DNA from: Rhodohalobacter barkolensis
GTDB lineage: Bacteria > Bacteroidota > Rhodothermia > Balneolales > Balneolaceae
Length of the DNA stretch: 64,000 nt
Direction of reading: 5' to 3'
Assembly (NCBI RefSeq): GCF_002834295.1
Contig: NZ_PISP01000001.1
Location: 620,001 to 684,000, forward strand
Positions 1 to 64,000 of the stretch are shown here, one piece after another. Position 1 is the stretch's first letter. Every line of letters begins with the position of its first letter. The notes under the pieces were generated by a model. The model saw only the letters and a list, made by a program, of their open reading frames with translations, ran no database searches and was not told the origin of the DNA. The translations under genes were made by a program, and so were the position numbers.

Positions 1-1
1 A

Positions 2-514
2 ACGAAGTATCTTATCTCTAAAGGAAACCGACAAATCGCAGTTCTATCAGCGAATGCGAACTCGATTCCCATTCGTGATCGCTTAAAAGGGTACAGAAGG
101 GCTTTGGACGAATTTGAAATACCATATGATGAAAACCTGATTATTACCGGAGACAGTATGGAGCGCGACGGATTTACCGAGTTGAGCGGTTATCAGGCTA
201 TGAATAAAATTTTAAACCTTGATCCTATACCCGACGCTGTGTTTTGCACGTCCGATACCAAAGCTGTAGGTGCCCAAAAAGCGTTAAAGGAGCATGGCGT
301 GCATCTCCCGCTCATCAGTTTTGATAACCTAACGATTGCGGAGTACATCGGGCTCTCGACAGTCAATCAACCCATGTACGACATGGGATTCCGAGCTACC
401 AATAAACTCATTCAGAGATTGCACAACCCGGATCTGCGTATTAGCAACGAGGTTCATCATCCGGAACTTGTGATTCGCTCTTCATCAGAGAAATTAAAAG
501 AAGTAACATCATGA
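2..514 (+). CDS. LacI-family transcriptional regulator, C-terminal part (5' end outside window)
   Basis: The open frame runs in from the left edge and ends at a TGA that overlaps the next ATG (ATGA). The visible ~170 residues form the last part of a LacI/PurR-type sugar-binding domain: a 'DRLKGYRRAL' helix, 'AVFCTSDTKAVGAQKAL' (the usual 'P.AvfaasD..A.Ga..al'), 'LISFDN' and 'STVNQPMYDMGF'. The DNA-binding helix-turn-helix lies outside the window. Its translational coupling to an amylase gene, and the SusCDE genes nearby, suggest that it senses a maltodextrin-type ligand and controls this starch locus; that role is inference. The family is clear, the ligand is not. Confidence 0.88.
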   Translation, partial: TKYLISKGNRQIAVLSANANSIPIRDRLKGYRRALDEFEIPYDENLIITGDSMERDGFTELSGYQAMNKILNLDPIPDAVFCTSDTKAVGAQKALKEHGVHLPLISFDNLTIAEYIGLSTVNQPMYDMGFRATNKLIQRLHNPDLRISNEVHHPELVIRSSSEKLKEVTS

Positions 515-3399
515 ATTTAGATCTTAGAAAAACGGCCTTTCTTCTTCTCCCGCTAATATTGCTGGCGCAAACCTTAGCGGCACAAGTCATAACAACCGAA
601 CCTGCTTTTCCTACGGAGGATGAGCCTCTTACAATTATTTTTGATGCATCTGAAGATCCGGGAGGAGAACTGGAGGGATACACAGGTAATCTTTATGCTC
701 ATACAGGTTTAATTGTATCAGAATCAGATCAAGGTACTTCAGAATGGGAGTATGTGATTGGTACCTGGGGAGATAACAGTGCTCAGCCTCAATTGACAAG
801 CTTGGGCAATGATCGTTGGGAGCTGGAGATTAATGACATTCGGGACTTCTATGATGTCCCGGCCACTGAGGATAAAATTTATCAAATTGCTATTGTCTTT
901 CGCAGTTCGGATGGCAATAGCCAGTCTCGGCCGGATCTTTTTATTGATCTCTACGATGATGAACTTCTGGTTCGTTTTACCCGGCCGGATGTATCTGCCC
1001 TGAATCCCTTTTTTGCTGAAGTGGGAGAGACGGTCAACCTGCAGGCGGAAGCATCATCCACCAATCCAATCCAGTCATTAACTCTCTTTGAAGGTAATAC
1101 CGAACTGGCCAGTACCACCGAAACTTCCCTGGAGTACGACTATAATGTAACAAGCTCCGGACGTACCGATTTTGTCATAGAAGTAGAGGATGATCAGGGA
1201 AATGTTGAGTCTGACTCCCTCTATATAATGGTAAATCCTCCCGTAAATGTACAGGCTCGCCCGAATGGGATAGAAGATGGAATTCACTATCACGAGGATC
1301 CATCTACCGTTACCTTCTCCTTTTATGCACCGGATAAGCAATTTGCTTACCTGATTGGGGATATGACGGACTGGGAAATCAGTGAAGATCATTTCATGAA
1401 TCTGGATGAAACTGATCCGACCGGAAACCGTTTTTGGATTACATTGAACGATTTAACACCGGGTGAGATCTATCGCTTTCAGTATTTTATTGATGGTGAA
1501 ATCCGTGTAGCTGATCTCTATTCAGAGCTGATTCTGGATAGAAATAACGACCAGTATATTGATGAGTCGATCTATCCAAATATGCCACAGTATCCGCATG
1601 GTTTAACGGAAGATGCCGTTACTGTTATTGAGCCGGGTAGTGAAGAATATGAGTGGCAAGTACCCGATTTTGAACGGCCTGCAAAAGAAGAGCTTGTGGT
1701 TTATGAGTTGTTGCTTAGAGATTTTGTGGAAGAGAGTTCGTTTGATGTTTTGACCGACACGCTCGACTACCTTGAAAATCTGGGCGTGAATGCCATAGAA
1801 CTGATGCCGGTTTCCGAATTCAGCGGTAATCTGAGCTGGGGTTATAATCCTGTTTTCCACGGAGCGCTGGACAAAGCGTATGGGTCAAAAGATTCTTTCA
1901 AGCGATTTGTGGATGAAGCTCACTCCAGGGGGATAGCTGTCCTGCTTGATGTAGTTTACAACCACGCTGAAGGAAACTCTCCTTTGATTCGAATTTACGG
2001 TTCAGATCGGAATTCAAATCCATTGATAGGGCCGGGACACGCATACAACGTATTTAATCACCTCAATCACGATCATCCCTACATTCAGTACTGGCTCGAC
2101 CGCATGAACCGATACTGGTTGGAGGAGTACAATGTTGACGGATACCGGTTTGATTTATCCAAGGGATTTGCGACAAACGTAAACACCGGAAACAATTTGA
2201 ACGGATATAATGCCGAACGAATTTCTAATCTGAAACGAATGGCGGATGCCATGTGGGAGGTTGACCCGGATTCGTACATCATTCTGGAGCATCTTGGGGC
2301 TGATTCTGAAGAGATAGAACTATCCGATTATGGCATGTTGCTGTGGGGAAATCAAAATCACACTTACAGTCAAGCTTCGATGGGATTTCAGGAAGAGTCC
2401 GATTTTTCACGTGTCTATTTTGGAAATCGGGGCTGGAATAATCCGTACCTGGTAGGGTATATGGAGAGCCACGATGAGCAGTGGATGATGTTCAGAAATC
2501 TCAATTTTGGGAATGAACTCAACGAAAATCATGATATTACCGAAGAGAGTGTCGCTTTAAACCGACAAAAACTGGCCGGTGCGTTTTTCTTCACCGTTCC
2601 GGGGCCTAAAATGATCTGGCAATTTGGCGAATTGGGTTACGGTGGCGGTCCGGGTGAGTGCCTTAAACCGGGAGACGGTTCAGACGGATCGTGTCTGTCA
2701 ACAGATCCCGGACGAACGGATGAAAAGCCGATTCGATGGGAATACTACGAAGATGAAAGTAGATACAGACTGTATCGTACCTGGTCAGAGTTACTGAGAC
2801 TTCGGAAATCCAGTCCGGTTTTCAGCAGTGCGGAAACGGAATTTGAATCATCCCTTGGTGGAGGCATCAAATGGATTCGGTTACAGCATCAGGATATGGA
2901 TGCGGTGATTGTAGGGAATTTCAGTGTGCTGTTCCGTGATGCCACAGTAGATTTTACCCAACAAGGGGAGTGGCATGAGTTTGTAACCGGAAATAGTCTT
3001 GATGTAGGCAATGTTCGCCAAACGTTTAATCTGGCACCGGGTGAAGTTCGAATCTATACGAGTGAATTTGTTGAGCCGGCTGAAGAGAATGTGTTTTTCC
3101 AGGTTGGGGAGAATGATTTTGGGCAATTGATCAGGGAATTGAATATCGACTCGAATTATCCGAATCCATTTAATCCCTCAACACAGATCAAATATGAAGT
3201 ACCGGAAGCCGGCTCGGTAGTACTGGATGTGTATGATGTTCTTGGAAGACGAGTAGCCACGTTGGTTCAGGATAATGAACATCCAAGAGGTGTATTTACC
3301 GTTGAGTTTGATGCTGCCGGACTCAGCAGCGGTGTTTATATTGCCCGCCTGAAGCAGGGAGATCAGGTGGTGTCGGAAAAGATGACGCTTATCAAGTAG
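511..3399 (+). CDS. Secreted GH13 alpha-amylase-family enzyme with type IX sorting domain
   Basis: 962 residues. A signal peptide covers about residues 1-24, followed by N-terminal beta domains and a CBM48-like E-set module near 265-345 ('FAYLIGDMTDWEI'). The GH13 barrel spans roughly 390-810 with all four conserved regions: region I 'DVVYNH' (D480-H485), region II 'GYRFDLSKG' with nucleophile D548, region III 'ILEHLG' with acid/base E593, and region IV 'MESHDEQ' with D655. The last ~80 residues are a type A type IX secretion sorting domain ('NYPNPFNPST', 'DVLGRRVATL', ending 'TLIK'). It should hydrolyse alpha-1,4-glucans outside the cell or on its surface and feed the SusCD system. It overlaps the LacI-type gene by 4 nt, so the two are probably co-transcribed. 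Exact specificity (amylase, neopullulanase or similar) cannot be fixed here. Confidence 0.93.
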   Translation: MNLDLRKTAFLLLPLILLAQTLAAQVITTEPAFPTEDEPLTIIFDASEDPGGELEGYTGNLYAHTGLIVSESDQGTSEWEYVIGTWGDNSAQPQLTSLGNDRWELEINDIRDFYDVPATEDKIYQIAIVFRSSDGNSQSRPDLFIDLYDDELLVRFTRPDVSALNPFFAEVGETVNLQAEASSTNPIQSLTLFEGNTELASTTETSLEYDYNVTSSGRTDFVIEVEDDQGNVESDSLYIMVNPPVNVQARPNGIEDGIHYHEDPSTVTFSFYAPDKQFAYLIGDMTDWEISEDHFMNLDETDPTGNRFWITLNDLTPGEIYRFQYFIDGEIRVADLYSELILDRNNDQYIDESIYPNMPQYPHGLTEDAVTVIEPGSEEYEWQVPDFERPAKEELVVYELLLRDFVEESSFDVLTDTLDYLENLGVNAIELMPVSEFSGNLSWGYNPVFHGALDKAYGSKDSFKRFVDEAHSRGIAVLLDVVYNHAEGNSPLIRIYGSDRNSNPLIGPGHAYNVFNHLNHDHPYIQYWLDRMNRYWLEEYNVDGYRFDLSKGFATNVNTGNNLNGYNAERISNLKRMADAMWEVDPDSYIILEHLGADSEEIELSDYGMLLWGNQNHTYSQASMGFQEESDFSRVYFGNRGWNNPYLVGYMESHDEQWMMFRNLNFGNELNENHDITEESVALNRQKLAGAFFFTVPGPKMIWQFGELGYGGGPGECLKPGDGSDGSCLSTDPGRTDEKPIRWEYYEDESRYRLYRTWSELLRLRKSSPVFSSAETEFESSLGGGIKWIRLQHQDMDAVIVGNFSVLFRDATVDFTQQGEWHEFVTGNSLDVGNVRQTFNLAPGEVRIYTSEFVEPAEENVFFQVGENDFGQLIRELNIDSNYPNPFNPSTQIKYEVPEAGSVVLDVYDVLGRRVATLVQDNEHPRGVFTVEFDAAGLSSGVYIARLKQGDQVVSEKMTLIK

Positions 3400-3402
3400 G
3401 AA

Positions 3403-3436
3403 CGCGGATTTATCGGATTTGTGGATTACGCGGATT
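3403..3436. repeat. Short degenerate CGGATT direct repeats
   Basis: Immediately after the amylase stop, four copies of (C)GGATT occur with 2-4 nt spacers (GCGGATT, CGGATT, GGATT, GCGGATT). Only sequence is visible; no function is assigned. Similar GGATT-rich intergenic runs may recur elsewhere in the genome, which cannot be tested here. Confidence 0.45.
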
Positions 3437-3437
3437 C

Positions 3438-3475
3438 CTCGTGGCATGTCTACCAGCCGTACCACGAGTGTTTTA
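3438..3475 (+). terminator. Hairpin after the amylase gene, possible terminator
   Basis: A perfect 7-bp inverted repeat, CTCGTGG (3438-3444) with CCACGAG (3462-3468), encloses a 17-nt loop and is followed by TGTTTTATT. The position 40 nt after the stop fits a terminator, but the loop is long and the T run is weak. Confidence 0.45.
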
Positions 3476-4124
3476 TTCAAGCCTTGTTGAAAGAGAGAAA
3501 ATTTAATTTAAATCTAAAATCAGGAAGGGAGATTGTCAGTATTACACTGATCAATTTTTTTAACACCCATCAAATCCATTTCGGAGGAATGTCCTGCCTC
3601 TAGATATAAACATTAATGTATACCTCATCGCACAGTAGGAGCGTCCTGTAAAGCCATTCTTTTTAAATGTCGAATAAAGCAGCAGCTCGCTTCTTTAGTT
3701 CCGTGATATGCTTGGTTGGATGAAAGAGCTTTAAATAAGATCCTTCAATGGAGAGAGCGGTCATTGCTGAAAAATCTTATATAATTTTTTTTGGGATAAC
3801 GTAGCGGGATGTTACAAAATATTTACTCTAAAATTCTATAAATAAAATTGAGCTTTTTAAAGATTAAATGACCGGTTTTATAGAATTAGTAATCCTGTTC
3901 ATTCATCAACCTATAGGCAGAAATGTCGCATCAACTACCTTCGGTCTATGGGCGTGTATTGTCATAATAATTTTTGAAATCTTCAGATTTACTAATGTAT
4001 AGGATGGGAGATTTTTATAATACGCGGTGCCATAATAGCGAGTAGTAATAGAATGATATCTGTAGCAACTTGAATGATTAGCTAGCGGATAACTAATCAG
4101 AGAAACTCTAAGAAGTTAATAAAC
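3476..4124. other. AT-rich intergenic stretch without a supportable gene
   Basis: About 650 nt between the amylase gene and a small minus-strand gene, clearly more AT-rich than the flanking genes. A plus-strand open frame at 3421-3603 has no recognisable protein character. A 33-codon minus-strand frame at 3663-3764 has good composition ('LKLFHPTKHITELKKRA') but no start context or homologue I recognise; it could be a remnant. Nothing else is identifiable. Confidence 0.5.
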
Positions 4125-4718
4125 CTACATGCTCATGTTAATGTTAAAGTTCAACAACAAACCCCAAAAAGATTTAACAGTATTAATATCACCAACTAAA
4201 TTCAGGCTTATTAAACGGTATCCGATGGCACCTTCAAATGCCATACCAACTCCCCAATTAAAATTGGATGAATGACTTTTACAATTACCAAAAAGAGAGT
4301 CTCCATTATTTGCGTATTCAGTACATTCTCTTTCAATAAATTGAGATAACCCTAAACCACCACGAAGAGAGCCCCAACTGTGGTTTTTTTGATTCTTGTA
4401 ACCGTACATAACTGCAAAATCACCTACACTATCTCCTGGATCTACAAGCATTTGATGAAAACTAACATGACGCAAACCTATCACTCCAAATCTAAAGTTG
4501 GCTGCAAAATCTAATTGATAACCAAATCCGAGATCTCCAAATCCCAAACCGCCACTAAGGTTTAATGCTTTTAACTGGTTCGTTGATTCTGTTTGACGTA
4601 TTTGACCATAAGAACGTTGATCTGTAAACAAACCAAATATGATTATTGTCATTAATCCAACCATCAGCATTTGGCGATAAGCAGTTTTGTAATGGGGAAA
4701 GTGATTCAGTTTGTTCAA
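4125..4718 (-). CDS. Hypothetical secreted protein, outer-membrane-like
   Basis: 197 residues, not recognised. A hydrophobic segment at about residues 17-34 followed by 'RSYGQ' suggests a signal peptide with an unusually long, basic first section ('MNKLNHFPHYKTAYRQ'). The remainder is Gly-rich with alternating hydrophobic residues ('LNLSGGLGFGDLGFGYQLDF', 'GSLRGGLGLSQF', 'NFNINMSM' at the end), as expected for a small beta-barrel or beta-rich envelope protein. Two cysteines ('ERECTEY', 'GNCKS') could form a disulfide. It lies downstream of the sus terminator in an AT-rich patch and is probably transcribed on its own. It may be a late insertion into the starch locus. Confidence 0.6.
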   Translation of the reverse strand: MNKLNHFPHYKTAYRQMLMVGLMTIIIFGLFTDQRSYGQIRQTESTNQLKALNLSGGLGFGDLGFGYQLDFAANFRFGVIGLRHVSFHQMLVDPGDSVGDFAVMYGYKNQKNHSWGSLRGGLGLSQFIERECTEYANNGDSLFGNCKSHSSNFNWGVGMAFEGAIGYRLISLNLVGDINTVKSFWGLLLNFNINMSM

Positions 4719-4945
4719 TTTCTTTCAAGCTTACGTGGTTATTGAGGAAACCTATAGTATTACCTTATCAATAAAATGGTTGCCTATATGTAATAAAACT
4801 ACGGTATCTTGTGTAGTAAAAATTGAATCAATGAATGTATTACTCAATAACTACCTAAAATTGGGGTTGATGTTATAGATTGTAATTTCTGAAACTAATA
4901 ATTTAAAAATGCATGATCAGAATTGATGTAATTATGTAGGTAATA
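4719..4945. other. AT-rich spacer upstream of the small secreted-protein gene
   Basis: Roughly 230 nt of AT-rich sequence between the sus terminator and the start of the minus-strand gene that ends at 4125. It presumably carries that gene's promoter, but I see no unambiguous promoter element, RNA or repeat. Confidence 0.4.
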
Positions 4946-4946
4946 A

Positions 4947-4981
4947 TAAAAAAAAACCCGTCCGACTTTCGCCGAACGGGC
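4947..4981 (-). terminator. Intrinsic terminator of the susCDE operon
   Basis: Read on the minus strand, a GC-rich hairpin (CCCGTTCGGCG pairing imperfectly with GTCGGACGGG around a short loop) is followed directly by a run of nine T. It sits about 45 nt after the SusE-like gene, so it should end the sus transcript. Confidence 0.85.
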
Positions 4982-5026
4982 TTTCAGGTATCAGTACTTA
5001 ACTACTCAGTTAAGTTTATTTAGTTA

Positions 5027-6124
5027 CTAATTTATGGCAGCTGTTCCATCTCTGAAGTTGAGCTCAATCGTAGCTTCACCTGCAGGAATTGCAACTCTAT
5101 CCTGATCGCCACCAGTTCCTCTGAACTCAATGTTTCCATCGAAGAAAATGAATTCTGATTGCCACCAGTCAGTGAACCACCCACCATCATACCAAGCATA
5201 CATTCTTAGATCTCCAGCTAGGAAATCTTTTGTAATAGTTAGTACTTCATTGGCATTATCTACAGTGAAAAGGTTTTCAGGTACGTTGCTATCCCAACTA
5301 TCAACTGTATCACCAATTAAATAAACCTGTGGTTCAACAACTGCAACTTCATCAGTTTCAAGGTTAACAACGACCATATAATAACCGGATTCACCGGGAT
5401 CTGGCATATTATTTGTTCCGATGCCATGTACTCCTTCAACAGGATCATTTCCATCCCATCCGAAGTCTTCACCCCAACCTTGTTCCGGGGCAAATTTATA
5501 ACCTGCATCATTTACACCAGATTCAATCCATACGATTTTCCAGAATAGGTAAGGTTTATCAAATACTGGAATCATTGGTAAATCAACAGCAGCCCAATCC
5601 CAACTACCTACACTAGCTCCAATCATATATAGTTCTTCAGGATAAGATGGAGCAAGAGATTCATCTTCATATGGAGTGACACCTATTTCTACTGGTCGAG
5701 AATGCAAGGTTTGAATATTGTCATTGACATCAGCTCTAACTCGAATGTTTATAACTGATTCGACATCGAATGGAAGATCTGCACCTAGGAGGCTAGCATT
5801 TAAATCTTCTATTACGGGAGAAAAGTTATGACTACCCCGAACAGATGCAAGTTCTACAGGATCTTCAAAAGAATCACCCTCTGCATCCATTTCGATGGTG
5901 TATTCAACGGCTGCATCATATCCATATTCAGCAGGAGACCATTCCATCATTTCTAATTCTTCTTCTTTGTCTTCTTCATTTAGTACAAATGAAGCACCAT
6001 TTGCCGGTTCCATAATTTCAGGAGCTTCAGGAGCTCCATCCATCACCGGTCCCATTGAGTCTTCACACGAGGTGAAGACCAACAGTCCGAAAATCGCCAA
6101 TAACGATATAATTGATTTTTTCAT
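5027..6124 (-). CDS. susE: SusE/SusF-family outer-membrane starch-binding lipoprotein
   Basis: 365 residues. A lipoprotein signal ends at 'LLVFTSC' with lipidated Cys20. Residues ~30-150 resemble the SusE N-terminal fibronectin-like domain ('APEIMEPANGASFVLNE', 'EWSPAEYGYDAAVEYTIEM'). Two starch-binding-type modules follow: about 162-265 ('LYMIGASVGSWDW', 'YKFAPEQGWGEDFGW') and about 266-365 ('VYLIGDTVDSWDS', 'WYDGGWFTDWW'), rich in the Trp residues that stack on glucose rings. The family helps capture starch at the cell surface. It lies 28 nt after susD in the same operon and is the last gene before the terminator. It has two binding modules, as SusE does, not the three of SusF. Confidence 0.88.
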   Translation of the reverse strand: MKKSIISLLAIFGLLVFTSCEDSMGPVMDGAPEAPEIMEPANGASFVLNEEDKEEELEMMEWSPAEYGYDAAVEYTIEMDAEGDSFEDPVELASVRGSHNFSPVIEDLNASLLGADLPFDVESVINIRVRADVNDNIQTLHSRPVEIGVTPYEDESLAPSYPEELYMIGASVGSWDWAAVDLPMIPVFDKPYLFWKIVWIESGVNDAGYKFAPEQGWGEDFGWDGNDPVEGVHGIGTNNMPDPGESGYYMVVVNLETDEVAVVEPQVYLIGDTVDSWDSNVPENLFTVDNANEVLTITKDFLAGDLRMYAWYDGGWFTDWWQSEFIFFDGNIEFRGTGGDQDRVAIPAGEATIELNFRDGTAAIN

Positions 6125-6152
6125 GATTGTAATACTTTAAAATGATTTACGG

Positions 6153-8081
6153 TTAGTAACCCGGATTCTGGGTCAGGTTCAGATTCGAGTTGATATCTGA
6201 AGACGGAATCGGATAAATTTCAAAGTGGCTGCTAGTACCAGCTCCTTCCTGAACATCTCCTTTCCAGGACCAGATATAATCGTCACCGGTAAAAAGTCCG
6301 AATCTTCTCAGGTCCGTTCTTCTATGACCTTCCCAATAGAGTTCCCGTGTTCTTTCCTGTAAAATCAGGTCCAGATTAAGATCTCCTGCTGATATATTTC
6401 CAGAATCGTTACCGTATGCACGTTCACGAAGTTCATTGATATAATCTGCAGCTGTCGAGGCGCTTCCACCTGAAGCACCGCGGACGGTTGCTTCAGCATA
6501 CATCAGATAGACATCAGCAAGACGGAACATTGGGAAATCGGTATCGGCGAATTCCGTACGTTTACCGGGCTGACCTGTGGATGTAATGTTTTTCCACTTG
6601 GTAACAGCATATCCGTTGGTGAATTCTGCGAGCTCTTCGATTTCAAGAGATTGGCCGTCGGTGTAGAACATTGCCCGACCTTCAGAAGTAGCAAGTTCTA
6701 AATCGTAGGTCATCGCATTCAGATCAACGGTGATATTATAAACTCCGGCTTGGTCAACCGTAATGTTGTCACCGCCATTTGTAAGCGTTCCGTTAGATCC
6801 TCCGTAGTCACCATCATCCCATGTTGGGGTGGGAGTGAATTTAAATTCAGAACCGGCCGCAGCGAAGTAAACCTGTCCGCTGTAAACATCATCACTATTC
6901 TCTGATATGAGAGCAGGGGCCTCGGCAGGTGACCAATCACCGCCATAACCGCTTGAACTTTGGTAACCGCCCGGAACATAAATTTCTGGAAAACCACCGG
7001 TATTTTCTGTTTGAACACCACTGAATGTGTCAGAATCGTCAAAGAAATCAACGAACTGAGGTGTAACTCTGTGTCCGGCCCAGCCACCATCCATCCCGAA
7101 AGAGGAGGCACTCATGCTACCACCAATCGCTGCGTGAATAATGAAGTTGGTTCCACCAAAGGTTTGAAGGTTTTCGCCATCAAAACGTATTGGGAAGATA
7201 ATTTCAGAAGCCCCTTCATTGCTGTCGTTATCAGCAAAGAATAGATTTTCATAGTTCTCGGCCAGATCGTATCCACCTTCGTTGATCACTCGTTCTGCAT
7301 AGGTAAGTGCATCGTCATAGCGATCTTCACCAATATAAACTTCCGCATTGAGGTAGAGTTTGGATAAGAGAGTCCAGGCAGCACCTTGATCGGCACGTCC
7401 GTACTCATTCTGTCCGGGTGCCTGAAGGTCGTCCTGTATGTCAAGAAGTTCACTTTCAATGTATGCGAACAAATCCTGTGCATTGGTTTGCTCCGGCATA
7501 TAGGCTCCGATTGGGTCCTCTTCGGTAGTAAATGGAACATTACCGCCAAAGAGATCCAGTGCGTGCCAGTAACTCAGGGCTCGCAAAAAACGGGCTTCAG
7601 CTTCCATTTCTTTTATAATGCTTTCATCACGCTTTTGAGTTTCACGTATAAACTCATTTGTAAGAGCAACCTCATAAAAAATTCGGCTGTACATAGCCAT
7701 CACGAAGTCATTGGAAGGCCCCCAATCATGGAAATTGAATTCTGGAAGTCCTTCATCATTCCAGCCTACAACAGCTTCGTCGGTACTGATAACTTGGTGA
7801 ACCCAAAGCTGACGAATATAGCTTGAAAAACCTTCGTCAATTCCCTGGATATCGGCGTTTCCGGCCGGACCTTGTTGTCCGGTTGCCGCAAAGCCGGCAT
7901 ATAATTTTGCTAAAACCTGACGGAAATCATCAGGAGTATCGTACACATTCGTAGATGTGACTACATCATCGTCGATCGGAGACGTGTTCAAATCGTCCAC
8001 ACAAGAAGTAGCGAACGCAACCGTCAATGCAACGAGGATCAGTGCTAATATTTTAAATTTGTTATTCAACATAATCGTCAA
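6153..8081 (-). CDS. susD: SusD/RagB-family lipoprotein with an inserted SusE-like binding module
   Basis: 642 residues. A lipoprotein signal ends at 'AFATSC' (Cys27). SusD hallmarks are present: N-terminal TPR-like helices, 'EARFLRALSYWHALDLFGG' (162-180), 'ALTYAERVINEGGYDL' (258-273), and the C-terminal 'FPMFRLADVYLMYAEA' (516-531) and 'ERTRELYWEGHRRTDLRRFG'. Between about residues 365 and 465, where a typical SusD has only a short linker, there is a SusE/SusF-type module: 'IYVPGGYQ', 'EFKFTPTPTWDDGDYGG', 'LTNGGDNITV', 'YNITVDLNAMTYDLEL'. SusD forms the lid of the SusC transporter and binds the glycan, so the insert probably adds a second starch-binding surface. It lies 16 nt after susC. 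Confidence 0.93.
   Translation of the reverse strand: MTIMLNNKFKILALILVALTVAFATSCVDDLNTSPIDDDVVTSTNVYDTPDDFRQVLAKLYAGFAATGQQGPAGNADIQGIDEGFSSYIRQLWVHQVISTDEAVVGWNDEGLPEFNFHDWGPSNDFVMAMYSRIFYEVALTNEFIRETQKRDESIIKEMEAEARFLRALSYWHALDLFGGNVPFTTEEDPIGAYMPEQTNAQDLFAYIESELLDIQDDLQAPGQNEYGRADQGAAWTLLSKLYLNAEVYIGEDRYDDALTYAERVINEGGYDLAENYENLFFADNDSNEGASEIIFPIRFDGENLQTFGGTNFIIHAAIGGSMSASSFGMDGGWAGHRVTPQFVDFFDDSDTFSGVQTENTGGFPEIYVPGGYQSSSGYGGDWSPAEAPALISENSDDVYSGQVYFAAAGSEFKFTPTPTWDDGDYGGSNGTLTNGGDNITVDQAGVYNITVDLNAMTYDLELATSEGRAMFYTDGQSLEIEELAEFTNGYAVTKWKNITSTGQPGKRTEFADTDFPMFRLADVYLMYAEATVRGASGGSASTAADYINELRERAYGNDSGNISAGDLNLDLILQERTRELYWEGHRRTDLRRFGLFTGDDYIWSWKGDVQEGAGTSSHFEIYPIPSSDINSNLNLTQNPGY
6687..6989 (-). 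other. Inserted SusE/SusF-like starch-binding module within SusD
   Basis: This part encodes approximately residues 365-465 of the SusD protein. It contains the pattern seen in SusE/SusF C-terminal modules: a start strand, 'AGSEFKFTPTPTWDDGDYGG', a 'GGDNI' turn, and a closing 'GVYNITVDLNAMTYDLEL' strand pair. SusD-type sequence resumes after it ('MFYTDGQSLEIEELAEFTNG'). The module boundaries are estimates. Confidence 0.75.
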
Positions 8082-8097
8082 GATTAAGATTTTTCAA

Positions 8098-11088
8098 TTA
8101 AAAGTTGAGATTCAGTCCCAACATAAAGGTGCGTGGCCGTGGATAGAGATTGAAATCAATTCCTCCAAATACCTCAGGATCCTGCCCGCTATAGTCCGTA
8201 ATCGTAAATACGTTCTGTACCGTAGCAGATACTCTCATTGAAGAGACCAGATCGAATAGACTGTCGAAAGTATATCCTAACGAAACGTTGTCCAGTCTTA
8301 CAAAAGATGCATTTTCAACGTAGTGATCTGATCGATATTGAGCCGCTTCGAAACCGGTTTCATAAATGTACTCTGTAGGATTCATAGTAAATCCTGCAGT
8401 GTTGTACACTGAGTCATAGAAACCCCTGTCAGATGCTACGTTGTTATAAACATAGTTGCCGATACTTGCACGTGCAGAGAATGAAGCGTCCCATTGCTTG
8501 TACTCATAACGTGAGGACAAACCGAGTGTGTAGTCCGGATTTGGACTCTTATATCGGTACTTGTCTGCTTCATCAATCACGCCGTCTCCGTTTCTGTCAA
8601 CATATAGTCCTTCAATCGGTGCACCATTCTGGTCATAAACCTGCTCAAACACAAAGAATGAGTTTCTTGGGAAACCAACACTGTGTACTTGAACTTGGTT
8701 ACCGGTACCGCCGGCAATTCCACCCACTTCAACACCTACATAGGTTGGATCATCAGCCGTTGTCAGCTTCGTAATCTCATCTATGTTATAGGTAGCGTTG
8801 AACGTTACCTGCCAGTATGAATCTTCTGTAGATAGCAATCTGGTTGTGATATCAAACTCAAGACCCTGTACTTCAAGCGAACCGACATTCGAAAGGATTC
8901 GGTTTGTGAAGTTTGTTCCGGCTGGAACAGGAATCACGTTCAGGAGGTCATCCGTTTCCCGCAGATAATATTCAATGGAGCCGAAAAATCTCTCTCCAAA
9001 TATGCTATAGTCGAGGGCTACGTTATATGTCGTGGTTTCTTCCCATTTCAGTTCAGAATTGTATCCTTCTGGACGCAGGGTTGTAATCCATTCATTACCG
9101 AATGCATAACGTGCTGTGTTTTGACCAAAGGTGTACTGAGGCAGATATGGGTAATTACCTTGCCCAATTCGCTGCTGGCCTGTAACACCGTAACCGAGTC
9201 TCAACTTCAACTCATTGATGTTCTCAGAATCTTCCAGGAAGCTCTCTTCATGCATCTGCCATGCAAACGCGAAAGAAGGGAAGAGTCCCCAGCGGTTATC
9301 TTCAGAGAATCTGGATGTACCATCATAACGCAGAGTACCTGTTAACAGATATCTGTCCTTGAACGAGTAGTTTGCACGACCAAAGAATGATGTGATATAG
9401 TATTCAGTAGCATAATCAGTATCACTGTCTACACGCACGGCCTGCGAACGGTCGAAGTTGGTTGAGTAGTTTGAACCCTCTTCGAAGTGATGCTCCCAGG
9501 AGTATCCTGCTGTTAAATCCAGTGAACTTTCAATGGATTCCAGGTCTGTGTTATAGTTTAGATAAAAATCGAGAAGTTCATTCTCTTTTCTCTGGTCATA
9601 ATCCGATTGAACACCGGAAAGTCCCTGTCCGTCAAAAGCAAAGGCAGCTTCATCACTTACCAGAACTTTACCGTCTCCAACATCAGAGTAGTCCAGTCCA
9701 AGGTTTAGCGTAGCGGTCAGTTCTTCAAAGAATGAAGGATTGTAATCCATTTTAACATTACCGATTAATCGATAAACGGTAGATTCATCTCTTCGTTGGT
9801 CAATCAGTGCAACCGGGTTGGCCGGTGCAATAGGAATTGGATTTCCATCGCCGTCTAACCAGGCGGTATATCCACCATACTGACTTCCTCCGGACATTAC
9901 AGGCTGAGTCGGGTCGAAGTTAATAGCAGTGTTAATTGCCCCCTGATCAGCAAATCTGTTGTCAACACGTGTTCCTCTAGCATTCAATTCAATAGCGAGC
10001 TGGTCATCTAACAGAGATGGGTTCAATGCGATAGAACCTGTTAATCGATCATTATAAGAGGTTTTCAAAACACCCTGATTCCCTGAGAAACCTAAAGATG
10101 CACGATAAGGTAAATTCCCTACAGCACCGCTTACACTTATATTATGGTCCTGGCTAAAGGTGTTACGGAAAATTTCATCCTGCCAGTCTGTTTGGCTGTT
10201 GCCCAATGTGTTCAGAGCACCTGAAGGCAGACTACCGTTGTCAACACCGATTTCTACAAACTGTTGGAATCTTTCAGCACTTAGTGCATCAATTCGATCC
10301 GAGTTTGTTTGGTAAGAGTATCGTCCGGTATAATTAACTTCGACATCCTGCCCGGTTTCGCCTCTCTTGGTGGTGATAATAATAACACCGTTAGAAGCAC
10401 GTGAACCGTAAATGGCAGTAGCTGAAGCATCCTTTAGTACGGTAATCGACTCAATGTCGTTCGGGTTAATGGAGTTGAGTGGACTTCTCATACCGGAAAT
10501 ACCACCGTCATCCAATGGAACTCCATCTACAACATATAACGGATCGTTACTTGCTGATAGGGAAGAACCTCCACGAATACGAATGGTTGCGCCCGCGCCG
10601 GGTGCACCACTGTTGGATGTTACCTGAACACCGGCGGCGCGTCCCTGGAACAGCTCTTCGGGGGAAGTAATTGCACCAGCATTGAAATCCCTTGAGCTTA
10701 CAACACGTACAGAACCGGTGTTATCACCTCGTTCCTGAACGCCGTAACCAATTACGACCAGTTCTGAAAGAGCCTGAACATCCGTGCTCATTTCTACATC
10801 AATGGTTTCGCGTCCGTCAACCGGTATTTCTCTGGTGACAAATCCTATGTAAGAAAATACCAATACATCATCGGCACTTACTTGAAGGGAGTATTCACCA
10901 TCGAGGTTTGTAGTAGTACCTCGATCCGGTGAACCCTTTACGGTGATATTAACACCGGGCAAGGATTCACCCGTTTCTAATTCTGTTACCGTACCGCTGA
11001 CCGTCAGTTCAGATTGTGCATGCGCCGGCAGGGCGTACGAACAAAAGAACAAGACCAGAAGCAGGCTGAGTAGCTGTTTTACCTTCAT
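8098..11088 (-). CDS. susC: SusC/RagA-family TonB-linked outer-membrane transporter
   Basis: 996 residues. A signal peptide ends near residue 24 ('ALPAHA'), then comes a carboxypeptidase-regulatory-like domain (about 28-105; 'VSGTVTELETGESLPGVNITV'), a TonB-box-like 'LSELVVIGYG', and the plug with SusC signatures 'RIRGGSSLSASNDPLYVVDGVPLDD' split across about 170-195 and 'ITVLKDASATAIYGSRASNGVI' near 215-237. The rest is a 22-strand-type barrel ending in 'GLNLNF' with a terminal Phe. It imports maltodextrins across the outer membrane with SusD as lid, powered by TonB. It is the first gene of susC-susD-susE; two LacI-family-like operators lie 50 and 150 nt upstream. Confidence 0.95.
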   Translation of the reverse strand: MKVKQLLSLLLVLFFCSYALPAHAQSELTVSGTVTELETGESLPGVNITVKGSPDRGTTTNLDGEYSLQVSADDVLVFSYIGFVTREIPVDGRETIDVEMSTDVQALSELVVIGYGVQERGDNTGSVRVVSSRDFNAGAITSPEELFQGRAAGVQVTSNSGAPGAGATIRIRGGSSLSASNDPLYVVDGVPLDDGGISGMRSPLNSINPNDIESITVLKDASATAIYGSRASNGVIIITTKRGETGQDVEVNYTGRYSYQTNSDRIDALSAERFQQFVEIGVDNGSLPSGALNTLGNSQTDWQDEIFRNTFSQDHNISVSGAVGNLPYRASLGFSGNQGVLKTSYNDRLTGSIALNPSLLDDQLAIELNARGTRVDNRFADQGAINTAINFDPTQPVMSGGSQYGGYTAWLDGDGNPIPIAPANPVALIDQRRDESTVYRLIGNVKMDYNPSFFEELTATLNLGLDYSDVGDGKVLVSDEAAFAFDGQGLSGVQSDYDQRKENELLDFYLNYNTDLESIESSLDLTAGYSWEHHFEEGSNYSTNFDRSQAVRVDSDTDYATEYYITSFFGRANYSFKDRYLLTGTLRYDGTSRFSEDNRWGLFPSFAFAWQMHEESFLEDSENINELKLRLGYGVTGQQRIGQGNYPYLPQYTFGQNTARYAFGNEWITTLRPEGYNSELKWEETTTYNVALDYSIFGERFFGSIEYYLRETDDLLNVIPVPAGTNFTNRILSNVGSLEVQGLEFDITTRLLSTEDSYWQVTFNATYNIDEITKLTTADDPTYVGVEVGGIAGGTGNQVQVHSVGFPRNSFFVFEQVYDQNGAPIEGLYVDRNGDGVIDEADKYRYKSPNPDYTLGLSSRYEYKQWDASFSARASIGNYVYNNVASDRGFYDSVYNTAGFTMNPTEYIYETGFEAAQYRSDHYVENASFVRLDNVSLGYTFDSLFDLVSSMRVSATVQNVFTITDYSGQDPEVFGGIDFNLYPRPRTFMLGLNLNF

Positions 11089-11138
11089 AAAATCTACCTG
11101 TTTTTTTGAGTTATGGAATAAATTAAAATTGTCATGGT

Positions 11139-11153
11139 TTGAAAGCGCTTCAA
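11139..11153. promoter_or_regulatory. LacI-family-like operator 1 upstream of susC
   Basis: TTGAAAGCGCTTCAA, a near-palindrome around a central GCGC (AAGCGCTT is perfect), typical of LacI/CcpA-class operators with a central CG. It lies 50 nt before the susC start codon. Regulator assignment is inferred from the LacI-type gene in the locus. Confidence 0.55.
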
Positions 11154-11239
11154 TTGTTGTTTTTATCCTTCAGATCCTGATAATGTCTTTAATAAGGCAC
11201 TATTTATTTTTTCTGTAGCTTGTAAATAAGATGAACTTA

Positions 11240-11253
11240 TGAAAACGCTTACA
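11240..11253. promoter_or_regulatory. LacI-family-like operator 2 upstream of susC
   Basis: TGAAAACGCTTACA fits the CcpA/LacI-family consensus TGWAANCGNTNWCA at every defined position. It lies about 150 nt before susC and about 100 nt from operator 1; the spacing would allow DNA looping or dual-site binding. Confidence 0.6.
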
Positions 11254-11590
11254 TCTTGTCTTATTAATCTAATAATTTTTTGTGAAGATTCCTTAAAGAG
11301 AGTTCACAATTCTTGCTATCTAATAGATTAAAATAGGCTTATGATATCGTTCAGAGTTTAAAAAACAGATAATAAGCCAAAATACTCTTATATCATGTAT
11401 TTAACCATAGGCCAAATCAGGTTTAACCCGATTTTAGAAGGGGTATAAACTTTTAATGAAATGCTTTAATCTTATGATAATTCATAAATATTTCTTTGTT
11501 TTGTGCGCGTGTATTTGACCGCATGAAGCTCAGGCCTCTTAAGTCAGCACAGATAGAATTAGTCAGTTGCGAATCCAACAAAATGAAAAC
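11254..11590. other. Divergent intergenic region between susC and the EIIC-like gene
   Basis: AT-rich spacer that must hold promoters for both the minus-strand sus operon and the plus-strand EIIC-like gene. I could not find a convincing TAnnTTTG/TTTG Bacteroidota-type promoter, and I see no gene or RNA in it. Confidence 0.4.
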
Positions 11591-12595
11591 ATGTCATTTC
11601 TGAAAAGTAAGGGGATAGATATCTCATTTAATACCTATGTGATTACAGCACTGTCACATATGGCTCTGGGGTTATTTGCCTCACTAATCATAGGACTCAT
11701 TATTCGGACAGCCGGCGAGCAGTTTGAGATAGATATGCTGGTATCTGTTGGTCAAATGGCAATGGATCTGATGGGTCCGGCAATTGGAGTTGCCATCGCG
11801 TATGGTTTGAAAGCTCCGCCTCTGGTTCTGTTTGCCTCAGCTGTGGCAGGTGCATTTGGCTCAGCTTCCGGTGGACCCGCGGGTGCTTATATAGCGTCGC
11901 TGCTTGCGGTTGAGTTTGGGAAACTGATTTCCGGATCAACAAAAATCGACATTATAGCCACGCCACTGGTTACTATTTTTGTTGGGTATTTTGCAGCTGA
12001 ATATATTGGAGTGTTTATCAACCAGGGAATGCTGGCTTTTGGTGAGTTGATCAATTGGTCGGTAGATCAGCATCCGTTTTTTATGGGAATCTTGGTGGCC
12101 TCTTTAATGGGATTGGCACTCACAGCACCAATCTCCAGTGCAGCCATTGCCATCATGCTGGGCCTGGACGGACTGGCAGCCGGGGCTGCTACAGTTGGAT
12201 GTTCTGCACAAATGATTGGGTTTGCCGTGAGCAGTTACAGAGAGAATGGAGTGGGAGGATTAATTGCTCAGGGGATAGGAACTTCTATGCTGCAGATTGC
12301 AAACGTACTGAAGAAACCACTCATCATTCTGCCCCCGCTTATTGCCGGTGCGATATTAGCACCACTTTCTACCACACTCTTTAAAATGACAAACACTCCG
12401 GAAGGAGCAGGGATGGGAACCAGCGGATTTGTCGGACAGATCTTTACATTTACATCAATGGGATTTGATACTGTAGTTCTTCTCCAGGTGGCACTGCTTC
12501 ACTTCATTGGTCCGGCGTTAATTTGCTGGATGATTTCAGAATTATTCAGGAGAAAAAATTGGATTTCGTTTGGTGATATGAAAATTCAAAGTTAA
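11591..12595 (+). CDS. PTS EIIC-like integral membrane protein (PTS_EIIC_2 type)
   Basis: 334 residues from the ATG at 11591; a TTG 24 nt upstream could extend it by 8 residues. The protein is almost entirely hydrophobic helices (about nine or ten), with Gly-rich stretches such as 'AVAGAFGSASGGPAGAYIAS' and 'APISSAAIAIMLGLDGLAAG', resembling the PTS_EIIC_2 family of sugar-PTS-like membrane domains. No EIIA or EIIB domain is fused and no EI/HPr gene is present in the window. It is separate from the sus genes on the opposite strand. Family fairly likely; substrate and energy coupling unknown. Confidence 0.7.
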   Translation: MSFLKSKGIDISFNTYVITALSHMALGLFASLIIGLIIRTAGEQFEIDMLVSVGQMAMDLMGPAIGVAIAYGLKAPPLVLFASAVAGAFGSASGGPAGAYIASLLAVEFGKLISGSTKIDIIATPLVTIFVGYFAAEYIGVFINQGMLAFGELINWSVDQHPFFMGILVASLMGLALTAPISSAAIAIMLGLDGLAAGAATVGCSAQMIGFAVSSYRENGVGGLIAQGIGTSMLQIANVLKKPLIILPPLIAGAILAPLSTTLFKMTNTPEGAGMGTSGFVGQIFTFTSMGFDTVVLLQVALLHFIGPALICWMISELFRRKNWISFGDMKIQS

Positions 12596-12809
12596 ACCTG
12601 AATTAGAAGGTGATTCAACGTTTATATACTTAATAAAATTCAACTTATATTTAAGTAATTAGATTCTTCAATCCGGTGATTTTAGGAAAGTTTTTTAAAT
12701 TTCATTGAATTCCTTTTTTGAACGGAATTATAATAAAATAGTTCTTAGGTGAAAACTATATCCTATTGGTAATCATTGTAATGCATATACTTTCGTAAAT
12801 AAATTATAT

Positions 12810-12826
12810 ACCTAAATAATTTAGGT
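12810..12826. repeat. 17-bp perfect palindrome between convergent genes
   Basis: ACCTAAAT-A-ATTTAGGT in an AT-rich 264-nt spacer between the EIIC-like gene and the converging RsmI-like gene. It may act as a weak bidirectional terminator hairpin, though no T run follows. The remainder of 12596-12859 shows nothing. Confidence 0.4.
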
Positions 12827-12859
12827 TATGAGTATTTTGTAGCAAAAAATGACTCTTTT

Positions 12860-13573
12860 TTAACTCCCGGAGTAGATCAAAAACAGACAGGGCTTTTTTT
12901 GCAGATCAGGCTTGTCATTTTGCTTCCAGTGATGAACAGTTTTGGACTGAATGAACTCATCCTTTTGTGTAATATTACAAGCGACACAGAGACGGGTTGA
13001 TGGACGTAATTTATTTAGCAGGAGTTCAAAAAGTTGCTCATTGCGATGAGGCGTTTCCATGAAGATTTGAGTTTGATTCTTCTGAGAAGATTCCTGCTCA
13101 AGTTCGGATAACTCTTGTATTCTCTTTTTGTCGTTTAAGGATAAATAACCTTGGAAAGCGAAAGATTGTCCATTCATCCCGGACGCCATCAAAGCCATCA
13201 GGATGGAAGAAGGGCCAACGAGCGGGATGACTTCAATTCCATTATCGTGGGCCAATTTTACCAATTTCGCACCGGGATCGGCCACACCCGGAGCACCGGC
13301 CTCCGACATCAATCCTACATCCTGATCCTCCAGTAATTTCAGGAAACTGTAAATCTCTTGATCAGGCGTTTTTTTATTAAGCACTCTCATCGTCATCTTA
13401 TAGGGAGGAGTAGGGTGCTTGATCCACTGCAGAAAACTTTGCGTGGTTTGAGGTTTTTCTACAATAAAGCAGTTCAGCTTTTTCGTGATCTCCAGGGTAT
13501 GTTCAGGAAGAGCAAGGTTTTTCTTACGTTTACTTATGGGAGTAGGTATCAAATAGAGCTTATGCTTTTTCAT
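12860..13573 (-). CDS. SAM-dependent methyltransferase, RsmI/tetrapyrrole methylase family
   Basis: 237 residues. It starts 'MKKHKLYLIPTPI' and carries the family motifs 'VGLMSEAGAPGVADPGAKLV' (about 85-104) and 'PLVGPSSILMALMASGMNGQ' (about 117-136), then 'FMETPHRNEQL' near 170. RsmI 2'-O-methylates C1402 of 16S rRNA, but this protein is about 40 residues shorter than typical RsmI and lacks the early 'GNLEDIT' motif. It is therefore best called an RsmI-like methylase; the short form is common in Bacteroidota. The start overlaps the upstream membrane-protein gene by 14 nt, pointing to translational coupling at the end of the dapF operon. Confidence 0.82.
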   Translation of the reverse strand: MKKHKLYLIPTPISKRKKNLALPEHTLEITKKLNCFIVEKPQTTQSFLQWIKHPTPPYKMTMRVLNKKTPDQEIYSFLKLLEDQDVGLMSEAGAPGVADPGAKLVKLAHDNGIEVIPLVGPSSILMALMASGMNGQSFAFQGYLSLNDKKRIQELSELEQESSQKNQTQIFMETPHRNEQLFELLLNKLRPSTRLCVACNITQKDEFIQSKTVHHWKQNDKPDLQKKPCLFLIYSGS

Positions 13574-14081
13574 TTTCTTCCGAATCTTCGTTTTTATCTA
13601 TTCGCACGATGTCCAGTTTTTCTTCGCCATATTTTATTCGTTTAGCCGCAAACCGTGAACCGTAAAGCGCAATAATTATGGTTACTACGAGCCCGATTGC
13701 AGTTACCCCCAAATTTACCTTAATCACACTTTGCTGCAGATCGTACGTTGGCATTAACACAATGGGTTTAAATGAATCGGCTAAGTAACGAATAGGAATC
13801 AATTCAGAATCCATTATAACCTGAGCCATCTGGACCGGTAGACCGAGTTGTTCTGTGATGACCTCGTCATCCGACGTGGTAAATTCAATAACCACATAAC
13901 CGTTGGTTTGTGCAGCAATCTGTTTTACGTCAAAATCAATGACTGTAGCAACATAACTCGTCCCGTTTTCGAAGCTATCTTGAAGGCCAAAATATGTTGT
14001 AGCCTGATACCCAAATTGATAGAGGAAATATAGCGGAAGAAGCCAGATTAGATATATAAAGTAGTACTTATTCATTTTCAT
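13560..14081 (-). CDS. Small two-TM membrane protein, DUF3592-like layout
   Basis: 173 residues, function unknown. Transmembrane helices lie at about residues 6-22 ('YFIYLIWLLPLYFLYQFGY') and 122-142 ('VNLGVTAIGLVVTIIIALYG'), enclosing a ~95-residue beta-type domain ('YVVIEFTTSDDEVITEQLG'), followed by an acidic, lysine-rich cytoplasmic tail. The layout and the 'VEFTTsDGe' motif recall DUF3592 proteins, a weak match. It is 4 nt after the serine-hydrolase-like gene and overlaps the methylase gene. Confidence 0.65.
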   Translation of the reverse strand: MKMNKYYFIYLIWLLPLYFLYQFGYQATTYFGLQDSFENGTSYVATVIDFDVKQIAAQTNGYVVIEFTTSDDEVITEQLGLPVQMAQVIMDSELIPIRYLADSFKPIVLMPTYDLQQSVIKVNLGVTAIGLVVTIIIALYGSRFAAKRIKYGEEKLDIVRIDKNEDSEENEKA

Positions 14082-14085
14082 TCTT

Positions 14086-15309
14086 TTAATTGATTTCTGA
14101 ACGTTCTTGATTATCAGATAGGGAAACCTGCTCCATCAAATCAATAAGTGCAGGATCGTAAATGAGTCGTTGCTGAAAATCTTGATGCATGTGATTTCCA
14201 GACATATGAAACCAGAAACCGATCGGTAAATTGTCAAAAATAATAGCCTGAAATTTTGTTTCACCGGTATAAACCAATGTGCCAAAATCCACGCCGTTTA
14301 AAAGCCCCATCCGGTTGTCGAAGAGGGCGCCGTAATCGGTAAAGTCTCGTTGGATTTCAGATCGGTCGCTGTAGGGCGATCGTAACCAGTTCAGTATTCT
14401 TTCACTTGCCCTGCTTGAGATATTCTCCTGTGTGTAGATCTGTTCAAGAAATGTAGTCAAATCCCGAGCTGTGGCTTTTGGAAAAAGCTCCATTGCATCG
14501 CGCTCTTCCATGAATGATCTTCCGAGTCTGTCATCTTCAAATTCTTTTGTCAACTCTTCACGTATTGTTGAATCCGTAGTAAATTCATTGGATTGTTGAA
14601 TTACGTAATCTCTGAACTCACTTTTTGATCTTTCATCCCAATCGGATATAAGTTCATCAATAAATTGATTGCTTACCGATTCTGATATGGTAAGGTATAT
14701 TCCCGAAAATGGAAGAGGTGTATCCGTTGATTCGAGTCCAAATTGATCCATTAATCCATCCCAATCGAATGGCTCCAGCTTCCACCACAGGTAATCGGAG
14801 AGAGCCGGATCATTAAAATGGGAGAGAAGAACAAAAGCATCCTGTACTGAAATCTCTCCATTTTGAACCCACCCTTTCTCTTCTGCAAAAGTAATGGCAT
14901 CAGCGTGGACTGAATTGTCGATCTGTGGTAGTACATATTTGTCAATATCGTTCACAGAGATCAGTTCTTCCGGGTTAAGATCACCGGATTCCATCTCAAT
15001 TGCATAGGCGGTCATCAGAAATATATTGGATAGAGCACCCATGGTTCGGGGAGTATCTGCTTCATAGAAAATTGTAGAGTCCGGATGTTCAAGTACAATA
15101 CTGGCAACGGAGACATTCTGCGGATTTTGTTCAATATATTCCGTTAACCCTCGCAGTGACTCAGTTTTAGGCACCCAGTCAGATCCCTCCATAAATGCTT
15201 CCCGATTTTCAAGAAACGTGTTAAATGCCGTCCAGTTTAAACCGATCACTACAACCCCTAATACGAGAGCTGTACCTACAAATGCGGATATAAATTTTAA
15301 AATTCTCAT
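14086..15309 (-). CDS. Class A beta-lactamase-fold serine hydrolase homologue, apparently catalytically degenerate
   Basis: 407 residues with one N-terminal membrane anchor (about 5-24). The part from ~65 on follows the beta-lactamase/DD-peptidase pattern: 'TPRTMGALSNIFLMTAYAIEMESGDL' (split across 86-111) matches the SxxK region, but reads S94-N-I-F97, with Phe in place of the Lys; 'LLSHFNDPALSDYL' (161-174) matches the SDN region; and 'LVYTGETKFQAIIF' matches the KTG strand with Tyr for Lys. Loss of both lysines argues against normal penicillin-recognising catalysis. It may be a periplasmic structural or binding protein. It lies mid-operon, 51 nt after the plug-protein gene and 4 nt before the next gene. 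Confidence 0.7.
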   Translation of the reverse strand: MRILKFISAFVGTALVLGVVVIGLNWTAFNTFLENREAFMEGSDWVPKTESLRGLTEYIEQNPQNVSVASIVLEHPDSTIFYEADTPRTMGALSNIFLMTAYAIEMESGDLNPEELISVNDIDKYVLPQIDNSVHADAITFAEEKGWVQNGEISVQDAFVLLSHFNDPALSDYLWWKLEPFDWDGLMDQFGLESTDTPLPFSGIYLTISESVSNQFIDELISDWDERSKSEFRDYVIQQSNEFTTDSTIREELTKEFEDDRLGRSFMEERDAMELFPKATARDLTTFLEQIYTQENISSRASERILNWLRSPYSDRSEIQRDFTDYGALFDNRMGLLNGVDFGTLVYTGETKFQAIIFDNLPIGFWFHMSGNHMHQDFQQRLIYDPALIDLMEQVSLSDNQERSEIN

Positions 15310-15359
15310 GTGATGAATAAAGGGAAATAATGTGTCGTAATTATAAATTTGGACTGATT

Positions 15360-16751
15360 TTATCGACTTGCCTTATAAAACGTATTAACCTGCAACAATC
15401 TGTGATAAAATTGATTGATGTCTCTGAAGTAGACAAAAGCATGATACTCCTGTTGGTTATCCGGAAACAGTGTATCAAAGGCAAGATCGTCCATTGTTCC
15501 GTTTTCAACCAACACGTATTTGTATCGATACGTGCCTTCTTTCATAATAACCGTACTGATCCATCTTCCAAGATTCTCATCATAATTTAGTCGATGTTCT
15601 TGGGAGATTTTCCAGGAATTAAAATCGCCGACCAGATAAATTTCCTGATTCTCATTTAAATTGTATTCGGTATCAAATCTGAATTCAACTTCAAGATAGT
15701 TGGAGTTTGTGGTGGTTTCGGGGCCATAATTTTGAGGCACACCTACCGTAACCGGTTGCGTAAATCCTTCTGATTCATCTCTCAGTGTTACTTTCCAGGG
15801 CTCCGCGCTTTTATCAACGTCCAGAACCGTTCTGCTTAGCTGATCCACATTGTTTAGGTTCAACACTCGAAATTCATAATCGCCAAAAAAAGGTCGGTTA
15901 AAAGAGAGTTCAAACTGAGCTTCATCCGGGTCTGAAAAATCTAGTTCCTGAGCTTCTACACGTCGCCCCCAAAATTGATTTTGACTATAGTAAAAAGAGA
16001 GATCGAACTGAGGTTGATCCACAAAATCGGGTAGAACGTAACGACTTACAGGACTGTGCATCACTCTTTGGTTAAAGCGAGCAGACTGCAAAACTTCTGC
16101 ACCTGATGCTATTGAACCCTCATTTTCATACACGAAAAAAGGCAGAGAGAATTCAAGCTCACCCGTATCTCTGTTATGAATATGAAGTAAGTAATTTCCA
16201 CTGACTCTGAATCCGATGTTTTGATTAGGAAAGCTGTAAGAAAAAGACCGGTAGTACGGCTGTGATGATCGGCTGACTATACCGCCTGATATATCGTACT
16301 GTTCAAAACCTGTCAGGAACTGATCAGGCGAAAGACCTGACTCCGACCAGTCCGGATTATGGTGCGTAAATGAGATTTGGTACGAGCGTGATTCAAAGCC
16401 AAGCGACTCAAATCGAAGGGTTAACTGGTCGTTGCTGTTTAGCTCCAGAAATGGAGCAGCATTGGGTTGTTTGGAAGGATGGAGCTTAACGGAATAAACA
16501 GGATCATCCGGTGATACGACCTGTGGCAGTGTAAAATATTGATCAGTTGCAGATTCTTGTGATGATCTTTCCTCAGAATAGGATTGCCCTGTTGTTGTAC
16601 ACCCGTGTAAGGTTGTCACAATCAAAAGTGTAACACTCAGATTAATGATAACGGATACATATGAGTTATTTTTACAGATAGTACTCTCCCTCAAAAACAA
16701 AAGTTGCCGGTCCTTCAAGTTTAATTTCACTGTATTTTTTGTCAGATTCAT
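15360..16751 (-). CDS. Type IX secretion system plug protein (DUF5103 family), lipoprotein
   Basis: Up to 463 residues. A lipoprotein signal ends in 'TLLIVTTLHGC'. The body matches the DUF5103/type IX plug family ('VYSVKLHP', 'LTLRFESLGFESRSYQISFTH' split here, 'NYLLHIHN', 'FELSFNRPFFGDYEFRVLN'). A C-terminal E-set/CBM48-like module (~365-430) begins 'IYLVGDFNSWKI' and contains 'EGTYRYKYVLVENG'. In the family this protein plugs the SprA translocon pore. The only in-frame ATG gives a 50-residue leader overlapping dapF by 80 nt; a downstream TTG (for example in 'LLFLRES') is a plausible alternative. Its presence fits the type IX cargo proteins encoded elsewhere in the window. Confidence 0.82.
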   Translation of the reverse strand: MNLTKNTVKLNLKDRQLLFLRESTICKNNSYVSVIINLSVTLLIVTTLHGCTTTGQSYSEERSSQESATDQYFTLPQVVSPDDPVYSVKLHPSKQPNAAPFLELNSNDQLTLRFESLGFESRSYQISFTHHNPDWSESGLSPDQFLTGFEQYDISGGIVSRSSQPYYRSFSYSFPNQNIGFRVSGNYLLHIHNRDTGELEFSLPFFVYENEGSIASGAEVLQSARFNQRVMHSPVSRYVLPDFVDQPQFDLSFYYSQNQFWGRRVEAQELDFSDPDEAQFELSFNRPFFGDYEFRVLNLNNVDQLSRTVLDVDKSAEPWKVTLRDESEGFTQPVTVGVPQNYGPETTTNSNYLEVEFRFDTEYNLNENQEIYLVGDFNSWKISQEHRLNYDENLGRWISTVIMKEGTYRYKYVLVENGTMDDLAFDTLFPDNQQEYHAFVYFRDINQFYHRLLQVNTFYKASR

Positions 16752-17499
16752 TAAACTGAAAATGAACCATCAGGGTACCGCCTCTCACTTTTACTTTATA
16801 TGTGTATTTACCATCTCCATTTTGCTGAAGATGATGCCATGCCAGCGCTGAAGAGATCGCTCCGGTTCCGCATGCAAGGGTAAGGTTTTCCACACCGCGC
16901 TCGTACGTTTGCAGACAGAGTTCGTCCGAATCTACACCGGCAATGAAATTGACGTTGGTTCCCTTTGGCTGATAGTGATTGTGATAACGTAAATAGCGTC
17001 CGTCTGTTATCAACTGCTTTTCATCTTCGAGCAGATCTTTTTGAACCGGGCACACAATATGCTCGGTGTTTGTATAAACATTTAAAACAGATTCTGAACC
17101 TACATTCTCTTCTTTAACTTCTGTTTCGAGCGGAAAAGAAATGGTTACATTCTCTTGTTCAACATTGGCTCTGTAGATTTTGTCGTGTACCCGAAAGCTG
17201 AACTGTTTGGGTGAACCTAATGTAACTGCATATGCGGCAAAACAGCGGGCTCCATTACCGCACATTCCGGCGTCACTGCCATCCGGATTTTTATAGACCA
17301 TGACCAGATCTGCTTTTTTGGTGATATCGTAACAGAGTGCAATCAATCCGTCACTCCCAATTCCAAATTTGCGATCACATAACACAGGAGCAATTTTCGA
17401 CAACTCTTCGTCTTCAATTTTCATGGATCGGTTGTCAAACAGGACAAAATCATTTCCTGCACCCTGCATTTTTATAAAGGGGAGTGTATTGTTGTTCAT
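16672..17499 (-). CDS. dapF: Diaminopimelate epimerase
   Basis: 275 residues from the ATG at 17499; an upstream in-frame ATG would overlap the preceding gene by 47 nt and add a non-conserved leader. It starts 'MNNNTLPFIKMQGAGNDFVLFD', given in two pieces in the family consensus as 'F.KMqGaGNDFv'. Both catalytic cysteines are present: Cys80 in 'GMCGNGARC' and Cys210 in 'LACGTGA'. It interconverts LL- and meso-diaminopimelate for lysine and peptidoglycan synthesis in the cytoplasm. It lies 7 nt after the delta'-subunit gene. Confidence 0.95.
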   Translation of the reverse strand: MNNNTLPFIKMQGAGNDFVLFDNRSMKIEDEELSKIAPVLCDRKFGIGSDGLIALCYDITKKADLVMVYKNPDGSDAGMCGNGARCFAAYAVTLGSPKQFSFRVHDKIYRANVEQENVTISFPLETEVKEENVGSESVLNVYTNTEHIVCPVQKDLLEDEKQLITDGRYLRYHNHYQPKGTNVNFIAGVDSDELCLQTYERGVENLTLACGTGAISSALAWHHLQQNGDGKYTYKVKVRGGTLMVHFQFNESDKKYSEIKLEGPATFVFEGEYYL

Positions 17500-17506
17500 C
17501 AGTCGG

Positions 17507-18706
17507 TTATCCTTCAGTAAGTGCAGGTAAATGTTTCCATGCCTCATCTTCATTAATCAAGGGATCTACTCCACGCATCAAGGCCGTAAATCTCATGGAG
17601 AGTGCTGTATAAATATATTTAAGCTGCACATTCTGGTACAGCAGCTGTTTCAAACTCTGAAGATGTTCAATCATCTCAATAATACGGGCATCCTTCATTG
17701 TTGCCGTAAATTTCTTGATCACTTCAATTTGATCCACGTTGGTGACTAACTGTGTGCTCTTCTGTTCCCTGTACACAAGAATGTCTCTCAGAAATTGCTC
17801 CAGAGAGTTACATACGGCAATTTGATTTTCAGTATTGAGTTTGCTGTTCCACTCATTGACAATTTTAAGAAGTGCCGGTACATCCTGGGTGTAAGAATAT
17901 CTTAGAAAGTCGATAATTTCTGTACGGGTCTGCTTTAAGGTCTTAACATCAAAGAAACGGGAGAGGGAGTAGTTCCCATCTGCCATCCTGGCCAGGAAAG
18001 ACGCATCTTCCTCAGATTTATGATCAAACTGTACCAATCCATCTCGAATATCATTTTCACTGAGCGGATTTAACCGTATTTGCTGGCATCGTGAGATAAC
18101 GGTTGGCAGCAGTTGATCGGTTTTGGTAGCTGTGAGAATAAAAACCAGCCTTGATGATGGCTCTTCCAGAAATTTTAAAAATGCATTGGCAGCCTCTTTA
18201 CGCATCGTATCGATTTCTGTAATCACAACTACGGTTCGTCGTCCCTCATTGGGATTGTACTTCATCAGCGGCTGAATGTCTGACCGGTAGTAATCGATGG
18301 GATAAAATGCGCGTCTGTTCTTAGACATATTATCACTGTTCAGGGCCGGCCGAACGGCAAAATCAACGATTTCGTAGGGATCTTGAGCCAGCATTTCAAT
18401 TCTGGGCTGTATTTCGTTTTCGCCTTTGGATGGAAATGGAATAAACAGATGAATGTCCGGGTGAGCAAACCAGCTGGATTTTTTTGATTCTGCAGTTCCC
18501 CTTAGATTAGTGAGATTATCAATTCCGTTGATGGCTTCTGCCATAGCCAAAGCAAATGCCTTTTTTCCGACTCCGGTTGGACCGGTGATGAGATAGGCGT
18601 GATTAAGCCGATCACTTTTCAAAATTCGTTCAGCCTTCTCACGGGCATCCTGTTGTCCAACTAAACGGCGATCTCCAAACGATATGTTATTTTCAATAAA
18701 ACTCAT
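17507..18706 (-). CDS. holB: DNA polymerase III delta'-type clamp-loader subunit
   Basis: 399 residues. It starts with the clamp-loader signature 'LVGQQDAREKAERILKSDRL'; Walker A 'GPTGVGKKA' is at 42-50; the Walker-B-like acidic stretch lies in 'VVVITEIDTM', followed by 'AANAFLKFLEEP' and the sensor/SRC motif 'ISRCQQIRL'. The four-cysteine zinc module of DnaX proteins is absent, which supports delta' rather than gamma/tau. It loads the sliding clamp during replication. It lies 22 nt after ccmB. Confidence 0.88.
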   Translation of the reverse strand: MSFIENNISFGDRRLVGQQDAREKAERILKSDRLNHAYLITGPTGVGKKAFALAMAEAINGIDNLTNLRGTAESKKSSWFAHPDIHLFIPFPSKGENEIQPRIEMLAQDPYEIVDFAVRPALNSDNMSKNRRAFYPIDYYRSDIQPLMKYNPNEGRRTVVVITEIDTMRKEAANAFLKFLEEPSSRLVFILTATKTDQLLPTVISRCQQIRLNPLSENDIRDGLVQFDHKSEEDASFLARMADGNYSLSRFFDVKTLKQTRTEIIDFLRYSYTQDVPALLKIVNEWNSKLNTENQIAVCNSLEQFLRDILVYREQKSTQLVTNVDQIEVIKKFTATMKDARIIEMIEHLQSLKQLLYQNVQLKYIYTALSMRFTALMRGVDPLINEDEAWKHLPALTEG

Positions 18707-18728
18707 TCAGCTAAATCAATTTAAAGGT

Positions 18729-19391
18729 CTATTCATCCCAGATATAATCAAAGAGAAGTACTCCGGCTGCGATCGTTGTACCACAATACCCAATGAGTGC
18801 GGCGAGATCGTTTAATTCGGATCCATCAGGACCGTTAACCAGCGCGATGGTGGTTGTTCGAGTTAAAATAAGGAGTAATGGAACCAAAAGCGGGATACAA
18901 AGAACAGAAAAAACGGCTCCCTTTCGATCTGCTTTGGCAATCATCGCAGAAACCAAAGTGGTAACAGACGAGAGACCGGCTGCTCCGAACAGAATTGAGA
19001 ACAGAAAATAGGGTAAACTCACAATTTTCATGTTCATCATTACGATATAGAAGAAAAATGTAAAGATGTGGAGTATTAATAGGAACAGAAAATTATAAAC
19101 CAGTTTACCGGTATAGACTTCAGTAGCACGAGAATTTAAACGTAGAAGCTCCCAGGTTTTCTTTTCGGTTTCATGCACAAAAGATCGCATCATTCCGGTC
19201 ATTGCAGCAAAAAGGATCACAATCCATACCAAACCGCTTTTTGGAGTGGGGTCGAGCTGCTGTGCACTTAATGTAAACAGTATCAGGAGCAGAGCGGCTC
19301 CTGTAAATGCCAGGAGTGTATTGATCGCATATTTTGTGCGAAGTTCTTGGGTAATCTCTTTCTTAAGAATTGTGAGCGATGATTTCAGCAT
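18729..19391 (-). CDS. ccmB: Heme exporter-type ABC permease CcmB
   Basis: 220 residues with six hydrophobic helices. It starts 'LTILKKEITQELRTKYAINT', and 'FVHETEKKTWELLRLNSRA' plus 'YTGKLVYNFLF' match the conserved CcmB cytoplasmic loop. In cytochrome c maturation CcmB pairs with CcmA and CcmC to handle heme at the inner membrane; neither is in the window, so partners must lie elsewhere. It is the first gene of the minus-strand run that continues through holB and dapF. Confidence 0.88.
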   Translation of the reverse strand: MLKSSLTILKKEITQELRTKYAINTLLAFTGAALLLILFTLSAQQLDPTPKSGLVWIVILFAAMTGMMRSFVHETEKKTWELLRLNSRATEVYTGKLVYNFLFLLILHIFTFFFYIVMMNMKIVSLPYFLFSILFGAAGLSSVTTLVSAMIAKADRKGAVFSVLCIPLLVPLLLILTRTTTIALVNGPDGSELNDLAALIGYCGTTIAAGVLLFDYIWDE

Positions 19392-19593
19392 AGAATCGTC
19401 AGATCATTAAGTGCCCGTAAAGGTACAAAAAAATAGCAGAGAGGTGAGGGTAAATTCTTACGTTTTTCTGCTATAAAATGAGATTATTATGCTTCTTAAA
19501 ATAATCTGAAATGCATTAGGAATATTTTTGAAGAGTATGCAATATGGTCACTATATTCTGATGTACTAAAACCGCTGTGCTTGAATCTTTTTT

Positions 19594-20064
19594 ATGAACA
19601 TCTATTCACTACTCGACAAGTCTACAATTCTTGCTAATCTTGATGTGCAGTCAAAAAAAGAACTGCTTGAGAAGATGATTCAGTCTTTGTCGGATCATGT
19701 TAATGAGAAACAACTCCGGGAAATACATACGGCTGTATTTGAACGAGAAGAAATTATGTCTACCGGGGTTGGAAAAAGCCTTGCCATTCCACACGGCAAA
19801 GTTAAATCAATCGACGAAAATATAGCGAGTTTCGCAAAGCTTAAAACTCCAATAGACTACGACTCCATCGACGGCGAACCGGTGCAAATGGTTTTTTTAT
19901 TGGTTGGCCCGGAATCGAAACATACCATTCATATTAAACTTTTGAGTAGAATTTCACGATTAATGAATAGTGTCTCTTTTAGAGAATTGCTAAACGATTG
20001 TGATACACCGGAAGAGATTTATGAAGCTTTTCATCAAGAAGAGCAACGATATTTTACCACATGA
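19594..20064 (+). CDS. PTS EIIA (PtsN/fructose-type) domain protein
   Basis: 156 residues, a single EIIA-2 domain. The phosphorylatable histidine is His67 in 'VGKSLAIPHGKV', preceded by the usual 'EREEIMSTGVG'; 'MVFLLVGPESKHTIHIKLL' is also typical. Such lone EIIA proteins are generally regulatory (nitrogen-PTS-like), not sugar carriers. No EI, HPr or EIIB gene is nearby. It is the first gene of a plus-strand run, 11 nt before dacB. Confidence 0.88.
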   Translation: MNIYSLLDKSTILANLDVQSKKELLEKMIQSLSDHVNEKQLREIHTAVFEREEIMSTGVGKSLAIPHGKVKSIDENIASFAKLKTPIDYDSIDGEPVQMVFLLVGPESKHTIHIKLLSRISRLMNSVSFRELLNDCDTPEEIYEAFHQEEQRYFTT

Positions 20065-20075
20065 TCCTATAGCCT

Positions 20076-21545
20076 ATGGAATCTGTTCGATTGTTTAAAC
20101 GATCACTCATCAAGGCACTTCTGCTGAGCACATTTCTTTTCTCAGGGCCTCTGATATCTTATGCACAAATTTCATCTGAGGTCGATTTTTTGATCGACAG
20201 GAGTCGTGCAAACGATGCATTCTGGTCTATTCATGTTTCAGACAGCCTCGGTAATGTTTTAGAAGAACTGAATGGCCACAAACTGATTCGACCGGCCTCT
20301 AACCTGAAGTTAATTACATCCGGTGCATTTCTGGATGTTCTTGGAAAGGATTACCGATTTACGACAAATCTCTATGGAAGGGGAGAAGTTATAGACAATC
20401 GCTGGGTAGGAGACTTAATCATTGAGGGAAGTGGCGATCCTTCCATTAACGGTGAGTTTTACGACGATCCGCTATTTCTTTTTGAAGAGTGGTTTCAGGT
20501 ACTTGATTCGCTTGGAATTGAACAAATTGATGGCAGTATTATTGCTTACGATGGGCTTTTTGATGACGTACCCTATCCGCAGGGATGGGAGTGGGATGAT
20601 CTGTCCTATTACTATGCACCCGAAATCAGTGCGCTTTCATTCAACTTCAATGTGGTGGATCTGGAAGTGGTGGCTGATGGGGCTGTTGGCTCTCAACCCA
20701 CCATTCGCTGGTTTCCTTTCAATACATCGTATGTAGAGTTTTTGAACCAACAAACGATCACACCTGCCGGTACAAAATATAATGAATCGTACCGAAGAGT
20801 ATTGGGAACCAACACTATTGTGTTGCGAAGTACATTGCCCCAGGGATATTACGAGACGGAGCCGCTTTCTGTACTCTCACCATCAACCTATTTTATTGAT
20901 ACTTTTTCGCGCTATCTGGACAGGAGCGGTATACGGGTTAGAGGGCAATTAATTGTAGAGAGTGATTACTATAGCTGGAGTACAGAAGGCTTGGAAGTAC
21001 TGGCGACTCACACATCTGAACCGCTTCATAAAATGGTGACCTGGATGAATCGTGAAAGTGATAATCTTTTTGCAGAAATGCTGACGAAAAAAGTTGGGAA
21101 CCATGTGTATAATACTCAGGGAAACACAGAAATTGGCTTACAGGTGATTAAAGAGTTTATGCACGAAACCGGTATTGATACTTCTGTAGTACGGCTTCGA
21201 GATGCTTCCGGTATGGCACCCGCTACCCTGATTCGGGCTTCCGATTTAAATCAGTATCTTAATTCTATTAAAAATAAACCTTGGTTCGATACGATGTACG
21301 AATCGCTATCGGTAGGCGGTGTCAATGGAACGTTAGGGCATCGATTCAGGAACAGTACAGTGAATAGAAATTTTTATGGAAAGTCCGGTTTTATGTCGGG
21401 TGTAAGAACGTTAAGCGGTTACTTGACAACCGGCTCGGATCAGCAGCTGACGGTAACCATTGCTACAAATAATTACACAACATCTACAGGACATGTAGAC
21501 TGGGTTCACGAGAAAATTTTAGAACATCTCTACAATAACTACTGA
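20076..21545 (+). CDS. dacB: D-alanyl-D-alanine carboxypeptidase/endopeptidase (PBP4, family S13)
   Basis: 489 residues with a signal peptide ending near 'LISYAQ' (~31). The three penicillin-binding motifs are intact: S75-N-L-K78 in 'RPASNLKLI', S328-D-N330 in 'NRESDNLFAEML', and K436-S-G438 in 'YGKSGFMSG'. The large insertion between motifs 1 and 2 is normal for S13 enzymes. It trims or cleaves peptidoglycan cross-links in the periplasm. It lies 2 nt before the response-regulator gene. Confidence 0.94.
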   Translation: MESVRLFKRSLIKALLLSTFLFSGPLISYAQISSEVDFLIDRSRANDAFWSIHVSDSLGNVLEELNGHKLIRPASNLKLITSGAFLDVLGKDYRFTTNLYGRGEVIDNRWVGDLIIEGSGDPSINGEFYDDPLFLFEEWFQVLDSLGIEQIDGSIIAYDGLFDDVPYPQGWEWDDLSYYYAPEISALSFNFNVVDLEVVADGAVGSQPTIRWFPFNTSYVEFLNQQTITPAGTKYNESYRRVLGTNTIVLRSTLPQGYYETEPLSVLSPSTYFIDTFSRYLDRSGIRVRGQLIVESDYYSWSTEGLEVLATHTSEPLHKMVTWMNRESDNLFAEMLTKKVGNHVYNTQGNTEIGLQVIKEFMHETGIDTSVVRLRDASGMAPATLIRASDLNQYLNSIKNKPWFDTMYESLSVGGVNGTLGHRFRNSTVNRNFYGKSGFMSGVRTLSGYLTTGSDQQLTVTIATNNYTTSTGHVDWVHEKILEHLYNNY

Positions 21546-21547
21546 GA

Positions 21548-22918
21548 ATGAGTAAAAAGCCGCGGATTTTAATTACAGATGATGAAAAGAGTATCAGGAA
21601 TATTCTGAGGGATATACTTGAATATGAATCATATGACGTAGAAGAGGCGGAAAGTGGTGATGAGGCTCTTAAAAAGGTTTCCGGTGGAAGGATAGATCTT
21701 GTTATCCTGGATATCAAAATGAAAGGAATAGACGGACTGGAGACTCTGGAGAAGATTAAAGATACAGAGCCCGAACTCCCGGTTATTATGATTTCCGGAC
21801 ACGGCACCATTAAAATTGCAGTCGACGCTACAAAAAAAGGCGCCTACGATTTCCTGGAAAAACCACCGGATCTGAACAGGTTACTGGTTACTGTGCGGAA
21901 CGCTTTAAAAAGCAGTGAGCTCATTCGTGAAAACAAGCAGATTAAGTCTGAACTGCTCGGGGTTTCCGAAATTATTGGTGAAAGTGCCCCGATCAAAAAA
22001 ATTAAGGATACCATATCAAAAATTGCTGCCACGTCCAGCCGCGTACTCATTACTGGAGAAAATGGTACGGGAAAGGAACTGGTTGCACGATCCATCCACA
22101 GCCAAAGCAGAAGAGCTTCTAAACCTTTTGTTGATGTAAACTGCGCTGCGATTCCCTCAGAACTTTTGGAAAGTGAACTTTTTGGTCACGAGAAAGGAGC
22201 TTTTACCGGTGCCATCAAACAGAGGATCGGTAAATTTGAACAGGCGAATGGCGGTACACTTTTTTTAGATGAAATTGGAGATATGAGCCCCGATGCTCAG
22301 GCAAAAGTGCTGCGAGCCCTTCAGGAAAATAGGGTTACTCGGGTTGGAGGTTCCGAATCTATTGAAGTGGATGTAAGGGTGATTTCAGCTACAAATAAAG
22401 ATCTTCGAAGCGAGATTGAGCAGGGAGGCTTCCGGGAGGATTTATACCATCGGTTAAGTGTAATTCCAATTCACATACCACCGCTTCGGGAAAGAAGGGA
22501 AGATATCCCCCTGCTGGCGAAAACCTTTCTGGCTCGCTTGGGTGAAGAAGAAATCGTGTTTTCCGGAAAATCATTTACAGACGATGCCATCGAAGTGTTG
22601 AAAGAACAGACCTGGTCAGGTAATATTCGTGAGCTTCAAAATGTTATTGAACGATTGGCAATACTTTCGCCCGAAGATGAAATTACAGGTGATGATGTCC
22701 GCCGACTGGTGGTAGGGAATCAAAGTTCGAAAAAGGCGGTCTCTGAATTGATAAATGATCTGGAAAAATTCCAGGATTTTAAGGAGGAAGCCGAAAAACT
22801 TTTTCTGGTAAAAAAACTTGAGAAATATGGCTGGAATGTATCGGCTACGGCTGAGGCGATTGATATTCGAAGAAGCCACATCTACAATAAGATGAAGAAA
22901 TATGATATTGAACGTTAA
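21548..22918 (+). CDS. Sigma-54-dependent NtrC-family response regulator
   Basis: 456 residues. A receiver domain (1-120) has the acidic pair D11/D12, phospho-acceptor D55 ('VILDIKMKG') and Lys in 'FLEKPPD'. The central AAA+ domain (~140-375) has Walker A 'GENGTGKE', the sigma-54 contact loop 'GAFTGA', 'FLDEIGDM', and the Arg-rich 'LREDLYHRL'-like region ('FREDLYHRLSVIP'). The end carries a Fis-type helix-turn-helix ('NVSATAEAIDIRRSHIYNKM'). All activation residues look intact. No histidine kinase gene is adjacent, so the signal is unknown. Confidence 0.95.
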   Translation: MSKKPRILITDDEKSIRNILRDILEYESYDVEEAESGDEALKKVSGGRIDLVILDIKMKGIDGLETLEKIKDTEPELPVIMISGHGTIKIAVDATKKGAYDFLEKPPDLNRLLVTVRNALKSSELIRENKQIKSELLGVSEIIGESAPIKKIKDTISKIAATSSRVLITGENGTGKELVARSIHSQSRRASKPFVDVNCAAIPSELLESELFGHEKGAFTGAIKQRIGKFEQANGGTLFLDEIGDMSPDAQAKVLRALQENRVTRVGGSESIEVDVRVISATNKDLRSEIEQGGFREDLYHRLSVIPIHIPPLRERREDIPLLAKTFLARLGEEEIVFSGKSFTDDAIEVLKEQTWSGNIRELQNVIERLAILSPEDEITGDDVRRLVVGNQSSKKAVSELINDLEKFQDFKEEAEKLFLVKKLEKYGWNVSATAEAIDIRRSHIYNKMKKYDIER

Positions 22919-22957
22919 TTGAAGCTCGAAATATAGATTAAATAAGGGATAGGATAG

Positions 22958-23848
22958 ATGTCTGCAAAACTGATTGATGGGAAAAAAGTTGCCTCAGAAC
23001 TTAAAGAACAAATTCGCGAAGATGTCGATAATTGGGTAAATGCCGGTAACAGGCGCCCTTTTTTGAAAGTTTTACAGGTTGGAAACGACCCGGCTTCTTC
23101 AACATACATAAAAGCAAAAACCCGAGTTTGTAAAGAGGTTGGGATTGATACGGACACCACTCATTTACCGGATACCGTATCGGCCAAAGAGCTGAAAAAT
23201 GTAGTCACTCAATTTAATAATGACGATTCCATTGATGGAATTTTAGTTCAGCTTCCTTTACCGTCTCATTTGTCATCTCATGATGTGATTGAGAGTATTG
23301 ATCATAGAAAAGATGTGGATGGATTTCACCCGATGAATGTGGGTCGTTTAACGCTCGATCAGCCAACATTTAAATCGTGTACCCCGGCAGGTATTTTTGA
23401 ACTTTTCAAGTATTATAGCATCCCCACAAAGGGAAAACATGCTGTAGTGGTGGGGGCGAGTAATATTGTGGGTACACCAATGTCTATAATGCTTTCTCGT
23501 GAGAACTCATCCGGTAAGGCAACCACTACCATTTGCCACAAGTTTACGAAAGACATCACAGCACATACAATCTCTGCGGATATTCTGGTAGTAGCCGCCG
23601 GTCAACCGAATTTGATCAAGGCTGAAATGGTAAAAGAGGGAGCTGTTGTGATTGATGTTGGAATAAATCGAGTGGCTGATGAAACCAGCGATAAAGGTTA
23701 TAAATTGGCGGGTGATTGTGATTTTGAGAGCCTCAAAGATAAGGTTAGCTGGATTACACCGGTTCCGGGCGGTGTAGGACCCATGACGGTTGCCATGTTG
23801 ATGAAAAATACACTACTGGCAGCTAAAAAATCGATCTATCCGGATTGA
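22958..23848 (+). CDS. folD: Bifunctional methylenetetrahydrofolate dehydrogenase/cyclohydrolase
   Basis: 296 residues. FolD signatures are present: 'STYIKAKTRVCKEVGI' with the catalytic Lys, 'DGILVQLPLP', 'KDVDGFHPMNVGRL', the nucleotide-binding 'VVVGASNIVGTPM', and 'PVPGGVGPMTVAML' at the end. It interconverts 5,10-methylene- and 10-formyl-tetrahydrofolate in the cytoplasm, supplying one-carbon units for purines and formyl-Met-tRNA. It is 39 nt after the regulator gene. Confidence 0.96.
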   Translation: MSAKLIDGKKVASELKEQIREDVDNWVNAGNRRPFLKVLQVGNDPASSTYIKAKTRVCKEVGIDTDTTHLPDTVSAKELKNVVTQFNNDDSIDGILVQLPLPSHLSSHDVIESIDHRKDVDGFHPMNVGRLTLDQPTFKSCTPAGIFELFKYYSIPTKGKHAVVVGASNIVGTPMSIMLSRENSSGKATTTICHKFTKDITAHTISADILVVAAGQPNLIKAEMVKEGAVVIDVGINRVADETSDKGYKLAGDCDFESLKDKVSWITPVPGGVGPMTVAMLMKNTLLAAKKSIYPD

Positions 23849-23868
23849 TGATGTGACATAACCTGAAT

Positions 23869-24618
23869 ATGTTTTTATACCGTCTGATTTTAATATCTAT
23901 CGTTATGATCCTGTTATTTGGTTTAGCAGGTGTAACTACTTCTTCCGCTCAGCTGGTTGAATCGGGCAGTGATGGAATGGATCAAATTTCTCAATTAGAT
24001 CAGACTGACGATAAATCACCCCGAGGAGCTTTTTTAAGATCGTTGGCCGTTCCGGGCTGGGGACATTTTTATGCAGGTAAAAACCATTCGACTCGGGGTG
24101 GCATACATTTGGGAGCGGATGCAATTGTGTTGGGATCTATTTTTGGATTCAATATCAGAGCGAACAGACTGGAAAATGATTTTCTCACCTTCGCAAATTT
24201 AAAAGCCGGAGTTGATTTATCATCAAGAAACAGATCGTTTCGATTAGCCGTTGCCGATTTTAACTCTTTGAATGACTACAATGACTATCAGTTGCGTACG
24301 CGGAACTGGAATCGGCTCATTGAAGATACACCGGATAATCGATGGAACTGGTCGTCAGCAGAAGATCGAACGACGTACAGGGACATGCGATCCGATGCAG
24401 ACCGAATCCGAAACCAAATTCCCGGTCTTGCAGGGATTATGGTAGTTAACAGAATTATAAGTGGAATCAGTGCCTATAACAGAGTCCGGAATGATAATGA
24501 AAGCAGTAATCTAAGCAGAACATCTGTTTCACTCTTACCGGTTTGGCATAACAATCAAATCGATCCATCGATATCTGAATTAAGCGGAGTGGCTGCTAAG
24601 TTTACATTTACATTTTAA
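23869..24618 (+). CDS. DUF5683-like envelope protein
   Basis: 249 residues, function unknown. A signal peptide or anchor covers about 4-27. The segment 'PRGAFLRSLAVPGWGHFYAG' (~50-70) followed by a Gly-rich hydrophobic stretch is the hallmark of DUF5683-type proteins found in Bacteroidota ('aa..sa.lPGlGQ.Yngk'). A second hydrophobic segment lies near 185-200. The ending 'GVAAKFTFTF' is strand-like with a terminal Phe. It lies 20 nt after folD and 21 nt before truA. Confidence 0.7.
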   Translation: MFLYRLILISIVMILLFGLAGVTTSSAQLVESGSDGMDQISQLDQTDDKSPRGAFLRSLAVPGWGHFYAGKNHSTRGGIHLGADAIVLGSIFGFNIRANRLENDFLTFANLKAGVDLSSRNRSFRLAVADFNSLNDYNDYQLRTRNWNRLIEDTPDNRWNWSSAEDRTTYRDMRSDADRIRNQIPGLAGIMVVNRIISGISAYNRVRNDNESSNLSRTSVSLLPVWHNNQIDPSISELSGVAAKFTFTF

Positions 24619-24639
24619 TATTTCTTCCCACCCAGATTT

Positions 24640-25374
24640 ATGAGCCGTTATAAACTCACATTCGAATATGAAGGTACCGATTACAGCGGATGGCAAAGGC
24701 AACCCAATGTGCGCACGGTAGAAGGGGAGATTGAGTATGCTTTCTCTAAAATGTTTCAAAAGGATATAAACATCATTGGTCAGGGAAGAACGGATGCCGG
24801 TGTTCATGCTCTATCACAAACAGCCCATGTGGATCTGCCCGAACGATATTCAAAAGAGCGTATTGAATATGCAATGCGTGGCTTGCTGCCAAAAGATGTG
24901 GCCCTAAAAAAAATTGAAGATGCAGATGAGGATTTTCATGCGCGATTCCATGCCCAATCCAGGAGTTACAGGTATCAAATATCAGTTGAACCAAGTCCTT
25001 TGAATCGTAGATTTACGTGGGAACACTTTATGGAGCCGGAATTTAATATCCTTGAAAAGTGTGCGGAAATGATAACAGGAGAGAGAGATTTTATCAACTT
25101 CTGTATTCCAAATGATGAAGAGATAGGTACCACGATTTGTACCATTCTGAACTGCAGCTGGAAGCGTGATAATGAAATGTTACAGTTTGATATTGAAGGG
25201 AATCGTTTTTTACGTCATATGGTACGACGTTTGGTTGGTAGTATGATGGAGGTTGCCACCGGAAAAAAATCAATAGAGGATTTTAAAGTACTGTTAAGTA
25301 ATGAACCCGTTGAAAGAAAAGCATTTGCAGCTCCTGCATGTGGATTGATCTTAACAGAAGTTAAGTATGATTGA
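24640..25374 (+). CDS. truA: tRNA pseudouridine(38-40) synthase
   Basis: 244 residues. It starts 'YKLTFEYEGTDYSGWQRQPN'; catalytic Asp52 is in 'GQGRTDAGVHALSQ'; 'FHARFHAQSRSYRY' and 'RFLRHMVRRLVG' are further family motifs. It converts uridines 38-40 in the tRNA anticodon arm to pseudouridine. It ends the plus-strand run. Confidence 0.96.
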   Translation: MSRYKLTFEYEGTDYSGWQRQPNVRTVEGEIEYAFSKMFQKDINIIGQGRTDAGVHALSQTAHVDLPERYSKERIEYAMRGLLPKDVALKKIEDADEDFHARFHAQSRSYRYQISVEPSPLNRRFTWEHFMEPEFNILEKCAEMITGERDFINFCIPNDEEIGTTICTILNCSWKRDNEMLQFDIEGNRFLRHMVRRLVGSMMEVATGKKSIEDFKVLLSNEPVERKAFAAPACGLILTEVKYD

Positions 25375-25376
25375 TG

Positions 25377-25405
25377 CCCCGCTTAACAAATTGTTAACAT
25401 AGGGG
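25377..25405. promoter_or_regulatory. Palindrome upstream of the small winged-helix-like gene
   Basis: A perfect 15-bp palindrome, TTAACAA-A-TTGTTAA (25383-25397), is bracketed by CCCC and GGGG. It lies 60 nt before a small gene for a possible DNA-binding protein, so an operator is plausible; an RNA hairpin after truA is the alternative. Confidence 0.45.
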
Positions 25406-25456
25406 TAAAGATTCGATAAGCTCAATTGTCCATTTTAGGACGAATTATATATTTAT

Positions 25457-25753
25457 ATGAGCTTAGATATGTTAATAGGGTCAGACTTTAATCATAAAAT
25501 GGAATCCATTCTTTTAAAAGCGCTTAAACTATCTGAATCATCCAATCAAAGCCGGATATCTGTAGAAGAGTTAAATCAAGATTTAGAATTGGATAGAAAT
25601 GAATTAAAGAACTATCTGGAGTATTTGAGCGATAAAAACTTTCTGATCTTATCAACTATAGGAGGTCCTTTCTTGTACGGTCATATTGAGTTGACTTCAG
25701 AGGGTTTAAAAAAGGCAAATAAGATCCTTCAAAAAAGTAAAAATTGCCGGTAA
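25457..25753 (+). CDS. Small winged-helix-like protein, unknown function
   Basis: 98 residues, not recognised by name. The order of predicted elements (helix 'ESILLKALKLSES', helix 'SVEELNQDLELDRNELKNYLEYLSDKNFL' split in the family as two helices, then a hairpin 'LILSTIGGPFLYGHIELT' and a final helix 'EGLKKANKIL') matches a compact winged helix like that of MarR/PadR relatives. A regulator role is inference. It stands alone between truA and ald, with a palindrome in front. Confidence 0.6.
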   Translation: MSLDMLIGSDFNHKMESILLKALKLSESSNQSRISVEELNQDLELDRNELKNYLEYLSDKNFLILSTIGGPFLYGHIELTSEGLKKANKILQKSKNCR

Positions 25754-25803
25754 TTTTTAAACCCATTAACACAAATAAATCTGGTTTGAAATGTATTGAT
25801 CTG

Positions 25804-25926
25804 TTTGACGTTCAAAACGTTGGCAGATTTCCCGATTTCTAATCAGTTTTGCTCTCTTTTACACGATTTCCTCTCGCCTTTTGCTGAAAGTTTCCTACCT
25901 TTATAGCGACTTTTTAAACGTTCAAA
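25804..25926. promoter_or_regulatory. Paired ACGTTCAAA sites upstream of ald
   Basis: TTTGACGTTCAAA (25804-25816; arms TTTGA/TCAAA) and TTTAAACGTTCAAA (25913-25926) share the 9-mer ACGTTCAAA about 110 nt apart; the second is 16 nt before the ald start codon. Their symmetry and position suggest operator sites for an ald regulator; not verified. Confidence 0.4.
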
Positions 25927-25942
25927 TAAAACTATTGATATA

Positions 25943-27055
25943 ATGATTATTGGAGTTCCTAAAGAGATAAAAACTCTTGAGAATCGTGTTTCTTTGCAAC
26001 CGGGTGGAGTTCATCAATTGATAAATAACGGGCATCAGGTTCTTGTAGAAAAGGGTGCAGGTCTGGGAAGCGGTTTTACAGACGAAATGTACGAAAGTAA
26101 TGGAGCAACCATCATCGATGATGTAGAAGAGCTTTGGAAACAAGCCGGCATGATCATGAAAGTAAAAGAACCGATTAAAGAGGAATACCCTAGGATGCGT
26201 GAAGGTCAGATTATCTTCACCTACTTTCACTTTGCGGCCAGCCGTGAACTGACTGAAGCCGTTCAAGAATCGAAATGTATAGCCATTGCATACGAAACTG
26301 TTGAGAAAAAAGATGGATCCCTTCCTCTGCTTGTTCCGATGAGTGAGGTTGCCGGACGTATGGCGGCTCAGGAAGGTGCTAAATATCTCGAAAAAACATT
26401 TGGCGGACGAGGCGTATTAATGGGAGGTATTCCCGGAGTGCCACCTGCAAACGTACTGGTACTCGGTGGAGGTATTGTGGGTGTAAATGCCGCTAAAATT
26501 GCTGCAGGAATGGGGGCCAGTACAACTATTCTGGATATAAATATTCCTAAGCTGCGCTATTTAGATGATGTGATGCCGAAAAATGTTCGTACACTTTTTT
26601 CTACGGAAGGAAATATCAGAAACTTGCTTCCTACAACGGACCTGATTATTGGTGCTGTACTAATACCCGGAGCTAAAGCGCCAAGCCTAATCAGCAAAGA
26701 TATGTTGAGTCTGATGAGACCCGGAACGGTTATGGTTGACGTTGCCATTGATCAGGGTGGATGTTTCGAAACTTCGAAAGCCACTACGCATGATGAGCCG
26801 ATCTATATGGTTGATGACGTTGTTCACTACTGTGTAGCTAACATGCCGGGTGCTGTTCCTTACACTTCAACGTTAGGACTGACCAATGTAACACTTCCTT
26901 ACGCTGTTCAGATAGCGAACAAAGGTTGGGAAAAAGCAATTAATGATGATCCTGAACTGAGAATGGGACTTAACATAGCTGATGGAAAAATTGTTTATAA
27001 ATATGTTGCAGATGCATTTGATATGGAATACACTCCCATTGACGACGTGATGTAA
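25943..27055 (+). CDS. ald: Alanine dehydrogenase
   Basis: 370 residues, the usual length. It starts 'MIIGVPKEIKTLENRVSLQP' as the family does; 'IMKVKEPIKEEY' holds the substrate Lys and 'IFTYFHFAA' the active-site His; the NAD-binding loop is 'VLVLGGGIVGVNAAKIAAGMG'-like (begins 'VLVLGGGIVG'). It reversibly deaminates L-alanine to pyruvate and ammonia with NAD. It is monocistronic, with its own terminator. Confidence 0.96.
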   Translation: MIIGVPKEIKTLENRVSLQPGGVHQLINNGHQVLVEKGAGLGSGFTDEMYESNGATIIDDVEELWKQAGMIMKVKEPIKEEYPRMREGQIIFTYFHFAASRELTEAVQESKCIAIAYETVEKKDGSLPLLVPMSEVAGRMAAQEGAKYLEKTFGGRGVLMGGIPGVPPANVLVLGGGIVGVNAAKIAAGMGASTTILDINIPKLRYLDDVMPKNVRTLFSTEGNIRNLLPTTDLIIGAVLIPGAKAPSLISKDMLSLMRPGTVMVDVAIDQGGCFETSKATTHDEPIYMVDDVVHYCVANMPGAVPYTSTLGLTNVTLPYAVQIANKGWEKAINDDPELRMGLNIADGKIVYKYVADAFDMEYTPIDDVM

Positions 27056-27075
27056 TTTTTCTAAACACTATATAG

Positions 27076-27113
27076 AAAAACCCGGTTCAATAATATTGAG
27101 TCGGGTTTTTTTG
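27076..27113 (+). terminator. Intrinsic terminator of ald
   Basis: A hairpin with stem CCCG/CGGG (27081-27084 and 27102-27105), extended inward through GTTCAAT/ATTGAGT and outward through an A5/T5 pair, is followed by TTTTTTTG. Confidence 0.88.
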
Positions 27114-27133
27114 TTTAGGATAAAAAATTTCAT

Positions 27134-27167
27134 AAAAAAACCCTGCGGGATTGTTCCGGCAGGGTTT
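27134..27167 (-). terminator. Intrinsic terminator of the citrate synthase gene
   Basis: Read on the minus strand, the stem CCCTGC(C)GG/CCGCAGGG surrounds a short loop and is followed by seven T. It lies 25 nt after the gltA stop. Confidence 0.88.
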
Positions 27168-27192
27168 AAATAGGTTAATAGGAGAAGAGAAA

Positions 27193-28362
27193 TTATCTCT
27201 TTTCAACAGGCGTCCATTCCAGGTTTTTCTCACCTATGTAGAGCGCTCTTGGACGAACCAGACGATTATTCTCTGATTGTTCAATGTAGTGAGCAGACCA
27301 TCCGCTTACGCGACTCATGGTAAATATACATGTAAAAAGATCCGGTTGAATACCAATTGAGTAGTAAACCGTTGCTGAGAAGAAATCCACATTAGGATCA
27401 ATATCCTTCTCATCCTTCATGGTTTTCATCATATCTTCAGACCACTCATAGAGTTTTTCATGTCCGGTCTCTTCAGATAATTTTTTCGACATTTTTCTTA
27501 GGTGGAAGGCACGCGGGTCGAATGTTTTGTACACTCTGTGACCAAAACCCATAATCTTTTCTTTGTTCTCAAGCTTTTTCTTGGTAAACGCAACGGCATC
27601 CGCGCTGTCGCCTTCTTTTTCAAGCTCGAGTAGAGTATTCATTACAGCGGTATTTGCTCCACCGTGTAGTGGGCCTTTAAGCGCACCAATAGCACCTGTA
27701 ACAGCTGAGAACATGTCAGATTCAGTAGCACAGATGGTTCTGGCGGTGAAAGTTGAAGCGTTCATTCCATGTTCTGCATGAAGTATAAGGCAGAGATCCA
27801 TGGTTTTCTCAGCTGCATCACCCGGCTTCTCGCCGTTTAGCATATATAGAAAATTATAAGCTGTACTTCCTTCCTTCAGAGGAGAAACAATCTTTTTTCC
27901 TTTTCGAGATCTGTCGAATGCAGCAATAATAGCTGGAATTTGAGCCGTCATTGCAATCGCATGCTTCCGGCTGTCTTTGGCTTTATCCCCGGAATTTTCT
28001 GTTTCAAAATCTGAAAGCATGGAAACAGCTGTTCTGAGAACCGCCATCGGCTCAGCGTTTTTGTTGGTAGTTTTGATATACTCCAAAACCGGCTTGGGTA
28101 AATTACGTTGGCTAATCAACTCATTTTTCAGTTCATCAAGCTCAGACTTGTTTGGCAGTCTGTCATTCCAAAGCAGAAAGCATACTTCTTCGAATGTTGC
28201 CTTTTCTGCAAGTACATCAATATTATACCCTGAATAGATGAGTTCACCTTTTTGTCCGTCAATTGAGCTCTTGGTGGTAGAAAAAGCTACAATACCGTCT
28301 AAACCCCTGTTGATGTGTGGATATTCGCTTGTATCGATATTATCCAGATTATGGTGCGCCAT
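27193..28362 (-). CDS. gltA: Citrate synthase
   Basis: 389 residues, type II-like short form. Active-site regions are visible: 'LHAEHGMNASTFTAR' (first His), 'GALKGPLHGGANTAV' (second His) and 'GFGHRVYKTFDPRA' (His and Asp). It condenses oxaloacetate and acetyl-CoA as the entry to the TCA cycle. A 2-methylcitrate synthase activity is possible in this subfamily, but no other propionate genes of that pathway are adjacent. A CG-centred operator-like site lies about 170 nt upstream. Confidence 0.93.
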   Translation of the reverse strand: MAHHNLDNIDTSEYPHINRGLDGIVAFSTTKSSIDGQKGELIYSGYNIDVLAEKATFEEVCFLLWNDRLPNKSELDELKNELISQRNLPKPVLEYIKTTNKNAEPMAVLRTAVSMLSDFETENSGDKAKDSRKHAIAMTAQIPAIIAAFDRSRKGKKIVSPLKEGSTAYNFLYMLNGEKPGDAAEKTMDLCLILHAEHGMNASTFTARTICATESDMFSAVTGAIGALKGPLHGGANTAVMNTLLELEKEGDSADAVAFTKKKLENKEKIMGFGHRVYKTFDPRAFHLRKMSKKLSEETGHEKLYEWSEDMMKTMKDEKDIDPNVDFFSATVYYSIGIQPDLFTCIFTMSRVSGWSAHYIEQSENNRLVRPRALYIGEKNLEWTPVEKR

Positions 28363-28533
28363 TATATTTATCCTGTTTAATTAACATTTTTATCTCTGCG
28401 GTTGCAAATAGTCTTGAATAAACTGAACGTGTCTCCTAAGAATGGATAACCTTTATGAATATAAATCGTTCAGCGAGCGTCAACTTCTTTATCACGCAGA
28501 AATTTTCTTTTTTATGCTAATAAAATACAAAAA

Positions 28534-28547
28534 AGTAAGCGCTTTTA
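28534..28547. promoter_or_regulatory. LacI-family-like operator upstream of gltA
   Basis: Read on the minus strand, TAAAAGCGCTTACT matches the TGWAANCGNTNWCA pattern at all but two defined positions and contains the perfect palindrome AAGCGCTT. It lies 172 nt before the gltA start; it may be coincidental. Confidence 0.35.
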
Positions 28548-28573
28548 GAAGCAGTCTCAGAGGTTAAAGTCTG

Positions 28574-29344
28574 TTAACTCCCTTCATTTTTCTTTGCATC
28601 TTCCCATAGCTGATCCATCTCCTCCAATGAAGCATCTACGATAGATCTTTCCCTCTCTTTTAAACTTTTCTCGATATGCTGAAATCGATAGGTAAATTTT
28701 CTATTTGCACCTCTTATTGCATCTTCTGCATTCAATCCAAGCAGTCGTCCAACATTGACTAAACTGAAAAGCAGATCCCCAAATTCATCCTGCTGTTCCT
28801 TTGCCGTTTGATTTGCTACTGCTTCCCGCCATTCATCAATCTCTTCATTCAGTTTATTCCAGGCGAGTTTCCACTCTGCCCAATCAAAACCGACATTTGC
28901 CGCTTTTTCCTGCATACGCTGAGCTCTGATAAGTCCGGGCAGATGTTTAGGAACGCCATCGAGAATAGAGTCCCGACCCTCTTTTAGTTTAATGGCTTCC
29001 CAGTTGGCGGCTACCTGGTTTTCCTCATCAGCCACTGTATTTCCAAATACGTGAGGATGGCGCCGAATCAGTTTTTCCGAGATGTTGTAGATCACGTCAC
29101 CCATTTCAAAATGCTTGGTTTCTGAGGCCATCTTGGTTTGAAAAACGACGTGAAGAAGCAGATCACCAAGTTCCTTTTTCAACTCATCCATATCATTATT
29201 GTCGATCGCTTCTACAGCTTCATAGGCCTCTTCGATGAGGTTGTCTTTAATACTGTGGTGAGTCTGTTTTCGATCCCAGGGGCACTCTTTTCTTAAAATG
29301 GAAATAAGTTCTACCAGGTCTTCAAAATTTCGAGATGGCTTCAT
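28574..29344 (-). CDS. mazG: Nucleoside triphosphate pyrophosphohydrolase MazG
   Basis: 256 residues with the two MazG repeats. The first has the metal motif 'LIEEAYEAVEAID' followed by 'LKKELGDLLLHVVFQ'; the second has 'KLNEEIDEWREA' and 'DEFGDLLFSLVN'. 'KECPWDRKQTHHSIKDNLIE' is the typical opening, given here as 'CPWD...T..S' in the family. It hydrolyses non-canonical and excess NTPs to NMP and PPi. It appears to be transcribed alone, upstream of gltA with a 210-nt gap. Confidence 0.95.
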   Translation of the reverse strand: MKPSRNFEDLVELISILRKECPWDRKQTHHSIKDNLIEEAYEAVEAIDNNDMDELKKELGDLLLHVVFQTKMASETKHFEMGDVIYNISEKLIRRHPHVFGNTVADEENQVAANWEAIKLKEGRDSILDGVPKHLPGLIRAQRMQEKAANVGFDWAEWKLAWNKLNEEIDEWREAVANQTAKEQQDEFGDLLFSLVNVGRLLGLNAEDAIRGANRKFTYRFQHIEKSLKERERSIVDASLEEMDQLWEDAKKNEGS

Positions 29345-29504
29345 AGTCTGTATTACAGTATTTCAGTTGAATAAAGAGTCAGATTGATATTGAATGCAAA
29401 GATAGGAAGGTTAGGGGAGAGATGTGTGGATTCGGTATATGTTCTACGGTTTAAGGTATACGGCAAAAGTGCTCGTCAGACGAGTTTTCAAACTCTATTT
29501 TGAA

Positions 29505-30779
29505 TCACGTCTGTTTCTTTTTCTTCTCTGCAGCGGGGAACAGGATATTATTAAGGATCAATCGGTACCCGGGGCTATTGGTATGAAGGCTCAGGTCAGT
29601 CGGAGGATCACCAACACGATGTGTGTAATCCTCAGGATCGTGACCTCCGTAAAATGTAAAGGTTCCGTTTCCGTAGTTGCCATGCACATATTTCACCTGA
29701 TCACGTCCGGGCGACTCGGCGAGAATGACGGCACTGTTTTTAATTTTGTCTCGCTGAAAAGCCGTGGCCTGACCATAAAAACCGCGGATACTGCTCACGT
29801 GATTTTGTGTAAGCATAGAAGGAACCGGATCCCATTTGGCAGAAAAATCGAACAGGGTAAAAAAGTCAAGACTCTCGCTGATACGGTTTAAATCTACTTC
29901 AATATCGATGGTGGAGTGTTCATACTCGTACGGGTCGGTTATAACTTCAAATCCTTCGAATGCGAAGGTTTCGTTAAAATTGAGACGGTTATTCACATCG
30001 TTATCAATCGGGTCCCCATCGATTTCTCTTGGAATAATGTCTAATCCTTCGGCAGCCAATGAAATATCAAAAGTGTCCGTTGCCGAACACATCGCAAACA
30101 TAAACCCGCCATTTCCAACAAAGTCACGTATTTCATGTACGATATCCAGTTTTAGCTGGCTAACTTTTTCGTAACCCAACTCAGTTGCCAGCTCCTGTTT
30201 ATCCTGAACCTGAGTGATATACCACGGAGCATTTTGGTACATACCCCAGAACTTCCCAAACTGCCCTGTAAAATCTTCGTGATGGAGATGCAGCCAATCA
30301 TAATCAGCCAGTTCACCTGAAAGTACTTGTCGGTCGTAAACTGTGTCGTAAGGAATTTCAGCATAGTCAAGTACCAGGGTAACCGCATCATCCCAAGGAA
30401 GTGAACCGGGAGGAGAGTAGACCGCTATTTTTGGGGCAGCTTCAAGATTAACAGCCGACATGTTTACTCCAGGATTTTCCACTTCACCGATGATTTGTGC
30501 TGCCTGAGACTCAGTAATTACTTCAACCTTAACATTTCTGATCCTGCTCTTTCGAATAATATCCTGAGTTTCGGTTGTTAAAAAACTACCGCCTCGGTAG
30601 TTCAGCAACCATTGTCCGGTTTCGCCTTCATTCAGATGATTAAAAATAATTCCATAAGCTTTCAGGTGATTGGTTTGTGAACCATCCATTGGAATTAAAA
30701 CACGATTCTGGGCTTGCAGATGAAAGAAACCTGAACCCAAAAATAGAAGTAATAATAAAGCTGTAAACTTGGATCTCAT
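29505..30779 (-). CDS. Secreted conserved protein of the family often labelled 'asparagine synthetase B'
   Basis: 424 residues. A signal peptide (~1-23, 'GSGFFHLQAQ') precedes 'VLIPMDGSQTNHLKAYGIIF', the fixed N-terminal signature of a Bacteroidota family that databases often call asparagine synthetase B. The body looks like a ThuA/class I amidotransferase-like flavodoxin fold: 'PKIAVYSPPG', 'YDWLHLHHEDFTGQ', 'FVGNGGFMFAMCSATDTFD', 'GTFTFYGGHDPED'. There is no asparagine-synthase ATP-pyrophosphatase domain and the protein is exported, so that name is misleading. It overlaps the TPR gene upstream by 4 nt and likely acts with it. Confidence 0.72.
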   Translation of the reverse strand: MRSKFTALLLLLFLGSGFFHLQAQNRVLIPMDGSQTNHLKAYGIIFNHLNEGETGQWLLNYRGGSFLTTETQDIIRKSRIRNVKVEVITESQAAQIIGEVENPGVNMSAVNLEAAPKIAVYSPPGSLPWDDAVTLVLDYAEIPYDTVYDRQVLSGELADYDWLHLHHEDFTGQFGKFWGMYQNAPWYITQVQDKQELATELGYEKVSQLKLDIVHEIRDFVGNGGFMFAMCSATDTFDISLAAEGLDIIPREIDGDPIDNDVNNRLNFNETFAFEGFEVITDPYEYEHSTIDIEVDLNRISESLDFFTLFDFSAKWDPVPSMLTQNHVSSIRGFYGQATAFQRDKIKNSAVILAESPGRDQVKYVHGNYGNGTFTFYGGHDPEDYTHRVGDPPTDLSLHTNSPGYRLILNNILFPAAEKKKKQT

Positions 30780-32677
30780 TGCAAATATCCATTTTGAAAC
30801 TGTTGTAATTTTTCTCGTGCATACGAAGCGTAAAAACCATCAGGAAAAGAGATTACAAGATCTTCAAAAAACTCCTCGGATTCATCTCGTGTAAACTCAG
30901 TTTTTACATCTGAACTGAAAAATTTATCCTCCGCAGATAAATTCCTGTTGATAACAATTCTTCCATTTACAATCTGTTCAACCAGCAGAGCACGATCCCA
31001 CATCAGCCGTTCGAGCAGGGGAGTTTGTGAATTCGTTTCAATTTGCCGGTTGAGAAGTTGAAGTTTGAACGCTGTAAAATCTTCGGGCAGTGTTGAGGTC
31101 AATTCGACAGATAAATCATCCGCAAATGGATTTCTGGGGTTATCCCAAATAGGCTCCAAAATTTCTAAGGCGTTATTGAAATTCCCGGTATGAAGAGAAA
31201 ACATTCCTTCGCCCAGACTATCTAATACGGAACCTGTTGTATCTGCTCGCAATCCATCCTGAATCCATATACGAAGTTTAATCGCATCATTTGCATAATA
31301 AGATGAATTTCTACGTTCCAGCGATCTCAGCTGTATTTCTGCAAACTCGGAGTCACCCGCAAAAAAGTCAGAAAGGGCGGAGAAATATCGAACTTTTTCG
31401 GAGAGGTCGGATTGATCGGTTGCGCGGTCAGCCCGTGCCAATTGCTGGCGGGCTCTGCTAAAGTTGTTATTGAAGATGGAAATTCTTCCTTCGGCATAAA
31501 GAGTGTATGGATCATCGGATCCTGCATTTTGCTGTAATTTTGAAAACCATTTTTCGGCATCTTCCGGATCTTTAAAAATATCCAGAGACAAATCAACCAA
31601 ACGGGCTAAAACTCTGTTTATCTGTTGATAATCAGAATCTTGGTCAATCAACTCCTCTGAGGTGTCATAAGATTTTTGATAGAGTACACGAATAGAATCT
31701 GCCGGTACGAGGTTGTTCTGTTCGGCATACTGAGCCCACTGCAGGTACGTGTTGCTAAGCTCATCAAAAGAACGATAACGAGTGGTTAAATTTGTACTTT
31801 CGTTGTAATACTTATAAGCATTTTCCGCAAAAGGAAACTGTTTGGCAGAGAGAAAACGGTTACCCAGTGAGAACAGTGAATATACAGTGTATGACGTCTC
31901 TTCTTCATAAAAGCGAGCGAAATTATACGCGCGTTCATACTCTTCCGTTTCAAGTAGGAGCCAGCTTAAAAGTTGATAAAGCTCGGCATAGGCTTCATGA
32001 GATGTAGAAAGATCCATCATTAAATCCTCCAGCTCAAAAGAGGCAATCTCATATAGATTATTGTCTTGCATTTGGAAAAACCGCTGCTGAACAATAGCCA
32101 TTTGACGGGGAGATTCAAGGATTAACCGATAATACTCACTTACAGATTCATCAAATCGCCCGGCCTGCATATAGGTATTGGCGAGTTCGTTAAGGAAGAG
32201 AGTTTGATTGTTATGGATCTCCTGAGCTTGACGATAGGTTTTAATGGCCTCATCATATTCCCTGCGATTGTTCATCGATGATGCAATTGTGTAGTAAGCC
32301 TGTATGTTTTGAGAATTATTTTCAATTGCTTCACTCCAGATCTCGATAGCTTTGTCTCGATTTCCTTTCATATGCTGAATTTCACCGAGTTTACCTTTTG
32401 CCTGAAGTGTTACGAAGCCGCGTTCGATCTGTTTTTGAACTATCTCTTCTGCTCGATTCAAATTATTGACGTTGATCAATGCATCAATCAAGCGATCAAA
32501 GTAAACATAAGATGAAGGATTTTGTTCATGTAGTTCAGACAAAATTGGAATGGCTTCTTCATAATTCTGTTGCTGCATCAGCCGGTTGGCAGATTGAAAA
32601 TCCCTATTTTGTGAAATTCCGATATCAACGAAAAACAGGAAAATCAGACCGGTAAAAAAAATAGATCGATATAGCAT
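30776..32677 (-). CDS. Large secreted TPR protein
   Basis: 633 residues. A signal peptide (~1-22, ending 'DIGISQ') is followed by many TPR-type helical hairpins over about 25-460, for example 'QNYEEAIPILSELHEQNPSSY', 'NRDKAIEIWSEAIENNSQN', 'REYDEAIKTYRQAQEIHN' and 'GRFDESVSEYYRLILESP' (shown shortened). The C-terminal 150 residues end in 'FPDGFYASYAREKLQQFQ'. TPR arrays mediate protein contacts; location is the periplasm or outer-membrane face. The stop overlaps the next gene, whose product is likely its partner. Confidence 0.85.
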   Translation of the reverse strand: MLYRSIFFTGLIFLFFVDIGISQNRDFQSANRLMQQQNYEEAIPILSELHEQNPSSYVYFDRLIDALINVNNLNRAEEIVQKQIERGFVTLQAKGKLGEIQHMKGNRDKAIEIWSEAIENNSQNIQAYYTIASSMNNRREYDEAIKTYRQAQEIHNNQTLFLNELANTYMQAGRFDESVSEYYRLILESPRQMAIVQQRFFQMQDNNLYEIASFELEDLMMDLSTSHEAYAELYQLLSWLLLETEEYERAYNFARFYEEETSYTVYSLFSLGNRFLSAKQFPFAENAYKYYNESTNLTTRYRSFDELSNTYLQWAQYAEQNNLVPADSIRVLYQKSYDTSEELIDQDSDYQQINRVLARLVDLSLDIFKDPEDAEKWFSKLQQNAGSDDPYTLYAEGRISIFNNNFSRARQQLARADRATDQSDLSEKVRYFSALSDFFAGDSEFAEIQLRSLERRNSSYYANDAIKLRIWIQDGLRADTTGSVLDSLGEGMFSLHTGNFNNALEILEPIWDNPRNPFADDLSVELTSTLPEDFTAFKLQLLNRQIETNSQTPLLERLMWDRALLVEQIVNGRIVINRNLSAEDKFFSSDVKTEFTRDESEEFFEDLVISFPDGFYASYAREKLQQFQNGYLQ

Positions 32678-32683
32678 CAGCAG

Positions 32684-33286
32684 TTAATAAAACAGTTGTT
32701 TAAACACGTTTGGAAAGTGCAGTTTTACCTGATCATAAAATTTGAAAAGTGGAAACCCAACAACGTTATTGTAATCGCCATTAATTTTTTTAACGAATAC
32801 AGCTCCGAAATCATCCTGAATGCCGTACGATCCGGCTTTATCCATTGGACTGCCGGTTGAGACATAACGTTCTATTTCCGATTTTTCTAACGCCCCAAAT
32901 GTAACTTTCGTCTCTTCAGAAAAGGTTCGATGTTTTATTAAAGTTCCATTTTGGTGTGTTAAAGCCAGATATACGCCGCTGTATACTTCATGGGTTTGAT
33001 CACTCATCCTGGCAAGCATCTCTTTTGCGTCATCTTTGTTCTGAGGCTTACCGAGATAGCTGCCGTTCAGAGATACAATGGTATCAGCGGCAATTATAAA
33101 CGAATTTGGATGTTGCTGAAGCACCGATTCTCCTTTCTGAAGCGCTAGGGACTGAACCAGTTCTTTTGGATTCATACTATCATCCATCACTTCTTCGATA
33201 TCAGAAGGGGATACAGTAAAATTCAGATTGATCTGTTTGAGCAAATAAGACCGTCGGGGACTAGCCGAAGCCAGGATGATTTCCAT
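32684..33286 (-). CDS. maf: Maf-family nucleotide pyrophosphatase
   Basis: 200 residues. It starts 'IILASASPRRSYLLKQI'; 'SLALQKGESVL' and 'FIIAADTIVSLNG' with the catalytic Asp68 follow; then 'MDKAGSYGIQDDFGAVFV' near 145-165. It hydrolyses modified or excess dNTP/UTP and is linked to septum arrest in other bacteria. It is 6 nt before the TPR gene in the same operon. Confidence 0.95.
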   Translation of the reverse strand: MEIILASASPRRSYLLKQINLNFTVSPSDIEEVMDDSMNPKELVQSLALQKGESVLQQHPNSFIIAADTIVSLNGSYLGKPQNKDDAKEMLARMSDQTHEVYSGVYLALTHQNGTLIKHRTFSEETKVTFGALEKSEIERYVSTGSPMDKAGSYGIQDDFGAVFVKKINGDYNNVVGFPLFKFYDQVKLHFPNVFKQLFY

Positions 33287-33486
33287 ATTTTAAAATTCTC
33301 TTAGAAAGAACATTTTTCCTGTTTCAGATATTTGAATAACTTAAACATCGAACGGGCTTATTAAAAGTAAATCCTTTGAATCAGTGGGGATTTTTTTTAT
33401 TCGGGATTGATCAAAAAGAGTGTTTACTTGCAATAGCAGTGCCTGTATGTTTTTAAATCACAATAAATAAAGAACCGATTGTCTGT

Positions 33487-33747
33487 ATGAGTGCGAAGCA
33501 ACGAAGGAATAAGAATAAGAAAAAGAAACCGATGCTATTTACTCCTTTAAATTATAAACTTTTGGGATTGGGGGTACTGTTGGTTGTGATTGGTTTTACG
33601 GCAATGAGACTTGAAAATGAAGTATATGGTATTATATCACTCTATTTTTCACCTATCATTATACTGTCAGGTTATGTTGTAGTAATCTATTCTATATTGA
33701 AACGAGACCATAAACTTGAGGATTCATCACCCAAAACCTCATCTTAA
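33487..33747 (+). CDS. DUF3098-like small membrane protein
   Basis: 86 residues. A very basic start ('SAKQRRNKNKKKKPM') precedes two transmembrane helices at about 27-42 ('LLGLGVLLVVIGFTAM') and 50-70 ('IISLYFSPIIILSGYVVVIYS'). This is the layout of DUF3098 proteins in Bacteroidota; function unknown. It is 6 nt before the DUF92 gene. Confidence 0.75.
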   Translation: MSAKQRRNKNKKKKPMLFTPLNYKLLGLGVLLVVIGFTAMRLENEVYGIISLYFSPIIILSGYVVVIYSILKRDHKLEDSSPKTSS

Positions 33748-33753
33748 ATCGTT

Positions 33754-34605
33754 TTGGACAGGCTCATAAATTATCTTTTCTGGATCGTCATTATATTTCT
33801 CTTCGTACTTGAGGGGAAATCGAGTGATCATTTGATGATCTTAGCTGGAATGGGCCTATCCATATTAGTTGCGTATATAGCTTTTTTTCTCAATTGGATT
33901 ACACTCGATGCAACCAAAGCTGCTGTCGTATTAGGAACCGTAACGTTTGGTTTTGGTGGCATATGGCTGGCACTTGCACTGATTTTTTTCTTCATAAGTA
34001 GCAGCCTGGTTACTCAAAGGAAAAGACAAAATGGAGTAGATGCCGGTTCAGTTCCTCTGCGGTCTGAAGATCCCTATCATAACAGCAGAAGGGATGGCTA
34101 TCAGGTGTGGGCCAATGGATTTTGGGTAGCGGTGTTCTGCCTGCTCTGGTTTCAATTCAAGCAAGACTATCTGCTACTCTCTGCATATGGTGTAATAGCT
34201 GCCGCAACTGCAGATACCTGGGCTACTGAACTGGGTTCAAAAAAACCTGGAAGAACCCGATTGATAACCAATTTCAGAAAGGTAAATCCGGGTACGGATG
34301 GCGGAATCAGCTTAAGGGGTACCCTGGCAGCAATGATAGGCAGTTCTGCAATAGCAAGTATTTTACTGATTCAGCCTGATTCAAACAGTTTACATATTTT
34401 TATTGCTATTGCAGCAGCTGGATTTCTTGGTTCTGTTGCAGATTCCTATCTTGGCGCTTATTTACAAACAAAAAATGTACATCGCTTCAGGCCAGATCGA
34501 TTAATTGAACGCGATGCCATGTTTAAAAACTGTTTTGTCAATTGGCTGGCTACAGGAATTGGCGGCATGTTAACTCTCATAACTATTAAAATCATAACTC
34601 TATGA
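33754..34605 (+). CDS. DUF92 integral membrane protein
   Basis: 283 residues starting at a TTG; the next in-frame ATG would delete the first transmembrane helix. Six or more hydrophobic helices; 'ATKAAVVLGTVTFGFGGIWLAL' and 'TADTWATELGSKKPGRTRLI' (in the family 'A.aDT.asElG'), then 'PGTDGGISLRGTLAAMIGS', are the DUF92/TIGR00297 signatures. Members in plants are linked to phytyl-phosphate metabolism (VTE6), but bacterial function is open. The stop overlaps the symporter start by 4 nt. Confidence 0.9.
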   Translation: MDRLINYLFWIVIIFLFVLEGKSSDHLMILAGMGLSILVAYIAFFLNWITLDATKAAVVLGTVTFGFGGIWLALALIFFFISSSLVTQRKRQNGVDAGSVPLRSEDPYHNSRRDGYQVWANGFWVAVFCLLWFQFKQDYLLLSAYGVIAAATADTWATELGSKKPGRTRLITNFRKVNPGTDGGISLRGTLAAMIGSSAIASILLIQPDSNSLHIFIAIAAAGFLGSVADSYLGAYLQTKNVHRFRPDRLIERDAMFKNCFVNWLATGIGGMLTLITIKIITL

Positions 34606-35912
34606 AGTGGTATAGAAAACTACATTGGCAAATAATAATCGGTATGGTACTTGGCCTTATTTGGGGGCTTTTTTCCAGTATAGTTGGGTTAAATGAATTT
34701 ACCAGCGATTATATACGGCCATTTGGTGATATTTTTATAACTCTTCTGAAGTTGATTGCCGTACCTCTTGTACTTGCTTCTTTAGTTGTTGGAGTTTCCA
34801 ATTTAAATGATATGAGTCAGCTTTCCCGAATGGGAGGGAAGACGATTGCCATTTATTTGATTACCACAACTTTAGCCATTACAATCGGTCTTGGGGTGGT
34901 CAACATTATGCAGCCCGGAAAAGCGCTACCTGAGGAGACAAGAACCAGTCTGATGGAAAGCTATGGCGGATCAGTAGAGGGAAGAGATGAAGCCGCACAA
35001 GAACTCCTGGATCGTAGTCCCCTCGATTTCTTTGTAGACATTGTGCCTGAAAACTTTTTTGAAGCCGCTTCTGACAACGCAAATATGCTTCAGGTGGTTT
35101 TTATTGCCATTCTGATTGGAATAGGTATTGTTCAAATCCCAATTCAAAAGGGTCAGGTACTGATTAACGTCTTCGAGTCTTTAAATGATGTGATCATCAA
35201 AATAGTCGACCTGATTATGAAAACAGCACCTTACGGTGTATTTGCACTGATGGCTGTTGTGATTGTGGATCTAGCGGGAGACGACTTGAGCCAGGCGCTC
35301 ACGCTTCTCAGCGCGCTCGGTTGGTACACGCTTGCTGTTGTCTTTGGCCTGTTTCTTCATGTGATGATTGTTTATTCAAGCCTTTTTAAAATATTTAGTC
35401 AGATGAAACTCAAAGACTTCTTCAAGGCAATTCAGCCGGCTGTTCTCTTAGGTTTCAGTACAAGTTCAAGTGCAGCTACGCTTCCGGTTACCATGGAGAG
35501 AGTAGAGAATAACCTCGGAGTAGATGAGGAAGTCTCCAGTTTTGTTCTCCCTGTGGGAGCTACAATTAACATGGACGGAACCAGCCTTTATCAGGCAGTG
35601 GCAGCTGTATTTATTGCACAGGCACTGGGAATGGATCTTTCGATTGCTCAGCAGTTAACGATTGTTTTGACTGCAACATTGGCGTCAATAGGAGCGGCCG
35701 GAGTACCGGGGGCAGGAATTATCATGCTGGTTATCGTATTGCAAACCATTCAGGTGCCGATAGAGGGAATAGCACTTATTTTAGGTGTCGATCGTATTTT
35801 GGATATGGTTAGAACAGCCGTGAATGTGACAGGGGATGCAGCTGTTGCAGTAGCTGTTGCTCATACTGAAGGAAAGTTAGGGGCTTTGCACTTTGATGAT
35901 GAAGACCTTTAA
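34602..35912 (+). CDS. Dicarboxylate/amino acid:cation symporter (DAACS family)
   Basis: 436 residues, the normal length. Key DAACS motifs are present: the serine-rich hairpin 'LGFSTSSSAATLPVTM', 'GATINMDGTSLYQAVAAVF' (NMDGT), 'SIGAAGVPGAGIIMLVIVL', and 'LILGVDRILDMVRTAVNVTGD' (DR..D.RT.NV.GD; shown joined). It imports glutamate, aspartate or C4-dicarboxylates with Na+ or H+ at the inner membrane. Substrate not decidable here. It is translationally coupled to DUF92. Confidence 0.94.
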   Translation: MKWYRKLHWQIIIGMVLGLIWGLFSSIVGLNEFTSDYIRPFGDIFITLLKLIAVPLVLASLVVGVSNLNDMSQLSRMGGKTIAIYLITTTLAITIGLGVVNIMQPGKALPEETRTSLMESYGGSVEGRDEAAQELLDRSPLDFFVDIVPENFFEAASDNANMLQVVFIAILIGIGIVQIPIQKGQVLINVFESLNDVIIKIVDLIMKTAPYGVFALMAVVIVDLAGDDLSQALTLLSALGWYTLAVVFGLFLHVMIVYSSLFKIFSQMKLKDFFKAIQPAVLLGFSTSSSAATLPVTMERVENNLGVDEEVSSFVLPVGATINMDGTSLYQAVAAVFIAQALGMDLSIAQQLTIVLTATLASIGAAGVPGAGIIMLVIVLQTIQVPIEGIALILGVDRILDMVRTAVNVTGDAAVAVAVAHTEGKLGALHFDDEDL

Positions 35913-35918
35913 TCAGTG

Positions 35919-35963
35919 AAGAGTCATTTAAACAGACAATATCAAATGACTCTTTTTGTTTTA
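35919..35963 (+). terminator. Intrinsic terminator after the symporter gene
   Basis: A perfect 11-bp stem, AAGAGTCATTT (35919-35929) with AAATGACTCTT (35944-35954), followed by TTTGTTTT. Seven nt after the stop codon. Confidence 0.85.
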
Positions 35964-36108
35964 GAATTGCAGTTCGGATCAAAACGTTGAATCTGTAGTT
36001 AGAACAGACACTGATTCTTTATGGTTTTTATACTATCACAGGATTGAATACGTAGGTTCTAGGGTTTGCAACTGTTCTGAAACTGACCAAATAACTATAA
36101 TCTGACAA

Positions 36109-37005
36109 ATGACGCTGCTTGTTTATTTTTTAACGCTCTTTACATTTATGACGGGTACGCCGGACTCGTCCTTGTCCAAATCATATGATGAAAAATTAGA
36201 GGAGGGGATCGAAGCATTTTACAACACCGAATGGGAAAAAGCTGAAACAATTTTCACACAGCTAATGAGTGAAAACCCTAATGATCCACAGCCACACTTT
36301 TTCTCCTCAATGATGCCTTTTTGGGAGTATTTTTTTATTGATCAGAATGAAGAGCTTGCCACTGAATTTCTGGATCGGTCTGAAACTGCTGTGGAGCTTA
36401 GTGAAAAGCGGTTAGACAACTCACCCAATGATACTACCATGGTGTTACTGCTGAGCGGTTTACATGGTTACAGAAGTTTGGTTGCAGCTGGTGAAAGTAA
36501 TTACAGAGTGGCTGTTCGTAGCGGTATGACCGGGTTCAGTTACACACGCAAACTTTTATCTCTGGATACAGATCGCCCGGATGCAAGAATTGGCAGGGGT
36601 ATGTTTTACTACATGATGGGCAGTGTTCCATCAGAATTAAAGTGGGCTACAAATATTGCAGGTCTTCGCGGTGATATAGATCAGGGTTTTGAAGAATTAA
36701 AAATTGCTGCAGAGAGTGAGAGCTATGTGAGTAATGACGCCAATATGTTGTTGATGTATCTTTATAATAAAGAAGAGAGATATGAAGAAGCTTTGTACTA
36801 CGCCGATCTTCTTACCGATCAGCTTCCTAAAAATGTGATTTTTAAATTTAAAAAAGCAGAAATTTTAGAAAGCTCCGGCAATAAAAAGGATGCGAGAGAG
36901 TTATTTGCAGAGATTAATGAAATGAATCATCCGGATCTTCCATTGCTTACAAAAAAGAGCAGGATAAAGGTTGAGGAGCTCACAGATTTAACACAAATTT
37001 ATTAG
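36109..37005 (+). CDS. Exported TPR-repeat protein
   Basis: 298 residues. A short hydrophobic N-terminus ('LLVYFLTLFTFMTG') looks like a signal peptide. TPR-like units include 'EEGIEAFYNTEWEKAETIF', 'RYEEALYYADLLTDQLPKN' and 'VIFKFKKAEILESSGNKKDA' (shown in part). 'GRGMFYYMMGSVPSELKWA' in the middle is conserved in a Bacteroidota family of unknown role. It is 81 nt before a type IX cargo gene and may be co-transcribed with it. Confidence 0.75.
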   Translation: MTLLVYFLTLFTFMTGTPDSSLSKSYDEKLEEGIEAFYNTEWEKAETIFTQLMSENPNDPQPHFFSSMMPFWEYFFIDQNEELATEFLDRSETAVELSEKRLDNSPNDTTMVLLLSGLHGYRSLVAAGESNYRVAVRSGMTGFSYTRKLLSLDTDRPDARIGRGMFYYMMGSVPSELKWATNIAGLRGDIDQGFEELKIAAESESYVSNDANMLLMYLYNKEERYEEALYYADLLTDQLPKNVIFKFKKAEILESSGNKKDARELFAEINEMNHPDLPLLTKKSRIKVEELTDLTQIY

Positions 37006-37086
37006 AATACTACAACAATCTTTCTGTTTTAATTGTTATTTTTGTTACATAATAAAACAGAGAAACTGTTAACTATTAATCAGCCT

Positions 37087-39561
37087 ATGGGGAAACCGCT
37101 ACAGAAGGGAATTTTTACTGTTCTGTTTTATCTTTTGGCTTTTACATTTCTCATTACAGCAAGGTCTCAGGCACAAGTTGTAATTCAGGATGAAAGAGGT
37201 TTAGAGATTGCTTTCAGTGCATCCGGTTCCCTTAACCAATCCCAAATTATTCAGCTCACTCCAAGTGATATATCTTCTCTTTTTTTTGAAGGAGAAGAGA
37301 TTACGATTAGACCTTGGGGAGAATCTTCAGATAGCGCTTCACCATTTTTTGTTGAAAGTGAGAGTGGAGATTATGCGATTGGCGGATTAAAACCTGCTAA
37401 CTCACCCAAAAACCGTCTTTTTTATCTGAGTCTGGCGAATACGACATCTTCTATGATAGATGGGATAAATGTCGCATTTGATCTACTCTATTTGCCTACT
37501 GATAATTCGGACTTTTCACTGCAGCTTCGGTATAAACTTGGAGACCAAGAATGGACGGATGTTCCCGGAGCTACATTGAACAGTTCTATGTTACGAGGAG
37601 ATAAAGAAGGATGGAACTCATTCTCAGTACAATCTACGCTCGACCAAATACTTTTGGAGCAAGAGGAAGCAATAGAATTTGAATGGATAGACCGAAATGG
37701 TGAAATGGATGCGGATCAAATTCCGGTTGCCATTCAGCATGTTGAATTATTTCCCGAGATATTTACACCAAGTGAAATGAAACGGGGTGATCTGATTATT
37801 ACAGAAATTTTACCCACTACCGAGTTAAGTAACGGCAATGTTGAATTTGTAGAACTGTATAACCCTACAGAGAAAACAATCTCGCTTAAAGGAGTTGAAG
37901 TTCGAACTTCGAATGGATCAAGTATGATTCGTACAGATTTTGAACTTTCACCCAACAGTTTTGGTGTAATAACCTCTGCCAGTTCCCCGGAATTTATCCG
38001 GTCTAATCAGGTTTATCGATATAGCAATTCAATATTATCTGATAACAACGGATTTGTAGAACTGTATAGTGGGGACAGAGAGGTAGCTAAAGCTACATTT
38101 GAACGAATGGATACGGATCGTTCACTGGAGTTGAATCGCATTTCCAATGCCTTTGATGGGTACACCAGTTTGCAATATTTATCACCCTCAGCAACGACTT
38201 TATCAGGAAATGTATCAGCATCTCCTGGAAATGCCGGGAGTGCGCAAAAACTGTTTGTTAAAGAGCTTACAGGTAATGGCTGGTATTTTATTTCCTCACC
38301 GGGACTACTCGATGAGAGACTGAGCCGGATTAATTTCCAAAACATTAACATGGTTAGAAGCGAAGTGGGTTCTTTTTCAGACTTCGAACCAAACGAGCCT
38401 CTTTTTATATATCAGGAAGATGGAACATCCAGGAAATTGTATTCTGTTGAATCAACTCAAAATCTTTCTGATAAGAGTTATCCAATTAATGATACTTCTT
38501 CAAAGATTGTGACTGCTCAGGATGATCTTCAAAATACAATAGGTAAATTAACTGATGATTCAGGGCGCAGAGTTTCTCCTGTTTATTTATACTGGAATAA
38601 TACAGATCAGAAATTTCAACTGCTTTATGACGAGAATTCCAAAGTAAGCAGATGGGATCCCTTAATCGTAAACCGTTCTGTGAATGATCCTGGAGTATTC
38701 TCAGCCGAGACCCGTAGTATTCAAGGAAATCGCATGGATCGATTTATTCATTTTAGTTTTTTGGAGCTAACTCAGGATGGATCCAGAAAACGACTGGATC
38801 ATTCAATCGTTGGGTTTTTAAGAGAGGAGAGGGGACAGACTTCAACACGGTTCGACCTGCCTAAACTATTGCCAATTTCAAATGACGAGAAAATACGCAA
38901 CGACTTGTCGATGATGCATATCTCATCCGACGAAAGTGCTGACCGAACAAATAGTTTTGTACATTTCCCATTTGATCTTGATCAAACCTATTCGTTTGAT
39001 GTGGGTGTAATTTCCAGTGACAGAACCTATCAGGCCGTTTTGGATTGGTCAGATATGTTAGACATACCTGATGAATGGATATTGACTCTTAAGGATAATC
39101 TCACCGGGAGTGAGATTGATATGAAAGAACAGGGCAGCTATGAGTTTCGTGTAACTGCATCTGAAGGAGATCTAAAACAGATGGAAGTCGAGCCCGGTAC
39201 TATTACCGCATTTAATCCGGATGAAGACGAGCGATTTACCGTTACAATGAAACCGTATGAATCTTCAGCAGGTATTACAGAGGAGACAGAAAGACCCGGT
39301 TCAGTTGAACTGAGGCAAAATTATCCAAATCCATTTAACCCATCTACCAACATAGTTTTTTATCTGCCGGAACAGCAACCGGTAAAAATAGGAGTATATA
39401 ATATTGTGGGTCAGCAGGTAGCTCTTCTTGCTGATGAACCTATTGGAGCTGGGGAGCATACGATATCATGGAATGCCTCCGAAATGCCAAGTGGTGTCTA
39501 CATTGTTCAACTGGAAGTTGGCAGCCGAATTTTTACTCGAAAAATTACATTGATCAAGTAG
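37087..39561 (+). CDS. Lamin-tail-domain protein exported by type IX secretion
   Basis: 824 residues from the ATG at 37087; a TTG 54 nt earlier adds a non-signal-like leader. A signal peptide ends near 'ARSQAQ'. A lamin-tail domain sits at about 235-345 ('GDLIITEILPTTELSNGNVE', 'FVELYNPTEKTISLKG', 'FGVITS'). The centre is beta-rich and unrecognised. The last ~80 residues are a type A sorting domain ('NYPNPFNPSTN', 'VYNIVGQQVALLAD', 'SGVYIVQLEVGS', ending 'ITLIK'). It is a cell-surface or secreted protein; lamin-tail domains are thought to bind DNA or other ligands in some exported nucleases, but no nuclease domain is seen here. Confidence 0.85.
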   Translation: MGKPLQKGIFTVLFYLLAFTFLITARSQAQVVIQDERGLEIAFSASGSLNQSQIIQLTPSDISSLFFEGEEITIRPWGESSDSASPFFVESESGDYAIGGLKPANSPKNRLFYLSLANTTSSMIDGINVAFDLLYLPTDNSDFSLQLRYKLGDQEWTDVPGATLNSSMLRGDKEGWNSFSVQSTLDQILLEQEEAIEFEWIDRNGEMDADQIPVAIQHVELFPEIFTPSEMKRGDLIITEILPTTELSNGNVEFVELYNPTEKTISLKGVEVRTSNGSSMIRTDFELSPNSFGVITSASSPEFIRSNQVYRYSNSILSDNNGFVELYSGDREVAKATFERMDTDRSLELNRISNAFDGYTSLQYLSPSATTLSGNVSASPGNAGSAQKLFVKELTGNGWYFISSPGLLDERLSRINFQNINMVRSEVGSFSDFEPNEPLFIYQEDGTSRKLYSVESTQNLSDKSYPINDTSSKIVTAQDDLQNTIGKLTDDSGRRVSPVYLYWNNTDQKFQLLYDENSKVSRWDPLIVNRSVNDPGVFSAETRSIQGNRMDRFIHFSFLELTQDGSRKRLDHSIVGFLREERGQTSTRFDLPKLLPISNDEKIRNDLSMMHISSDESADRTNSFVHFPFDLDQTYSFDVGVISSDRTYQAVLDWSDMLDIPDEWILTLKDNLTGSEIDMKEQGSYEFRVTASEGDLKQMEVEPGTITAFNPDEDERFTVTMKPYESSAGITEETERPGSVELRQNYPNPFNPSTNIVFYLPEQQPVKIGVYNIVGQQVALLADEPIGAGEHTISWNASEMPSGVYIVQLEVGSRIFTRKITLIK

Positions 39562-39715
39562 AACGGAGTTAATACTTCTGTCAAAAAACAGATAAATGAT
39601 AAGGGGCTATTTTTCATTTAGTTTTAATGTATCGAAATTGGCATTTTCGCGGTAACTAGAATATCTTACAAAAGATAAATCATTTAATAGAAAAGATAGG
39701 ATAACGAAACTATTC

Positions 39716-40537
39716 ATGCAGTTTAAAACAGCTCAGGGCGTAGACGTGCCCGAAATTGGTTTGGGTACTTATAAATTGTACGGCAAAGAGTGTAAAAAAG
39801 TAGTAGCAGAAGCATTAGATATTGGATATCGCCATATCGATACTGCTCAAATGTACAAAAACGAAAAAGAGATTGGCGATGCCATTCAATACTCAAATGT
39901 TGAGAGAGAAGATATCTTCCTGGCTACGAAGATATGGCACACTAACCTCGCTCATGATGATGTTCTGCAAACGGTTGAAGAGAGTCTGAGTGATCTGCAA
40001 ACTCCGTATGTGGATTTATTGATGATCCACTGGCCAAATAAACAATACTCTTTGGAGAAGACACTTGAAGCGATGCTCGTTCTCAGAGACCAGGGAAAAG
40101 CAATGAATATTGGTGTGAGCAATTTCCCCCTCAGTTTGACTAAAACCGTTCTTGAGGAGCTTCGGATACCTATTTTTGCGAATCAAGTAGAATTCCATCC
40201 CTTTTTAGAACAATTTGACCTGCTTGATTACTCTTACGACAACGATTTTCTAATTACTGCATATAGCCCGCTGGCACAGGGAAAAGTGATGGAAAATGAG
40301 ACGCTGCAGGAAATTGGAGATGCTTATGGAAAGTCACCCGCACAGGTTGCCTTAAGATGGTTGATTGAGCAGGAAAATGTCATAGCTATTCCAAAAGCCA
40401 CATCTCGAGAGCACCTGGAAAGCAATATTGATATTTTCGATTTTGAACTTGATGACGATCATTTTGAAGCTATCGACTCACTTGAAAAAAATCATCGTCT
40501 AGTAAATCCAACGTTTGCTCCCGATTGGAATAGCTGA
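39716..40537 (+). CDS. Aldo/keto reductase
   Basis: 273 residues, an (alpha/beta)8 NADPH-dependent reductase. The catalytic tetrad is complete: Asp42 and Tyr47 ('RHIDTAQMYKNEKEIG'), Lys72 ('LATKIWH') and His105 ('LLMIHWP'). NADPH-site motifs 'AYSPLAQGK' and 'IPKATSREHLESN' are present. It reduces aldehydes or ketones such as methylglyoxal or diketogluconate; the substrate is unknown. Confidence 0.93.
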   Translation: MQFKTAQGVDVPEIGLGTYKLYGKECKKVVAEALDIGYRHIDTAQMYKNEKEIGDAIQYSNVEREDIFLATKIWHTNLAHDDVLQTVEESLSDLQTPYVDLLMIHWPNKQYSLEKTLEAMLVLRDQGKAMNIGVSNFPLSLTKTVLEELRIPIFANQVEFHPFLEQFDLLDYSYDNDFLITAYSPLAQGKVMENETLQEIGDAYGKSPAQVALRWLIEQENVIAIPKATSREHLESNIDIFDFELDDDHFEAIDSLEKNHRLVNPTFAPDWNS

Positions 40538-40605
40538 TTCTGATGTAGGAACGATTTAGACTGTAATTTTTTTAAATAATTAAATTCGAATTCAAAGAAG
40601 TTTAC

Positions 40606-40782
40606 ATGCTAAAACGTTCAGACTATTTCATATTGGCTGCCGCACTCATTTCGATGATTTTATCCATCTTTTTATGGTTCAGCGGAAATCAAGACGCCGG
40701 TTTATTTGTAGGAATTTGGGTGCCATCCATTCTCGGTTTTGGTGCCTATTTTAAAATTCTAAAATACAGGGGGCGATCATGA
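40606..40782 (+). CDS. Small two-helix membrane protein
   Basis: 58 codons: basic start 'MLKRSDYF', helix 'ILAAALISMILSIFLWF', short loop 'SGNQDAGLFVG', helix 'IWVPSILGFGAYFKI', basic end 'KYRGRS'. The 'GLFVGIWVPSIL' signature occurs in small membrane proteins of many Gram-negatives, function unknown. The stop overlaps the next start (ATGA), which supports both as real genes. Confidence 0.7.
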   Translation: MLKRSDYFILAAALISMILSIFLWFSGNQDAGLFVGIWVPSILGFGAYFKILKYRGRS

Positions 40783-40937
40783 ATATCCCATTTCTCATTT
40801 CCTCCGGCATTATTGTAGTAATTCTATTCCTTATAGGTTTAATCTATACTTTTAAGGAATTTAAAGAGATGGAAGATCATCCCGAAAATTACAGACGTAA
40901 GCGTTCAAAAGAACCTAAAATTGTCGATAAGGATTAA
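40779..40937 (+). CDS. Small single-helix membrane protein
   Basis: 52 codons: transmembrane helix 'FLISSGIIVVILFLIGLIYT' followed by a charged cytoplasmic tail ('KEFKEMEDHPENYRRKRSKE'). It overlaps the upstream small gene by 4 nt, so the pair are probably made together; function unknown. It ends 4 nt before the converging thioesterase gene. Confidence 0.65.
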   Translation: MNIPFLISSGIIVVILFLIGLIYTFKEFKEMEDHPENYRRKRSKEPKIVDKD

Positions 40938-40941
40938 TTGG

Positions 40942-41673
40942 TTACTGCCATTTAGATAGTGATGTTGCAATGGCTTTTCGATCACTATTCTTAAATAGCG
41001 TTTGTTGAATAGTATCAGCTTTTTGCTCGTACGAAAGATAAATCTCATCACCTTTTACACTTTCTGATAAGTATTGGATTTCCATCTCTTGACACTGTTT
41101 TCCATCAACTAAGCTATTGGGAAGATACCCGGTCATCCAATCGATATAACGAACATTGTTGACATGATTATTCATGTCCAGGTCATTATCGTTTACTTTG
41201 GTAATCAAAACAGACTTGTTTTCAGTAACAGTTTCTAATTGTTTTTTATTTGGCTCTACCGCATGAGATCTATTCGTTAAACCCATCTTTGATATTTCAG
41301 CCGGAGTGCGAACAGGACGCTTGGTTTTTAAATCTAATACCATCCACTGACTCACAGCACGTGCCAATATCTCTCCATTTTTACTTTTCATTTCATAATC
41401 CCTGAACGCTCTTAGTCCGTCACCGGCTGTAGGCCAGGTTGTGATATCAATATCTTCCCATCTTTTCGGGCGTTGATCTACAATAACATGCATTTTATAG
41501 AGTACCCAGGTTAAACCTTTCGCATGCAGTTGGGAAATATCAAAGTTCAGATGGTGAGCATGTATGCCCGCTGCTTCCTGAAAATAGTTGCAAATGGAGG
41601 AGAGCGTAGATCTTTCATTATGATCCACTTCATAGGACCGAATTTTAAATGGAACAGTGTATAATTTATCCAT
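40942..41673 (-). CDS. Acyl-ACP thioesterase (FatA/FatB-like family)
   Basis: 243 residues from the ATG at 41673; a longer reading upstream has no conserved sequence. Two hot-dog folds: 'YTVPFKIRSYEVDHNERSTL' and 'CNYFQEAAGIHAHHL' open the first, and 'VNDNDLDMNNHVNNVRYIDW' opens the second with the conserved D166/N168/H170 cluster (residue numbers from this start). It hydrolyses acyl-ACP to free fatty acid in the cytoplasm. It stands alone, converging on the two tiny membrane-protein genes. Confidence 0.88.
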   Translation of the reverse strand: MDKLYTVPFKIRSYEVDHNERSTLSSICNYFQEAAGIHAHHLNFDISQLHAKGLTWVLYKMHVIVDQRPKRWEDIDITTWPTAGDGLRAFRDYEMKSKNGEILARAVSQWMVLDLKTKRPVRTPAEISKMGLTNRSHAVEPNKKQLETVTENKSVLITKVNDNDLDMNNHVNNVRYIDWMTGYLPNSLVDGKQCQEMEIQYLSESVKGDEIYLSYEQKADTIQQTLFKNSDRKAIATSLSKWQ

Positions 41674-41917
41674 GATGAATAGAGTAAAACAGGATTTGTT
41701 CTTTTCAGAGGTACTTAACTTAAGAATTTTAATCATTGGAATTTGACTTGTTCCGGATGTTAAATCAATCATCATGAGATCAGTAGAACGAATCAATTAT
41801 TATCGGGATGATGAAAAATTTGAATTTAAAAAATGGAAGTTATTAACAGGTTGTGGAAAAGAAATTTTTGATAGTTTATCCGATGCCCGTAGCTTAGCGT
41901 AGTTCTTTGGAATAGTT

Positions 41918-42122
41918 AAAACGTGGTGTTCTGATATCTGAAAATATGATATCCGGATGAAAAGGGAATTCCGTTAAACTCGGAAGCTGTACCCGCAACT
42001 GTACATTCAGTGCTGAACTCATATCGAGTATTCAGTAAATGTTGATCCATATCTTGCCACTGTCCCCAGATAGGACGGGAAGGGTGAACCAACATTTGAA
42101 TAAGCCAGGAGACCTGCCACAT
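41918..42122 (+). ncRNA. Cobalamin riboswitch
   Basis: The ~200-nt leader has the conserved elements of the adenosylcobalamin riboswitch in order: 'AAAAGGGAATTCCGTTAAA', 'ACTCGGAAGCTGTACCCGCA' followed by ACTGT, and the B12 box 'AAGCCAGGAGACCTGCCA' at 42103-42120. It lies 80 nt before a vitamin-B12-type TonB receptor gene, the usual target. Bound cobalamin should lower receptor expression. Ends are approximate. Confidence 0.95.
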
Positions 42123-42135
42123 ATTCTATTTCCCA

Positions 42136-42161
42136 GAAAACTTTCGGGAGTTAAAGTTTTC
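42136..42161 (+). promoter_or_regulatory. Hairpin between riboswitch and btuB
   Basis: A perfect 9-bp stem, GAAAACTTT/AAAGTTTTC, with an 8-nt loop, starting 16 nt after the B12 box. A competing CCC/GGG pairing (42132-42134 with 46-48) is possible. It could be part of the riboswitch expression platform; there is no clean T run, so control by translation is as likely as termination. Confidence 0.45.
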
Positions 42162-42202
42162 GGAACGATTCATTACAATCGAAAGAATAATCCTATTTAC
42201 TT

Positions 42203-44113
42203 ATGAAATCTTTATCTGTGCAAACACTGTTTGTATCTCTATTCCTATATCTATGTTTACCATCAACTCTGCTTTCTCAAGCTGTATCGGATACATTGGC
42301 GCTGGATGAAATTACTGTTCAATCCACAAGATTTGATACAGAGAAGAAGCATCAACCCATTTCCGTAACGAGATTTTCCGCCAACCAGCTTGATGTTTAC
42401 GGATCGGGTGATATTTCTGCAATAATTGAAAGAAGAAGCTCTGCCATGATCCGTAATTATGGCCCCGGAGGACTATCGAACTTATCTATGAGAGGATATA
42501 GCCCCGGCCGGACGCAGGTAGTCTGGAATAATTTTAATCTTAATGATCCTGTAAATGGTGTTTTTGATCTGTCTCTAATGCCTGCCAGCTTCATACAGTC
42601 GATGGAGCTTAGTGCAGGGAATAGCAGTACAGCGTATGGAAGTTCTGCAGCAGGGGGAACTCTCTATTTAGATTCTGGGGCCGGAAGGAGCCAATATTCG
42701 GGCTGGCAAACTTTTGGTTCGTACGGGCAAAATATTCAGGGTATAAAAGCTTCTCAGCGGTTCGGTAATTGGCAGGCAGGGCTGGCTTTACAACGAGAAG
42801 CCTCTAATAATGATTATGATTATCAGTTTGAAGGGGAAACGCAATCCAGGGTACATAACAGAGTTGAAGGGCTCCATGGAATGCTAAATGCCGGGTATCA
42901 AACAGAAGACATAAATATTCAAACTACACTATGGCTCTACGGTGTAGAGAATGAATCACCCGGATCTCTCTACTTTCCAAGTGAGACCGCTGTTCAGGAC
43001 GATAGAGCTTTGCGCTCGGCTACAGGAATAGAGTACAAAACCAATCAGTCTGTAATCTACAGTAACATTATTTACAGTGATGCTGATACTGATTATACCG
43101 ATCAGGCATTTGGAACTGAAAGCGAAACCAACATAAAATCATTTTCTAATGAGGTTGGATGGAAACAACAATGGCTGCAGCAGCTAAAAACGGATCAATC
43201 GGTAACGTTTAGTGTGAATCGTGTGGAAAGTACAAATTTTGAGCAGAATGAATCTCAATTCAACTTTGCATACAGACTGAATGCAGAGTTAAATCCAATC
43301 GAATCCCTTCGTCTTTTTGGAGGGTTACGGTACGACTACTACGAAGTTGCCGGGGACGCGATAAGTGGTTCGTTAGGAGCTAACTATCGGCTACTGGAGG
43401 ATCTTCTTATTGTAAAAGGGCAGTGGAGCCGAAACTTTGTAGCACCAACCTTGAATGATCTCTTTTGGCCAAATGGTGGAAATCCGGATTTAGAACCTGA
43501 AACGAATCATAAGTTTGAAGGAGGATTGTTATCCATTTCTGAATATGGTGATGGCTTTGGTCGGTTAGAAACGGAAGTTGTCGGATTTTTCAGTCGCCAG
43601 ATGGACGGTATTCAGTGGCTTTTTGGGTCTGAAGGGTTATCAGTTCGGAATGTTAATGAAATTGAGACATCCGGTGTAGAATTGTCTGTTCGAAAGGAAA
43701 TACAATTAAGTTCCAAACTTCGGCTGCATGCAGAGTTGGGGTCAGATTATACAAAAGCGATTGTTTCTGAAGATGAGATGAATCCGGACACAGAAGGTGA
43801 TCAGTTGGTTTATGTACCTGAATGGTCTCATCGGGCTCATCTGAAAGCAGACTTGGATAAGTTCTCAATGGGAGCTGATTTCAGATATATAGGAGAGAGA
43901 TATACAACTCAAGATAACAGTCTGTCCGATCCTCTGGATTCCTATCGATACTTGGATCTTTTTGCACAGGTTCGGATTCCTTTTAATTCAGTACAGATGA
44001 ATCTATCAGGAAGGGTTCAAAACTTAACGGACCAAGAATTTCAATATATTGATGGTTATCCAATGCCCGGCAGAACGTTCTTAATGACTGCGCGATTTAA
44101 CTTTACACCTTAA
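42203..44113 (+). CDS. btuB: BtuB-like TonB-dependent vitamin B12 receptor
   Basis: 636 residues. Signal peptide (~1-25), TonB box region 'LDEITVQSTRF', plug domain (~45-155; 'SMRGYSPGRTQVVWNNFNLND' shortened in the family as 'RG....r.lvl.nGvp.nD'), then a ~22-strand barrel ending 'FLMTARFNFTP'. BtuB imports cobalamin across the outer membrane with TonB energy. Assignment as a B12 rather than siderophore receptor rests on the cobalamin riboswitch directly upstream. No other B12 genes follow; the next gene is on the opposite strand. Confidence 0.9.
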   Translation: MKSLSVQTLFVSLFLYLCLPSTLLSQAVSDTLALDEITVQSTRFDTEKKHQPISVTRFSANQLDVYGSGDISAIIERRSSAMIRNYGPGGLSNLSMRGYSPGRTQVVWNNFNLNDPVNGVFDLSLMPASFIQSMELSAGNSSTAYGSSAAGGTLYLDSGAGRSQYSGWQTFGSYGQNIQGIKASQRFGNWQAGLALQREASNNDYDYQFEGETQSRVHNRVEGLHGMLNAGYQTEDINIQTTLWLYGVENESPGSLYFPSETAVQDDRALRSATGIEYKTNQSVIYSNIIYSDADTDYTDQAFGTESETNIKSFSNEVGWKQQWLQQLKTDQSVTFSVNRVESTNFEQNESQFNFAYRLNAELNPIESLRLFGGLRYDYYEVAGDAISGSLGANYRLLEDLLIVKGQWSRNFVAPTLNDLFWPNGGNPDLEPETNHKFEGGLLSISEYGDGFGRLETEVVGFFSRQMDGIQWLFGSEGLSVRNVNEIETSGVELSVRKEIQLSSKLRLHAELGSDYTKAIVSEDEMNPDTEGDQLVYVPEWSHRAHLKADLDKFSMGADFRYIGERYTTQDNSLSDPLDSYRYLDLFAQVRIPFNSVQMNLSGRVQNLTDQEFQYIDGYPMPGRTFLMTARFNFTP

Positions 44114-44120
44114 ATACTTC

Positions 44121-44170
44121 AAACTTCCCTCTCGTATTCTTGATTGAATTCAATTGTGGGAGGGAAGTAT
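44121..44170 (+). terminator. Hairpin after btuB
   Basis: ACTTCCCTC/GAGGGAAGT (44123-44131 with 44160-44168) forms a strong stem, with a TTGAATTCAA palindrome in the loop. No T run follows, so it is only a probable terminator, or a 3' stabilising hairpin. Confidence 0.5.
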
Positions 44171-44222
44171 TCATTAATAAATCGTGAACGTATTTTCTGA
44201 GATCAATCTAGTTCAATTACAA

Positions 44223-44900
44223 TTATAGGACATGAATCTCATGTAGTCCGCCATCCCTGATTTGTACAGTACGGTGAGGATATTTTCGAACCATGTCATA
44301 GTCGTGGGTTACCATTAGAACCGCCATTCCACGATTGTTGATCTGCTGCAATAGCTCCATAATGGAGCTGCTCGCTCCGGGATCGAGATTACCTGTAGGC
44401 TCATCGGCAAGAAGCAATCTTGGCTCATTAGCAAGCGCTCTCGCAATAACCACTCTCTGCTGTTCACCACCTGAGAGATCTTTGGGCATGGCTTTTCGTT
44501 TATGACTCAAGCCAACTAAACCGAGTACTTCCAGCACTCTGTGTTTGATAAATTTTTGTTTGTGGCCGGTTACCCGAAGAGCAAAAGCAACATTTTCAAA
44601 TACGTTACGATCGGGTAACAGTTGGAAATCCTGAAATACAATTCCCAATCGTCTGCGAAGATGTGGAATCTCTTTATCCTGTAAACTGCTGACTTTATAG
44701 TCGGCAACGCGAATCATGCCGTGATTCGGTTTGATATCACTGTAGAGAAGTTTTAGAAATGAACTTTTACCGGCACCGGTTTTACCAATCACGTAGCAAA
44801 ATTCACCGACTCCAAGGGAAAAATTCACAGTATCAAGAACGGGTTCACTTTCGTATGCAACGGTAACATCGTGCATTTCTATTACATCACTTTCACTCAT
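44223..44900 (-). CDS. ftsE: FtsE-like ABC ATPase
   Basis: 225 residues. Walker A 'GKTGAGKSS' (39-47), Q-loop in 'LGIVFQDFQLLPDRNVFENV', signature 'LSGGEQQR', Walker B 'LLLADEPTGNLDP' and 'MVTHDYDMV' are all intact. The sequence is FtsE-like rather than LolD-like ('KYPHRTVQIRDG' ending). FtsE with FtsX controls septal peptidoglycan hydrolysis at division; no ftsX gene is adjacent. It overlaps the upstream methyltransferase gene by 4 nt. Confidence 0.87.
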   Translation of the reverse strand: MSESDVIEMHDVTVAYESEPVLDTVNFSLGVGEFCYVIGKTGAGKSSFLKLLYSDIKPNHGMIRVADYKVSSLQDKEIPHLRRRLGIVFQDFQLLPDRNVFENVAFALRVTGHKQKFIKHRVLEVLGLVGLSHKRKAMPKDLSGGEQQRVVIARALANEPRLLLADEPTGNLDPGASSSIMELLQQINNRGMAVLMVTHDYDMVRKYPHRTVQIRDGGLHEIHVL

Positions 44901-45673
44901 TGCAGTACCATCGTTATTCTTAAACTTTTTTCGTGAGCTTGTTTTAGCGCAAATCCATCAAACGCATTTAAAATAGAAAATTCTGTCTTCTTTATGATAC
45001 TTTCTATTTCCTCGAGAGTATAAATGTGTTGACAGTGCTCTTCCTGGAATCTTTCAATAACCTGACCGCTTTCACTGTTTAACTTCTCAATTTCAAATCG
45101 ATTGGTATGCTCTCGATTCTTAGCATTATAGGTGCTTTTTCTCCGGTATCTGTAAAGATTATTAATCCGGCGAGACTCGTTGTTCAAATATTTAATAGCA
45201 ATTCTGGAGTTTCTTGGGGTGGTAAAGTCATAAATAAATAAGCCGCCCGGGTTTAAAACGTTTCGCACTTCACTGTGCAGCTTAAGAATATTTTCTTCGC
45301 TATGGAGATAGTTCAGGCTGTCGAAAACCATAAATACAACATCAAAATTTTGGTCCAGTTGCAGGTTTAGAAAGTCGCGAGTAAGGAACTGAACATCCGA
45401 ATATGAACTTTTGGCTTTTTGTTTGGCAACATCAATCATTTCTGGAGAACCATCTGTGGCCGTAATTTCGTAGGCTGCCAATTCTTCAAGTGATAAAGCC
45501 ATTGTACCAGTACCGCACGCCAATTCTAACACAGACTGGGCATCCGGATGATATTGATAGATAATCTCATCAATGTAATCGGTCCAGGTTTCGTAATCCA
45601 CCTCCACCATTACATCATCATATATTTGAGCGAGAGCAGAGTAATTTTTTTGAGTAGAAACTTGATTACTCAT
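44897..45673 (-). CDS. Class I SAM-dependent methyltransferase
   Basis: 258 residues from the ATG at 45673 ('MSNQVSTQKNYSALAQIYDD'); a longer reading would run deep into pdxA. Motif I 'VLELACGTGTMALSLEE' and 'FDVVFMVFDSLNYL' mark a Rossmann methyltransferase of the Methyltransf_25 kind. Substrate unknown. It overlaps pdxA by 8 nt and ftsE by 4 nt, so all three are one transcript. Confidence 0.87.
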   Translation of the reverse strand: MSNQVSTQKNYSALAQIYDDVMVEVDYETWTDYIDEIIYQYHPDAQSVLELACGTGTMALSLEELAAYEITATDGSPEMIDVAKQKAKSSYSDVQFLTRDFLNLQLDQNFDVVFMVFDSLNYLHSEENILKLHSEVRNVLNPGGLFIYDFTTPRNSRIAIKYLNNESRRINNLYRYRRKSTYNAKNREHTNRFEIEKLNSESGQVIERFQEEHCQHIYTLEEIESIIKKTEFSILNAFDGFALKQAHEKSLRITMVLQ

Positions 45674-46673
45674 CAGCAGAAATGCCCTCCATTTGAAGTT
45701 GAGCCATATCAACAGCCAAATTGTATGCGGCTGAAAAAGAATCCGGATTGGCTCTGTTTAATCCGGCAATATCGTATGCTGTACCGTGATCAGGAGAAGT
45801 TCGGATAATGGGAAGTCCGGCTGTAAAATTCACTCCTTTGCCAAAACTGAGAGTTTTGAAGGGGATTAATCCCTGGTCGTGATACATCGCTAATATCGCA
45901 TCAAATTGATTCTGTTTTTGACTGCCAAAAAATCCATCGGCGGGGTAGGGGCCTTCTGCTTCAATACCTTTTTTATTTGCAAGATTTATTGCAGGAATTA
46001 TCGTCTCTATTTCTTCGGTTCCCAGTACACCTCCATCACCGGCATGGGGGTTTAATCCCAGCACAGCAATCTTCGGATTTTTAATCCCAAAGTTCTCTTT
46101 AAGACTAGTATGTAGGCTTTCCAGTTTTTTAATGATGGTATCCTTTTGAACGGATTGTGCAACGTCTTTGATTGGAATGTGACCGGTTAACAATCCTACT
46201 CTTAACTGATCCGTGGCTAAAATCATCATGAAGTACTCAGTACCGGTTTTTTCAGCTAAAAATTCCGTGTGACCCGGATAGTGATAACCGGCTTTGTGAA
46301 TGGCCTCTTTCGAAATAGGGGCTGTGACCAATGCATCCGTTTTATGAGCAAGACAACTGTTAATTCCATATTCAACAGCTCTCATGGCAGCCTTTCCGGC
46401 AGCTTCTGTAATTTTTGTCGGCTGAATGTCACTACTGTCCGGTTCGGTTACACTTAAAATATTGACGATATCATCTTTGATTTCTTCAGTTTTTGAAACC
46501 TGATTTCTGGATATTTGAATGTTTAGTTTCGACTCATAAAATTGAAAAACCTTTTCAGATCCAATAATTACAGGCGTAGATATTGATAGGTCAACAGATG
46601 AGAGATGTTTCAGCACCACTTCCGGTCCGATGCCGTTAAAATCTCCCATGCTGATCGCAATCTTTGGTCTCAT
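45666..46673 (-). CDS. pdxA: 4-hydroxythreonine-4-phosphate dehydrogenase
   Basis: 335 residues. PdxA signatures: 'PKIAISMGDFNGIGPEVVLK' at the start, 'LVTAPISKEAIHKAGYHYPG' (shortened; 'HTEFLAEKTGT' follows), 'LLTGHIPIKDV' and 'AMYHDQGLIPFKTL', with the metal-binding histidines. It catalyses the NAD-dependent step that leads to 3-amino-2-oxopropyl phosphate in the DXP-dependent pyridoxal phosphate pathway. Confidence 0.95.
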   Translation of the reverse strand: MRPKIAISMGDFNGIGPEVVLKHLSSVDLSISTPVIIGSEKVFQFYESKLNIQISRNQVSKTEEIKDDIVNILSVTEPDSSDIQPTKITEAAGKAAMRAVEYGINSCLAHKTDALVTAPISKEAIHKAGYHYPGHTEFLAEKTGTEYFMMILATDQLRVGLLTGHIPIKDVAQSVQKDTIIKKLESLHTSLKENFGIKNPKIAVLGLNPHAGDGGVLGTEEIETIIPAINLANKKGIEAEGPYPADGFFGSQKQNQFDAILAMYHDQGLIPFKTLSFGKGVNFTAGLPIIRTSPDHGTAYDIAGLNRANPDSFSAAYNLAVDMAQLQMEGISADE

Positions 46674-46733
46674 ACCGAAAAACAGTTAAGGTTATGTGTG
46701 GCTCAAAAGCTCACTTAGAAATTGTATGATAAA

Positions 46734-48131
46734 TTAGGATTCAGAAATCAATCTGAAATCTCCCAAACCGGAAACGGCTTCGAAAATTAGCTCTCTATCC
46801 GGGTACTCCCAAATTTCTCTTGTGGGCTGATTAGGCAGAAGCTGTCTGTCTATATTTGTTGGAGGACCATACAGGATATACGTTTTTCCACGGTCTGTAT
46901 CATAACCGGGTGTTTGAAATGACGAAAAGTTCTGATATGCATAGTCAATTCGTTCATAGTACTCCGTCATGAGCTCATTAAATTCTGTATCGGGAGTTGG
47001 ATCACGCTCTTCCCAGAATTCACGAAACTTGCGTTCCCGTTCAGCTTTTGAACCTGAGTTCAAATTCTTGAGTTCTCTTTCATCTACAATAAATTTCAGC
47101 ATATCTATTGAGACATCAAGATTGTAAAGCGAAACCGGCATATCTATCCATCTGGACTGAATACTTTTTTCACCAACAACTTCATCTTGTTCAAGATCCT
47201 TCAATTCAATTTTATAACTCGCATTTTCAAATTCCACATTCGGAACTAAAACATCTGCGTATAAAACCCCACCTTCACCGGCAAGGAGTTCAACTTCAAT
47301 ATCATCACCGTTTTTTCTAATAGCTGACTCTGAGGCATTAAAATATTTATCAGTGTCTATCACTGTAGTAAAGTGAGGATCTGCTGTAGCTGATTTTTCT
47401 CCATTTTGGACTCTGTATATTGAAAGCTCGTAGCGTTCATCATCTGAAACATCTGAATCTGCTTTTGGGAGCCGAATCAAGAGACTGTAATTTTGCCCAT
47501 AAAGCACATTTGATCCATAATTCAAAAAGGTTGCATTTATTTGATTACTGCTGCGATCTAAATCATTTACAATAAAGAAGTCTGCCTTTTTTAAACTGTC
47601 GGGATCATGGACCGCCAAAGGCCGAACTTGAGATGGGCTTTCTCTTTCCGATCCGCCACGTGCCAGCTGAAGCTGATAGTGATACGTACCGTGTTCCAAC
47701 TGGGTTGATAAAACTCCCTGAACATGATCATAACGGGATTGGGTATCTTCAAATGTTTCAACCCAAACGGTATCACTCCACATCTCACGGAAAATGGGAA
47801 CGCCGGTAGGTCTTGTTTCTCTTCTCGAACTTCGGTGTTCACCTTCAAATATTTCAAGACCCATGCGAACAGGAGAAAAATAGCTAAACTCTTCTGATGG
47901 AGCCGACATGTTTGGCCGAACTCTTAAAAAGGGCAAAAAATCATGCTCCAGGCGAAATAGAACCGCTACTGTGCTATTTGAATTAATCTGTGGTAAAACA
48001 ACATGATCAGAATATGCTGAAGGTTGATCTGATTGTCTCAATAGAGACTCATATGTTGTTTGTCGTTGTGCATCAGCATCTGTTATTGTAAACAGGAACA
48101 GTGCTATGAGAAAAAGTGCTATTCGTTGCAT
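46734..48131 (-). CDS. GWxTD-domain exported protein
   Basis: 465 residues. Signal peptide ~1-21 ('ITDADAQ'). The N-terminal 300 residues are beta-rich ('YELSIYRVQNGEK', 'YKIELKDLEQDEVVGEKSI' in part). The C-terminal domain, from ~365, has 'FREFWEERDPTPDTEFNELM', then 'GYDTDRGKTYILYGPPTNI' and 'REIWEYPDREL': the GWxTD family motif, here with Tyr in place of Trp. Function unknown; such proteins are common in Bacteroidota, Ignavibacteria and Acidobacteria. It is 60 nt before pdxA. Confidence 0.85.
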   Translation of the reverse strand: MQRIALFLIALFLFTITDADAQRQTTYESLLRQSDQPSAYSDHVVLPQINSNSTVAVLFRLEHDFLPFLRVRPNMSAPSEEFSYFSPVRMGLEIFEGEHRSSRRETRPTGVPIFREMWSDTVWVETFEDTQSRYDHVQGVLSTQLEHGTYHYQLQLARGGSERESPSQVRPLAVHDPDSLKKADFFIVNDLDRSSNQINATFLNYGSNVLYGQNYSLLIRLPKADSDVSDDERYELSIYRVQNGEKSATADPHFTTVIDTDKYFNASESAIRKNGDDIEVELLAGEGGVLYADVLVPNVEFENASYKIELKDLEQDEVVGEKSIQSRWIDMPVSLYNLDVSIDMLKFIVDERELKNLNSGSKAERERKFREFWEERDPTPDTEFNELMTEYYERIDYAYQNFSSFQTPGYDTDRGKTYILYGPPTNIDRQLLPNQPTREIWEYPDRELIFEAVSGLGDFRLISES

Positions 48132-48250
48132 TATTTTATAATCTCGTAATTATTTATGGATTGAACGTACGAAAACATTGACATATTTGGAACGTGAACG
48201 ATACAATCAGTATTATCAATCCGAAAAATTAACTTAAATCTACCAAAGAC

Positions 48251-49861
48251 ATGAAAGAAGACTGGCTTGACGGATTACTTGATTCATTGAGAAAAGAAGA
48301 AGCTACAATAAAACAAGGCGGCGGAAAGAAAAGAATAGAAAAAGAGCATAAAAAAGGAAAACTAACGGCCCGGGAAAGGATTGATATGCTTTTAGATGAT
48401 GGCGAAGAACTTTCTGAGCTTGGGCTTTGGGCGGCCTACGAAATGTATGAAGAAGAAGGAGGATGTCCTTCGGCGGGTGTGGTTGTCGGTACAGGAAAGG
48501 TAAGCGGCAAGACATGTATGATTGTTGCCAATGATGCAACCGTAAAGGCAGGTGCTTGGTTTCCAATGACGGCGAAAAAAAACCTTCGTGCTCAGGAGAT
48601 AGCGATAGAAAATCATTTGCCCATCATTTACCTGGTGGATTCAGCCGGTGTTTATCTGCCCATGCAGGATCAAATTTTTCCGGATAAAGAACATTTTGGC
48701 CGAATTTTCAGGAATAATGCAGTGATCAGTGCGAAGGGAATTCCGCAGATAGCAGCCATTATGGGAAGTTGTGTTGCAGGTGGAGCCTATCTGCCCATCA
48801 TGAGTGATGAAGCTCTGATTGTTGATGGCACAGGAAGTGTATTTCTGGCAGGAAGCTATTTGGTAAAAGCCGCCATTGGTGAAGAAGTGGACAATGAAAC
48901 CCTTGGGGGAGCTACCACTCATACGGAAATCAGCGGTGTTACCGACTACAAGATGAAAGATGACACCGAGTGTCTGCTAACAATTCGTGACCTGGTTGAT
49001 AAATTGGGTCCCAAAGAGCGAGCCGGATTCAATCGAAAAGAGGCTGTTAAACCGGAAGTTGCACCTGAGAAAATGCTGGAAGAGTTTCCGGCTGATCGAA
49101 CCAAACCGTACGATATGCATACGGTCATTAAAAGTATCATAGACGCCGACTCATTCACTGAATATAAAAAAGGGTATGGCAACACGCTCATCACAGGCTA
49201 TGCTCGCATTGATGGATGGAGTGTAGGAATTGTGGCCAATCAGCGTAAGATTGTCAAGAATAAACAAGGTGAAATGCAAATTGGCGGTGTGATCTACTCA
49301 GATAGTGCCGACAAAGCCGCTCGATTTATCATGAACTGCAATCAAAAGAATGTTCCAATTATTTTTCTACAGGATGTAACCGGCTTTATGATTGGAAAGC
49401 GAAGTGAGCATGGCGGAATCATCAAAGATGGAGCAAAAATGGTGAATGCAGTAGCAAATTCAACCGTACCCAAAATTACAGTTATTGTAGGTAACAGCTA
49501 CGGTGCCGGGAACTATGCAATGTGTGGTAAAGCGTATGATCCCCGCTTCATTTATGCTTGGCCTACTGCTCAAATAGCGGTGATGGGCGGAACACAAGCA
49601 GCAAAGGTATTGACACAAATTCAGGTCTCTTCACTGGAGAAAAGGGGTGAGGAGTTATCGGATGAAGACAAAGCTGAAATTTTACAGCGTATTAAAAGCC
49701 GCTACGATAAGCAAACGGATGTACGTTATGCTGCGGCCAGATTGTGGGTAGATGAGATTATCCATCCTGCATCAACAAGATCTCGTATATCGGAAGCCAT
49801 TGAGTGTGCGGACCATAATCCTGATATTCCTGAATTTAAAACCGGAGTTTTGCAGGTATAG
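48251..49861 (+). CDS. Acyl-CoA carboxylase, carboxyltransferase (beta) subunit
   Basis: 536 residues, the normal length for the methylcrotonyl-/propionyl-/geranyl-CoA carboxylase beta subunits. Motifs: 'GKLTARERIDMLLDDGEE', 'CPSAGVVVGTGKVSG', 'LVDSAGVYLPMQ', 'GSCVAGGAYLPIMSDE', and in the second half 'IIFLQDVTGFMIGKRSE' and 'GNSYGAGNYAMCGKAYDPRF'. It transfers the carboxyl group from biotin to an acyl-CoA. 'YLPMQDQIFPDKEHFGRIF' resembles the methylcrotonyl-CoA class. No biotin carboxylase/carrier subunit is in the window. An AtuA-family gene follows. Confidence 0.93.
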   Translation: MKEDWLDGLLDSLRKEEATIKQGGGKKRIEKEHKKGKLTARERIDMLLDDGEELSELGLWAAYEMYEEEGGCPSAGVVVGTGKVSGKTCMIVANDATVKAGAWFPMTAKKNLRAQEIAIENHLPIIYLVDSAGVYLPMQDQIFPDKEHFGRIFRNNAVISAKGIPQIAAIMGSCVAGGAYLPIMSDEALIVDGTGSVFLAGSYLVKAAIGEEVDNETLGGATTHTEISGVTDYKMKDDTECLLTIRDLVDKLGPKERAGFNRKEAVKPEVAPEKMLEEFPADRTKPYDMHTVIKSIIDADSFTEYKKGYGNTLITGYARIDGWSVGIVANQRKIVKNKQGEMQIGGVIYSDSADKAARFIMNCNQKNVPIIFLQDVTGFMIGKRSEHGGIIKDGAKMVNAVANSTVPKITVIVGNSYGAGNYAMCGKAYDPRFIYAWPTAQIAVMGGTQAAKVLTQIQVSSLEKRGEELSDEDKAEILQRIKSRYDKQTDVRYAAARLWVDEIIHPASTRSRISEAIECADHNPDIPEFKTGVLQV

Positions 49862-49900
49862 CTTAAACGATTAGCCTGGGTTGTGAAGTGATTACTATTC

Positions 49901-49933
49901 AAGTCCGTATGCAGAACCATGCGGACTTTTTTA
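49901..49933 (+). terminator. Intrinsic terminator after the carboxyltransferase gene
   Basis: Stem AAGTCCGTATG/CATGCGGACTT (one T-G wobble) with a 6-nt loop, followed by TTTTTTA. It means that the AtuA-family gene at 50058 probably has its own promoter or relies on read-through. Confidence 0.85.
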
Positions 49934-50057
49934 CTTTCAGGCAAAAATCTTTTATACCAGAAAATTGGGATACATATTTTGGCGGAATCAGGTTTCAGAA
50001 CTTCGATTAAAATCACGATATTTGAGTCTCGATGTTTAATCAAAAAAGGAGCTATTT

Positions 50058-51425
50058 GTGAAAGAGTATATCAAAATTGCATCAGGTCAAGGGTTTTGGG
50101 GCGACCTGCCCGATGCACCATTGGAACAGGTGAAAAGAGGTAAGATTGACTATTTGGTGATGGATTATCTTGCAGAGGTTACCATGTCTATCATGCAGAA
50201 GCAGCGTATGCGAAATGAGAATTACGGATATGCCCGCGATTTTGTCAATGTAATAGAGAACACATTGGATGAAATCAAAAATGATGGAGTGAAAGTGATC
50301 TCTAATGCAGGTGGTGTAAATCCGGTGGCATGTAAAGACGCTATTCTTAAAATTGCCAAGGAAAAGGGGTACTCCGGAATTAAGGTTGCGGTAGTTGATG
50401 GTGATGATATCTTGCCAAATTTGGATGAAATTATTGCAGATGGTCATCAGTTGAAAAACATGGAAACCGGTGCCCCTATTACGGAAGTAAAAGATGAGCT
50501 GTTAAGTGCAAATGTATATTTTGGTTGCCAGCCTATTGTAAAAGCACTTGAAATGGGTGCTGATATTGTAATTACCGGCAGAGTTACAGATACGGGTTTA
50601 ACACTGGCTCCTATGGTGTACGAATTTGGATGGGATTTTGAGAATTACGATTTAATGTCAACAGGAACCATTGCCGGTCACATTATTGAATGCGGTGGTC
50701 AGGTTTCAGGCGGTAATTTTACAGATTGGGAAAAAGTAGATGATTTTGTCGATATCGGTTTTCCAATTATTGAAGCACATCCCGACGGAACATTTTATGT
50801 AACCAAACATGAAAATACAGGTGGATTGGTTTCAGAAATGACGGTAAAAGAGCAGCTGCTTTACGAAATCGGTGATCCATCCAGCTATATCACACCGGAT
50901 TGTATTGCTGATTTTTCATCCATTCAGCTTGAACAGGATGGAGAAAACCGGGTTAAAATATGGGGAATTAAAGGAAGACCGGCTACACCGACATATAAAA
51001 TATCTGCAAGTTACATTGATGGGTATAAGCTGTCATCAACACTTGTGTACAGCTGGCCCGATGCTGTAAAGAAAGCAAAGGCAGCAGGCAATATTCTGTT
51101 GAAAAGAGCAGAGAAGCTAGGTATAAAGTTCAGGGACACCAATATTGAATTGGTGGGTTTAAATGCCTGCAATGAAGATATGGACGCTTTGAAACAGGAT
51201 CTGAGCGATATGAATGAAGTACAGCTTCGTGTGTCTGTTCACGGTGAATCCCGTGAAGACCTGAACAGATTCGGAATGGAAATTGCGCCTTTAATTTTGA
51301 CAGGTCCCAGTGGAGTTACCGGATTTGCCGGAGGTCGCCCCAAAGCCAGTGATGTTGTTGCCTACTGGCCAGCATTACTTGATAAAAAAGCAGCAACACC
51401 CAGGGTAACAGTTTTTGATATTTAA
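50058..51425 (+). CDS. AtuA-family (DUF1446) protein
   Basis: 455 residues from a GTG preceded by AAGGAG. DUF1446/AtuA signatures: 'IASGQGFWGDLPDAPLEQV', 'IDYLVMDYLAEVTMSIMQKQ', 'KVISNAGGVNPVACKDAI', 'GADIVITGRVTDTGLTLAPM' and 'GGQVSGGNF'. AtuA is required for acyclic terpene (citronellol/geraniol) use in Pseudomonas, but its chemistry is unclear and homologues are widespread next to acyl-CoA carboxylases. Together with the carboxyltransferase upstream it probably works on a branched or short acyl-CoA; terpene use is not shown. Confidence 0.9.
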   Translation: MKEYIKIASGQGFWGDLPDAPLEQVKRGKIDYLVMDYLAEVTMSIMQKQRMRNENYGYARDFVNVIENTLDEIKNDGVKVISNAGGVNPVACKDAILKIAKEKGYSGIKVAVVDGDDILPNLDEIIADGHQLKNMETGAPITEVKDELLSANVYFGCQPIVKALEMGADIVITGRVTDTGLTLAPMVYEFGWDFENYDLMSTGTIAGHIIECGGQVSGGNFTDWEKVDDFVDIGFPIIEAHPDGTFYVTKHENTGGLVSEMTVKEQLLYEIGDPSSYITPDCIADFSSIQLEQDGENRVKIWGIKGRPATPTYKISASYIDGYKLSSTLVYSWPDAVKKAKAAGNILLKRAEKLGIKFRDTNIELVGLNACNEDMDALKQDLSDMNEVQLRVSVHGESREDLNRFGMEIAPLILTGPSGVTGFAGGRPKASDVVAYWPALLDKKAATPRVTVFDI

Positions 51426-51539
51426 AACATATCCGCTAAAAAAGAATGAGAAGTAGACCGTTTAGTTCTTTAACTTATCTACTTCAAATTTTTTTAAGAC
51501 GACAACTTAATAAATACTAACTGGCACTAAGGATTTGAT

Positions 51540-52583
51540 ATGGTAATTGGGATTATCGGAGCAGGAATTGCAGGATTAACAGCCGGACGCCTTCTGGCTC
51601 AGGCTGGCCACGAAGTCACAATATTGGAAAAGAGCAGAGGGTTTGGAGGTCGTATGGCTACCCGATACACCGGAAAAGATCTGCAACTTAAACTGGATCA
51701 CGGAGTCTCATACTTTACTGCAGATTCTCCTGAATTTCAGCAGTTTACTGCGGAATTGCTCGATAAAAAGATCATTCAGCTATGGGGTGAGGATTTTCTT
51801 TTCTACGATGGTGAGAAAATTGTAGAGAGAAATCCAAATAAAAGGGATTCTGCTATTTTTACTGCTGTTGATGGTATGAACTCAATTGGTAAATATCTAA
51901 GCCGATGGGTGGATGTTAAGTCTGATACCAAAGTTGGTGGATTAACTCATATCGGGGAAAATCGGCGTAAGAAACGATCCTGGATGATAAACCTTCTTTC
52001 CAGGGAAACATTTGAAGCTGACGCTGTAATTATTGCTACTCCGGCTCCACAAGCCTATGGGATACTGAATACCACTACAGATGAAGTGTCTACACTTAAA
52101 ATGATCCGTGAAATTGATGAAGTTTCTTACGATCCGTCTTACTCTTTAATGTTGGGTTATGGTGATACTGTTCATCCTAAGTGGCAGGCCATTCAATGTA
52201 AAAACAGTTCCATACGTTTTATTTCTAATGAGGGCTCTAAACGTGATGTTGGCGAAAACTGTACTTTAATTGTACAATCATCTCCGGCGTTTGCAAGAAA
52301 TCACAGACACTCTGATGAGGAACAAGTGAAAAAAGCATTGCTTTCTGAGTTAGCAGAAATTGTGGGCGGCTGGACGACAACTCCGGAATGGAGTCAGCTT
52401 CATTTCTGGAAATTCAGTCAGCCTATGAAGTCCTTGAAACGACCTTATTTTGAAATGGAAATAGAAGAAACTCCATTGGCTTTAGTTGGAGACTACTTTG
52501 AGGGAAATGATGTCGACGCCGCTTATCGATCCGGTTACAAACTTGCCAAGCACTGGATTGAAAAGTATAAAGGCTTGGAATGA
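51540..52583 (+). CDS. Renalase-like FAD-dependent amine-oxidase-family protein
   Basis: 347 residues. The dinucleotide fold 'IGIIGAGIAGLTAGRLLAQAG' (shortened) and 'VTILEKSRGFGGRMATRY' are diagnostic of renalase/RnlS-like proteins, with 'LDHGVSYFTADSPEF' next. The FAD-closing motif near the C-terminus is 'LALVGDYFEGNDVDAAYRSG'. Bacterial renalases oxidise unwanted dihydro-isomers of NAD(P)H; whether this one does is inference. Alone, 115 nt after the AtuA gene. Confidence 0.88.
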   Translation: MVIGIIGAGIAGLTAGRLLAQAGHEVTILEKSRGFGGRMATRYTGKDLQLKLDHGVSYFTADSPEFQQFTAELLDKKIIQLWGEDFLFYDGEKIVERNPNKRDSAIFTAVDGMNSIGKYLSRWVDVKSDTKVGGLTHIGENRRKKRSWMINLLSRETFEADAVIIATPAPQAYGILNTTTDEVSTLKMIREIDEVSYDPSYSLMLGYGDTVHPKWQAIQCKNSSIRFISNEGSKRDVGENCTLIVQSSPAFARNHRHSDEEQVKKALLSELAEIVGGWTTTPEWSQLHFWKFSQPMKSLKRPYFEMEIEETPLALVGDYFEGNDVDAAYRSGYKLAKHWIEKYKGLE

Positions 52584-52641
52584 ATCAATATTGCGTCAGG
52601 TTCTTATAAAGTATCAGCATTAAAAATTTAAAAACCTGAGA

Positions 52642-54438
52642 GTGGATTCTCTAAAAAAACTGAATCAGTATTTAAGGGATTATAAAGGCACAATACTGCT
52701 TGGGGGGCTGTTTCTTACGGCGTCCAATTTCTTTCTTATCTGGATTCCTGTATTTATCAGACGAACAATGGATGAGGTGGAGCTCGTGGTAGATGACTAC
52801 TCCGGAGATTACACATCCGTTTTTGAGGTCCTGTTTAGCAGTGAGGCGGGTGTAGTTCTGGCTTACAACTCGTTGTTGCTCATCGGTACAGTTTTAATGT
52901 ACGGTATACTACTTTTTGCTACCCGCCAAACGCTCATCGTCAGCTCTAGAAAGATCGAATTTGATATTCGAAATCGGATCATAGCAAAGCTTTTCAAACT
53001 TCCCCAGCGTTATTTTGCCGCAAATAAATCGGGAGATGTTTATGTAAGAGCTACGGAAGATGTAGCCAGGGTTCGGGAGTATTTCGGTCCGGTGTTAATG
53101 TACACCATAAATACATTTACAAGGGCAGGGTTTATCATCACTATGATGATTATTGTAAATCCTGAGCTGACATTCTGGGCTCTTGTTCCGCTGCCATTTC
53201 TCTCTGCATTTGCCTATTGGGTAAGTGGATTTATTAACAAATATCAACTGATCATACAGGAACAGTACTCACGGGTTGCTGGCAGAGCTCAGGAAACCTT
53301 TAGCAGCATACGCCTGATAAAGGCATTTAATCGGGAGAATTATGAACAGGATCGTTTTGAAAAGATCAGCGACTCGTACCGTAAAAAGAAATTAAAGCTG
53401 GATTTGGTTGAGTCACTATTTCACCCAACCCTGAATTTACTGATTGGAACCTCAGTTGTTATTGTTGTATGGCAAGGTGGACTGATGGTGATTGATGACG
53501 TCATTACAGTTGGCAACATCGCTGAATTTGTAATTTATGTGGCTTATCTGACCTGGCCGGTTGCCTCTTTGGGATATACGGTAAACACCCTGCAAAAATC
53601 CTTGGCCTCATGGGAGAGAATTGACAAACTATTGACAGAGCCCATTGAGATAAAAGACGATAAGAATAGACTAAAGGATCAGAGTATAAGAGGAAAGATT
53701 CAGTTCAAAAATGTTAGCTTTAAATACCCCGGTGCAGACGAATTTGCTCTAAAAAATATTAATCTGACCATTAATTCCGGAGATAAAGTTGCTATTGTAG
53801 GTCGAACCGGGTCTGGAAAAACAACACTTGTAAACTTGATTCCCCGCCTGTTTGATCCCAGTGAAGGTGAAATTTTTATCGATGGGATAAATCTAAGAGA
53901 CTGGAATTTATCTCAACTCAGAGAGATTATTGGATATGTACCTCAGGAAACTTTTCTTTTCTCTACAACCATTAAAGAGAATATTGCATTTGGCGTAGAG
54001 AATGCTTCCATGAAGATGGTTGAAGACGCTGCTGACAGTGCTCAGGTTTTGGAGAATATTTTGGAATTTGAGAAAAAATTTGAGACAATGGTAGGTGAAC
54101 GGGGTATAACTCTTTCGGGTGGACAAAAACAGAGAACAGCGATTGCAAGAGCACTCATCAAAGATCCCAGAATAATTGTACTGGACGATTCTTTAAGCGC
54201 TGTAGATACAAATACGGAAGAAGCCATTTTAAAACATTTGAATGAAAAGCTTACCGGTAGAACTACAATCATGATTTCGCATCGAATATCTACAGTTAAA
54301 AACGCCGATATAATTTTTTATATTCAAGACGGTTCTATAATAGAACAAGGTTCTCATGATAAATTACTTGCAGAAAATGGGCACTATGCAAGAATGTATC
54401 AAAAACAACTACTCGAACAAGAATTAGCTCAGATTTAA
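52642..54438 (+). CDS. ABC half-exporter with degenerate Walker B glutamate
   Basis: 598 residues from a GTG. Six-helix transmembrane domain (~1-320) followed by an ATPase: Walker A 'VGRTGSGKTTL', Q-loop 'YVPQETFLFS', signature L491-S-G-G-Q495, and Walker B 'IIVLDDSLSAVD' with Asp516 where the catalytic Glu normally stands; H-loop 'MISHRIST' is intact. That Asp is typical of the non-hydrolysing subunit of heterodimeric exporters (TM287/288, BmrC/D type). The partner is most likely the half-exporter at 55800. Substrate unknown (lipid, drug or peptide). Confidence 0.92.
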   Translation: MDSLKKLNQYLRDYKGTILLGGLFLTASNFFLIWIPVFIRRTMDEVELVVDDYSGDYTSVFEVLFSSEAGVVLAYNSLLLIGTVLMYGILLFATRQTLIVSSRKIEFDIRNRIIAKLFKLPQRYFAANKSGDVYVRATEDVARVREYFGPVLMYTINTFTRAGFIITMMIIVNPELTFWALVPLPFLSAFAYWVSGFINKYQLIIQEQYSRVAGRAQETFSSIRLIKAFNRENYEQDRFEKISDSYRKKKLKLDLVESLFHPTLNLLIGTSVVIVVWQGGLMVIDDVITVGNIAEFVIYVAYLTWPVASLGYTVNTLQKSLASWERIDKLLTEPIEIKDDKNRLKDQSIRGKIQFKNVSFKYPGADEFALKNINLTINSGDKVAIVGRTGSGKTTLVNLIPRLFDPSEGEIFIDGINLRDWNLSQLREIIGYVPQETFLFSTTIKENIAFGVENASMKMVEDAADSAQVLENILEFEKKFETMVGERGITLSGGQKQRTAIARALIKDPRIIVLDDSLSAVDTNTEEAILKHLNEKLTGRTTIMISHRISTVKNADIIFYIQDGSIIEQGSHDKLLAENGHYARMYQKQLLEQELAQI

Positions 54439-54515
54439 AAATAATATAGAATGCTTAACAGGGTTCCTTTTGTTTGAATGGCAAAAGCCCTAAAAAACAC
54501 ACAGCGGGAGATACT

Positions 54516-55787
54516 ATGATCATTGTACCATTAGGTGTTGCATCTGCAACTCCAACAGCAACAAGACACCTATCATCAGTGGCACTATGGCGCGAAGGGG
54601 ATATTCACCTTTTCGATTGCGGTGAAAATGCACAGATGAGAATGCTTCAGGCAGGATTAAAAAGATCCAAAATTGAAAATATTTTTATATCTCATTTTGA
54701 CGTAGACCATTATTCCGGTTTAATCGGATTGATTTCTACACTTCAGCTTCAGCGAAGAGACCGGGATTTAACAGTTATTGGTCCAAAAGGCATAAAAGAG
54801 TTTTTAGAATTTAATTTTAAATTTGCAAACCTTGAGCTCAGTTTTGGAATCAATTATGTGGAGGTTGAAGAGGATATTGAATCCGAACGCGTTGTCGATA
54901 CAGAAGAATACTATGTTGAAGCCCGTCCGTTAAATCATACAAAGTTTTGTCTAGGATACCGTTTTCAGGAAAAAGATAAACCCGGAAAGGTAGATGCTGA
55001 GAAGGCAGAAAAACTGGGTATAACCGAGGACGAACAGTATAAAGCACTAAAGGCCGGTGAAGATGTAGAGCTGGAAGATGGTACGGTTATCAAATCTTAT
55101 GAGATTGTTGGTCATCCCAGACCCGGTGACAGTTTTGCTTACATCACAGATACGAAATACTGTCCGAACTCTGTGAAGCTCGCGATGAACACGAATATAC
55201 TTTATCACGAAGCAACCTTTAGCGAGAGTCTGGCTGATAAAGCTGCTGAAACAGGGCATTCAACTTCAAATGATGCTGCCCGTGTTGCAAATGAAGCTCA
55301 AACCAAGCTTTTGGTTATCAGTCATTTTTCAGCACGCTATACCAACCCATTTATTTTGTTACGTGAAGCGCGCGAGAAGTTTTTCCCGGCTTGGCTTGCT
55401 ACTGAACTGCGTCCAATCTTCACAAACCCAGCTCAGGAGAAAGGGATTGTTCAGCAAAAAGTCTATATCAAAGAAATTGACGACAGTAAGAGCAGCAGCT
55501 CCAAGGGAAGCAGCAGCGGCAGAAGTAGCCGTGGCAGTAGCGACCGGGGTAAGAAAAACTTCAGGAAACGGAAATCATCATCCGGTCGAGGAAGAAGTTC
55601 TGATCGCAGTAGCAGCAGCAATCGCAGAAGCAGAAGTGATCAGGGAAGAAAACGAAAGGATCGTTCAAGCAGGGATTATAGCGACAAACGTGACAGACGT
55701 GACCAAAATGACCAGAATGAGGGAACGTCAAGACCGCCAAAACACATTACTCCAAGAACACCTTTCGACGATTTCGACAGATTTTAA
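54516..55787 (+). CDS. rnz: Ribonuclease Z-like metallo-hydrolase with Arg/Ser-rich tail
   Basis: 423 residues from the ATG at 54516 (a TTG 42 nt upstream is less likely). The core (1-320) follows RNase Z: 'VPLGVASATPTATRHLSSVA', 'FDCGENAQMRML', a metal motif H60-F-D62-V-D64-H65, 'LNHTKFCLGYRF', 'SFAYITDTKY', 'HEATF', 'GHSTSNDAARVANEA' and 'VISHFSARY'. The usual motif is HxHxDH, so Asp62 replaces a zinc-binding His. The last ~100 residues are low-complexity Ser/Arg/Lys/Asp (many 'RSS', 'SDRG' units), ending 'PRTPFDDFDRF'. RNase Z makes tRNA 3' ends; the basic tail may hold RNA. The gene is placed between two ABC half-exporters. Confidence 0.87.
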   Translation: MIIVPLGVASATPTATRHLSSVALWREGDIHLFDCGENAQMRMLQAGLKRSKIENIFISHFDVDHYSGLIGLISTLQLQRRDRDLTVIGPKGIKEFLEFNFKFANLELSFGINYVEVEEDIESERVVDTEEYYVEARPLNHTKFCLGYRFQEKDKPGKVDAEKAEKLGITEDEQYKALKAGEDVELEDGTVIKSYEIVGHPRPGDSFAYITDTKYCPNSVKLAMNTNILYHEATFSESLADKAAETGHSTSNDAARVANEAQTKLLVISHFSARYTNPFILLREAREKFFPAWLATELRPIFTNPAQEKGIVQQKVYIKEIDDSKSSSSKGSSSGRSSRGSSDRGKKNFRKRKSSSGRGRSSDRSSSSNRRSRSDQGRKRKDRSSRDYSDKRDRRDQNDQNEGTSRPPKHITPRTPFDDFDRF

Positions 55788-55799
55788 AATCGAATTGAT

Positions 55800-57590
55800 T
55801 TGAGTAATAAACAGGACTCTAAAGCCGTCGATTCTGTATTGATTCGGCGGCTTTACTACTTTTTCCAACCCTATAAATGGTGGGCACTGCTAGCCATTGG
55901 CCTGACCCTGTCTGCCGCTTTTCTGGGTACGGTACGGCCTAAGCTTACACAAGTTGCCGTTGATGATTACATCTCTGTTGGAGATTACAACGGCTTGATG
56001 TGGATCATTGCCTTGCTTGGAATGGCTCTAATCGGGGAGTTCATCATTTTAGTGATGAATACTTACCTGACCCGTTGGTTCGGACAAGGGGCACTTTTCC
56101 GATTGCGTAATGCAGTTTTCGAAAAAATTCAATCTTTGCACGTCCAGTTTTTTGACAAAAATCCCATTGGCCGCCTTATCACTCGTACAACCAGTGATAT
56201 TGAAGCACTGAGTGAGTTGCTATCTGATGGCATTGTTAACATGATCGGTGATCTGTTCAGGATCTTCTTTATTCTCTATTTCATGTTGATGATGAGTTGG
56301 GAACTCACCATTATTGCTATTCTTGTTTTGCCAATTTTATTTTATTCAACTTTTTGGTTTAAGGGGAAAGTACGATCTGCTTTTTTAGAGGTAAGAGATC
56401 AAATTGCCCGGCTCAATTCATTTGTTCAGGAGCATATCAGTGGCATGGCTGTTGTTCAGCTATTCAATCGTGAAAAGAAACAGAAAAATAGATTCCGTTC
56501 GATAAATGCAGAGCATAAAGATGCTCACATTCAAACCATCTTTTACTTTTCAATCTTTTGGCCTGTTGTAGAGGTATTAGCAAGTTTGGCCATGGCATTG
56601 GTTGTTTGGTACGGTGGAGCGAGAGCTTTAATGGATGAGGTATCATTCGGTGTACTGTTGGCCTTCATTCAATATGTTCGGCAGTTTTTCAATCCAATTA
56701 GAGGATTGTCGGAAAAATACAATACGCTTCAATCTGCATTGGCCTCATCAGAACGGATTTTTGATGTTTTGGATACAGAAAATCAGGTTGATGAATCGGA
56801 TACACCTGACCATATCAAAGAGATTAAAGGCAGAATTGATTTTAAGAACGTTTGGTTTTCGTACAATAAAGATGACGAGACTATCCTAAAAGATGTCACT
56901 TTTTCTGCAAAACCCGGTGAGTCACTCGCCATAGTTGGTGCAACCGGTGCAGGAAAGTCTACAATTATCAATTTGCTCATGAGATATTACGACATCGAAG
57001 AAGGAGAAATACTTCTTGATGGTCATAATATTAAAAATCTATCGCTCGAGGATCTGCGCAAAAACTTTGGATTGGTACTGCAGGATAATGCTCTTTTTTC
57101 CGGAACAGTTTTAGAAAACATTACGCTTGGAAATAAGAATATTTCCAGAGAAGATGTTATCAAGGCTTCCAAAGAGGTGGATAGTCATCATTTTATATCA
57201 AAACTACCCGGTGGTTATGATTACGTTCTGAATGAACGGGGAGCCTCTCTTTCAATGGGGCAGAGACAGCTTATTTGCTTTGTTCGTGCGATGGTTTATG
57301 ATCCAAAAATTCTTATTCTGGATGAAGCCACCTCAAGTGTGGATTCTGAAACTGAAGAATTGGTTTCCAAAGCGTGTGAGAAAATGATGCAAGGACGAAC
57401 ATCCATTGTAATTGCTCACCGGTTATCTACCATTAGAGGAGCTGATAAAATTTTGGTGATGCACAAAGGAAAAATAAGGGAGAAAGGATCCCATAAAGCC
57501 TTGATAGGCAAGGAAGATGGAATCTATCGAAAACTTTATGAGTTACAATATAGAGATCAGGATATTCCATCAACAGATAGTGTTGCATGA
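55800..57590 (+). CDS. ABC half-exporter, catalytically complete partner
   Basis: 596 residues from a TTG 12 nt after the rnz stop. Transmembrane domain ~1-330, then an ATPase with Walker A 'VGATGAGKSTI', Q-loop 'LVLQDNALFS', signature L484-S-M-G-Q488 (Met in place of the usual Gly) and Walker B 'ILILDEATSSVD' with catalytic Glu509; H-loop 'VIAHRLST'. With the subunit at 52642 it would form one canonical site (this Walker B with the other's LSGGQ) and one degenerate site (the other's Asp516 with this LSMGQ), a pattern known from heterodimeric exporters. Confidence 0.92.
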   Translation: MSNKQDSKAVDSVLIRRLYYFFQPYKWWALLAIGLTLSAAFLGTVRPKLTQVAVDDYISVGDYNGLMWIIALLGMALIGEFIILVMNTYLTRWFGQGALFRLRNAVFEKIQSLHVQFFDKNPIGRLITRTTSDIEALSELLSDGIVNMIGDLFRIFFILYFMLMMSWELTIIAILVLPILFYSTFWFKGKVRSAFLEVRDQIARLNSFVQEHISGMAVVQLFNREKKQKNRFRSINAEHKDAHIQTIFYFSIFWPVVEVLASLAMALVVWYGGARALMDEVSFGVLLAFIQYVRQFFNPIRGLSEKYNTLQSALASSERIFDVLDTENQVDESDTPDHIKEIKGRIDFKNVWFSYNKDDETILKDVTFSAKPGESLAIVGATGAGKSTIINLLMRYYDIEEGEILLDGHNIKNLSLEDLRKNFGLVLQDNALFSGTVLENITLGNKNISREDVIKASKEVDSHHFISKLPGGYDYVLNERGASLSMGQRQLICFVRAMVYDPKILILDEATSSVDSETEELVSKACEKMMQGRTSIVIAHRLSTIRGADKILVMHKGKIREKGSHKALIGKEDGIYRKLYELQYRDQDIPSTDSVA

Positions 57591-57644
57591 ATGCCGGTAA
57601 AAGGAGATTTTTAAGTAACAAACAACTATTTAAGGAGACCGATT

Positions 57645-57896
57645 ATGGAAAATGTAAAAAAACTAGAGAAAGAACTGAAAGACGTCATTGAAAAAGAGAA
57701 AGAAGCGCTTAATGAGGCTTATGATGATCTGGTAATTAAATTGCAAAAAGAAAGAGATCGTCTGCAAAAAGACCTCAGAAAAGAGTATAAACAAGCGAAG
57801 AAGTATGTGAAAAAGAATCCTGAAGTTAGTCTGGGAACGGCTCTGGCCGGCGGATTGATTGCAGGAGTTATCATTGCTAAAATTTTAAACAGATAA
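57645..57896 (+). CDS. Small coiled-coil membrane-anchored protein (DUF883/YqjD-like layout)
   Basis: 83 residues: a charged coiled coil (~1-58, 'KLEKELKDVIEKEKEALNEA') followed by 'KKNPEVSLGTALAGGLIAGVIIAKIL', a C-terminal Gly-rich anchor. The layout matches ElaB/YqjD/DUF883 proteins that tether ribosomes to the inner membrane in E. coli; that link is only structural. A clear AAGGAGA Shine-Dalgarno (57632-57638) precedes the ATG. It is 7 nt before prfB. Confidence 0.7.
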   Translation: MENVKKLEKELKDVIEKEKEALNEAYDDLVIKLQKERDRLQKDLRKEYKQAKKYVKKNPEVSLGTALAGGLIAGVIIAKILNR

Positions 57897-57903
57897 TTCA
57901 GTA

Positions 57904-59029
57904 ATGGAGAACATCCAGTTAGATAAATTGAATTCCCTATTTGAGCGGCTCGATACGCTCAGGGGGTACCTTTGACTACGATAAACGAAAAGTTCGGGTA
58001 ATAGAGCTGCAAGAACAAACCCAGGATCCTGAATTCTGGAATGATCCCGATAAAGCTCAGCAGATTATGCAGGAGCTGGACAGGGAAAAAAGTCTTGTAG
58101 AAAAGTGGGACGAACTGGATGAACTCCGTGAAAGTATTCGTGTTTTTCTCCAATTTCTAGATGAGGGCGAAGATGTTCAGGATGATCTTCGGGCCGAGGT
58201 AGAAACGTTCCGTAAAAAACTTGAAGATCTGGAGCTTCAAAATATGCTCAGCGGTGAGGATGATCATCGTAATGCAATTATGACATTCAATCCGGGAGCC
58301 GGGGGTACAGAAAGCCAGGACTGGGCTCAGATGCTATTTAGAATGTACACCCGCTGGGCAGAAAGCAAAGGCTATAAAGTTTCTGTTGTTGAATACCAGG
58401 ATGGTGATGTAGCCGGATTAAAAAGTGCTACGATTGAAGTTTCCGGACCCAATGCTTACGGATATCTTAAATCCGAAAGCGGCACACACCGATTGGTACG
58501 TATTTCTCCTTTCGACAGTAATTCCCGCCGGCATACATCATTCAGTTCAGTTTTTGTGTCGCCTATCATAGATGATACGATTGAAGTAAATCTGAACGAC
58601 TCTGACATTGAACTGCAACGCTTTCACGCAAGTGGTGCGGGTGGTCAGAATGTGAATAAAGTGGAAACCGGAGTTCGATTGGTTTGGACCGGAAAACTCA
58701 GTGACGGGTCAGAAGAGAGGGTTGTTGCGGAGTGCCAGCAGGAACGTTCACAGCTTCAAAACCGTGAAAAAGCATTGGTTATGCTAAAATCTAAGGTGTA
58801 TGAGCTCGAAAAACAGATTAAGGAGAAGGAGAAGCAAAAACTGGAAGACTCCAAAAGCAGTAATGAATGGGGTTCTCAAATCCGTTCATATGTATTTCAC
58901 CCATATAACATGGTAAAAGATCACCGTACGAATTATGAAACCGGTGACGTGCAAGGGGTGATGGATGGAGATCTGGATGAGTTTATGAAAGCATATCTGT
59001 TGGCCACCAACATTGGGGAAGCGGCATGA
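57904..59029 (+). CDS. prfB: Peptide chain release factor 2, with programmed +1 frameshift
   Basis: Reading from the ATG at 57904, 23 codons run to an in-frame TGA at 57973-57975; the context AGGGGG-TAC-CTT-TGA-C is the classic prfB slip site (internal Shine-Dalgarno, CTT slippery codon). A +1 shift at CTT resumes at GAC (57974) and continues to 59029, giving a full RF2 (~374 residues). The stop-reading tripeptide SPF ('RISPFDSNSRR') and the catalytic GGQ ('SGAGGQNVNK') are present. Low RF2 delays termination at UGA and favours the shift, so RF2 controls its own synthesis. It overlaps coaE by 4 nt. Confidence 0.97.
57961..57976 (+). promoter_or_regulatory. prfB programmed frameshift site
   Basis: AGGGGGTACCTTTGAC: internal Shine-Dalgarno-like AGGGGG, 3-nt spacer, CTT slippery codon, TGA stop and the termination-weakening C after it. 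It is nearly the same as the E. coli site. Confidence 0.95.
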
Positions 59030-59634
59030 TTGTAGCCGGGGTAACCGGAGGCATAGGTTCAGGAAAGAGTACACTATGCAAGGTGTGGGAATCACTTGGC
59101 GCAAAGGTGATATATGCTGATGATCTGGCCAAACAGTTGATGGTTGAGGATGAAGAGGTAGTTGCCAAACTAAAAGAGATTTTTGGCAAGGATACTTATA
59201 AAAATGATGGTTCTCTCAATAAAACTCATCTGATTAACGAAGCTTTTCAAAAAGGAAGGGTAGAGGAGTTGAACAGTGTGGTTCATCCGGCTGTAGCACG
59301 GAAATTTCAAGAGATCCGTATTCAAACTGAGAAAACTGAAACAAAAGTCTTGGTTAAAGAGGCGGCTTTGTTACTCAATGAAGGGCGACCTAAAGATTTG
59401 GACGTTGTGATTTTGGTACTGTCACCGAAGGAAGAACAGATTAATCGGGTTAAGAAAAGAGACAGCGTTGAAAAAAAAGATGTTTTGGAGAGAATGAATA
59501 AGCAACCTGACTTTGAAAAATTAAAAAGTTATGCCGATTATATCATCACAAATGATGGTACGCTTAAAGAGTTTAAATTAAAATCAAAAGAGCTTTATTT
59601 AAAAGTATTGGAAGACTATCGGGATAATGTGTAA
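59026..59634 (+). CDS. coaE: Dephospho-CoA kinase
   Basis: 202 residues. P-loop 'VTGGIGSGKSTLCKVWESLG', followed by 'VIYADDLAKQLM' and 'VVHPAVARKFQE', all typical of CoaE, and 'EAALLLNEG' near 120. It phosphorylates the 3'-OH of dephospho-CoA, the last step of CoA synthesis. The start overlaps the prfB stop (ATGA). Confidence 0.95.
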   Translation: MIVAGVTGGIGSGKSTLCKVWESLGAKVIYADDLAKQLMVEDEEVVAKLKEIFGKDTYKNDGSLNKTHLINEAFQKGRVEELNSVVHPAVARKFQEIRIQTEKTETKVLVKEAALLLNEGRPKDLDVVILVLSPKEEQINRVKKRDSVEKKDVLERMNKQPDFEKLKSYADYIITNDGTLKEFKLKSKELYLKVLEDYRDNV

Positions 59635-59689
59635 TTCGCACAACTTCTAAGATACTTTTAGGGAAAGTGCAAAATTGAGTGTTGTTGCT

Positions 59690-60727
59690 ATGGAATCTAC
59701 GTCTACCGCTAAATCCAGGAAACTGGTTACACTGGATGAGTATATCATTCAGGCACAAAATAAATTCCCCGGGGCCACAGGAGAACTTTCTCAGCTTTTG
59801 AGGGATATTGGCCTTGCAGCTAAAATCATATCCCGGGAAGTAAACAAAGCCGGGATTACTAATTTACTCGGAGTGGACGGGTCTACAAATGTGCACGGTG
59901 AATCTGTAAAACGATTAGACTTATTTGCTGATCAGCAGCTTATTTCCGCGCTTGACAGGTCTATGATTACCTGTATGGTAATATCGGAAGAAAATGACGG
60001 GATCGTTCGATTAAATAGTGAAGGCGGCAAATATATTGTCTATATGGATCCTTTAGACGGATCCTCAAATATCGACGTAAATGTTTCGATTGGGAGTATT
60101 TTTTCAATCTACATGCGTCAGCCCCGATTTGATAAAAAACTCGTAGAAGATGACGCATTACAACCCGGAATACGACAGGTAGCAGCCGGGTACGTTTTGT
60201 ACGGATCGAGCACTATAATGGTTTATACCACTGGCTTGGGAGTAAGCTCTTTTACGCTCGATCCAAGTATTGGTGAATTTATTCTCTCCGAAGATGATTT
60301 TAAAATTCCGGAATGCGGTAATATATACAGTATTAATGAGGGGAGTTATAATTCCTGGGCCGACGGGTTAAAAAAGTATATCAAGTATTGTCAGGTTGAG
60401 GATGAAGAAACGAATCGGCCTTATACAGCTCGATATATCGGATCTATGGTGGCTGACTTGCACAGAACTCTGATCAAAGGCGGAATTTTTATCTATCCGG
60501 CAAGCACTCGTTATCCAAACGGAAAGTTAAGGTTGATGTATGAGTGTAATCCGCTGAGTTTTATTATTGAACAGGCAGGGGGTATGGCAATTGATGGAAA
60601 AAAACGAATAATGGAGAAGCAACCGACATCCATACATCAGAGAATTCCGATCTACATCGGTTCTCCCGACAATGTGAAAAAAGTGAAAGAACTTCTCGAT
60701 CAACACGAAAATAAAGAGTCAGTTTAG
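59690..60727 (+). CDS. fbp: Fructose-1,6-bisphosphatase class I
   Basis: 345 residues from the ATG at 59690 (a TTG 15 nt earlier is possible). Metal-site motifs 'VISEENDG', 'YMDPLDGSSNIDVNVSIG' and the sugar-binding 'TARYIGSMVADLHRTLIKGG', 'YPNGKLRLMYECNPLSFIIEQAGG' (shown in parts) are class I FBPase. It makes fructose 6-phosphate in gluconeogenesis. It lies 55 nt after coaE. Confidence 0.95.
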   Translation: MESTSTAKSRKLVTLDEYIIQAQNKFPGATGELSQLLRDIGLAAKIISREVNKAGITNLLGVDGSTNVHGESVKRLDLFADQQLISALDRSMITCMVISEENDGIVRLNSEGGKYIVYMDPLDGSSNIDVNVSIGSIFSIYMRQPRFDKKLVEDDALQPGIRQVAAGYVLYGSSTIMVYTTGLGVSSFTLDPSIGEFILSEDDFKIPECGNIYSINEGSYNSWADGLKKYIKYCQVEDEETNRPYTARYIGSMVADLHRTLIKGGIFIYPASTRYPNGKLRLMYECNPLSFIIEQAGGMAIDGKKRIMEKQPTSIHQRIPIYIGSPDNVKKVKELLDQHENKESV

Positions 60728-60748
60728 ATACCTTAATTCCATGCTATC

Positions 60749-61258
60749 TTATTGAGGACTATCAAGAGAATATTCAATCATCATTCCTTCACGGATATCG
60801 TGGTTCAGTGTGAATCCGGCATTGACTTCTACGACATACTTAGCCGGTGTTTCTGAGACGATATTTTCGTGGGAATATGGTGATGTATTACGATGTATTC
60901 GAACTATTTCCATTTCTGAATTTACGAAGAGAATATCCAGAGAGAGAGGGGTATTTGCCATCCAGAAACTTCGCGGCGTTTCATCATCAAAAATAAAAAG
61001 CATTCCTGCATCTTCAGGCATGTTTTGAACATTCATTAATCCTTCGCTTCTGCTATTATCATCATCTGCAATGGCAGACCGGACAGTTACAATTTCCTGT
61101 TCGGATGAATCCAGAAAAGTAACCGTAGCAGTATAATCCAACTGTCGAGATTCCGATTGTTCTGATTGTTCATTTCCTTTGCCATTACAAGCTGCAACTA
61201 AAAGGGACAGTATCAGTAGGCTGTATCGAAGCATATATATTTTATTTTTGATGTTCAT
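60749..61258 (-). CDS. DUF192 lipoprotein
   Basis: 169 residues from the ATG at 61258; a second ATG at 61234 gives a more compact signal. Lipobox 'LSLLVAAC'. The DUF192 core is clear: 'RSEGLMNVQNMPEDAGMLFI', 'FWMANTPLSLDILFVNSE', 'YVVEVNAGFTLNHDIREGM'. Function unknown; DUF192 proteins are small beta domains in the periplasm or outside the cell. It converges on fbp and diverges from rimP. Confidence 0.88.
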   Translation of the reverse strand: MNIKNKIYMLRYSLLILSLLVAACNGKGNEQSEQSESRQLDYTATVTFLDSSEQEIVTVRSAIADDDNSRSEGLMNVQNMPEDAGMLFIFDDETPRSFWMANTPLSLDILFVNSEMEIVRIHRNTSPYSHENIVSETPAKYVVEVNAGFTLNHDIREGMMIEYSLDSPQ

Positions 61259-61345
61259 AAAGCTCTGAATAGTACATCTTAAGAGGTGAATTCTCAAGTT
61301 TTATTAGTTGGTTTTTTCAACAATTAAGGTTAATTTTCAGATCTG

Positions 61346-61380
61346 AAAAGTGAGCGCCAGAAGGCCCTCACTTTTTTTTG
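61346..61380 (+). terminator. Terminator-like hairpin in the rimP-nusA-infB leader
   Basis: Stem AAAAGTGAG (61346-61354) with CTCACTTTT (61367-61375), plus an inner GCC/GGC pair around an AGAA loop, followed by T8. It lies 21 nt before the rimP ATG and after the DUF192 promoter side. Because no plus-strand gene ends just before it, it may be a regulated attenuator of the operon rather than the end of an upstream gene; the fbp terminator alternative is far (620 nt). Confidence 0.8.
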
Positions 61381-61400
61381 TACTCAGATTTAAGCTTTTT

Positions 61401-61859
61401 ATGAACAGCACGACTATAAATACCATAAAGGAATTGGCGAAACCCATTGTGGAGCAGGAAGATATGTTTCTTGTTGATGTTGAGGTTAAGAATGCTAAAG
61501 TACAAGAAGTGTGGGTTTTGGCAGATTCTGAAAAGGGTGGTGTTGATTTGGACGCTTGTGCACGAGTTAGCCGGGAATTGAGTTTTATACTTGAAGAGAA
61601 GGATATTTTCAATAAAGCTTACAGGCTGAATGTTTCATCACCCGGATTGAGCAGGCCACTGAGTGACCAGCGCCAGTATCCAAAAAATGAAGGCAGGACC
61701 ATAAAAGTTAAATATAAATCAGATGAAGAGTATTTAACCGTAGAAGGCGTACTTCAAAGTGTAAACGATTCACAAATTGAAGTTAAACCAGAGGACGATA
61801 AACTGGTTGTTATTCCGTTTGATAATATTGTAGAAACTAAAATAGTACCGAAAATTTAG
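61401..61859 (+). CDS. rimP: Ribosome maturation factor RimP
   Basis: 152 residues from the ATG at 61401; an upstream start would run through the hairpin. Motifs 'LAKPIVEQEDMFLVDVEVK', 'GGVDLDACARVSRELSFIL', 'LNVSSPGLSRPLSDQRQYPK' (in parts) and a C-terminal SH3-like domain. It helps 30S subunit assembly. First gene of rimP-nusA-infB, the conserved order. Confidence 0.95.
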   Translation: MNSTTINTIKELAKPIVEQEDMFLVDVEVKNAKVQEVWVLADSEKGGVDLDACARVSRELSFILEEKDIFNKAYRLNVSSPGLSRPLSDQRQYPKNEGRTIKVKYKSDEEYLTVEGVLQSVNDSQIEVKPEDDKLVVIPFDNIVETKIVPKI

Positions 61860-61887
61860 CCGGCAACGAACTTAAAACTATTTCCAG

Positions 61888-63147
61888 ATGCAAAACGAAA
61901 TTTCAAAGCAAATAATCCAGTCGTTTGCAGAAATTGCAAAAGATAAAGGCATAGATAAAGATCTGCTTCTTTCTATACTTGAAGATGTATTTCGTACGAT
62001 GATTCGTAAAAAATATGAATCAGATGAATCGTTTGAAGTAATTTTGAATGCAGACCGGGGAGAAATTCAGATTCTCCATATTCGTGAAGTAGTTCCGGCA
62101 GATGAACTGACTGACCCTGTGACTGAAATTACCCTGGAAGAGGCTCAAAAGCATGATCCGGATCTCGAACTATATGACGAGTATGCTCAGGAAATATCTA
62201 TTACTGATTTTGGACGCCGTGCAGTTTCAATGGCGCGTCAGCAGTTGGCACAGCGGATTCGTGAAATTGAGAAAGATAATGTATTTGAAGAGTATTCCGA
62301 TCGTATTGGAGAAATTGTATTGGGTGATGTATATCAGGTGCGACACAATAAAGATATTCTGGTAAATCACAACGGAGTAGAGTTACTCCTTCCTAAAAAC
62401 GAACAGATTTACAAAGATCGATACCGTAAAGGTGATACGATCAGAGCGGTTGTTTCTGAAGTAAAACGTATCGGTGGAAATCCAACGGTAATTATTTCAA
62501 GAACATCTCCTCTGTTCCTGGAAAGGTTATTTGAAAATGAGATTCCGGAAGTATTTGATGGAATTATTGAGTTGAAAAGAATTGCACGCGAACCGGGTGA
62601 TCGTTCCAAAGTGGCTGTGGTATCTTATGATGAGCGTGTTGATCCGGTAGGAGCCTGTGTGGGTATGAAAGGGATTCGTATTCATGCAATAGTACGAGAG
62701 CTTCAAAACGAAAATATTGACGTCATCAATTATAGTGATGACAAGATTGAATTTATCAAACGTGCGCTTCAGCCTGCAAGAGTTGCAAAAGTGGAAATCA
62801 GTGAAGATGGGAAGCAAGCAAATGTACTTGTGCCAGCTGACGAAGTTTCCAAAGCGATTGGTAAAGGAGGTGTGAATATCCGCCTTGCCTCAAAACTTGT
62901 TGGATGCGAAATCGACGTATACAGGGAAGTAGAAGAGGAAGATGATATCGATCTGGCTGAATTTGAAGTCGATTTTGGAAAAGAGACGATTGATATGCTT
63001 TTCGAAATTGGATGCGACAGCGCACGTGCAGTACTAGAGCTGGATGAAGATGAGATAGTTCGCCGAACCGAAGGTAAAATTACCAAAGAGGAAGCAGAAA
63101 AAATCATCGATATCATTGCTTATGAATTTGAGGACGAGGAAGATTGA
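61888..63147 (+). CDS. nusA: Transcription termination/antitermination factor NusA
   Basis: 419 residues. N-terminal polymerase-binding domain (~1-125), S1 domain (~130-200; 'GEIVLGDVYQVRHNKDILVN'), KH1/KH2 (~225-345; 'DPVGACVGMKGIRIHAIVRE' and 'AIGKGGVNIRLASKLVG'), then a short acidic C-terminal region. NusA binds RNA polymerase and nascent RNA, affecting pausing, termination and antitermination. It is 28 nt after rimP. Confidence 0.96.
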   Translation: MQNEISKQIIQSFAEIAKDKGIDKDLLLSILEDVFRTMIRKKYESDESFEVILNADRGEIQILHIREVVPADELTDPVTEITLEEAQKHDPDLELYDEYAQEISITDFGRRAVSMARQQLAQRIREIEKDNVFEEYSDRIGEIVLGDVYQVRHNKDILVNHNGVELLLPKNEQIYKDRYRKGDTIRAVVSEVKRIGGNPTVIISRTSPLFLERLFENEIPEVFDGIIELKRIAREPGDRSKVAVVSYDERVDPVGACVGMKGIRIHAIVRELQNENIDVINYSDDKIEFIKRALQPARVAKVEISEDGKQANVLVPADEVSKAIGKGGVNIRLASKLVGCEIDVYREVEEEDDIDLAEFEVDFGKETIDMLFEIGCDSARAVLELDEDEIVRRTEGKITKEEAEKIIDIIAYEFEDEED

Positions 63148-63213
63148 TCGTACCTTTCGACTCTAGTTTCTTTTTTAGTTTATAATTTGACAAACCGACG
63201 CAAACAGACATAT

Positions 63214-64000
63214 ATGACGGACCAAAAACCGAAAAAGCTCTTTAAAGTAGCATCAGAATTTAACGTTGCCACTCAATCTATCGTGGATACATTGAGTGAC
63301 AACGGTTTTGATGTCGCTAATCGGCCAAATTCAAAAATCACACCCGAAATGTACGAGGTGCTTGATGGAGTATACGGCGATGACAAAGCAAAGAGCCGAG
63401 AACATGAAAGAGCCAGAGAAGAATACGAAAGTCGTCGGAATCAAATTTTATCGAGCCGAAACGAAAGCGTTTCAATTGACAACTTTTTAGAGCCGATTGA
63501 TGAAAAAGAGGAGGCTAAAGAAGAGAAGAAGGAAGAAAAACCTAAAGAAGAGAAAAAGGCTGAATCCTCAAAAGAGCCTACTCTTGAGCCTCAGGAAGAA
63601 CCTGAAGTAAAAGAAGAGAAAGAAGAAGAACCTGAGGCGGCTTCTGAGGAAGTATCCGATGAGGAAAAAGAAAAAGAAATTGAAGTGAAATCTTCAGATC
63701 AGGAAACTGAAGAATCAGATGATGAAGAGGAAAAGGTTAAACCTGAGGAAGTGAAGAAGGAGGCACCGAAAAAGGAAGAACCTGAGCCTGAATCTGATGA
63801 AGAAGATGAGGAAGATGAAGAAGAGGATTACGATGAAGATGATGAGGAGGAGGAAGACGAGGACGACACAGAAGTAGAAGATATTGAAGATGAAGAAGAC
63901 GATGATGACTCTGACTCTGAGGAGGAAGAAGATTCCGATGAAGATGATGAAGAAGAGATTATTCGGGGACGCTCAAACAAAAAGCTTACAGGTACAAAAG
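63214..64000 (+). CDS. infB: Translation initiation factor IF-2, N-terminal part (runs off the window)
   Basis: The first 262 codons. It starts with an IF-2 N-terminal helix domain ('KKLFKVASEFNVATQSIVDT', 'NGFDVANRPNSKITPEMYEV'), then from about residue 90 a highly charged linker of Glu/Lys/Asp with Pro ('KPKEEKKAE', long acidic runs) reaching the right edge. The GTPase domain is outside the window. IF-2 places initiator tRNA on the 30S subunit. It lies 66 nt after nusA. Such long acidic linkers are variable among bacteria. Confidence 0.93.
   Translation, partial: MTDQKPKKLFKVASEFNVATQSIVDTLSDNGFDVANRPNSKITPEMYEVLDGVYGDDKAKSREHERAREEYESRRNQILSSRNESVSIDNFLEPIDEKEEAKEEKKEEKPKEEKKAESSKEPTLEPQEEPEVKEEKEEEPEAASEEVSDEEKEKEIEVKSSDQETEESDDEEEKVKPEEVKKEAPKKEEPEPESDEEDEEDEEEDYDEDDEEEEDEDDTEVEDIEDEEDDDDSDSEEEEDSDEDDEEEIIRGRSNKKLTGTK

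Follow-up and report, generated by a model that had tools for sequence, protein, structure and literature searches.

Analysis of a 64,000-nucleotide stretch of Rhodohalobacter barkolensis DNA (the window) indicates that the lid loop of a SusD protein carries, just after W334, an inserted X25 module of SusE/SusF type that probably holds alpha-glucan near the SusCD mouth as a second site. The protein is encoded by a susD-like gene on the reverse strand (6153–8081, a mechanical open reading frame of 642 residues in which translation more likely begins at the ATG at 8072), and in hmmscan this frame matched the SusD_RagB and SusD-like_3 profiles above their cut-offs (133.2 and 27.8 bits). Its SusD fold was confirmed by VIA-align (Z 39.9 to 3jys and about 37 to SusD), and its translation carries a lipoprotein signal whose lipobox ends in TSC27. 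An adjacent susC-like gene encodes a TonB-dependent transporter (8098–11088, reverse strand, 996 residues), and a susE-like gene (5027–6124, reverse strand, 365 residues) encodes a SusE N-terminal domain followed by a SusF_SusE region; PF14292, the profile of that N-terminal domain, matched the separate susE gene and found nothing in the SusD protein. A GH13-type enzyme with a T9SS sorting tail (511–3399, forward strand) supports the assignment to an alpha-glucan locus, its CBM48 match being weak (17.9 bits, below the 22.4 cut-off). The susCDE operon is adjoined by a membrane protein of the PTS_EIIC_2 family (11567–12595, forward strand, 315.6 bits). The SusE is a mosaic relative to its homologs, being 64% identical to the R. 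halophilus SusE over its first 150 residues and 32% over its C-terminal half; the latter is 69% and 67% identical to counterparts in two other genomes (G099 and G022), with first halves at 45% and 43%, and it looks as if the glycan-binding half had been exchanged between lineages.

Outside the insert the protein resembles the prototype closely. The starch site of Bacteroides thetaiotaomicron SusD includes D73, R81, W98, N101, Y296 and W320, and the equivalents in the window protein are D82, R90, W107 (codon 7761–7763, reverse strand, placed by PDB alignment), D109, F308 and W334 (codon 7080–7082, reverse strand, 16 residues ahead of the insert). Four of these (the equivalents of D73, R81, W98 and W320) are identical, and substitutions are found at N101 (D109), Y296 (F308) and W96 (V105); the core starch site is retained. 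The two proteins (compare 3CK7–3CKC) also share the fold, with Z of about 37, and the position of the gene between susC and susE, and the NF033071 model common to both scores 470 bits here, below its cut-off of 725. They differ in that the prototype has only a short extra loop after W320 and no X25 module.

The inserted segment with its short linkers comprises residues 351–466 (6684–7031, reverse strand), the approximate bounds having been set by alignment with orthologues that lack it and in which the site is otherwise continuous, and the X25/SusE-SusF module proper, a predicted beta-sandwich, occupies residues 365–464 (6690–6989, reverse strand). Motifs of SusE/SusF type, reported in an earlier note on this DNA at residues 365–465 (6989–6687), are present exactly there in the 642-residue frame, and the note's description of a SusE/SusF-like module within an otherwise normal SusD is borne out by the agreement of Pfam cut-offs, structure comparison and empty-site orthologues. 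In hmmscan, PF16411 (SusF_SusE) matched residues 380–476 with 38.2 bits (cut-off 27.5, E 2.3e-9) and PF22058 (X25_BaPul_like) matched residues 368–441 with 27.2 bits (cut-off 27), scores that place the match far over chance by profile. The module is closest in sequence to other SusD inserts and to the first modules of neighboring SusEs, and where relatives have a SusE gene beside susD, the first module of its product is 44–62% identical to the insert. Solved SusD structures align on either side of the insert and none across it, leaving a gap at residues ~336–456 against 3ck7 and ~351–466 against 3jys; the B. thetaiotaomicron prototype is thus without the module, as the note had held.

Structural comparison led to the same family. 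A whole-protein model returned only SusDs among its PDB matches, and the module was hence folded and searched separately. Predicted alone it reached a pLDDT of 87, and in the full-length model it was likewise confident, with low-confidence flanking linkers. VIA-align 2, applied to the isolated module, ranked SusF first (Z 11.6, rmsd 2.2, 92 aligned residues), followed by Sca5 X25-2 (Z 10.1), SusE (10.0 and 9.9) and the X25 of BaPul pullulanase (9.7), with starch-enzyme domains at 7.7 or below and unrelated folds at 5.7 or below. Foldseek placed the same kinds of protein first, albeit with weak E-values (best 2.2e-3), and a module profile searched against the PDB listed BaPul X25, Sca5 X25-2, SusF and SusE, weakly by sequence (E 0.002–0.12). 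Residues ~351–466 are accordingly an extra domain, a separate beta-sandwich of SusE/SusF fold, and the structure check proposed in the earlier note gave a resemblance to SusF and SusE and not to an ordinary loop.

The case for glucan binding rests on three positions. In Sca5 X25-2b, residues W620, K654 and W661 touch maltotriose, and this site is conserved in SusF (PMC9112005). Profile alignment equates them with W383 (codon 6933–6935), K414 (6840–6842) and W421 (6819–6821, all on the reverse strand), the K414-to-W421 spacing being that of K654 to W661. This triad is found in 12/12, 10/12 and 12/12 of the Balneolaceae SusD inserts, in 16/16 of the Flavobacteriaceae inserts at each position, and, among tandem inserts outside a degenerate Saprospiraceae clade, in 37/37, 36/37 and 35/37 of first modules and 36/38, 38/38 and 38/38 of second modules. 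It is likewise nearly invariant in SusE modules, and few of the ~95 columns of the module are as conserved as its three. With these ligand-contact positions and the core starch site both conserved, the lid is likely to have a second site for glucan. The X25 module would hang by short flexible linkers beside the SusCD mouth and would hold an alpha-glucan chain while the chain end sits at the SusC-SusD interface, so that, in addition to the separate SusE lipoprotein, each lid would have a low-affinity glucan tether of its own in 1:1 stoichiometry; this tethering step beside the barrel is one we infer. The failure of single isolated Sca5 X25 modules to bind maltooligosaccharides (PMC9112005) is a real caution against a second site, and the existence of close relatives without the insert and of one Saprospiraceae clade with a degenerate triad also counts against the tether.

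That clade bears on the principal alternative, in which the X25 fold acts as a docking element or spacer that contacts SusC, SusE or a surface amylase and organizes the complex, glucan binding being incidental. In the two-module SusDs of this subclade the modules are retained despite loss of the first-module triad (W in 2/16, K in 1/16, W in 0/16). A docking role is also in keeping with the packing of utilisome lipoproteins round the SusC rim (PMC7618045) and with the uptake function of B. thetaiotaomicron SusE, reported to be independent of starch binding in Foley 2018 as that study is cited in PMC11093988, a report that tempers the tether reading as well. Against docking stands the near-invariance of the triad in every other lineage examined, within a module that is otherwise mostly variable, and we regard this alternative as unlikely. 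Near the subclade SusDs lies a secreted protein of ~590–640 residues with five SusE-type module-2 repeats (L086:1727–3499, reverse strand; L087:11320–13086, forward strand; similar proteins in L156, L158, L161 and other loci), whose T9SS sorting tail was confirmed in L086. The triads are kept in 63–64 of the 66 modules of this protein, and since they are lost in the neighboring SusD, their conservation elsewhere suggests, on comparative grounds, that binding, not folding, is what is being maintained. PF14292 gave no match in 13 of the 14 genomes of this subclade, several of them MAGs whose completeness is not stated; for G184 and G262 it is given as 100%. A takeover by the lid of the role of a lost SusE was considered for this subclade and is unlikely, since the SusD-module triad is degenerate and a GH53 directly follows SusD in L086.

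Within the Balneolales the insert has a patchy distribution. A class-level profile search of 244 genomes found a close orthologue of the protein in 24 Balneolales genomes (27 copies), and an order-level search of 128 genomes found the insert in 12 Balneolaceae genomes of four genera. It is present in the closest orthologues (G019, 85% identical, G009 and G030) and absent from six others that are 63–72% identical overall (G007, G033, G022, G039, G015 and G036), where the chain is continuous, e.g., VTPEFVGLFDLDNDGRALF. One of the latter genomes, G007, has two insert-less SusD copies (L075 on contig C274 and L082 on C20), each near a contig end of a fragmented assembly. On a tree of SusD cores from which the insert had been removed the carriers fall in three Balneolaceae clades, and the best tree requires three changes or more, two of them forced by starred branches; these changes may be gains, losses or transfers. 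Such turnover, together with the absence of the insert from closely related species, is what would be expected if the insert were a neutral passenger, a SusE module that was duplicated and then tolerated by the loop without function of its own. This reading is improbable, more so than docking, because the insert is retained across genera in open frame with its ligand positions conserved, because dN is low against a saturated dS (dN 0.15 in comparison with R. halophilus, whose SusD has the same architecture), and because distant families have the same kind of module at this site. That the segment is an ordinary SusD loop, or results from an error of assembly or reading frame, has next to no chance of being correct: SusD length does vary at the site, where the B. 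thetaiotaomicron protein is ~30–40 residues longer than insert-less Balneolales, yet this reading is refuted by the Pfam profiles, the empty-site orthologues and the VIA-align fold matches, and the insert is intact in 12 Balneolaceae genomes and many from other families.

The architecture is not a one-off, occurring in dozens of SusDs across the phylum. At least 80 further loci were taken from genome contigs with a query that held insert-bearing SusDs, and after removal of duplicates and partial copies 114 SusDs were typed with module profiles derived from Balneolaceae SusEs; the set is carrier-enriched and its counts are not frequencies. A type-1 module was found in 12 SusDs, all of Balneolaceae, and a type-2 module in 16, from Flavobacteriaceae (among them Aureibaculum, Lutibacter, Psychroflexus, Lacinutrix, Winogradskyella and Olleya) and MAGs. 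Both types occur in tandem in 50 (Saprospiraceae, Prolixibacteraceae, Bacteroidales, Lewinellaceae and others), and a single 853-residue SusD of a Prolixibacteraceae MAG (L142:5968–8526, forward strand) has three modules; 33 SusDs have none and two have an unrelated insert. In Flavobacteriaceae SusDs encoded at L089:6817–8655 (reverse strand) and L090:5286–7124 (forward strand), a different, unassigned segment of ~85 residues occupies the same site. Among 394 genomes drawn evenly from the phylum, five outside the class were carriers (G382, G175, G219, G184 and G262). All inserts share one position in the core alignment, apparently a loop that tolerates variation in length and into which several lineages have taken one to three SusE-type modules. 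In module trees the Balneolaceae inserts group together and apart from SusE first modules, with weak support (43), and the hypothesis that every module-1 SusD insert goes back to one origin was not rejected (p-AU 0.45); an early small tree that favored separate origins for the Balneolaceae and tandem inserts was not relied on. More tentatively, and with the balance of our judgment slightly against it, SusD lids might be a modular platform: in different Bacteroidota families one loop next to the starch site would have gained, repeatedly and independently, a SusE-type module of type 1 or of type 2, both, or three modules, making the lid a multivalent glucan grapple that acts in capture as the lid opens and closes.

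The earlier note had gone further, proposing that a second glucan site in the lid explains why the operon keeps a two-module SusE and no SusF. The second site stands as the best reading, and the explanation does not. The R. barkolensis genome has PF16411 in the SusE and again in the SusD insert, two places in all, and lacks a SusF; insert-less Balneolales likewise have a SusE with an N-terminal domain and two modules, as in G033, G071, G073, G039, G036, G015 and the C274 locus of G007. No PF16411 proteins other than SusE-like ones were seen in insert-less relatives, in a non-exhaustive search in which G022, G097 and G101 gave no matches. On the relatives covered, the idea that the insert compensates for a missing SusF is therefore rejected.

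Comparison with known systems places both parts of the protein in familiar families. SusE and SusF modules (4FEM, 4FCH, 4FE9; PF16411) share the Pfam family and the fold of the insert (Z 10–11.6), and first modules of Balneolaceae SusEs are its best sequence matches, at up to 62%, but there the modules are borne on a separate lipoprotein, whereas here a single one lies inside SusD. The X25 modules of Ruminococcus bromii Sca5/Sas20 and of Bacillus acidopullulyticus pullulanase (7RPY, 2WAN) have the same fold (Z ~10) and an aligned Trp-Lys-Trp, but act as two lobes clamping one chain, in contrast to one module in a transporter lid. The alpha-glucan SusDs described from marine Flavobacteriia as looped and open (PMC11093988) likewise belong to alpha-glucan loci and vary close to the binding site, and by D82 and R90 the window protein resembles the looped kind, but in them a loop of ~17 residues varies and no starch-binding module is added. 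SusDs with inserted SusE/X25 modules were not found described in the open-access literature, to which the search was confined (subscription papers lay outside it), and what is new relative to those papers is the combination as a lid insertion, one, two or three modules being carried at a single site in several families.

In the current picture of SusCD uptake, the chain is caught by the glycan-binding surface lipoproteins SusE and SusF, and SusD shuts over the oligosaccharide once it has been cut. According to the levan/dextran utilisome paper (PMC7618045), no additional surface on which SusE, SusF and SusG could sit together is seen on the starch SusC. A lid with X25 modules of its own would couple capture to the lid at a fixed stoichiometry, and pairs with and without the insert in one genus offer a natural comparison for the effect of a lid site on affinity, chain-length range and the need for SusE.

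Follow-up and report, generated by a model that had tools for sequence, protein, structure and literature searches.

A terminator hairpin kept in front of rimP-nusA-infB across Bacteroidota as a candidate NusA-controlled attenuator

The rimP operon and its leader hairpin

What does a strong terminator-like hairpin do when it stands directly in front of an operon, with no gene of the same strand ending before it? The question is raised by a hairpin upstream of rimP-nusA-infB in the window, by which we mean the whole 64,000-nucleotide stretch of DNA analysed here. The original prediction was that NusA might limit its own synthesis at this place through a simple attenuator.

The first gene of the operon, rimP (61401..61859, plus strand), encodes a RimP of 152 aa (Pfam RimP_N, 67.3 bits; DUF150_C, 29.1 bits). 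It is followed on the same strand by nusA (61888..63147), encoding a NusA of 419 aa with N-terminal and KH domains (NusA_N, 113.6 bits; KH_5, 95.6 bits; KH_1 was also matched), and by infB (63214..64000), with an infB frame of 984 residues past the window edge. The latter gene was assigned to IF2 from its N-terminal sequence as read and from operon order; a Pfam search of the part inside the window gave no match. Its N-terminal linker contains a long Glu/Asp-rich stretch (63490-63960). One Chitinophagaceae-labelled record at 83% identity and five Balneolaceae-labelled records at 51-60% were the rimP matches in named genomes, and from match labels and general taxonomy we take the source genome to belong to the order Balneolales in the wider class Rhodothermia.

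Upstream of rimP lies a gene for a DUF192 protein on the minus strand (60749..61243; Pfam DUF192, 100.4 bits), and the previous plus-strand ORF stops at 60727, which agrees with the earlier remark that no plus-strand gene ends nearby. In Balneolales the upstream side could be read at 29 loci, and in 28 of them the closest frame was divergent from rimP, so that the hairpin cannot be the terminator of an upstream gene. The neighbourhood, 60749-61345 in the window, is a stable one.

Base-by-base reading, folding and alignment of relatives placed the terminator hairpin at 61346..61375 on the plus strand. Its 5′ side consists of AAAA (61346-61349), GTGAG (61350-61354), C (61355) and GCC (61356-61358); the loop AGAA (61359-61362) is followed by GGC (61363-61365), C (61366), CTCAC (61367-61371) and a T8 tract (61372..61379), then GTAC. 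The structure is made up of outer A-T pairs, a lower stem GTGAG/CTCAC, a 1x1 mismatch (C61355 x C61366), an upper stem GCC/GGC and the tetraloop. From the end of the T8 tract to the rimP ATG at 61401 there are 21 nt, and the strong hairpin originally described was borne out in all these respects. The hairpin alone folds at -15.2 kcal/mol, and the region 61339-61401 at -21.2 kcal/mol (z -4.28), with none of 200 dinucleotide shuffles equally stable. A simple terminator scan of the window did not list this hairpin, probably because of the mismatch in its stem. An outer pairing, TCTGA/TCAGA, flanks the T-tract in the window; it was rejected as a general feature, since the leader alignment, read by eye, did not look that way.

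A promoter pattern immediately upstream of the hairpin

Just 5′ of the hairpin we found promoter-like boxes, TTG-N20-TAATTTT, at 61308-61337. The putative -33 element of the operon promoter is TTG (61308..61310, plus strand) and the -7 element is TAATTTTC (61331..61338, plus strand), recognised from the leader alignment and the fixed spacing. Across 30 aligned leaders the TTG and the TA of the TAnnTTT box were invariant. The exact spacing TTG-N20-TAnnTT[TA] was present in 47 of 50 Balneolales leaders (mean in shuffles, 0.55) and in 63 of 107 leaders phylum-wide (0.88 in shuffles). The boxes match the Bacteroidota promoter consensus, -33 TTTG and -7 TAnnTTTG (PMC7366714; here and below, papers are cited from excerpts), and so appear to be the known promoter pattern of the phylum.

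Taking the box as the -7 element, transcription is predicted to start at about 61341-61344, 2-5 nt 5′ of the hairpin. Termination would yield an RNA of about 38 nt, and the whole leader would measure about 59 nt. The original prediction had called for a start between 61260 and 61345; the predicted start falls inside this range, though at its very end. It had also named a promoter between hairpin and gene as the case against an attenuator, for which we found no support: the conserved promoter lies upstream, and 61380-61400, read by eye, does not contain a TAnnTTT box. Several other families have the hairpin deeper in the leader, with up to 37 nt between box and hairpin.

Conservation within Balneolales

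The Balneolales set comprised 50 loci with 46 distinct sequences. Hairpin and a tract of T7-9 were found in 50/50, and the stem was of the GTGAG/CTCRC type in 46/50. The lower stem is almost fixed, with two pairs showing no variation, and the changes seen among the 46 sequences preserve pairing (U-A to U-G, 7; A-U to G-C, 1; G-C to A-U, 1). Compensatory pair changes occurred in a few rows of the alignment. A shuffle control was passed for paired cells and covariation score (0/500), but only weakly for pairs in which both bases had changed (28/500). Covariation inside the order is therefore modest, and the signal is mostly sequence conservation.

Stem position 6 was unpaired in all 40 Balneolaceae (C opposite T in 15, A in 14 and C in 10; T opposite T in 1). 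Closing this mismatch would add about 6 kcal/mol to the stem, from a mean of -13.5 as found to -19.3 if paired, and its conservation may reflect an imperfect terminator that is kept imperfect. GNRA loops made up 29 of the 32 Balneolaceae tetraloops, with all four bases seen at loop position 2; the remaining three include the AGAA of the window, and loops longer than 4 nt occurred in 8/40.

In the phylum sample, model R1 matched at rimP in 23/23 Balneolales genomes, including 7/7 that had not been used in building it, and in 0/125 other genomes. Three extra matches in genus g13 (two in G075, one in G049) were rejected as the same element, as on reading they resemble ordinary terminators elsewhere.

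Further copies were not found in the own genome: a pattern search gave one place, and the next R1 match had an E value of 0.49. The model also weakly matched the opposite strand of the same rimP hairpin. As a single copy by both searches, the element was rejected as the mark of a regulon. The layout itself, defined as a strong hairpin with a T-tract near a start and no gene of that strand ending in the 150 nt before it, is rare: an own-genome scan of 464 kb with 365 ORFs of at least 100 aa gave only five such places. One of these lies 186 bases from a contig end, and at another the predicted start of the ORF falls inside the hairpin. In the own genome a second attenuator candidate was noted on the minus strand at L136:9575 (C1, near 909575), where a strong hairpin with a T-tract (-18.8 kcal/mol) stands near an ORF start and the closest same-strand gene end is 280 nt upstream.

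Conservation across the phylum

Hairpin conservation upstream of rimP in relatives, proposed earlier as a check, gave a positive result: phylum-wide, a hairpin with a T-tract was present in 110/110 rimP leaders by a relaxed finder and in 107/110 by a strict one; outside Balneolales the figures were 60/60 and 57/60. On inspection by eye, the three leaders missed by the strict finder (L076, L086 and L101) do form hairpins, but their T-tracts are shorter or interrupted; the relaxed finder accepts them. On dinucleotide shuffles of the leaders the strict finder gave 68/550. Leaders of recA, the sole control gene, gave 5/40 relaxed and 3/40 strict (at -6 kcal/mol). At -9 kcal/mol the counts were 35/40 for rimP versus 2/40 for recA (Fisher p 1e-14, a guide only, as related genomes are non-independent).

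Stem sequences vary by family (GTGGG/CCCAC, GAGGGGAC/GTCCCCTC, ATGGGC/GCCCAT, TAGCCCG/CGGGCTA and others), while hairpin and T-tract are kept. Most Bacteroidota loci outside Balneolales have a GGG/CCC stem or the inverted CCC/GGG. The element is thus general in the phylum and no local development, which refines the original prediction.

Among 20 rimP leaders from Rhodothermia that are not Balneolales, 14 (L061-L068, L070, L072, L074, L075, L077 and L078) had two tandem terminator hairpins. Often GGGGGG/CCGCCC comes before GCGCCCG/CGGGCG, which inverts the order of the gammaproteobacterial tandem described in PMC2965389. The G-rich and C-rich arms of these hairpins could cross-pair to form alternatives.

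A family without rimP

Which gene of the operon the hairpin serves can be asked in family f41, where RimP_N was above the cut-off in 0/8 genomes (98-100% complete; best E 0.05; loci L189, L190, L191 and L197-L201). One member, G219, had already lacked a RimP_N match in the phylum sample. The absence from near-complete genomes is unusual for a 30S maturation factor.

With nusA as the first gene, a GGGC/GCCC hairpin with a T-tract stood 5′ of it in 8/8 loci (-6.6 to -14.1 kcal/mol), as called with the relaxed finder, whose rate on recA is 5/40. A TAnnTTTG box preceded the hairpin in 7/8, and an IF2-like frame followed nusA in the 3/3 loci read for it. Elsewhere, nusA directly followed rimP in the rows read with both genes, an uncounted set among the matches listed; among the loci examined, only this family appears to decouple the two. 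The relaxed finder gave no such hairpin in the 230 nt upstream of nusA, within rimP, in the window.

Because the hairpin is kept 5′ of nusA in a family that lacks rimP, the leader terminator is tied to the start of the operon ahead of nusA(-infB), whether or not rimP is present. The family is thus a natural experiment that splits two candidate targets and points to nusA(-infB). Judged from these sequences, it agrees with feedback by NusA and speaks against RimP as the effector; it is the strongest evidence on the effector, although it does not separate NusA from IF2.

Proposed mechanism and alternative explanations

We propose that the hairpin is probably a promoter-proximal attenuator of rimP-nusA-infB whose outcome is set by NusA in negative feedback. 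Polymerase would initiate a few nucleotides short of the hairpin and, around +38, would either terminate and release a short RNA or read through into rimP, nusA and infB. NusA bound to polymerase would promote folding of the imperfect hairpin and thereby termination, and the result would be negative feedback on NusA, along with RimP and IF2. The start site, termination in the cell and NusA as the effector are what we infer in this scheme.

No sensor domain or short ORF was found before the terminator: Rfam gave no match, and the predicted start is about 4 nt from the hairpin. So short a distance has no space for an antiterminator, a riboswitch or a leader peptide, which leaves the decision to polymerase and the factors bound to it. 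The best candidate is NusA: its gene lies downstream, it favours hairpin folding where a terminator is imperfect, and it has a precedent in B. subtilis. The feedback attenuator of the original prediction has gained support from the upstream promoter, the phylum-wide conservation and the rimP-less family pointing to nusA, and NusA dependence itself is proposed here by precedent. Two features sit less easily with NusA. With its full T8, the stem is not obviously a weak, NusA-dependent terminator, which counts against this reading, and the Balneolales lower stem is more invariant than a terminator requires; another RNA- or DNA-binding factor could be involved.

The strongest alternative, which we consider unlikely, is the same attenuator under the control not of NusA but of IF2, of some further RNA-binding protein reading the GUGAG/GNRA hairpin, of NusG, or of polymerase kinetics. 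The near-invariant stem, conserved mismatch and GNRA loop do resemble a recognition site, infB still stands behind nusA in the rimP-less loci read, and the predicted leader, lacking room for an antiterminator, leaves the decision to a protein or to polymerase, whose speed or nucleotide supply could likewise set the outcome. However, NusA feedback is documented in Bacillus and has support in E. coli, and lineages differ in stem sequence but retain the hairpin and the operon, which fits a factor acting on hairpins generally. A DNA operator palindrome would explain the invariant Balneolales lower stem, but was rejected, as it explains neither the GNRA rule, nor the T-tract, nor the change of stems between families with pairing kept.

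It is improbable that the hairpin is an unregulated early terminator or insulator, imposing a constant cut in operon output or blocking stray transcription. A hairpin with T8 could act constitutively, and no antiterminator is visible; yet it lies 3′ of the operon's own promoter-like boxes, so the operon's own transcripts would be stopped too. A weaker promoter would be a simpler route to a constant loss, and neither the mismatch nor the loop would have a reason to be conserved. Still less probable is a role in shielding the mRNA or in adjusting translation: the hairpin's position at the extreme 5′ end of the mRNA would suit such a role, but the T7-9 right after the stem in every Balneolales locus is unneeded for protection, and the hairpin is further into the leader in the families with longer box-to-hairpin distances. 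We give next to no credence to a terminator for minus-strand (antisense) RNA, or a bidirectional one, since the AAAA before the stem, T4 on the minus strand in the window, occurs in only 8/50 Balneolales loci against the plus-strand T7-9 in all; and equally little to a longer RimP, whose frame is open from GTG 61350 in the window; in 44/50 loci, however, this GTG and rimP are in different frames, and in two more they share a frame interrupted by a stop.

Returning to NusA, a bolder form of the proposal can be offered tentatively, at somewhat less than even chances. The hairpin may be a phylum-wide minimal "NusA meter": a terminator set about as early as would be workable, without an antiterminator, whose imperfect stem is tuned to NusA occupancy of polymerase just after promoter escape. 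Such an element would belong to nusA and stay where rimP is gone, and the name rimP-leader would be misplaced. If this is true, the Balneolaceae mismatch under the GNRA cap would be part of the tuning. With an element of about 40 nt at a fixed promoter spacing, the idea that a termination factor's own activity serves as the feedback sensor becomes simply testable.

Comparison with known leader elements

The rimP-leader of Naville and Gautheret (2010, PMC2965389) is an intrinsic-terminator hairpin in the rimP-nusA-infB leader, 4-130 nt from the gene; its general form has no visible antiterminator, and NusA was proposed as the best candidate effector. The present hairpin with its T-stretch, 21 nt before the ATG, is inside that range, and its predicted pre-hairpin leader of about 4 nt shares the lack of an antiterminator with the general form. 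Unlike that family, the Balneolales form does not have the stem motif GGGc(...)gCCC, which is absent from the window hairpin (stem GTGAGCGCC/GGCCCTCAC), and has a conserved mismatch and a GNRA loop. PMC2965389 names Firmicutes and Gammaproteobacteria, and the term Bacteroid is absent from its main text in the excerpted form; RF01770 is listed as "Gammaprotebacteria rimP leader" (PMC5955585). The Rfam rimP-leader model, of a family described as gammaproteobacterial, gave no match in 58000-64000 at E up to 10, nor in eight leaders of other families at E up to 1. The best local Rfam matches were rejected as below threshold (FopS, 23.3 bits versus a gathering cut-off of 56; L20 leader, 19.9 versus 58.7), and miRNA-named matches for one leader (L104) were taken as artefacts.

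B. subtilis NusA autoregulates through NusA-stimulated termination in its own leader (Mondal 2016, cited in PMC12288461), and the NusA effect is greatest at imperfect hairpins or U-tracts (PMC12288461). In both systems the leader of the nusA operon contains a terminator, whose place 3′ of the promoter is known here by sequence alone. The Bacillus leader is 180 nt long (PMC2965389) versus about 59 nt predicted here, and NusA stimulation, documented there, is a prediction here. An attenuator of the Bacillus type should go with nusA and not with rimP only, as is seen in the rimP-less family (8/8). In S. agalactiae, RNA-seq of the gbs0413-gbs0418 leader revealed short and long forms from one start, with termination 31 nt after it, and NusA feedback was proposed (PMC4448216); the operon is the same, but termination was measured there and is predicted here, in another phylum and with another promoter type. 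In E. coli, terminators t1 and t2 precede rimP, and control by NusA is supported (PMC6511841).

Within the phylum, Flavobacterium psychrophilum has a transcript-supported structured 5′ element before rimP without an Rfam hit (PMC9723704). It shares with the present element the phylum and a structured rimP leader, but the excerpted text gives no mechanism and reports conservation for other Flavobacteriaceae genera only. Among the papers listed from the open-licence literature, none reported the element in Balneolota or linked it to nusA in genomes that lack rimP. For Bacillus, it is established that NusA feeds back through a terminator in the leader, and there is support for this in E. coli and Streptococcus; by analogy the present element is best regarded as a variant of the rimP-leader type. 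It would extend NusA-type attenuation to a phylum for which the literature found had held only an unexplained structured rimP leader.
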